Origin: a virus
Virus record (IMG/VR): IMGVR_UViG_3300018048_000062
Coordinates: 1-23,768 of that record
Length of the DNA stretch: 23,768 bases
Reading direction: 5' to 3' (one strand)
Shown in pieces: positions 1-23,768 of the stretch (position 1 is the stretch's first letter; the number at the start of each line of letters is the position of its first letter). The translations under genes and the position numbers were made by a program. The notes under the pieces were generated by a model. The model was not told the DNA's origin. It ran no database searches and saw nothing but the letters and a program-made list of their open reading frames with translations.

Positions 1-1307
1 ACAATTGATAATTTATTATTTTCCAAAATATCTTTAATGGCAGAACATCCAAGCCGTTTTGTTTTTCTTGTGATCTCAATACCAATAGCATTTGCTTTAA
101 CAGAAGATTCTAAATGGATGTTCTCGTATTCCAAATCGTGATATAATCCATTACAGACGACAGTACCTTGATCATTTGATTCAATAACGACATATGCTTC
201 ATTGTAGACTTTCGCATACTTATAGATAATGTTAGGGTAAAGGATAGGCGAGATAGTGTTATTGCGATATACGGCCGCCTGTTCAAAAGGTCTTGTGCTA
301 ATGTCGATCACAGTAAAAGTAGAATAGTCCTGTCCTCTACCCTTACTGACATCCACGGTCATAATATACTCATGCCCTTTGATAGGTTCTTTATAGACCA
401 AGAGGGAACCACCTTCTAGTGACCGAATTGGATTCTGTGCTCTAAGAGACAGTAACGTATTGGCATTGACCAAGGTATCGCCAGTACCAAAAAATGTATT
501 ACCAAATTCTTGGTCGAACTGTAACTGTGATGTATTTGCTACGGTTTGTTTTTTCCATTCAGCATCACGACCTGGCACATCCCACCAATCAACTCTGAAT
601 GGTTGGAATTCATTCGTTTTTTGTACGGCACCTTCCCAAATTTTATGGTAAATGTTACCAATACCATTTGCTGTGGATGTAATAATAACCTTTGTTTCTT
701 TACCAGCAGATATCACTGGATATGTTGAGGTATAAAACTCTGATGCTCTTTCAACAAATGCAAATTCGTCCAAGTACAATAAGTTAACCGACATACCTCG
801 AATAGATGAACCGGACGTAGCAGCAGCAAGGATTCTAGAGTTATTACTAAATTCAATAGAACCTTTGTTTAATGCTTTACATCCTGGCTGTAAAAAGAAT
901 GGGAGATTTTCTAACATCAATGTGATACGTGACAACATTTCACGAGCAGTGGCACCCTTATTGGCCAGAATGGCTACCGTCTTTTCAGAATGGAATAACA
1001 CAAACCATAAGAGGTATGCACAAGAAGAAATAGATTTGCCAGACTGTCGACAAGCAAGAACAATATTAAATCTATTATCGTTGAAATGCTTGAACATCTC
1101 TTGCTGATATGGATACAATTTAAATGGGACTAATCCATCATCAAGTGAAATAACCTTAACATATTTCTCACAGAAATAAGTAGGATCTTTCATGCATTTA
1201 GAATACTCTTGTACGAGTTCCGAAGTCCATTGTTGTTGGACTCCATCACGTTTTACATTTGGATTACCGAGGTATGACTCAGTTTGTATCTGATTCGCTA
1301 TCGACAT
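1..1307 (-). CDS. gp17: Terminase large subunit (T4 gp17-like), 3' end beyond window
   Basis: This is the ATPase-nuclease motor that packages DNA into the prohead and cuts concatemers. I read 435 codons from ATG at 1307 to the left edge. The ATPase domain shows a Walker A motif ACRQSGKS around residues 85-92 (Lys91) and a Walker B motif LLYLDEF with Asp180-Glu181. The nuclease domain begins with VDVSKGRGQDYSTF, with Asp319 as the expected metal-binding residue, matching the equivalent T4 gp17 motif. The family is usually 550-600 residues, so roughly the last 120 are missing from the window. The start lies inside gp16 and overlaps it by 29 bases, a common arrangement for this gene pair. No intron or inserted endonuclease interrupts the visible part. 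The identification is secure. Confidence 0.97.
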   Translation of the reverse strand, partial: MSIANQIQTESYLGNPNVKRDGVQQQWTSELVQEYSKCMKDPTYFCEKYVKVISLDDGLVPFKLYPYQQEMFKHFNDNRFNIVLACRQSGKSISSCAYLLWFVLFHSEKTVAILANKGATAREMLSRITLMLENLPFFLQPGCKALNKGSIEFSNNSRILAAATSGSSIRGMSVNLLYLDEFAFVERASEFYTSTYPVISAGKETKVIITSTANGIGNIYHKIWEGAVQKTNEFQPFRVDWWDVPGRDAEWKKQTVANTSQLQFDQEFGNTFFGTGDTLVNANTLLSLRAQNPIRSLEGGSLLVYKEPIKGHEYIMTVDVSKGRGQDYSTFTVIDISTRPFEQAAVYRNNTISPILYPNIIYKYAKVYNEAYVVIESNDQGTVVCNGLYHDLEYENIHLESSVKANAIGIEITRKTKRLGCSAIKDILENNKLSI

Positions 1308-1638
1308 CGATCACTTGTTCATTCTGTTGTTGCAATAATCGCTGTAGTTCAGTAGTTGATCCTACAAAAATATTATTTTGCTGATGTTCAATTGCCCTGG
1401 TTTCTTTGGTAGGTTGTGTAATATCTTTATGCTTTTTATTAAGGTCCATCAATTTATCACTAATATCCGCAACATTTTTAAGCATGCCGGATAGGACTTC
1501 GTACGCTCTAGGATGCTCTGATTCACGAGCGACATGAATCATATCCTCTAGACCTTCACGACCTTTCTCAAGCAAATCGTAATACGTTTCCCGAGAATAG
1601 TCATAGTCACTTTTTACATTATCATCTTTATCTTTCAT
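1279..1638 (-). CDS. gp16: Terminase small subunit (T4 gp16-like)
   Basis: This 119-residue protein is the DNA-recognition and regulatory subunit of the packaging terminase, which in T4 forms a ring and stimulates gp17. The centre (about residues 28-75) reads as a long charged helix suited to a coiled coil, with ESEHPRAYEVLSGMLKNVAD, a segment I recognise from marine T4-like gp16 proteins. It is shorter than T4 gp16 (164 residues), as is usual in marine relatives. The start overlaps the stop of gp15 by one base (TAATG), which suggests translational coupling, and its end overlaps gp17. Position between gp15 and gp17 supports the call. The acidic C terminus (VIDVDSESDTN) is encoded within the gp17 overlap. 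Confidence 0.9.
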   Translation of the reverse strand: MKDKDDNVKSDYDYSRETYYDLLEKGREGLEDMIHVARESEHPRAYEVLSGMLKNVADISDKLMDLNKKHKDITQPTKETRAIEHQQNNIFVGSTTELQRLLQQQNEQVIDVDSESDTN

Positions 1639-2423
1639 TATGCACTATCGTCCAAAATATTGGTAATGGTAGTAGTGAAACCGAAATCGGAATCTGCCAA
1701 ACCAATTGTATCTATAGGATTTGGAGTGACGGAAATTGTCTGTACTTTATAGTCTGAATCAGCCTGAATATCATAAATGATAGCATCTGATTGACGAATA
1801 ATACCAGAGGTTGAAATAGGTCCGTGAAAACTAACTTTCATTTCAAAATCCAATGCATAGATAATTGTTCGCCGAGTCTCTAATTGACCCTCGAAGTCAT
1901 CTTGGAATGAAACACCCTGGATAATAATCGGAATATCTTCTTTAAAATCTGGGTATTCTGTTGGGAATGGTTTAACCGTTAACGTATATTGTGGATTAAA
2001 AAATGGTAAAATTTGTTCTACAACCTGTAATGCGTCATCTTGCGACTTTGCATAAATGTTGAGCTGAAAGTTTATAGTATAGGGTACAGGTGGAAAAAAC
2101 TTCTTACGATCGTTAGCGGTAGTACCAGCAGTGTTAAATGTTGATGTCTTGGTTAACTGCCTTGATGTATCGTAAGCAAAGTTTGTAATTTCAAATGACA
2201 TTCTAGGCAATTTAATTGCCACTTTGGTATCATCATATAAATTTTCATTTTCTCTAATACGATCCAGATACTTACGCGATGGTCCGTATGATAATGGAAC
2301 TTTGATTTGTGATGTAGATGCACCAGCTGATGTTTTACGAATCACATAGATGTCATTAAACATTCGTCCAAATAGAGCAACGCACTTCCGGATTTTTTCG
2401 TGGTAATAATAGGTACCAAACAT
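1638..2423 (-). CDS. gp15: Proximal tail sheath stabiliser / tail terminator (T4 gp15-like)
   Basis: In T4 this protein forms the hexameric ring that caps the tail tube and contracted sheath and connects the tail to the neck. The protein is 261 residues, close to T4 gp15 (272). It begins MFGTYYYHEKIRK and continues FGRMFNDIYVIRK, the conserved opening of this family, with a later PRMSFEI segment around residue 73 and QLNIYAKSQDDALQVVEQI around residue 124. It starts on a TAATG overlap with gp14, preceded by GGAGA about 8 bases upstream. Placement directly after gp13 and gp14 and before gp16 is the T4 order. It implies a contractile tail even though no sheath gene is in the window. Confidence 0.93.
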   Translation of the reverse strand: MFGTYYYHEKIRKCVALFGRMFNDIYVIRKTSAGASTSQIKVPLSYGPSRKYLDRIRENENLYDDTKVAIKLPRMSFEITNFAYDTSRQLTKTSTFNTAGTTANDRKKFFPPVPYTINFQLNIYAKSQDDALQVVEQILPFFNPQYTLTVKPFPTEYPDFKEDIPIIIQGVSFQDDFEGQLETRRTIIYALDFEMKVSFHGPISTSGIIRQSDAIIYDIQADSDYKVQTISVTPNPIDTIGLADSDFGFTTTITNILDDSA

Positions 2424-3301
2424 TAACTATTCTCCGGATCGCCAAATGGATTATTTTCACTGAAATCAATAAAGTCATCAGAGAATGTACTAAAATCAGC
2501 ATTCTGTTCATTTTGTGATATTTTATTATCATCTGCCAATATTTCAGCAACTGTAAAGTCTGAGTCATTAATTGTAATATTTTGTGATGTGACAAATGTG
2601 TGATAATCTCCATCCGATGCGCCAAGATGAATCAGATTTAGTTCTCTATCAGAATCAGACCATTTAGAAACTTCGGCAGTAAGCACAGTACCATCTGACA
2701 AAGTTTGTGTCGCAGTATTGCCAATCTTAATATAGTTACTGGTTTCATTCAATACAAGTTTATAAGTGTAAGCGTAATCTTGCTCAATTGCATCAACATC
2801 TTGAATACCTGTGTCCAAATCTTCATCATTGTACTCGAATAATGTACAACGCATTTTATAAGTTGGCAAATTATTTAATTGATAGAATGGTTGCTCATGC
2901 TCGACGTGCATAATTTCAAATAACGACTTGGATAACGGAAGGTAAATTAGATCACCTTCTCTTGGACGATCGCCTGATATTTCATTATCAAACCGTTTGA
3001 CCGTTTGTGTCCATCTACGTCTTGCCACAATAAATGTAGCTTCGTCTCTAATTTCAACACCAAAGCGAGTAAATAGATCACCCTCGCCATCAAAGCCTTC
3101 AATGTTCTCAATATACATTTCTAGACGATATGATGAATTAAACCGTGAGGGAATATCATCGCCAAAGACTCTGTCCTCAGATACTATGTCACGAGGAATA
3201 TAGTACACATCTTGGCCATAGATCTTCAAGGCCTCGATAGTAATATCCTCGAACAGGTTCTGCTCAGACCTGACTTGGTTATTGAAATAAACGTTGCGCA
3301 T
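2423..3301 (-). CDS. gp14: Neck protein (T4 gp14-like)
   Basis: This neck protein, in T4, joins gp13 at the portal vertex after packaging and makes the head ready for tail attachment. It has 292 residues (T4 gp14 is 256). The opening, with NNQVRSEQNLFEDITIEALK then IYGQDVYYIPRD, is a strong family signature. The C-terminal quarter is very acidic and low in complexity (many Asp, Asn, Ser), ending FSENNPFGDPENS, a proline-glycine tail also seen in marine relatives. A GTAGGA ribosome site lies within the last codons of gp13, and one base separates the gp13 stop from this ATG. Gene order and N-terminal motif make the call firm. Confidence 0.93.
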   Translation of the reverse strand: MRNVYFNNQVRSEQNLFEDITIEALKIYGQDVYYIPRDIVSEDRVFGDDIPSRFNSSYRLEMYIENIEGFDGEGDLFTRFGVEIRDEATFIVARRRWTQTVKRFDNEISGDRPREGDLIYLPLSKSLFEIMHVEHEQPFYQLNNLPTYKMRCTLFEYNDEDLDTGIQDVDAIEQDYAYTYKLVLNETSNYIKIGNTATQTLSDGTVLTAEVSKWSDSDRELNLIHLGASDGDYHTFVTSQNITINDSDFTVAEILADDNKISQNEQNADFSTFSDDFIDFSENNPFGDPENS

Positions 3302-3302
3302 A

Positions 3303-4058
3303 TTATCCTACAAACCAATCTACTGGCAATTCATGCTCAAGTCTAATAGATTCCCTAAGTCGTTCAATCTCTGCATTTGCATCATCGTAGATTTGACGAC
3401 CGTTAAGCATAACACCACCAGGTAGTTGCATACCCTCAAATTTAATTAGGTTTTGCCCCCACTGTCGTTTAATTAATGCTGTGGTATATTCTTTTAACCA
3501 CATATCATTATAGACAGAGGTATGTGTCTCTGGATCAATTACAGAATAAACCTCGGCAATAATATAATCACCTGCTTTAATATCTTGGTCTGCAAAATCA
3601 CCAAAGATGTACAAGCGATTCTGCCGACGTGACCACTGAACTTGTGGATGTCCATTCAGTTTCATATCTAGGAGAGACAGATATTGTTGCATCTGTTCAT
3701 AATATGCAAGGTCACCAGCGAAATGGATCAACGATGCCATATCATTTAACATCATCTGATATTTAATATCAAAGAAATTACGGCCAGAATTAAAATTAGA
3801 TGATAGAGGAAATAGTTTTGAGACAAAAATAATGTCACTGTCAAGTTCAATATACTCGTTTGTGACATCATCAGCATCAACCAAATGTTTTAGATATGTG
3901 CGAACGGTTGCGTCTGAATGATATTCTCTGTAATACTGGATCGCCTCATCAACTCTGTCTTCGATTTGGTCTTCATCCACGTTAATTTCTACAACGGGAT
4001 CGCCGAGTTGTCTTAGACAATAGTCAATGAGGCCTTGACGCGAGCTTGGATTCGCCAT
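3303..4058 (-). CDS. gp13: Neck protein / head completion (T4 gp13-like)
   Basis: In T4, gp13 binds under the portal and with gp14 forms the neck. This protein has 251 residues (T4 gp13 is 309). Its N terminus, SRQGLIDYCLRQLGDPVVEI followed by a stretch rich in Asp and Glu and IQYYREYHSD, is characteristic of marine T4-like gp13. Residues about 75-85 (ELDSDIIFVSKLFPL) and a C-terminal W-F-V-G end also fit. The start is preceded by TAGGA with about 7 bases spacing and by a perfect late-promoter box about 35 bases further upstream, so it probably heads the gp13-gp17 transcript. It follows a 50-base gap, the widest in the window. Confidence 0.93.
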   Translation of the reverse strand: MANPSSRQGLIDYCLRQLGDPVVEINVDEDQIEDRVDEAIQYYREYHSDATVRTYLKHLVDADDVTNEYIELDSDIIFVSKLFPLSSNFNSGRNFFDIKYQMMLNDMASLIHFAGDLAYYEQMQQYLSLLDMKLNGHPQVQWSRRQNRLYIFGDFADQDIKAGDYIIAEVYSVIDPETHTSVYNDMWLKEYTTALIKRQWGQNLIKFEGMQLPGGVMLNGRQIYDDANAEIERLRESIRLEHELPVDWFVG

Positions 4059-4091
4059 GTTATAGTCCTAAGAAGTTAAAGTTCTTTTGAC

Positions 4092-4099
4092 TATTTATA
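4092..4099 (-). promoter_or_regulatory. T4-type late promoter box upstream of gp13
   Basis: The minus strand reads TATAAATA exactly, the T4 late promoter -10 element recognised by gp55-containing RNA polymerase. It sits in the 50-base gap after the 4109-4492 gene. Initiation some 6-7 bases downstream would leave a leader of about 25-30 bases carrying the TAGGA ribosome site of gp13. Position and exact match make it the best promoter candidate in the window. Confidence 0.75.
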
Positions 4100-4108
4100 C
4101 ATAAACGA

Positions 4109-4492
4109 TTATGGCTTTGTAGGCCAGACCACGTCATCCAGTGATGAATATGTTTCTGTAATGTCACGGAGAGCTTGACGATAGGCAGTTTGCTCTGCTG
4201 TCATAGTGAGATCAGATAATGCCCACCAATCAGTAGCAGCAATCAAACGATCTCTTTCTTCACGCAAGGCTTTTAATGGCTCTGCGGCAGTCAGTTCAGT
4301 TTGCTTAGCTGAAACCTGTGCCCATGTAACTCCCCAGTCACTAGGATTTGCAGACTCGATAGCCGAGCCATTTGCATCTGCGCCAGTGACCTTACGAAAC
4401 ATTTGGTTAAATTCTGCTTCAGTAGTTGGTTCACCACGAAGCACCCATTCTGTTACACTCAATTCTGAGAGTGCTTGTGCAATTGATGCCAT
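4109..4492 (-). CDS. Phage tail assembly chaperone-like protein
   Basis: This 127-residue protein has a C-terminal half that matches the small tail-assembly-chaperone type (Phage_tail_APC-like). It shows an Arg-rich helix EERDRLIAATDWW (around residues 79-91), then TAYRQALRDI and the terminal VVWPTKP. Such proteins are often next to tail-fibre genes and are thought to help fibres fold or attach. The N-terminal half (LSELSVTEWVLRGEPTTEAE) is a different short domain found in other phage fibre-linked proteins. A strong AAGGAGA ribosome site lies about 11 bases before the ATG. A homologue of the C-terminal half is encoded at 18584-18796. Family membership is fairly sure; the client protein is unknown, but the adjacent EIAG array is the natural candidate. 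Confidence 0.7.
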   Translation of the reverse strand: MASIAQALSELSVTEWVLRGEPTTEAEFNQMFRKVTGADANGSAIESANPSDWGVTWAQVSAKQTELTAAEPLKALREERDRLIAATDWWALSDLTMTAEQTAYRQALRDITETYSSLDDVVWPTKP

Positions 4493-4528
4493 AGTTAATT
4501 AGTCTCCTTTGACTAGTTTGTGTTAAGT

Positions 4529-4536
4529 TATTTATC
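4529..4536 (-). promoter_or_regulatory. Possible late promoter box, one mismatch
   Basis: The minus strand reads GATAAATA, one base off TATAAATA, about 37 bases before the ATG of the 4109-4492 gene. It overlaps the stop codon of the preceding gene, whose Gly-stop sequence contributes GATAA, so the similarity may be coincidental. Confidence 0.25.
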
Positions 4537-5056
4537 CTGCTATTTCTAATAAAGTAATTGAGCTTTGTGCAGTATCTCCCGTAAACCCAACAGTATTTGA
4601 GTCAGTACACGCAACATAAAGCATATATGTCGTGCTATTTGTCGTAGTCGGTGAATCTAAATACACAAGAGAATCTGCGGAGTTAGAGTAAAACCCACTT
4701 GTGTTGTTATAGTTATAGATTCTTTTAACAAATCTAAACACAGAAGATCCATCTCTATAAAGATAGGCTTTGTTTGTACCATTATTTTGGCCATAGCTAT
4801 TTAGCCATAGACTGGGGCTTGCAAGCACTAATACTTTATTTGATGCGCTTGAAGGCGTAATAGATAATGTTAGCTCTGTTGACACAGGTGATGTAGAAGT
4901 TGTACTAAAATTTGTGTTGCCATCAGTAACATAATTCACAACTTGCAACACAGACCCACTCGGTAAATCAGTCCCTAAAAGATTATACTCAGTAATCCCA
5001 GTCGGCAACGTCGTAATATTGGAGAGCGCTTTGTTGTTTGGTCTGATCAGTGCCAT
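4532..5056 (-). CDS. Small fibre-like virion protein, EIAG family (copy 8, last of array)
   Basis: This 174-residue beta-rich protein is probably a tail-fibre or baseplate decoration. It carries the family plan: a variable N terminus (MALIRPNNKALSN), the hinge LPSGSVLQVV at about 31-40, then LSITPSSASNKVLVL, YLYRDGS, YLDSPTTTNSTTYML and the ending SSITLLEIAG. It is the most divergent ending at DNA level: the junction repeat found after the other copies is lost here, as would be expected for the terminal member with no copy following it. It starts on TAATG overlap with the previous gene. No catalytic motif, signal peptide or membrane segment is seen. Confidence 0.75.
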   Translation of the reverse strand: MALIRPNNKALSNITTLPTGITEYNLLGTDLPSGSVLQVVNYVTDGNTNFSTTSTSPVSTELTLSITPSSASNKVLVLASPSLWLNSYGQNNGTNKAYLYRDGSSVFRFVKRIYNYNNTSGFYSNSADSLVYLDSPTTTNSTTYMLYVACTDSNTVGFTGDTAQSSITLLEIAG

Positions 5057-5604
5057 TACCCTGCGATCTCCATGAGTGTGATTGTAGTAGGAACATTTGA
5101 TCTATTGCCGTCACCAGTGTTCCAACTTCCTCCGATCCCAATGTTATATTGAGTTTTCTTGGCTTGTAATTTATACGTTACTGCATCCGTTGTTGATGGT
5201 GAGTCCAAATGATTTATGGACCAATGTTTTGCCCATACAGTAGGATTACCTGCGTTCTGCTGTGATAAATCCAAAGATGTTCTTTGTGCGCTACCTCTAG
5301 AGTCTCCGATAGCGATTTGAGTTGAATTACGAACTAAAACAGCATATGCAAAATTATCCGCCGCACCTGCTGAGGAAGCCCCAGTTACACTAACTAAAAT
5401 TTTACTTGACGCAGAAGATGGCGTGATTGTTGCAGAGACTCCAGTCACATCAACATAAGCCGTTGACGATGTGGAAAAGAAATCCGTTTTTGTCACACTA
5501 ACAACCTGAATCACACTACCTGGAACATACAGTGTATTACCACTCGCCACATTGATCGTATTGCCTTCAAGCGGAGCAATATTGTTCACGTACATTGTTG
5601 ACAT
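5056..5604 (-). CDS. Small fibre-like virion protein, EIAG family (copy 7)
   Basis: This 182-residue member opens MSTMYVNNIAPLEGN, a short head also seen in copy 2 of the array (MTTLYVDNISPN). It then has YVPGSVIQVV around residues 26-35 and continues with VTGVSATITPSSASSKILVS and HLDSPSTTDAVTYKL, ending TTITLMEIAG. The central receptor-like part, with WAKHWSINHLDS, differs from its neighbours. One-base TAATG overlaps bind it to the genes on both sides, so all neighbours are probably translated from one message by coupling. It is likely an external virion protein. The family is widespread in marine phages, but I know of no proven function. Confidence 0.75.
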   Translation of the reverse strand: MSTMYVNNIAPLEGNTINVASGNTLYVPGSVIQVVSVTKTDFFSTSSTAYVDVTGVSATITPSSASSKILVSVTGASSAGAADNFAYAVLVRNSTQIAIGDSRGSAQRTSLDLSQQNAGNPTVWAKHWSINHLDSPSTTDAVTYKLQAKKTQYNIGIGGSWNTGDGNRSNVPTTITLMEIAG

Positions 5605-6104
5605 TAGCCGGCGATCTCCATGAGTGTAATAGTATCAGTTCCCGCAACAGCACGAAAGAACGAAGATGCATCTGCAACCTTCACATATACGGTATAAGTT
5701 GTAGCAGATGTTGTAGCTGGGCTATCATATATCTGATATGTTCCGCTAAAACCTACGTTTCCTCCTGGATGGTCATACATAAAAAGACAAGTACCTGAAG
5801 GACGTAAATTAGTTGCTCCTCGGTAAATAGCCACTTGTGATTGTATATTTGAACCGCCGTCTTGTGTAGCACTAAATGTAGCAGATACATATATTTTACT
5901 TGATGTACTAGTAGGTGTAATTGTTGCAGTAAGAGTAGTAGCAATAAAACTTGTTGAGTTTGTATTGGTTGCTGTAATAATATCATTTGCACCAATAACC
6001 TGAATCACATGACCAGGTGCATATAAAGTATTCCCAGCCTGAACTGTAACGGTGCCGGTACCAGCAACTGTGGAGATATTATCAGCACGTACTATTGATG
6101 TCAT
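5604..6104 (-). CDS. Small fibre-like virion protein, EIAG family (copy 6)
   Basis: This is a 166-residue family member. The N terminus is MTSIVRADNISTVAGTG, followed by TVQAGNTLYAPGHVIQVI, which closely parallels NTLYVPGSVIQVV in copy 7, so these two look like the most recent relatives at the N-terminal end. The core has LTATITPTSTSSKIYVSATF, IYRGATNL and YDSPATTSATTYTVYV, and the end is DTITLMEIAG. Its ATG overlaps the previous stop by four bases (ATGA). The junction to the next gene carries GCCGGC in place of the usual CCTGC, a small variant of the shared junction repeat. Role inferred as for the array as a whole. Confidence 0.75.
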   Translation of the reverse strand: MTSIVRADNISTVAGTGTVTVQAGNTLYAPGHVIQVIGANDIITATNTNSTSFIATTLTATITPTSTSSKIYVSATFSATQDGGSNIQSQVAIYRGATNLRPSGTCLFMYDHPGGNVGFSGTYQIYDSPATTSATTYTVYVKVADASSFFRAVAGTDTITLMEIAG

Positions 6105-6646
6105 CCTGCGATCTCCATTAGGGTTAAATAAGTACCCGAACCATAATCTGTCCCTGCGTTACGCCTGTTAACGTAGATCGTGTTGTCTCCACGGATCTGA
6201 AGTTTGTATGTGACAGCAGAAGAGCTTGAAGGGGAATCTTGATAAGAACAAGCCGCAAGCGCAGTCATATTGTTGTAAGACCCTGAAGCCTGTCCCGCTA
6301 TACCACTTAAAGTAGAACCTTCTGTCCCCACGCCAACTACTGTTCCATTTCGTTCAAGTCGAACCATTCCATCACCACCTGCCATAGCAAAAGCAACGAT
6401 ACCTGTTATTAAAATTTTTGAGGAAGAGCTTGATGGAGTAATATCATCTTCTAAAACTGTGTGCCACGAACCACTATTATAAGCTTCCATGTTTGATTTC
6501 AGTCTATTGCGAACCTGTAACACAGTACCCGCAGGAGGACTCCAAGTGTTGATATCCAAAGTCTGACCAGCGGGTATTGTAATCGTATTCGGTGTATCGC
6601 CCGAACTTAAACCTTTTAATTGTTCAACTGATAATATTGATGCCAT
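6101..6646 (-). CDS. Small fibre-like virion protein, EIAG family (copy 5)
   Basis: This 181-residue member has an N-terminal head, MASILSVEQLKGLSSGD then ITIPAGQTLDIN, that is closely related to copy 1 at 16295-16831 (MASELIVQTLKGPTTGA, VIIPSGQTLECS), about 10 kb upstream, rather than to its immediate neighbours. After PPAGTVLQV come ITPSSSSSKILITG, RLERNGTVVG and YQDSPSSSSAVTYKL, ending TYLTLMEIAG. It begins on a TAATG overlap with the 6646-7113 gene. The head similarity across the window is evidence for exchange or block duplication rather than simple tandem duplication. Confidence 0.75.
   Translation of the reverse strand: MASILSVEQLKGLSSGDTPNTITIPAGQTLDINTWSPPAGTVLQVRNRLKSNMEAYNSGSWHTVLEDDITPSSSSSKILITGIVAFAMAGGDGMVRLERNGTVVGVGTEGSTLSGIAGQASGSYNNMTALAACSYQDSPSSSSAVTYKLQIRGDNTIYVNRRNAGTDYGSGTYLTLMEIAG
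6102..6118 (-). repeat. 17-base junction repeat, copy c
   Basis: On the plus strand this reads catcctgcgatctccat; on the coding strand it specifies Met-Glu-Ile-Ala-Gly-stop and the overlapping next ATG. Identical copies lie at 7111-7127, 15784-15800 and 16296-16312, all in direct orientation, with shorter forms at 5060-5073 and 5608-5621. Confidence 0.85.
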
Positions 6647-7113
6647 TATACCACCGTAAATGTCCCTTGGACCACAATCTCTGCATTAATATCTACAGGA
6701 CCTGCTACCATTGCATTCTGATTTGCACCAACAGTAAAGTTTGTGTCAATGCTGTTACTATTTATTCGCACTGGAGTCTCGGTTACGGCAATCGCAGAGT
6801 TCAACTTTGCGGCGGTGACTGCTCCATCAGAGACTGTGGCAAGATTATTTGCCTGGCCAATTGCAAGAATAAAGTTAATGTCATCATTTGAATCCAGTGT
6901 CTCTGAAAATGTAATGGTAGAACCAGAGACAGTAAATGAAGATCCAGGTGCCTGAATAGTACCATTAACCGAGACAAGTAATTGTTCAGCAATGTACTTT
7001 GACTGAGGTTGTGAATTCTTTGAAAGAGTAAACTGGTCAGAATCACCAACGACAACAATCGTATCAAGGACAGTGAAATCACCAAAGCTTGGAGTATTAC
7101 CGATTACGCTCAT
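6646..7113 (-). CDS. Short structural protein with AGP...VV C-terminal motif
   Basis: This is a 155-residue protein of the kind usually annotated as a virion structural or fibre protein in marine phages. It opens MSVIGNTPSFGDFTV, like the first residues of the fibre at 7807-9258 (MAVIGNSPATTGTTV). The first part resembles a small beta-domain that ends with FSETLDSNDDINFILAIGQA. A connector VSDGAVTAAKLNSAI leads to the C-terminal signature NQNAMVAGPVDINAEIVV and final TFTVV, shared with 16833-17177, 20552-20776 and 20777-21541. Four-base ATGA and one-base TAATG overlaps join it to EIAG genes on both sides. Function unknown; probably an adaptor or appendage piece. Confidence 0.7.
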   Translation of the reverse strand: MSVIGNTPSFGDFTVLDTIVVVGDSDQFTLSKNSQPQSKYIAEQLLVSVNGTIQAPGSSFTVSGSTITFSETLDSNDDINFILAIGQANNLATVSDGAVTAAKLNSAIAVTETPVRINSNSIDTNFTVGANQNAMVAGPVDINAEIVVQGTFTVV

Positions 7114-7622
7114 CCTGCGATCTCCATTAAAACAATTCCATGCTCTGAAGTATCATGTGCAAACCCCACAGAGTAACTTGCATTGTTTGTTCTGAATTGT
7201 ACTTTATAAGTAATTTGTGATGTTGTGCTTGGTGAATCTAAATGACAAACCGACACGCCTTCTTGCCCGTACTGTGATAGTTGATTCCATGCAACATAAT
7301 CTTGCGCCGTAATTACTGTTGAGTCTCTTAGTAATTGTATAAAAACTGCATTGTTTGTATTGCCGGGGGCCTTTCTAACAGATGTGTAATACGACACTAA
7401 AATTTTAGAACTCGTAGAGGAAGGTGTAATGCTTACGATTAACCCTGAATCAACAAACGATGTTGACGTTGTAGACTCATCTGCACTAGATGAAGTTTGA
7501 ACAACCTGAATCACACTCCCACTAGGCAATGATCCTATTTTAGCAGCACTAATCGCAGATGATCCAATCGCATCCGAATCAATGAGATCCTGTAGATAAT
7601 TTGGAATCTTACTCAGAGCCAC
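7110..7622 (-). CDS. Small fibre-like virion protein, EIAG family (copy 4), GTG start
   Basis: This is a 170-residue member. Translation starts at GTG (7622), preceded by GGAGG at about 8 bases, the strongest ribosome site in the array, and the start overlaps the end of the 62-65-residue partner gene by 14 bases. The N-terminal segment DSDAIGSSAISAAKI (about residues 14-28) is almost the same as DSDAIGSGAVSANKI in the fibre at 13994-15259, so the head looks borrowed from a fibre. Then come LPSGSVIQVVQ, VSITPSSTSSKILVSYYT, LLRDSTVI and HLDSPSTTSQITYKVQF, ending HGIVLMEIAG. It is probably a decoration or receptor-binding piece. Confidence 0.75.
   Translation of the reverse strand: MALSKIPNYLQDLIDSDAIGSSAISAAKIGSLPSGSVIQVVQTSSSADESTTSTSFVDSGLIVSITPSSTSSKILVSYYTSVRKAPGNTNNAVFIQLLRDSTVITAQDYVAWNQLSQYGQEGVSVCHLDSPSTTSQITYKVQFRTNNASYSVGFAHDTSEHGIVLMEIAG
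7111..7127 (-). repeat. 17-base junction repeat, copy d
   Basis: This is an exact copy at the boundary of the 7110-7622 EIAG gene and the 6646-7113 AGP gene. The downstream gene here belongs to another family, so the repeat is tied to the EIAG ending and not to what follows. The identity extends by two bases (tta) with copies at 6102 and 16296. Confidence 0.85.
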
Positions 7623-7806
7623 TGTCGGCCTCCTGTATTACGAGCTCACCCGCCTCAACCTGACGCATGATTTCTGCGTAGTGACGGTTAGCAGGATCGA
7701 GTGGGACAAATATCATCTGACCATCAATGACTGCGTTTATTGAGTCATTTTGTCCATTCATAATGTTGGTTACATATTGCGCTGAAGTAATGTTCATCTG
7801 TTCCAT
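7609..7806 (-). CDS. Small partner protein of fibre (PLDPANRHYAEIM family, copy 3)
   Basis: This 65-residue acidic protein begins MEQMNITSAQYV and has the core AVIDGQMIFVPLDPANRHYA then EIMRQVEAGELVIQEAD. The PxDPANxxYxxxxxxxxxGE pattern is common in small proteins and N-terminal domains next to phage tail-fibre genes, often linked to fibre assembly. The ATG directly follows the TAA of the fibre at 7807-9258 with no base between, so the two are almost certainly co-translated. Two paralogues (13803-13991 and 17186-17374) follow fibres of the same family in the same way. The constant pairing suggests a chaperone, attachment factor or co-assembled subunit specific to that fibre type. No cysteine, signal peptide or membrane segment is present. 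Confidence 0.7.
   Translation of the reverse strand: MEQMNITSAQYVTNIMNGQNDSINAVIDGQMIFVPLDPANRHYAEIMRQVEAGELVIQEADSGSE
7645..7707 (-). repeat. 63-base near-identical segment of partner genes, first location
   Basis: It differs from 13836-13898 at six of 63 positions by direct reading. It codes for the VPLDPANRHYAEIMRQVEAGE region of two partner genes and is the most conserved piece of those genes. Confidence 0.8.
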
Positions 7807-7820
7807 TTATAACTCCGCAT
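7801..7820 (-). repeat. 20-base fibre/partner junction repeat, first location
   Basis: The sequence spanning the -AEL end, TAA and the ATG of the small partner is identical over 20 bases to 17369-17388, although the two fibres differ strongly just before their last three residues. A shorter form, with CG inserted between stop and start, is at 13989-14007. Confidence 0.8.
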
Positions 7821-9258
7821 CTGCCGCTAATGAGGCGGCGCTGTCTTTTTTACCAATAAGACAAGCGTTTCCTGCTGAACCGCTAACACCACTGGTGGTA
7901 TAAATGATAAACGCATTATTAGTAGGAGCATTAACCCCTGACCAAGAGTTAAACAAATCGTCCCCGTTTGTGTATGCGTTCCACCAATTTGTACCGCTGT
8001 TGGCAACAATTGAAGGAGTAGTTCGCATAGTCACAGGTAAATCCATAACAAAGTCAACTCGACTGTTATTTAAATAAAAACCAAGCCCGATATTAGGTTG
8101 ACCATTGTGTGCGCTAGGCCACCCTGCTCTCCAGTAATACCTCTGACACAACGCAAGCTCCTCTCCGAATGAGCGATGCTCAAAAGGTGTTGCAACAGAG
8201 CCGACTTCAAGTTGGACTCCGGTGATAAAAAATTCGTTTGCTGTGTTATCTGCTAAAGCAAGAGTTGTACCTGCGCCACGGTCTGAGCCAGAAGCGGCTT
8301 CCCAAGCAGATGGGGTAGTACCACTAGTCCAGTTTGTTCCACCATCTAACAGCATCTCCCAAAATAAAGATAGGTTGTTGTCATTGTCCAATGCACCTGT
8401 GGTATCTCCATCAAACGTAAGTGTTTTGTATTCCCAAGTGTTTGCGGAATCAATGCTAAACACCTTACCAATAATACGACTGTTGTCGTTATCATATAAA
8501 TTGACTTGCACGTTTCCTGTTTTTGTACAGCGCACATAAAACGACATTGTTACAGGTTGAGCATTTGACGTACCTTTTTTAAGTTGCTGTAAGTCTTGCC
8601 CTTCTATGTAGTGCTGTAAGAAAAAGTAGTCTCCTGCCGCAGGAGATGCATCAGCAGTTGTTGGGGTAATCTTCATGCTGTTTCCAAAACCCTCCGGAGC
8701 AGTAGAAGATTGAGATATAGACCAAGTACCTAAAGCATTAATTAAAAACTTATAACGATCAATTGCTTGATACCCAGTAGATGTAACACCTGTTTGGTCA
8801 CCACGCTGTGCCACCTGCATCGTACCGTTGATGATGAGATTCCTGCGACCAAACTGAGTAGTCATTAATCCTTCGACTGAACCACCATTCAGTTTATCTA
8901 CGGTTACGGCATTACTTGCAATATTTGTTGCTTCAATAGCATTATTGGCCATTTTTGCATTTGTAACACTGCCATCATCTGGAATGACCTGTGCTGTTGC
9001 AATTGTTGCACCACGGTAAATTACATAGATGTTATTTGTACCAGTCGCAGGTGCAGAACTAAATGTCAGGGTTGTTCCACTGACACTATAACTACTATCG
9101 TACGGACTCTGTTGGACGTTATCAACCAATACTTCTAAATCAACAGTGCTATTCACACTACGGTTCAAAGTAAAATTAACCGTACTGTTATCACCATTGA
9201 AGGATTGTGCTGATACAGTAGTACCAGTTGTTGCCGGTGAATTACCGATCACTGCCAT
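7807..9258 (-). CDS. Tail fibre/receptor-binding protein with carbohydrate-binding-like module (copy 3)
   Basis: This is a 483-residue fibre-like protein. Residues 1-85 are a small head (MAVIGNSP to YVIYRGATI), about 86-130 a connector rich in NAKMANNAIEATNI-type repeats, and 137-385 the module starting GRRNLIINGTMQVAQRG. That module continues HYIEGQDLQQLKKG, SANTWEYKTLTFDGDTTG and ends ITGVQLEVGSVATPFEHR, FGEELALCQRYYW. The beta-sandwich composition resembles family 4/9-type carbohydrate-binding modules; this is a pattern match and not proven. The last 100 residues are unique to this copy and probably carry the specificity; the protein ends LAADAEL. It starts on TAATG with the 9258-9593 gene and is followed at once by its small partner. 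Confidence 0.8.
   Translation of the reverse strand: MAVIGNSPATTGTTVSAQSFNGDNSTVNFTLNRSVNSTVDLEVLVDNVQQSPYDSSYSVSGTTLTFSSAPATGTNNIYVIYRGATIATAQVIPDDGSVTNAKMANNAIEATNIASNAVTVDKLNGGSVEGLMTTQFGRRNLIINGTMQVAQRGDQTGVTSTGYQAIDRYKFLINALGTWSISQSSTAPEGFGNSMKITPTTADASPAAGDYFFLQHYIEGQDLQQLKKGTSNAQPVTMSFYVRCTKTGNVQVNLYDNDNSRIIGKVFSIDSANTWEYKTLTFDGDTTGALDNDNNLSLFWEMLLDGGTNWTSGTTPSAWEAASGSDRGAGTTLALADNTANEFFITGVQLEVGSVATPFEHRSFGEELALCQRYYWRAGWPSAHNGQPNIGLGFYLNNSRVDFVMDLPVTMRTTPSIVANSGTNWWNAYTNGDDLFNSWSGVNAPTNNAFIIYTTSGVSGSAGNACLIGKKDSAASLAADAEL
8189..8216 (-). repeat. 28-base exact repeat in fibre module, first location
   Basis: It is identical to 14311-14338 and encodes part of LEVGSVATP in the fibres at 7807-9258 and 13994-15259. 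It lies just before the variable C-terminal part of the fibres, a natural crossover point for swapping tips. Confidence 0.8.
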
Positions 9259-9593
9259 TAGGTCTGCTCCACAATTGACATGATAATATCAATCGAATCC
9301 GAATCAGAACTGGTTGCTTTCATTGCATAACCGGTTTCCATGATGACCTTCTGATCACCACCGATAGGAACCAATGAACCACCAGGTGCAATCGTAGCAC
9401 CTTTGACCAGATGAGTACCAGCATCTCCGGCAGAATCGTGCAGAGTGATATCCACATCTACATTGGATGCCGAAAGAATATTTGCTGCTGTCATACCGAT
9501 CACAATCGTCGTGGTTGCTCCAGGCGTTGTATACAGCGTGGAGGCCGTAGTACTTACAGCATTTGTTTTTACAGTTTTAAGTGTGTTTGCCAT
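9258..9593 (-). CDS. Small virion structural protein of a marine phage type
   Basis: This 111-residue beta-rich protein opens MANTLKTVKTNAVSTTASTL, continues ATTTIVIGMTAANILSASN and HLVKGATIAPGGSLVPIGG, and ends with a Ser/Asp-rich strand and IMSIVEQT. I recognise this plan from small conserved proteins found among structural genes of marine phages; its exact place in the virion is unknown to me. It has no paralogue in the window. It lies between the large adhesin pair and the third fibre, with a one-base overlap to the latter and 15 bases after the former. A TATAAATA box lies immediately before the ATG. Confidence 0.65.
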   Translation of the reverse strand: MANTLKTVKTNAVSTTASTLYTTPGATTTIVIGMTAANILSASNVDVDITLHDSAGDAGTHLVKGATIAPGGSLVPIGGDQKVIMETGYAMKATSSDSDSIDIIMSIVEQT

Positions 9594-9598
9594 AGTTT

Positions 9599-9606
9599 TA
9601 TTTATA
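9599..9606 (-). promoter_or_regulatory. Late promoter box, exact match but very close to a start codon
   Basis: The minus strand reads TATAAATA in the 15-base gap between the genes at 9609-11204 and 9258-9593. It ends only five bases before the ATG at 9593. Initiation at the usual distance would fall on the start codon and give no leader, so the box may serve downstream genes or be a chance match. Confidence 0.35.
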
Positions 9607-9608
9607 CC

Positions 9609-11204
9609 CTATCGAGCAGACGAATATTTAGTTGGTGAATCAGCGAAGGCCATGTAGACGAAACTATTTGATCCATTATCAAAATTGGAATTGTTTCTAA
9701 TTTTAATACCACTTGATACAGCATCAACATACCATGATGAGTCAGGAGAAGCTTCTGCTCCGTTTAAATCCCAACCAATAGGTGCTGCACTTGCCCCCAT
9801 CGGATTATAGTTTGCTCTAGTAGTATCGTATGCATACCAAGAACCATATGTATTTGTACATTTTACCACGAACAGGGCAGGCCTAAACCCTAAATGGATG
9901 AACGGACCGTCAGTAGAATTATTTCCTGAAAACGAACCAAACTTTGAGTAGCCTTCAATTTCAGTCCAACAATATGCAATCATGCCTTGATTATTACCAT
10001 TACAAGTGCCGTTCTCACCTACCGAAATAACAGAAGATGTAAATTCTGATCCTCTAATAACTACACCATCACCAGAATCTGTCGTTGCACCTGTGGTATT
10101 TAACCTTAGAGATGGAAATGTTCCTGATAAAGATTTATGCCATGCCAACCAATTCTCAGCACCATTTTCACGATTTTTAATAATAACAAATGATGGAACA
10201 GCACCTAAACCGTGGCCAACAGTTGCCCCTCTAGTGGCGTTGCCAGTATAACTAACAATACTGAATCCTGCATCCGTATTAGCAGAAACCTGAGATGCAA
10301 TTGTTCCAGAAGTATTATTTACTGCAGTGCCACCTGCTTTCCAGCACCAAGCAACATAATTATCTCCGTTGGTATTGTGACTTTGTTGGGCATCCGAAGT
10401 AAATTGAAAGCCGTCAGATGTAAATGATTGTGCTCCATATGTGGCTTCAGCATTTGTTTGATTTGATTGCAATGCTTTAGAAGCGCCACGAATAGTATCA
10501 TAAAGTCTATGATTAAATGCATTCGATCTATTTTTGATCCATATAAAATCTGGAGCAAATCCAACAGATACGCTTAAAGTGCCACCATTACCAGTATATG
10601 TAGCAGAAGCAAAATGATCTTCTGGTTTCTCTGCAGCCAGATTTGAAATTGTAGGTTCAGGTAGATTCTCTGTACTCAGTGCTACGAAACCAGATGGTGG
10701 ATCATAACGCCAAGGAAACTGACCGAAGTTAAAATTAGTAAGTCCAGCATTATCATTATAGAGTCCGTGAAATGTATAAGCCCTAGTAGTATATCCAGTA
10801 ATATTATGACCAGCACCGGAAATATTTGTGCCGTTTTTATAGTAGTACAACTTACCGTTATCCATATCAACCGCAATACCAATAACATCGCCTGTTGTAA
10901 ATGATGTTGTAGTTGCATCTAGAGCCCCGTCAATATAAACATAACCATCATTACTACGAATCACAATACGGCCATTATTTGCATCATCTGTTAATAGATA
11001 TCCACCATCACCATAGGCGTGAATTCCATAATGATGATATGCATTAAGTGTTCCAACAGCTTCACAGTACCATTTACCGGAAGTCATATAATGTGTCCCA
11101 AATACCCTGACATTACCACCGGAGCCTGCTGTAACAGTTAAATTGCCATTACTTAAAGTGCAATTATTAATTGTTAGCGGATTTAATGTACAAAAGTTTG
11201 CCAT
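9609..11204 (-). CDS. Adhesin: SPRY-like domain plus DUF7483-like domain
   Basis: The protein is 531 residues. Residues about 15-165 form a SPRY/concanavalin-like domain (TLSNGNLTVT, SGKWYCEAVG, TGDVIGIAVDMDNGKLYYYK, GQFPWRYDPPSG). After ALSTENLPEPTI at about 175-186 comes a DUF7483-like domain, with SVGFAPDFIWIKNRS, HRLYDTIRGA, YVAWCWKAGG, SIVSYTGNATRGATVGHGLG, YSKFGSFSGN and GFRPALFVVK. It ends YMAFADSPTKYSSAR, shared with 22080-23141. The ATG lies in the same reading frame as the upstream gene, one codon after its TAA, and the first residues (NFCTLNPL) continue what is one uninterrupted chain in the 23151-23768 adhesin (NNFATLNPF). It therefore looks like the second half of a split adhesin. 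Probable surface-binding tail component. Confidence 0.8.
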   Translation of the reverse strand: MANFCTLNPLTINNCTLSNGNLTVTAGSGGNVRVFGTHYMTSGKWYCEAVGTLNAYHHYGIHAYGDGGYLLTDDANNGRIVIRSNDGYVYIDGALDATTTSFTTGDVIGIAVDMDNGKLYYYKNGTNISGAGHNITGYTTRAYTFHGLYNDNAGLTNFNFGQFPWRYDPPSGFVALSTENLPEPTISNLAAEKPEDHFASATYTGNGGTLSVSVGFAPDFIWIKNRSNAFNHRLYDTIRGASKALQSNQTNAEATYGAQSFTSDGFQFTSDAQQSHNTNGDNYVAWCWKAGGTAVNNTSGTIASQVSANTDAGFSIVSYTGNATRGATVGHGLGAVPSFVIIKNRENGAENWLAWHKSLSGTFPSLRLNTTGATTDSGDGVVIRGSEFTSSVISVGENGTCNGNNQGMIAYCWTEIEGYSKFGSFSGNNSTDGPFIHLGFRPALFVVKCTNTYGSWYAYDTTRANYNPMGASAAPIGWDLNGAEASPDSSWYVDAVSSGIKIRNNSNFDNGSNSFVYMAFADSPTKYSSAR

Positions 11205-11207
11205 AGT

Positions 11208-13778
11208 TTATTCCGTTGGTGTATCCGTTGTCACGCGATATGCGCCTGTGTTAACTGGTTGCCAATCATTATTATTTCCTGATTCATCACGCCAGAATGC
11301 AGAGTCGCGAGTATCAGCAAAGGCAGCATAGATATATGTTGTACCATTACCGTTTGATCCTGCATTATCATTTTTCAGCTGAAAACCAGTGTCAGTAATT
11401 TCTATATCCTGACCAGTTCCTTCTGCATTTGACCTATTTGGAAATAATAGTGCATTGGTTGGATTGGTTGTATCACGGGTATTATCGTACATGTTCCAAT
11501 GATCTACTGCACTGGATGGTTTTAAAATAACAAGTGCGGGTTTAAAGCCTGTGGTAATTATTGGCCCTGTTGTAGATCCATTGCCTGTGTAAGATCCAAA
11601 CTTAGAGTAGTTTGTGACACTATGGAAGGCATAGCATATAAAAGGTTGACTGCTTGCATTTACCCAAGAGTCAACACCTAAAGTAAATGTGCTTGAGCTA
11701 ACCCCTGTTACATTATTATTAGCTGAGGAAAAAGCTGCGTCACTTTGTAACTGCAAATACCCAGATGTCATCCCAACACCAACATGATTAACAGACCAAC
11801 CAGTTGTAGTGTTTCTCGCCTTGATAATTAACATTTCTGGTGTGGAGCTTAATCCGTGACCAACAGTAGCTCCATTAGTATTGTTACCAGTATAAGAAAC
11901 AATTGAGAAACCGTATGTCTGGTTAGCCCGTACTGTGGAGGTTATCGAGCCATCGGTATTGGATACGTTTGAGTCTCCTGCTTTCCAACACCAAGCAACG
12001 TACCCAGAACCATTTTGGTTTGTGTAATAAGGAATGTTTGATCCAGACCATTGTGTTGAGAATCCATCAGAATCAAAAGACGAAAGCCAATCATATTGAG
12101 ATAATGATAAACCACCCTCTGTACTTGTGGTGTTGGGACTTAATTCTTTGTTAGATCCCGTACCACGCACTGAGTCAAATAAAATATGATGATTTGCCCC
12201 GCCACGATTTTTTATCCAAACTAAATCTGGTGAAAAGCCGACTCCGGTTCTAGGCCTTAAAGTTCCTGATCCATCGCCACGCCAAGTAATAGTATTAAAC
12301 GCCTCAACCGATGTATCATTTGTCATCGGCAGATGGAAACCATTGGATCCATATGATCCAGTGTAATCTTTTGGAACCCACACATCATTGTATGATTCAG
12401 CGAATGATGTATATGTGAGTGCTTGCCCGTCAATGAAGTGGACTTCGGTCATGTAGCCGTCATGAAAAGAATCAATGCTAGTTATCTTTCTAGCTCCAAC
12501 CGTATGCAATTTTCCTGATTGATTGATTTCAAATTCTTCGTTTAATTGAATCTCGTCTTTACCGCTTTGAAGAACAAAAGTTGTATCTTGGACGCCATTG
12601 ACATACACCTTAATGCGATCACTTGCGGATGCTTGGGTTGTGTCTATTGTAAGAACGATGTGATACCAAGCACTAGGATCTGAATATCGTGCAGTGCTTC
12701 TGTAAAACACATGACCACCACTTGCATCTCCTGGCCTATGTTGAAATTGTAAAGTATCTGTATCAGTGCCAAATCCAAAATTAGTATGATTGCTATTATC
12801 AGTTCCCGCAGCAAACAAGCCTTTTTCAGCAGTTGTGTTTACCAAACCTCGTTTGACCCAACAAGAAAATGTAAATTTTTTCCTATCGGTTGGAGTTCCC
12901 GCTGTCCAACTTAAATACTGATTATCATCATCATTAAACATCAGACTCTGTGGAATACTGTATGCATAGATCTTTCTCAGTACAACTAGATTAAATGCAC
13001 GGCTATTCGTCTGATTTTCATCATCCGTTGCAGTCACAGTAAAGTTATAAGTTGTTGTACTTGACAGATCAGGTGTTGTACCATCGATCGTTCCGTCTGA
13101 ATCAAATGTTAATCCAGTCGGCACTGCGCCAGATGTAATAGAATAACTTAATGTACCACCATCAGGTTCTGCCGCAACAATTGTAATAGTAGAAATCGTA
13201 GTACTTGGAGCAAGATCATTACCAATTTGTCCTGCAGGTGTAGTAAACGCAGGTAATCCATTGAATGAAATACCATTTTGAAGTGTTGCATTTAATCCAT
13301 TACTATTCGTAACCACAACATCATAGTCACCGGCAGTCTTTGCTGGAGTCGTAGCAGTAATGGAAGTAGATGAATTAACAGTAACAGATGCAGCAGCAGT
13401 ATCACCAAATGTGACATTGGCACCTGATTGGAAGTTGGTACCAGTAATCGTTACGGTTTCACCACCAGCAGGATCAGCGCCAAGTAATCCACCAGAATAT
13501 GCAAGTGCTGTAACAGTTGGTGGAGTATCAACTGCTTGCCATCCATCAGAAACATATTGTTCCAATCGACCGAATGTGGTATTGAATCTTAGATGACCAA
13601 CAGCAGGAGAACCAGGACGTTCCCCAGTAGTACCGACCGGTACCTTGACATAATCACCGGTCAGCTCAAGATTTGGAGCAAGCATATCCGAGGTAATCGT
13701 ATCATTACCAAACTGAGTGGCTTTGATCTTACCGTCTGCTCCAAGTAGATTTGCTTGTGCCCTTGCTTTACTGGCCAT
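11208..13778 (-). CDS. Large multidomain tail adhesin (IPT/TIG, Ig-like, LamG-like, DUF7483-like)
   Basis: The protein has 856 residues, the largest gene in the window. Residues 1-84 are a fibre-type head (TQFGNDTITSDMLAPNLEL, GHLRFNTTFGRLEQY). About 86-172 are an IPT/TIG domain (GGETVTITGTNFQSGANVTF). About 175-268 are a putative Ig/cadherin-like domain (GTLSYSITSGAVPTGLTF, YNFTVTATDDENQTN). About 275-480 are a LamG/concanavalin-like domain (KFTFSCWVKRG, WYHIVLTIDT, KVYVNGVQDTTF, VHFIDGQALT). About 490-820 are a DUF7483-like domain (GFSPDLVWIKNRGG, YVAWCWKAGD, GATVGHGLSS, YSKFGSYTGNGS). It closes with AFADTRDSAFWRDESGNNND and WQP. Its stop is in frame with the next gene. It is most likely a long side fibre or receptor-binding adhesin. 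Confidence 0.82.
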   Translation of the reverse strand: MASKARAQANLLGADGKIKATQFGNDTITSDMLAPNLELTGDYVKVPVGTTGERPGSPAVGHLRFNTTFGRLEQYVSDGWQAVDTPPTVTALAYSGGLLGADPAGGETVTITGTNFQSGANVTFGDTAAASVTVNSSTSITATTPAKTAGDYDVVVTNSNGLNATLQNGISFNGLPAFTTPAGQIGNDLAPSTTISTITIVAAEPDGGTLSYSITSGAVPTGLTFDSDGTIDGTTPDLSSTTTYNFTVTATDDENQTNSRAFNLVVLRKIYAYSIPQSLMFNDDDNQYLSWTAGTPTDRKKFTFSCWVKRGLVNTTAEKGLFAAGTDNSNHTNFGFGTDTDTLQFQHRPGDASGGHVFYRSTARYSDPSAWYHIVLTIDTTQASASDRIKVYVNGVQDTTFVLQSGKDEIQLNEEFEINQSGKLHTVGARKITSIDSFHDGYMTEVHFIDGQALTYTSFAESYNDVWVPKDYTGSYGSNGFHLPMTNDTSVEAFNTITWRGDGSGTLRPRTGVGFSPDLVWIKNRGGANHHILFDSVRGTGSNKELSPNTTSTEGGLSLSQYDWLSSFDSDGFSTQWSGSNIPYYTNQNGSGYVAWCWKAGDSNVSNTDGSITSTVRANQTYGFSIVSYTGNNTNGATVGHGLSSTPEMLIIKARNTTTGWSVNHVGVGMTSGYLQLQSDAAFSSANNNVTGVSSSTFTLGVDSWVNASSQPFICYAFHSVTNYSKFGSYTGNGSTTGPIITTGFKPALVILKPSSAVDHWNMYDNTRDTTNPTNALLFPNRSNAEGTGQDIEITDTGFQLKNDNAGSNGNGTTYIYAAFADTRDSAFWRDESGNNNDWQPVNTGAYRVTTDTPTE

Positions 13779-13799
13779 TTATGATTCTCTTTTAGTAGT

Positions 13800-13807
13800 T
13801 ATTTATT
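13800..13807 (-). promoter_or_regulatory. Possible late promoter box, one mismatch, before the large adhesin
   Basis: The minus strand reads AATAAATA, one base from the T4 late consensus. It lies 22 bases upstream of the ATG at 13778, giving room for a short leader with an AAAAGAGAA ribosome site. It overlaps the end of the preceding small gene. Position is good but the match is imperfect. Confidence 0.4.
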
Positions 13808-13991
13808 CGGGTTCATCTGCCGGTTCTATAGTTAACTCACCCGCCTCAACCTGCCGCATGATTTCTGCGTAATGGCGGTTGGCAGGGTCTAGTGGGACTA
13901 CCGTAGTCACACCATCAATGACTGCTGTAATGTCAGTGTTTTGTCCAAAACCTGCAATATACTGTGCATTTGTAATAGTCATTTCATCCAT
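13803..13991 (-). CDS. Small partner protein of fibre (PLDPANRHYAEIM family, copy 2)
   Basis: This 62-residue protein reads MDEMTITNAQYIAGFGQN at the start and VVPLDPANRHYAEIMRQVEA then GELTIEPADEPE at the end. It is the closest relative of the 7609-7806 product; 63 bases of the two genes (13836-13898 and 7645-7707) differ at only six positions, several of them in third codon positions. Two bases separate it from the TAA of the fibre at 13994-15259. It is followed by the large adhesin rather than by EIAG genes. Same inferred role as a fibre-specific assembly or attachment partner. Confidence 0.7.
   Translation of the reverse strand: MDEMTITNAQYIAGFGQNTDITAVIDGVTTVVPLDPANRHYAEIMRQVEAGELTIEPADEPE
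13836..13898 (-). repeat. 63-base near-identical segment of partner genes, second location
   Basis: Counterpart of 7645-7707 in direct orientation; the third partner gene (17186-17374) is clearly diverged over the same part. Confidence 0.8.
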
Positions 13992-13993
13992 CG

Positions 13994-15259
13994 TTATAAC
14001 TCCGCAGAAGCAGTTAAAGAAGTACCAGCCGCCGCAATGTCATTGTTTCCCGTAGATGCCTTTAATTGCCAATAAAAACTATCGTCTGTAACCGATGAAG
14101 GCGAAGCACTATTACTTGAGCCAGTAACAGACCCTTGATTATAAGTTACACTTGGGGCTGATCTCATTGTTGTTGGAAACGTGAAGCGGACATACATCCA
14201 TTGATTTGCCTGTGTTGCAAATCCAAAAGCTACATGTTTACTTGAGTATTCATAGTAGTACCTCTGACAAGCCGTAAGCTCCTCCCCGTATGAACGACGC
14301 TCGAATGGAGTTGCAACAGAGCCGACTTCAAGTTGGATTCCGGTGATGTACCAGTTATTGCTTGCAGAATCACCCAGATTTACTTGTCCCACTGCACGAT
14401 TTGCGTTTGTAACTGATGCCCATGAGGTAGCAAGTGTTCCGCTAGTAAAATTCGTTCCCGATCCAAGCCAAAAATTAACGTCTAAACTTCTTCCGTTGTC
14501 ATTAGCTAACTGACCAGTGGTATCTCCCGCATATGTTATGGTTTTGTATTCCCAAGTGTCAGCAGAATCAATCGTGTACGATTTTGAGATATGTCGAGTG
14601 TTGTCTGCATCGTATAATTCAACAATATATGTTCCGGTTTTTGATGAGCGTACCCAGAACGATAACGTCACTTGTTCAGCGGAAGCTAAACCTTTTTTTA
14701 ATTGCTGAAGATCTTGCCCCTCTAAACGCTGAGAGAATGTCAGTGTATCTCCGGCGGCTGGAGATGCATCAGCAGTAGTGCATTGCCATTTAGTGCTTGA
14801 ACCAAACCCAGAAGGAACCACTGAAGTATCTTTAGAAATTGTCCAAGTACCTAGACTTGAAACACGATACATCCACCTATCGCACACAGAGTACCCATCA
14901 CTTGTGTAACTAGACGTTGACGTCCCACGCTGTGCCACCTGCATCGCACCATTAATAATCAAATTACGTCGGCCGAACTGAGTTGTCATTGCTCCTTCAA
15001 CTGCACCACTTGCAATCTTGTTGGCACTGACTGCTCCACTACCGATCGCATCAGAATCAATTGCACCTGCTGGTAATGTAATACCACTACTGACACTGAT
15101 ATTTGTTGTGGTCAGTGTTCCGTCAGAATCAACTGTAATGGTACTCCCACCCACACGACCGAGTCTACCGGTTGACAACAGGACATCACCAGTACTATCA
15201 AACTGCAGTGTACTCTGGCCAGCTGCGGTCTTGAGTTGATTGACTAAAATCTCTGACAT
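13994..15259 (-). CDS. Tail fibre/receptor-binding protein with carbohydrate-binding-like module (copy 2)
   Basis: This is a 421-residue fibre. The head is MSEILVNQLKTAAGQSTLQF with a connector DSDAIGSGAVSANKIASGAV up to residue 88. The module begins GRRNLIINGAMQVAQRG at about 96 and includes LEGQDLQQLKKGLA, SADTWEYKTITYAGDTTG and ITGIQLEVGSVATPFERR, YGEELTACQRYYY. The final 95 residues (VAFGFATQANQWMYVRFTF onward) differ from the other two copies, and the protein ends LTASAEL. Its ATG is directly preceded by the stop of a ten-codon mini-ORF that owns the only strong ribosome site, so initiation may depend on that leader. The MSEILVN head is shared with the short reading frame at 18516-18587. 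Confidence 0.8.
   Translation of the reverse strand: MSEILVNQLKTAAGQSTLQFDSTGDVLLSTGRLGRVGGSTITVDSDGTLTTTNISVSSGITLPAGAIDSDAIGSGAVSANKIASGAVEGAMTTQFGRRNLIINGAMQVAQRGTSTSSYTSDGYSVCDRWMYRVSSLGTWTISKDTSVVPSGFGSSTKWQCTTADASPAAGDTLTFSQRLEGQDLQQLKKGLASAEQVTLSFWVRSSKTGTYIVELYDADNTRHISKSYTIDSADTWEYKTITYAGDTTGQLANDNGRSLDVNFWLGSGTNFTSGTLATSWASVTNANRAVGQVNLGDSASNNWYITGIQLEVGSVATPFERRSYGEELTACQRYYYEYSSKHVAFGFATQANQWMYVRFTFPTTMRSAPSVTYNQGSVTGSSNSASPSSVTDDSFYWQLKASTGNNDIAAAGTSLTASAEL
14311..14338 (-). repeat. 28-base exact repeat in fibre module, second location
   Basis: Direct-orientation partner of 8189-8216 in the second fibre. Confidence 0.8.
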
Positions 15260-15289
15260 TTAATTATTTCCTACTGTGGAGTTTGCCAT
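15260..15289 (-). CDS. Possible nine-residue leader or gene remnant
   Basis: This mini-ORF reads MANSTVGNN and stops with TAA directly abutting the ATG of the 13994-15259 fibre. It has a strong ribosome site, AAAGGAGA, which overlaps the stop codon of the upstream EIAG gene and lies about 6 bases before the ATG. It may be a leader for coupled re-initiation or the remnant of a removed gene whose head resembled the MAN- starts of nearby genes. It is too short to judge by composition. Confidence 0.3.
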   Translation of the reverse strand: MANSTVGNN

Positions 15290-15300
15290 GTGTTTCTCCT

Positions 15301-15786
15301 TTAGCCTGCGATTTCTTGAACAATTAGGGTTTGATATTCCGCCCACGGAGGAAGTTCAATTGATCCACCGGCCCTCGAACGCCAATATACTGAATACGTT
15401 ATTGAAGCTGTTGTAGCAGGAGAATCTAAATAACTGATAGCCACATTATCCCGACCCCCTGTATATCCAGTGCCACCAAAACCGTTAGTAGAATCTCCTA
15501 AATTAGTACCACCCCTATAAAACGTAACAAGCACAGCCTCTGATCCTGCACCTGCGGTTAAACTTGTGGTTAATAAAAATTTACTACTTGCAGAAACTGG
15601 GGTTAAAGTTACAGATAAATTTGTAGCAATAAAGGACGTGCTTGTAGTAACAGTGTTTCCTGTTGCTTGGTTTAAGTCTTGATACACGTTAATTACAGAC
15701 CCAGTAGTATTCAACCCAAGATCACCCGCAGTTGGTGTCGAACCATTAGCCAGTTGGATTTGATCGACTTTGATTATACTGCTCAT
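15301..15786 (-). CDS. Small fibre-like virion protein, EIAG family (copy 3)
   Basis: This 161-residue member begins MSSIIKVDQIQLANGSTPTA and lacks the usual PSGSVIQVVQ hinge, having NTTGSVINVYQDL instead. The core keeps LSVTLTPVSASSKFLLTTSL, FYRGGTNLG and YLDSPATTASITYSVYWR. The ending is LIVQEIAG, where the usual Leu-Met is replaced by Val-Gln, and its DNA junction has diverged as in copy 8, the other terminal member. Both block-final copies have thus lost the junction repeat. A four-base ATGA overlap joins it to copy 2. Likely an appendage protein; function unproven. Confidence 0.73.
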   Translation of the reverse strand: MSSIIKVDQIQLANGSTPTAGDLGLNTTGSVINVYQDLNQATGNTVTTSTSFIATNLSVTLTPVSASSKFLLTTSLTAGAGSEAVLVTFYRGGTNLGDSTNGFGGTGYTGGRDNVAISYLDSPATTASITYSVYWRSRAGGSIELPPWAEYQTLIVQEIAG

Positions 15787-16298
15787 CCTGCGATCTCCAT
15801 CAGTGTTAGAGTTGAGATTTCATTATTTGATTGTGAGGCAACTTCGCCACTATTAGCGTCTGTGTATGCGCCGTTCATAGTTTTATATGTAATTGCTGAC
15901 GTAGTAGCAGGACTGTCTAAATAGTGAATGTTCACAGGAGAATATAGTTCAATATAACCATTCCCCGCTGTTCCTGCCGCAATACCAGCTTTTCTTGCGT
16001 GGTTATAGACAAGAGTCGCATCTCTGTACAATTGAATCTTGAGTATGTTTAAGGCGTTCGTGTTCCTAGCGACATAATGCTGTTGATCTACCAACACCAA
16101 AATTTTATTAGATGTTGATGTGGGTGTGATAGTTGCCGTTAATCCTGTGTCAACAAAGCTTGTACTTGCATTAACAGTTGTTGTGCTATATGTGCCCTGA
16201 ACAACCTGAATAACACTCCCACTAGGAAGCTGAAGGTTAGGCGCACTGATCTTACTCGCGAGATTCGGGGAGATGTTGTCTACATAGAGTGTTGTCAT
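15783..16298 (-). CDS. Small fibre-like virion protein, EIAG family (copy 2)
   Basis: This 171-residue member has the head MTTLYVDNISPNLASKISAP, then LQLPSGSVIQVVQG at about residues 23-36. It continues with TASTSFVDTGLTATITPTST-like sequence, SNKILVLVDQQHYVAR, QLYRDATLVYNHA, HYLDSPATTSAITYKT and the ending ISTLTLMEIAG. The central insert around HARKAGIAAGTAGNGYIELY is unique to this copy and may be a surface loop. ATGA overlaps connect it to both neighbours, and both junctions carry the exact 17-base repeat described separately. Role as for the rest of the array. Confidence 0.75.
   Translation of the reverse strand: MTTLYVDNISPNLASKISAPNLQLPSGSVIQVVQGTYSTTTVNASTSFVDTGLTATITPTSTSNKILVLVDQQHYVARNTNALNILKIQLYRDATLVYNHARKAGIAAGTAGNGYIELYSPVNIHYLDSPATTSAITYKTMNGAYTDANSGEVASQSNNEISTLTLMEIAG
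15784..15800 (-). repeat. 17-base junction repeat, copy b
   Basis: Exact copy at the ATGA overlap between the EIAG genes at 15783-16298 and 15301-15786. Confidence 0.85.
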
Positions 16299-16831
16299 CC
16301 TGCGATCTCCATTAAGTAAATACTGGAGTTACTGTTATCATTTATACGCACCTGAACACCTTCACCAGTCGTTGCAAATTGCACAATATATGTAATTGAA
16401 GTTCCAGCAGGTTGAGCAGGTGCATCAATCAATGTAAAACAACCGTGTCTATCTGCGTCACCTGATGAGGTGTTATTAGCACGTTGTATACGGCTTGATG
16501 ATAGCTCAGTGTCTGACCCAGAAATACGTCTGACTAACTTAATGTTCATAGCGGGGTGGCTTAATGGTGATACTCCTACGGTAAAACTCAAAACAAATTT
16601 AGAATTGGCTTGTGTAGAAGTTACAGTTAAAGAAACATTGCTATCCGCATAAGTTGTAGAAGTAGAAGTTACTTGACCTCCAGGAGCATCAGTTGCAGTT
16701 TGCAAAATACTGCCCGGTGCAACTACTGCGCTAGAGCATTCCAACGTCTGCCCAGACGGGATAATCACCTTGTTCGCATTGGCCCCTGTTGTCGGGCCTT
16801 TCAATGTTTGTACTATGAGTTCGCTTGCCAT
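16295..16831 (-). CDS. Small fibre-like virion protein, EIAG family (copy 1)
   Basis: This is a 178-residue member and the first EIAG gene to be transcribed. The head MASELIVQTLKGPTTGANAN with VIIPSGQTLECS matches copy 5 near 6600. It then reads VAPGSILQTATDAPGGQVT, VSLTVTSTQANSKFVLSFTV, RISGSDTELSSSRIQRAN and TLIDAPAQPAGTSITYIVQF, ending SSIYLMEIAG. The usual YLDSPATTS segment has become LIDAPAQPAGTS, so this copy is divergent in the core but standard at its C terminus. Its ATG is one base after the TGA of the 16833-17177 gene. Confidence 0.75.
   Translation of the reverse strand: MASELIVQTLKGPTTGANANKVIIPSGQTLECSSAVVAPGSILQTATDAPGGQVTSTSTTYADSNVSLTVTSTQANSKFVLSFTVGVSPLSHPAMNIKLVRRISGSDTELSSSRIQRANNTSSGDADRHGCFTLIDAPAQPAGTSITYIVQFATTGEGVQVRINDNSNSSIYLMEIAG
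16296..16312 (-). repeat. 17-base junction repeat, copy a
   Basis: Exact copy at the ATGA overlap between the EIAG genes at 16295-16831 and 15783-16298. Confidence 0.85.
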
Positions 16832-16832
16832 A

Positions 16833-17177
16833 TCAGATAATCGTTAACGTCCCGTCAATTGTAATAGTCCCATTGTTCGTAATCGGACCGGCCATGAATG
16901 CATTACTATTTGAATCAATGGTTAATACCACTGCTGAATCAATTAAGTTTGCATTTCTAAAAATTGGTACTGTATTCTCAATTGCAATATTCGTAGTCAA
17001 GGCATCAAGTGATACAGATGAATCAAGTAGATTTGCACCATTAAGTTTAGAATTATTGGTCAACAATGTCCCATCAGAATCTGGTACTGTCAGAGTCCGA
17101 TTTGCATTCGTTTCTGGTGCCTGTAGTGTAACATCACCAGTTCCGTTTGTTACACCTTTAACTACAAAATTTGCCAT
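16833..17177 (-). CDS. Short structural protein with AGP...II C-terminal motif
   Basis: This 114-residue protein opens MANFVVKGVTNGTGDVTLQA, and the segment ETNANRTLTVPDSDGTLLTN is the short beta-repeat connector typical of phage fibre proteins (compare NLSGTLLTS at 19883-20551 and LPDEAGTILTD at 18796-19515). The C terminus SNAFMAGPITNNGTITIDGT with final LTII belongs to the AGP-ending family. In the second cassette the homologous gene (6646-7113) sits one position further along. It follows the third-family partner gene with 8 bases between and has an AAGGA ribosome site inside the previous stop region. Likely an adaptor or shaft piece; no known enzyme motif. Confidence 0.68.
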   Translation of the reverse strand: MANFVVKGVTNGTGDVTLQAPETNANRTLTVPDSDGTLLTNNSKLNGANLLDSSVSLDALTTNIAIENTVPIFRNANLIDSAVVLTIDSNSNAFMAGPITNNGTITIDGTLTII

Positions 17178-17182
17178 ACTAT

Positions 17183-17190
17183 TATTTATC
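17183..17190 (-). promoter_or_regulatory. Possible late promoter box, one mismatch
   Basis: The minus strand reads GATAAATA six bases before the ATG at 17177 and overlapping the preceding stop codon. It is close to the start codon and imperfect, so this is a weak candidate. The same bases may serve only as part of the AAGGA ribosome site and stop. Confidence 0.2.
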
Positions 17191-17374
17191 CTTCATCCGC
17201 AGGTTGAATCTCAAGTTCACCTGCTTCTACTTGTCTCATGATTTCCGCATAGTCTGAATTTGTAAGATCAATTGGGACTGACCACTCTTGACCATTAATC
17301 GTTGCATTGACACACTTAATATTATTTTGAGAATCCTTCACATACTGAGCCGATGTAATATTCATAGTTTCCAT
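17186..17374 (-). CDS. Small partner protein of fibre (PLDPANRHYAEIM family, copy 1, divergent)
   Basis: This 62-residue protein starts METMNITSAQYVKDSQNN and ends YAEIMRQVEAGELEIQPADE plus Gly. The middle has drifted: VPIDLTNSDYAEIM replaces VPLDPANRHYAEIM, so the Pro-Ala-Asn core is lost while both termini are retained. That suggests that the terminal segments matter most in this protein. The ATG directly follows the TAA of the fibre at 17375-18532, with the same 20-base junction as at 7801-7820. Inferred as a fibre-linked assembly or attachment partner. Confidence 0.7.
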   Translation of the reverse strand: METMNITSAQYVKDSQNNIKCVNATINGQEWSVPIDLTNSDYAEIMRQVEAGELEIQPADEG

Positions 17375-17388
17375 TTATAACTCCGCAT
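17369..17388 (-). repeat. 20-base fibre/partner junction repeat, second location
   Basis: Identical in direct orientation to 7801-7820 and located at the equivalent boundary of the first fibre and its 62-residue partner. Confidence 0.8.
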
Positions 17389-18532
17389 TAAAACTAATAA
17401 CAACTGCACTACCAAAATTAATGTTACCTGCATCACCAGCCGTTGTACTAGCCATAGTTGAAGCAAATGCTACACCATCTACGGAACTGCCCCAGTTGTA
17501 TAGTGTTCCGCTTCCTTTAGGTGATATTACCCCACCTTTGTATACGTTATGTTGATATGCAGTACCGTCATTATATCCACTTATATTATGTGTCATAGAT
17601 GGATTTGTACGCATCCTGCAGGGAAAAAATATACTTATTATAGCTTCACCAGTTGCAGCTGCAGTCATAATGTAGTTGCTTCTAGCCTGATGTGCATAAA
17701 AGTACCGTTGGCACAGGGCAAGTTCTTCTCCGTAACTTCTATGCTCGAACGGAGTTGCAATAGAACCGACTTCTAGTTGAATACCAGTGATTTGCCAAGT
17801 AGCGGATGTAGCATCAAATAAATTAACTTGGTTTGTAGACATATTGGCATTGCTGGTAAGCCATGATCCTGCTGTACCCTCACTCGCAGTTCCAGCAAGC
17901 CACCACGTAATAATCATACCTGTTGAATTATCAGTATTCCAAGTTCCAGTTGTAATTGCTGGGATTGTTAATGTTTTATATTCCCAAGTGTTAGCGGCAG
18001 ATATTGTGTACTCTGCTAAATATACCCTATTTGCCCCACTGTTCTTAAAAGATATGGAGTATGTTCCTATTTTAGTTGAACGAACCCAAAACGATACAGT
18101 AAATTGCTTACAGCTTGTTGTTCCAAGCCCAATGCTTACGGTGTCTTGACCTTCTATGCGTGTCGTTAATCCTGCATACGTAGAGCCACTTGGAGTCTTG
18201 GTAGCTGTTGTTGTTAATTTTAAGGAATTCTTAAACGTGTCTGGGGCTTCACTTACCTGTTGGACACTTGCGTCTGAACTAGAATTATTTTCATGTTTAA
18301 ACCTATCAGTCACAAATGTTCCAGCCGCAGTAACAGTTGCATTTCTTTGGTCAACAATTTGTGATCCGTTGATAATAAGATTACGCCGACCACCGATCTG
18401 ACCTACATTCAAATAAGTAGCAGATAATGCCGTTGTCGGTTGAAGTTCTCCGGCATTAATCACATCACCATCACTATCAACAGTGAATAGTGAGCTTGAA
18501 ATTTCTCCGGTTGACTTAATAGTTAATGGCAT
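17375..18532 (-). CDS. Tail fibre/receptor-binding protein with carbohydrate-binding-like module (copy 1)
   Basis: This 385-residue fibre has a short head (MPLTIKSTGEISSSLFTVDS) instead of the longer heads of the other copies. The module starts GGRRNLIINGSQIVDQRN at about residue 47, continues RIEGQDTVSIGLGTTS, SAANTWEYKTLTIPAITTG and ITGIQLEVGSIATPFEHR, YGEELALCQRYFY, and ends with an 85-residue unique tail and SFNAEL. It is the most divergent of the three: the usual MQVAQRG is SQIVDQRN. A possible original start lies 55 bases upstream at 18587 in another frame (see the 18516-18587 entry), which would make this a frameshift-shortened gene. It is probably still functional, since the rest of the frame is intact. 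Confidence 0.78.
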   Translation of the reverse strand: MPLTIKSTGEISSSLFTVDSDGDVINAGELQPTTALSATYLNVGQIGGRRNLIINGSQIVDQRNATVTAAGTFVTDRFKHENNSSSDASVQQVSEAPDTFKNSLKLTTTATKTPSGSTYAGLTTRIEGQDTVSIGLGTTSCKQFTVSFWVRSTKIGTYSISFKNSGANRVYLAEYTISAANTWEYKTLTIPAITTGTWNTDNSTGMIITWWLAGTASEGTAGSWLTSNANMSTNQVNLFDATSATWQITGIQLEVGSIATPFEHRSYGEELALCQRYFYAHQARSNYIMTAAATGEAIISIFFPCRMRTNPSMTHNISGYNDGTAYQHNVYKGGVISPKGSGTLYNWGSSVDGVAFASTMASTTAGDAGNINFGSAVVISFNAEL

Positions 18533-18587
18533 CGTTTACTCCAGTGCCGTCAGCTTTCTTGATTGTGTTTACAAGGATTTCGCTCAT
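18516..18587 (-). pseudogene. Detached fibre head (MSEILVN...), probable frameshift remnant or tiny gene
   Basis: This 23-residue reading frame is MSEILVNTIKKADGTGVNDA then INY. Its ATG overlaps the stop of the chaperone-like gene at 18584 by four bases (ATGA), the coupling style used all over this region, and its first residues match the head of the fibre at 13994-15259 (MSEILVNQLKTAAGQS). It runs 17 bases into the fibre gene at 17375-18532 in a different frame. A single-base change near 18530 would fuse it to that fibre and give a head of normal length. It could instead be a real small gene or an artefact of assembly. Confidence 0.45.
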
Positions 18588-18796
18588 TCTGGTTTCTCCG
18601 GCCAGACTACATCATCAGGATTATCTGTTGTTGACGGCAAATCCCTCAGTGCTTGTCTATATTCTGATTCAGCTTCCGTCATTGTGCGATCAGTAGTTGC
18701 CCACCAGTCTGTTTCTGTCAATAAACTGTTGCGCTGATCCCGTACATCTTTCCACTTAGCCGCAAGGATTTGTTCTTCTGTCATTGAGTATTCCAT
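18584..18796 (-). CDS. Phage tail assembly chaperone-like protein, short form
   Basis: This 70-residue protein contains KWKDVRDQRNSLLTETDWWA, ESEYRQALRDLPS and the ending DDVVWPEKPE, matching the C-terminal half of the 4109-4492 product almost position by position (Phage_tail_APC-like). I choose the ATG at 18796 and not the one eight codons earlier (18820): it forms a TAATG overlap with the preceding stop and has GAGGAA six bases upstream, which is the pattern of the neighbouring genes. The N-terminal domain present in the other copy is absent. It sits just before the first fibre cassette and is a likely assembly helper for it. Confidence 0.7.
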   Translation of the reverse strand: MEYSMTEEQILAAKWKDVRDQRNSLLTETDWWATTDRTMTEAESEYRQALRDLPSTTDNPDDVVWPEKPE

Positions 18797-19515
18797 TACA
18801 GATTCCTCGTAATTGTCCAAGTGTTAGTTGCTCCACCGCCACCGGAAGCCTGTGGAACAAGCACTCGTATTTCCCAAACACCTTTAAAGGTTGCTGAACC
18901 TACAGACGAGGTGACCTTAAATGATGTGCCTGAAACAGACATATTGATAGATGGGTTGTTTCCACTATCTGAACCCGCAGAAATTTGAGCGGCAGTAAAT
19001 GTGGAGTTGTTCAAATCAAAGTAAAAAGTATTCATGGTTGTAAGCCCATTACCTACAGTCCCATGATGCCCGCATGCATCTACAACAACTAATCCTCTGC
19101 AATATATATTACTTGTTACAGAAGGAGTAATTGTAATTAAATCAGTTGCGCTTGTGCCGACAGTCCCAGCAATTACTTCACGATGTGAAAAACCACCGTT
19201 AGAATAGTTTGTTATGCCAACAATTCTTTCTTCTTGATAAATATATTGCGTTCCATCAATGAAACCGTTGGCATCTAACTGTGCGTAGCTAGTGGCATCT
19301 GTAAGTATTGTCCCCGCCTCATCTGGCAGAGTCAGTGTGCGATCACTAGCACTTGATGGTGGATTAATACTAAATGTACCACCACCACTTGACTTGACTT
19401 TCAGACCACCACTACTAAATCCAGTAGCAGTAGCCATAGTCCCATCACTGTCAAATGTTAGTGCTGCACTTACTGCATCTGGATGTTGTATATTGTCTAG
19501 CTTCAGTGTCGACAT
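18796..19515 (-). CDS. Fibre-like structural protein
   Basis: This 239-residue protein has a head MSTLKLDNIQHPDAVSAALT followed by FDSDGTMATATGF and the connector NPPSSASDRTLTLPDEAGTI with LTD, all typical of short phage fibre heads. The C-terminal two-thirds are a beta-rich domain (VIAGTVGTSATDLITITPSV, MNTFYFDLNNSTFTAAQ) ending in a glycine run GGGGATNTWTITRNL. I do not recognise that domain; glycine-rich tips occur in adhesins of some T4-like phages, but this run is only four glycines. The ribosome site is AAAGGA with nine bases spacing. It is joined to the downstream chaperone-like gene by TAATG. Confidence 0.65.
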   Translation of the reverse strand: MSTLKLDNIQHPDAVSAALTFDSDGTMATATGFSSGGLKVKSSGGGTFSINPPSSASDRTLTLPDEAGTILTDATSYAQLDANGFIDGTQYIYQEERIVGITNYSNGGFSHREVIAGTVGTSATDLITITPSVTSNIYCRGLVVVDACGHHGTVGNGLTTMNTFYFDLNNSTFTAAQISAGSDSGNNPSINMSVSGTSFKVTSSVGSATFKGVWEIRVLVPQASGGGGATNTWTITRNL

Positions 19516-19518
19516 TGA

Positions 19519-19881
19519 TTAGTCCTTTGGATACTTAGCTTTAACAGCTGCAATAGTATCTTGCCAGTTAGTTGTTCCATTTACTCCATCCCAATATAAC
19601 ATATCAAGTTGTTGATCCATTGGTGGATATTCTGAACGTCTATTTAAAATATATTCTGCATTGGCCGCATCATGTGCTGCCTGAAGTTCTGCTACCTTTG
19701 CATCAAATTCTGCTTCAGTTGGTTTGGTTACACCGTCTTGAATAACAATGGCGTGTTCCCAACACATACGCTGATCGTTTGGAATTTTGTTTCCGTCTGC
19801 GTCAACCTTTGCCCATCCATACCAGTTAGGAGTGTCAGGACGCAGGGCTTTCAGAGCATCTTGTACAAAGTCTGGTTGCAT
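19519..19881 (-). CDS. Chaperone-like small protein linked to fibres
   Basis: This is a 120-residue, mostly helical protein. It begins MQPDFVQDALKALRPDTPNW, has a helix VAELQAAHDAANAEYILNRR around residues 63-82, and ends with YPPMDQQLDMLYWDGVN then WQDTIAAVKAKYPKD. The YPPxxxQLDMLYWDG...W...I..VK..YPK end is one I have seen repeatedly in small proteins beside tail-fibre genes of marine T4-like phages. Assembly help is inferred from context and size; no biochemical role is known to me. AGGAGA lies about nine bases before the ATG, inside the last codons of the upstream gene. Confidence 0.6.
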   Translation of the reverse strand: MQPDFVQDALKALRPDTPNWYGWAKVDADGNKIPNDQRMCWEHAIVIQDGVTKPTEAEFDAKVAELQAAHDAANAEYILNRRSEYPPMDQQLDMLYWDGVNGTTNWQDTIAAVKAKYPKD

Positions 19882-19882
19882 C

Positions 19883-20551
19883 TTAGGTGTCTCCTAGTCG
19901 AATAAATAAAACATTAGTTGAGTTAGATGATGTATCGCCAAGAACAACGGTTGATGTTTCACCGTCATCAGCGGCAAAACGAAACTTAACTTTATCGTTA
20001 GCAACATCAGTAACGTCAAAGACAGTTGTTGTCACAACGCCACCGTGAGTAGTGTTGGTGTTTATTCGACCAATGCTTTCTCCATTTTGCGCTCTTAGAG
20101 AATAAGTAGAATTGTTGCGAGTATGGTATATGTCCCCAAAAAGACCACGGCAAGACCCGTTTAACGCAAGACGGCAAGTAAGTTGAATATGCCAGATACC
20201 AGTTTCTGGGAAAGTAAATACGCCAGAAGATTCAGTCATACCAGTTCCAATCTTCGTAAAATCTGTATCAACACGTTCCCAATTTGATGTCAAAAAATTC
20301 GTTCCGCCAGAATACGATGCGCTCAAACGATACATATCCATCCCAGTAATACCATTCGCAAAACCAGATGGGAATGAAGTCAGTGCAGTACCACTCGTCA
20401 GAATAGCACTTGGAAAATCCGATGAATCACTAGCACTTGTCAGTAATGTACCACTGAGATTTGGTACTGTAATACTACCTGCACCTGCTACTGCCGGAGC
20501 CTGTAGATCGACATATCCTGAGGTATCACCTTTAATTCTTATCTTAGCCAT
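19883..20551 (-). CDS. Fibre protein with C1q/TNF-like globular tip
   Basis: This 222-residue protein has a head MAKIRIKGDTSGYVDLQAPA and a connector ITVPNLSGTLLTSASDSSDF, then a globular domain from about residue 85. The pattern FTKIGTGMTESSGVFTFPET then GIWHIQLTCRLAL and the final NVLFIRLGDT resembles a C1q/TNF jelly-roll, a fold used for trimeric receptor-binding tips. This is a pattern-level call. It starts right after a TAA (TAAATG), with no clear separate ribosome site, so it is probably translated by coupling to the 20552-20776 gene. Confidence 0.65.
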   Translation of the reverse strand: MAKIRIKGDTSGYVDLQAPAVAGAGSITVPNLSGTLLTSASDSSDFPSAILTSGTALTSFPSGFANGITGMDMYRLSASYSGGTNFLTSNWERVDTDFTKIGTGMTESSGVFTFPETGIWHIQLTCRLALNGSCRGLFGDIYHTRNNSTYSLRAQNGESIGRINTNTTHGGVVTTTVFDVTDVANDKVKFRFAADDGETSTVVLGDTSSNSTNVLFIRLGDT

Positions 20552-20776
20552 TTATACAATTACCCATACTGCATTTGTTTCAAGAGTCACAGTGACATCA
20601 CTATCTAGTGTTAATGGTCCGGCAGTCATTGCAGACTTATTTGCTCCAATTGTATAATCAGCAGTCAATGACTGAGCATTCTCCCAGAATACAATTGTTG
20701 CCGACAAATCATCAGTCTGAATAACACCATTCTGAACCTTACTGACACCTGTTGTTCCGTTAATTTCAATAGCCAT
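20552..20776 (-). CDS. Short structural protein with AGP...IV C-terminal motif
   Basis: This 74-residue protein opens MAIEINGTTGVSKVQNGVIQ, a head I recognise from marine phage fibre proteins, followed by FWENAQSLTADYTIGANKSA, MTAGPLTLDSDVTVT and the final VWVIV. It is close to the last 55 residues of the 20777-21541 product (LWENASTISTNYIITSGNNA, ISAGPILIDSAVSVT, WVVV). It looks like the same C-terminal piece on a different, minimal head. TAA and ATG abut at both of its ends. Function is unknown; a shaft or adaptor is plausible. Confidence 0.65.
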   Translation of the reverse strand: MAIEINGTTGVSKVQNGVIQTDDLSATIVFWENAQSLTADYTIGANKSAMTAGPLTLDSDVTVTLETNAVWVIV

Positions 20777-21541
20777 TTACACAACCACCCATCGTGATCC
20801 ACTTGGTACTGTTACTGATACTGCCGAATCAATTAAAATTGGTCCGGCCGAAATTGCATTATTGCCTGATGTGATTATATAATTTGTAGAAATTGTACTA
20901 GCATTTTCCCACAAACCAAATGTCGTTGTATTTCCACCACTTGCAATACTATCTGCTTGAAATTCTCCAACACCTGCATTATAGATGATGGTATGTCCGT
21001 CTTGTAATCCAGTCAGATTTACATCTGATAACTGAGCCATTGCTGATGCTGCAGAATCAAGTTCAAACTGACCAGATGAATCCTTGTACGTTAGAACCTG
21101 ACCGTCTTGCAATGTACCAAGATTGACATTACTTAGACTATCCAATCCAATACTAAGATTAATAATACCCGAACCATCACCAACAAGAGTACCACCAGTT
21201 AATGTGACATTATCATTGAATGTCACAGGTCCTTCAAATGCACCACCTCTTGCTCTAGAAACCGTATCGGCAATTGCAAAAACATCATAGACTACAACCT
21301 CGATAACATCTGAGTCACCAAGGGAATCCAATGCTGAAATTGTATTGGCAGTCGTTGTAACATAGTCGGTACCAGCAACAAGTGTGATACCATTGAGCAT
21401 GACATCAACGTACTTACCATCCGTAAAGGTGAGTGTACGGCTGTCATCGTCTGCGCCAGAGATACTAGTATCTCCACCAACACTGGTGTAGTAGTATCTA
21501 TCTCTGACCCCAACTGAGGGTGACTTACCAATATATGCCAT
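20777..21541 (-). CDS. Virion structural protein of marine phage type (MAYIGKSP family)
   Basis: This 254-residue protein has an N-terminal domain (residues 1-100) MAYIGKSPSVGVRDRYYYTS, GADDDSRTLTF, GKYVDVMLNGITLVAGTDYV and SDVIEVVVYDVFAIADTV, well known to me from marine phage tail genes. A beta-repeat section follows (FEGPVTFNDNVTLTGGTLVG and two copies of LSxVNLxxLQDGxxxxY around residues 132-175). The end is the AGP family, NNAISAGPILIDSAVSV and WVVV. It has its own exact late promoter box at 21563-21570 and an AAAAGAGA ribosome site. It probably starts a transcript covering the first fibre cassette. Confidence 0.72.
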   Translation of the reverse strand: MAYIGKSPSVGVRDRYYYTSVGGDTSISGADDDSRTLTFTDGKYVDVMLNGITLVAGTDYVTTTANTISALDSLGDSDVIEVVVYDVFAIADTVSRARGGAFEGPVTFNDNVTLTGGTLVGDGSGIINLSIGLDSLSNVNLGTLQDGQVLTYKDSSGQFELDSAASAMAQLSDVNLTGLQDGHTIIYNAGVGEFQADSIASGGNTTTFGLWENASTISTNYIITSGNNAISAGPILIDSAVSVTVPSGSRWVVV

Positions 21542-21554
21542 TTAGCAATCTCTT

Positions 21555-22064
21555 TTATAAACTATTTATAGGCCAATTATTGATGATTGAGACTCCGTCA
21601 GAATCCGTTTCATACAATGCCATGAATTCGTTTAGGTTAACTGTCGCATTAATTGCAGTTTCAATAGTATTTGAAGCCTGACGAACTGCTGTACGATATG
21701 TCGATACTGCTTCTGGTATTGAATCTCCAGTCTCTGAATTTCTTACAATATACCAATCAGTCATCTGAAGTAGACCACCAGCAGTTGTCTTTGTCTGATT
21801 CACTGCATTTGTTTTAAGTCCAGGCGTGGTAATTAATTCACCAGCACCATCGGAATCAATGACATCCTCGAGTGCTCTTGGAACATCTGGTGCCCAATAG
21901 AATCGATTGTCATAAGATACTGGTTGGAGGTCTTCATTCCAGACCAGACCTTTTGCTGCTTTCTCTTCGTCAGACCAATTATTCCAAGAATATGGATGTT
22001 GAGTACCGGTATTGTCGGTCCAAGATCTTCCGACCCGTATGACTTTACCTAAGTAAGTCCACAT
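21555..22064 (-). CDS. Fibre-linked protein with chaperone-like C-terminal region
   Basis: This is a 169-residue protein. The N-terminal half is MWTYLGKVIRVGRSWTDNTG, YSWNNWSDEEKAAKGLVW and NRFYWAPDVPRALEDV, a Trp-rich unit I have seen in marine phage fibre clusters. The C-terminal half has LLQMTDWYIVRNSETGDSIP, then STYRTAVRQASNTIETAINA, similar in layout (TDW..., YR.A.R) to the tail assembly chaperone group at 4109 and 18584. AGGAGA precedes the ATG by nine bases. It follows the split adhesin at 22080-23768 and may be its assembly helper; the client is inferred from position only. Confidence 0.62.
   Translation of the reverse strand: MWTYLGKVIRVGRSWTDNTGTQHPYSWNNWSDEEKAAKGLVWNEDLQPVSYDNRFYWAPDVPRALEDVIDSDGAGELITTPGLKTNAVNQTKTTAGGLLQMTDWYIVRNSETGDSIPEAVSTYRTAVRQASNTIETAINATVNLNEFMALYETDSDGVSIINNWPINSL
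21563..21570 (-). promoter_or_regulatory. T4-type late promoter box inside the end of the 21555-22064 gene
   Basis: The minus strand reads TATAAATA exactly, 22 bases before the ATG at 21541. Initiation 6-7 bases downstream would leave a short leader with AAAAGAGA. The box is embedded in the codons for Pro-Ile-Asn-Ser near the C terminus of the upstream gene. Confidence 0.65.
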
Positions 22065-22079
22065 TGTTTTTATCTCCTA

Positions 22080-23141
22080 TCAGCGAGCGTTGCTGTACTT
22101 AAATGGGTTTTCGGCAAAGGCCATGTAGATGTATGTACCGCCTGATGCATTGGTGATAACACTAGACGTTCTTGCTTTGAAGCCGTTAGATAAAATGTCC
22201 CATACGTTGTTATAGCTTAGATATTCAGCACTTGAGTAGTTAGCCCAAATTGCTTTGTATGCAACATTATATTCATCACGGGCAACATCATACATATGCC
22301 AATCACCAGTGCTATCTGTCCGCTTGCTCATAATAAAAGCAGGTCTAAACCCTGTGTACACAAATGGGCCATCTGCATTACCGTTGCCGACATAACTAGA
22401 AAACTTTGAGAAACCTTCGACATTGTGGAAGCAGTAGGCGACATGCGTACTAGAACTTGCGAATCTCGACCCGCCAACAGTGAAAACATTTAATGTCGGC
22501 TCTGTATCGTCAAAGAATGTTGAGTCAGTACGCACCGCGTCAGAATTGTTAAACCGCAAATTCTTGGTAGCACCTAATGCACTATGATAGACCTTGTGAT
22601 CTGATCCACTTGTATCCCTACGCAAGAATAAAATGCAATCAGGCGCACTAGATAGCCCATGTCCTACTGTTTCGTTTGAGCCAGTTCCGGTAAATGTAAC
22701 AATACTAAACCCAGACTCCGTATTCGCACTCACTTGTGAGTCAATAGAGCCTTCCTCGTTCAATGTCGCAGAGCCGTTGGCTTTCCAGTTCCAAGCAACG
22801 TGCGTTCCTGTGTTGTCATTCCCTGCTGATTCAACGCCGTGAGTAAATCCATCAGAATCAAACGACTTTACTCCTTCTGATTTTGTTTGCTCTGCCGTTG
22901 TTTGATTTGATTCTAAGAGCTTAGTAACACCCCTGACGGAATCATATAGTTGATGATCTGCCGCAGAGTTTCTTTGCTTTATCCAGACCCAATCAGGTTG
23001 AAATCCGACCCCAGTTACAACCTTATCGCCAGATGTTCCTGAGTAGGCTACCGTATTAAAGTAATCCTCTGGACTGCTTCCCTGTGCAGGGTCTATCGCA
23101 GGATCGGGTAGGTTGGCTGTGCTGAGTGATAAATATGCCAT
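22080..23141 (-). CDS. Adhesin fragment or subunit: DUF7483-like domain
   Basis: This 353-residue protein begins MAYLSLSTANLPDPAIDPAQ and is DUF7483-like throughout: GVGFQPDWVWIKQRNSAADH, LYDSVRGVTKLLESNQTTAE, HVAWNWKANG, SIVTFTGTGSNETVGHGLSS, FSKFSSYVGNGNADGPFVYT, GFRPAFIMSKR and the end YMAFAENPFKYSNAR. It matches residues 175-531 of the 9609-11204 product, where the SPRY-like domain is fused in front. Here that domain is encoded upstream and ends with TAG; the frame is the same across the stop, and AGGAA around the TAG acts as ribosome site for this ATG. Cysteine of the family's YVAWCWKAG motif is Asn here (AWNWKANG). Confidence 0.8.
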   Translation of the reverse strand: MAYLSLSTANLPDPAIDPAQGSSPEDYFNTVAYSGTSGDKVVTGVGFQPDWVWIKQRNSAADHQLYDSVRGVTKLLESNQTTAEQTKSEGVKSFDSDGFTHGVESAGNDNTGTHVAWNWKANGSATLNEEGSIDSQVSANTESGFSIVTFTGTGSNETVGHGLSSAPDCILFLRRDTSGSDHKVYHSALGATKNLRFNNSDAVRTDSTFFDDTEPTLNVFTVGGSRFASSSTHVAYCFHNVEGFSKFSSYVGNGNADGPFVYTGFRPAFIMSKRTDSTGDWHMYDVARDEYNVAYKAIWANYSSAEYLSYNNVWDILSNGFKARTSSVITNASGGTYIYMAFAENPFKYSNAR

Positions 23142-23150
23142 GTCTAGTTC

Positions 23151-23768
23151 CTACGCAGGTGGATCGTACTTGAATGGTTGTTGGCCAAAGTTGACTACAA
23201 ATGTAGAACTAGCTCCTGAGTTACCATCCATGAACAATGGGAAGAAGTCGCCTAAACTAAGGTCAATACTAAATGATCCTTGTCCCGTACCATTCTTGTA
23301 AAACTCAATAGTCCCTGCATCCGCATCAACAGCTACACCAATCACATCACCTGCCGCAAATGAATCTCCATACGCTGATGTTGTTCCATTCACATCTTTT
23401 TGACCATCATTGAGATATCGGTATCGTATTAAAGTAGCACTGTATCTTAATGCTCCAATACCAAGATATGCGCTGTTACTTACCTCTACTGTTGCTTCCC
23501 AATAATATTGCCCTGACGATGGAATAGCCATTGTCCCATATGTCTCTGTTCCTGCGTTGTTTGTCGTAACACGTAAGTTTCCATCAGACAATGTTCCGGT
23601 AGGATTGTAACCACCATTAAAAGGATTCAACGTAGCAAAGTTATTCGTAGGACTGTCTGCAACGGTATCGTTATGGTCTAGGTTGACTGGTTGCCAATCG
23701 TTGTCATTACCAGACTGATCTAACCAGAAGGCCGCTTCTCTTGTGTCTGCAAAGGCGGCATAGATGTA
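23151..23768 (-). CDS. Adhesin, C-terminal part: DUF7483-like end plus SPRY-like domain (5' end beyond window)
   Basis: This is an open frame of 205 codons plus stop that enters from the right edge. A start further inside (a TTG at 23630) is not credible because the upstream codons are plainly homologous to a known neighbour: YIYAAFADTREAAFWLDQSG then NDNDWQPVN matches the end of the 11208-13778 adhesin. After ADSPTNNFATLNPFNG comes a SPRY-like domain, with TLSDGNLRVTT, SGQYYWEATVEVS, AGDVIGVAVDADAGTIEFYK and NFGQQPFKYDPPA. So here the LamG/DUF7483-type chain and the SPRY-like domain form one protein, whereas the paralogous locus has a stop at that point. The remainder, probably a large adhesin, lies outside. 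Confidence 0.82.
   Translation of the reverse strand, partial: YIYAAFADTREAAFWLDQSGNDNDWQPVNLDHNDTVADSPTNNFATLNPFNGGYNPTGTLSDGNLRVTTNNAGTETYGTMAIPSSGQYYWEATVEVSNSAYLGIGALRYSATLIRYRYLNDGQKDVNGTTSAYGDSFAAGDVIGVAVDADAGTIEFYKNGTGQGSFSIDLSLGDFFPLFMDGNSGASSTFVVNFGQQPFKYDPPA

Follow-up and report, generated by a model that had tools for sequence, protein, structure and literature searches.

We find that the border between a SPRY-ended adhesin gene and the DUF7483 gene that follows it, on a 23,768-nt stretch of viral DNA (IMG/VR record IMGVR_UViG_3300018048_000062, hereafter the window), is a nearly invariant DNA hinge where unrelated modules probably swap. This was the main feature overlooked by an earlier reading of the same sequence (the initial annotation), which had seen two adhesin loci broken at opposite domain borders. 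The likely reading is that a phage receptor-binding adhesin exchanges modules at this junction, and that the cistron boundary in its hinge is optional.

On the minus strand, the SPRY-ended gene terminates with TAG directly after the residues DPPA, and an ATG opens the DUF7483 gene three in-frame codons on (GAT CCA CCT GCG TAG GAA CTA GAC ATG GCA TAT TTA; the DPPA-stop, GAA CTA GAC and ATG share one frame). The initial annotation had described this arrangement, including an AGGAA around the stop, and both the sequence and Pfam agree with it (Table 1). PF00622 matches residues 88-196 of the upstream gene (E 2.4e-12; 47.5 bits against the gathering cut-off of 26.3), which identifies the domain as SPRY, and PF24299 covers model positions 2-330 of 330 in the downstream gene (412.6 bits against a cut-off of 27), which identifies it as DUF7483. 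The upstream gene runs off the contig; in the related loci L004, L008 and L045, the chain upstream of the same stop reads LamG-DUF7483-SPRY. Alleles L129 and L137 have a stronger Shine-Dalgarno-like AAGGAG. By annotation only, the adhesin family falls under phrog_19943 (virion structural protein) and phrog_24898 (tail fiber protein). Taken alone, the in-frame arrangement is weak evidence, because 9 of the 25 close gene junctions in the window, about one third, are in frame. TAG is an ordinary stop in the window and also ends the first adhesin; recoding of TAG was ruled out, since it ends another gene and long genes lack it in frame.

Table 1 Features of the adhesin loci in the window (position 1 is its first letter) and, where indicated, in related loci
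Feature	Position	Strand	Basis or remarks
First adhesin, SPRY-DUF7483 fused in one frame, 531 aa	9609..11204	-	PF00622 and PF24299
Upstream gene of first adhesin: TIG, Ig-like (He_PIG), LamG-like, DUF7483	11208..13778	-	LamG-like by local profile, other domains by Pfam profiles; ends TAA-ACT-ATG
Hinge C, inside DUF7483 of the preceding gene	11854..12002	-	84-95% nt identity to L004, L005, L095, L096 and L098 over 77-179 nt
Tail-fiber assembly (chaperone-like) gene, 3' of split adhesin	21555..22064	-	phrog_4912 tail fiber assembly, E 2e-7
Hinge D, DUF7483 end and chaperone-like gene start	21860..22139	-	Several contigs match over 243-280 nt at 77-79% nt identity
DUF7483 gene, 353 aa	22080..23141	-	Protein start MAYLSLSTANLPDP; PF24299 E 1.4e-123
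Hinge B, about 135 nt, between SPRY and DUF7483 modules; contains stop, Shine-Dalgarno and start	23059..23193	-	DNA identity
AGGAA, Shine-Dalgarno-like	23148..23152	-	Overlaps the stop; 6 nt before ATG
TAG stop of upstream gene	23151..23153	-	TAA in hinge alleles L128, L130 and L137
Upstream adhesin gene, 3' end	23151..23768	-	DUF7483-type C-terminal end, then SPRY (about 23181-23507); runs off contig
Hinge A, DUF7483-to-SPRY border	23619..23768	-	Most split contigs and fused L005 match over 104-158 nt at 91-100% nt identity
Adhesin-preceding fiber protein, related loci	L158 1-1316; L162 10331-12037; L168 7457-9985; L177 1248-2372		

The hinge between the two modules (hinge B) stands out by its DNA. 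Five loci from our first survey have the window's junction, with near-complete DNA identity there, while the SPRY before and the DUF7483 after are at chance-like or approximately 50% identity. Altogether, 24 other loci are 83-98% identical to the window's hinge over most or all of its 135 nt, synonymous sites included, although loci beyond the first survey came from pattern scans and are biased towards hinge identity. The flanking modules (SPRY before; DUF7483 or LamG after) are mostly about 25-55% identical or cannot be aligned. Some hinge loci repeat one contig or allele, and removal of these repeats left the window and 19 other split alleles for comparison. Several fused loci match the downstream half of the hinge. 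In fused hinge alleles the linker (...TPPTGFVALSTANLPDP...) is uninterrupted and a single chain results, whereas in split alleles a short insert supplies a stop, a ribosome site and a start. Searches of cultured phages and GTDB species genomes gave no match to the hinge DNA. The phages that carry it are uncultured and probably of marine origin, judging by the hosts and sources of their nearest cultured relatives.

Two peptides at the hinge, LSTANLPDP and FGQQPFKYDPPA, are conserved, yet protein selection alone does not predict the agreement of codons that we find there. At positions with the same amino acid, codon identity was 0.92 in the downstream and 0.84 in the upstream part of the hinge, against 0.54 and 0.56 outside it, in six alleles that had been found via DUF7483 peptides without use of hinge DNA. 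We relied on this set because the test over all alleles is biased by how those alleles were found.

The modules on the two sides of the hinge are unlinked. Across 16 alleles, SPRY similarity was uncorrelated with similarity of the downstream module (Mantel rho 0.03, p 0.38); in five allele pairs one side was 88-100% identical and the other 23-52%, and none of the pairs among the 16 reached 80% identity on both. The downstream module can even be of another family, as in L095 and L097, where the second gene (open frames of 510 and 609 aa) opens with a LamG-like module instead of DUF7483. In one recombinant-like contig pair the change falls within the hinge itself. L085 and L129 share 7.9 kb at 98% identity as far as the hinge, and the DUF7483 beyond is 44% identical; at base level they are identical up to GCGTAGGA (to TAGGA, inside the hinge), after which they have different ribosome sites and starts, come together again in the remaining hinge and continue into different DUF7483 modules. 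The cistron boundary varies among close relatives as well: G008 is fused (1130 aa) and G015 split (1088 + 370 aa) within a 4.7-kb neighborhood of 96% identity, and of two related SPRY modules (78% nt identity over 584 nt), that of L140 has a fused exit border and that of L084 a split one. What we found is therefore the pattern of module exchange, namely conserved joints with variable, unlinked modules on both sides. One 52-kb contig (G001) starts and finishes in the hinge (L155 and L157; 1-263 and 51942-52081), and its ends carry two different SPRY modules and the same DUF7483 start; it may represent a circular genome from a population with two adhesin alleles.

The hinge also occurs in phages with different backbones. 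The window carries T4-like terminase, neck and sheath-stabilizer genes, and its terminase is matched in 3 of the 15 other records, which are fragments, at 25-28% identity. G002 has a tape-measure gene for the tail, the terminases of G001 and G010 belong to other families, and the portal of G016 to another family. The split contigs resemble the window at the nucleotide level only in adhesin regions in nearly all cases. The hinge thus appears to sit on T4-like, siphovirus-like and other backbones, with morphology labels that follow from gene families. On contigs with different backbones, the adhesin regularly follows a fiber protein whose C-terminus is similar from contig to contig (...VSATPAVTSAGA, ...VACSPSLTSQGA and alike).

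Three further conserved joints lie in the window (hinges A, C and D; Table 1); for hinge D, identity in the DUF7483 interior is far lower than at the joint. Outside the adhesins, an array of paralogous tail proteins of about 160-180 aa ending in (L)MEIAG (4532-7622 and 15301-16831) offers a second instance of conserved junction DNA between variable modules: its end codons, ATGGAGATCGCAGG, contain the ribosome site of the next gene, and stop and start often overlap. Three paralogous proteins of 62-65 aa (TSAQY / NAQY ... YAEIMRQVEAGEL; 7609-7806, 13803-13991 and 17186-17374) each come after a 385-483-aa GRRNLIING-motif protein ending in AEL, forming a repeated two-gene cassette.

To place the window's borders among relatives, we collected IMG/VR loci that resemble the DUF7483 gene (80 loci) or the first adhesin (27 loci), and mapped SPRY, DUF7483 and LamG-like domains in them with local profiles, with the window included in the counts. 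The initial annotation had proposed that the two loci of the window are cut at reciprocal borders, and had suggested surveying such borders in relatives. Within the window this is accurate: both Pfam domains of the first adhesin lie in one frame, so that its SPRY-to-DUF7483 border is continuous as described, and its upstream gene is separated from it (11208/11204) at the DUF7483-to-SPRY border. That second cut, however, is the sole one among 24 distinct borders of its kind and has no counterpart elsewhere. Fused and split forms both occur, but the splits concentrate on one side: the border at the SPRY exit was split in 15 of 86 cases (71 fused), and all other borders together in 2 of 91 (89 fused), an enrichment for which Fisher's test gives p 6e-4, a value that serves as a guide only because the loci are related and not independent. 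There is therefore a single favored split border, the SPRY exit, and no general tendency to break on either side of SPRY.

Repeated gene fission at a domain border, as the initial annotation put it, is supported for this one border. Fused forms dominate, and the split junctions are of at least four types: the window's TAG-GAACTAGAY-ATG, TAATG overlaps, TAAGGAGAAATATATG, TAA-CTT-ATG and TAATATG. The break comes before the linker motif LSTxNL in the window's type and after it (motif on the SPRY side) in the other types read, which indicates that the split types arose independently. Both states are found in complete genomes of cultured phages, with MEP301 gp16 and CRP-406 fused and Skadi-4 gp14/gp15 split at a TAATG.

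Structure prediction is consistent with a downstream piece that stands alone. AlphaFold2 modeled the split DUF7483 protein by itself with pLDDT 91.2 and pTM 0.89, which backs the earlier suggestion of separately folding pieces for the second piece and suggests that DUF7483 can fold by itself. The first 20 residues of this model are at 51-63; in the fused chain of the first adhesin (pLDDT 83.8, pTM 0.82) the linker is ordered, with blocks of residues 171-190 at 89 and 80. This comparison, drawn from two different proteins, is suggestive of a linker peptide that is ordered only when beside SPRY. In a Foldseek search with the fused first adhesin, the SPRY part matched Ash2L, DDX1 and RanBP SPRY domains (E down to 7.8e-11). 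For DUF7483, structural alignment gave weak matches only (best Z 5.9, to jelly-roll and cupin-like chains) and we therefore claim no fold family.

Could the stop instead be read through? The initial annotation had raised controlled readthrough, in which some ribosomes decode the TAG and produce a joined SPRY-DUF7483 chain, and most hinge alleles do retain TAG with an in-frame continuation free of further stops. The conservation of stop identity and in-frame continuation across alleles that would mark such a mechanism was nevertheless not found. TAA replaces TAG in three alleles; the starts lie at +6, +12, +14 and +19, out of frame in L129 (+19) and L137 (+14); unrelated split groups have TAATG overlaps in another frame; and TAG terminates another gene of the window in the ordinary way. 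Moreover, every allele has a start codon and most have a clear ribosome site. Since the stop may be TAG or TAA, the frame varies and the start codon is always kept, the stop and start of the hinge most plausibly form a cistron boundary, and we regard readthrough as very unlikely. Slightly less remote, though still improbable, is conservation solely for protein function or ribosome binding, with no exchange of modules. It would account for the two conserved peptides and for a ribosome site that must stay in place, but it leaves unexplained why synonymous codons are nearly fixed in the hinge when equally conserved residues elsewhere vary in codon, why the flanking modules are unlinked, and why the break between L085 and L129 falls inside the hinge.

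A constant joint flanked by variable modules also resembles, in outline, the border of a shufflon, so that programmed variation by site-specific inversion (a shufflon or tail-fiber invertase) or by a diversity-generating retroelement has to be weighed. Against it, PF00239 (resolvase) and PF00078 (reverse transcriptase) were each found in 0 of the 16 contigs and PF00589 (integrase) in 1 of 16, counts that refer to incomplete contigs; each contig has a single hinge, except one with a hinge at each end; and entire modules differ rather than scattered adenines. We give this explanation very little weight. Equally little falls to an assembly artefact, whereby hinge contigs would be chimeras joined at a shared repeat and splits would be sequencing errors. 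Most hinge contigs and module combinations come from single metagenome assemblies, in which a shared repeat of hinge length could yield chimeras, and a number of contigs have an end no more than about 200 nt from a hinge (G001 at both ends, G007, L091), as at an assembler fork. A split, however, takes an insert of several bases that brings in both a ribosome site and a start, and many contigs have one; identical module combinations recur in separate assemblies, two of them in three assemblies each (L082/L089/L100 and L084/L086/L088); and the complete genomes of cultured phages contain both fused and split states.

Module exchange at the hinge can be pictured as follows. The hinge would connect a SPRY module to a DUF7483 (or LamG) module, both of them exchangeable, and in co-infecting phages homologous recombination at the hinge would swap either side, even between unrelated virion gene sets, with fused and split alleles both kept in circulation. 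Split alleles would yield two proteins translated successively, the downstream one by coupled or independent initiation, and the two products would then assemble non-covalently on the same fiber or act as separate adhesins; we infer that the downstream protein probably joins the same fiber. More tentatively, and at rather long odds, the stop, ribosome site and start of the hinge may be kept for exchange that is independent of frame and fold, with the DUF7483 linker MAYLPLSTANLPDP docking on the SPRY protein. If they are kept for exchange, a recombinant at the hinge would always leave the upstream protein intact and start the downstream protein afresh; if the linker docks, the split adhesin would behave like a fused one.

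Exchange of adhesin modules is well known, and its joint has seldom been resolved to single bases. Tetart and Krisch reportedly described recombination of T-even distal tail fibers between conserved motifs, where conserved DNA segments in variable adhesin genes are said to be the recombination sites for exchange of specificity. The protein families there are different, and in our case modules are exchanged between phage families and a stop, ribosome site and start may lie in the joint. Both pelagiphage Skadi-4 gp14/gp15 (split) and Methylophilales phage MEP301 gp16 (fused) share the SPRY-then-DUF7483 order, but do not match the hinge DNA of the window. The distantly related Alteromonas phages A5, V22 and P24 have host-recognition modules in common, with fiber and chaperone genes shared by otherwise dissimilar podo-, myo- and siphovirus-like marine phages (PMC10579305). 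There whole genes are shared as a run, and several of their proteins are 45-96% similar (PMC10579305), whereas here a near-identical short hinge lies within the adhesin, the surrounding modules are exchanged and the hinge can contain a gene boundary. Recent domain shuffling has been reported for phage receptor-binding proteins, with mosaic tail fibers and spikes exchanged across phage families as here (PMC10684548). That work is at the protein level, and its main text leaves out stop codons and linkers; the splits into several ORFs that it does mention concern DNA polymerases and very long ORFs, and not a SPRY-DUF7483 joint (PMC10684548). DUF7483 was not mentioned in the literature searched.

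Within that literature, what is new is a base-resolved hinge that several phage types have in common, in which a gene boundary can lie and of which close relatives have natural fused and split alleles. A single hinge is common to phages with unrelated virion genes, and breakpoints can be placed inside it. If this reading is right, the hinge would flag exchangeable receptor-binding modules in uncultured phages and provide a DNA signature with which to find them, and whether a gene boundary helps module exchange would become testable.
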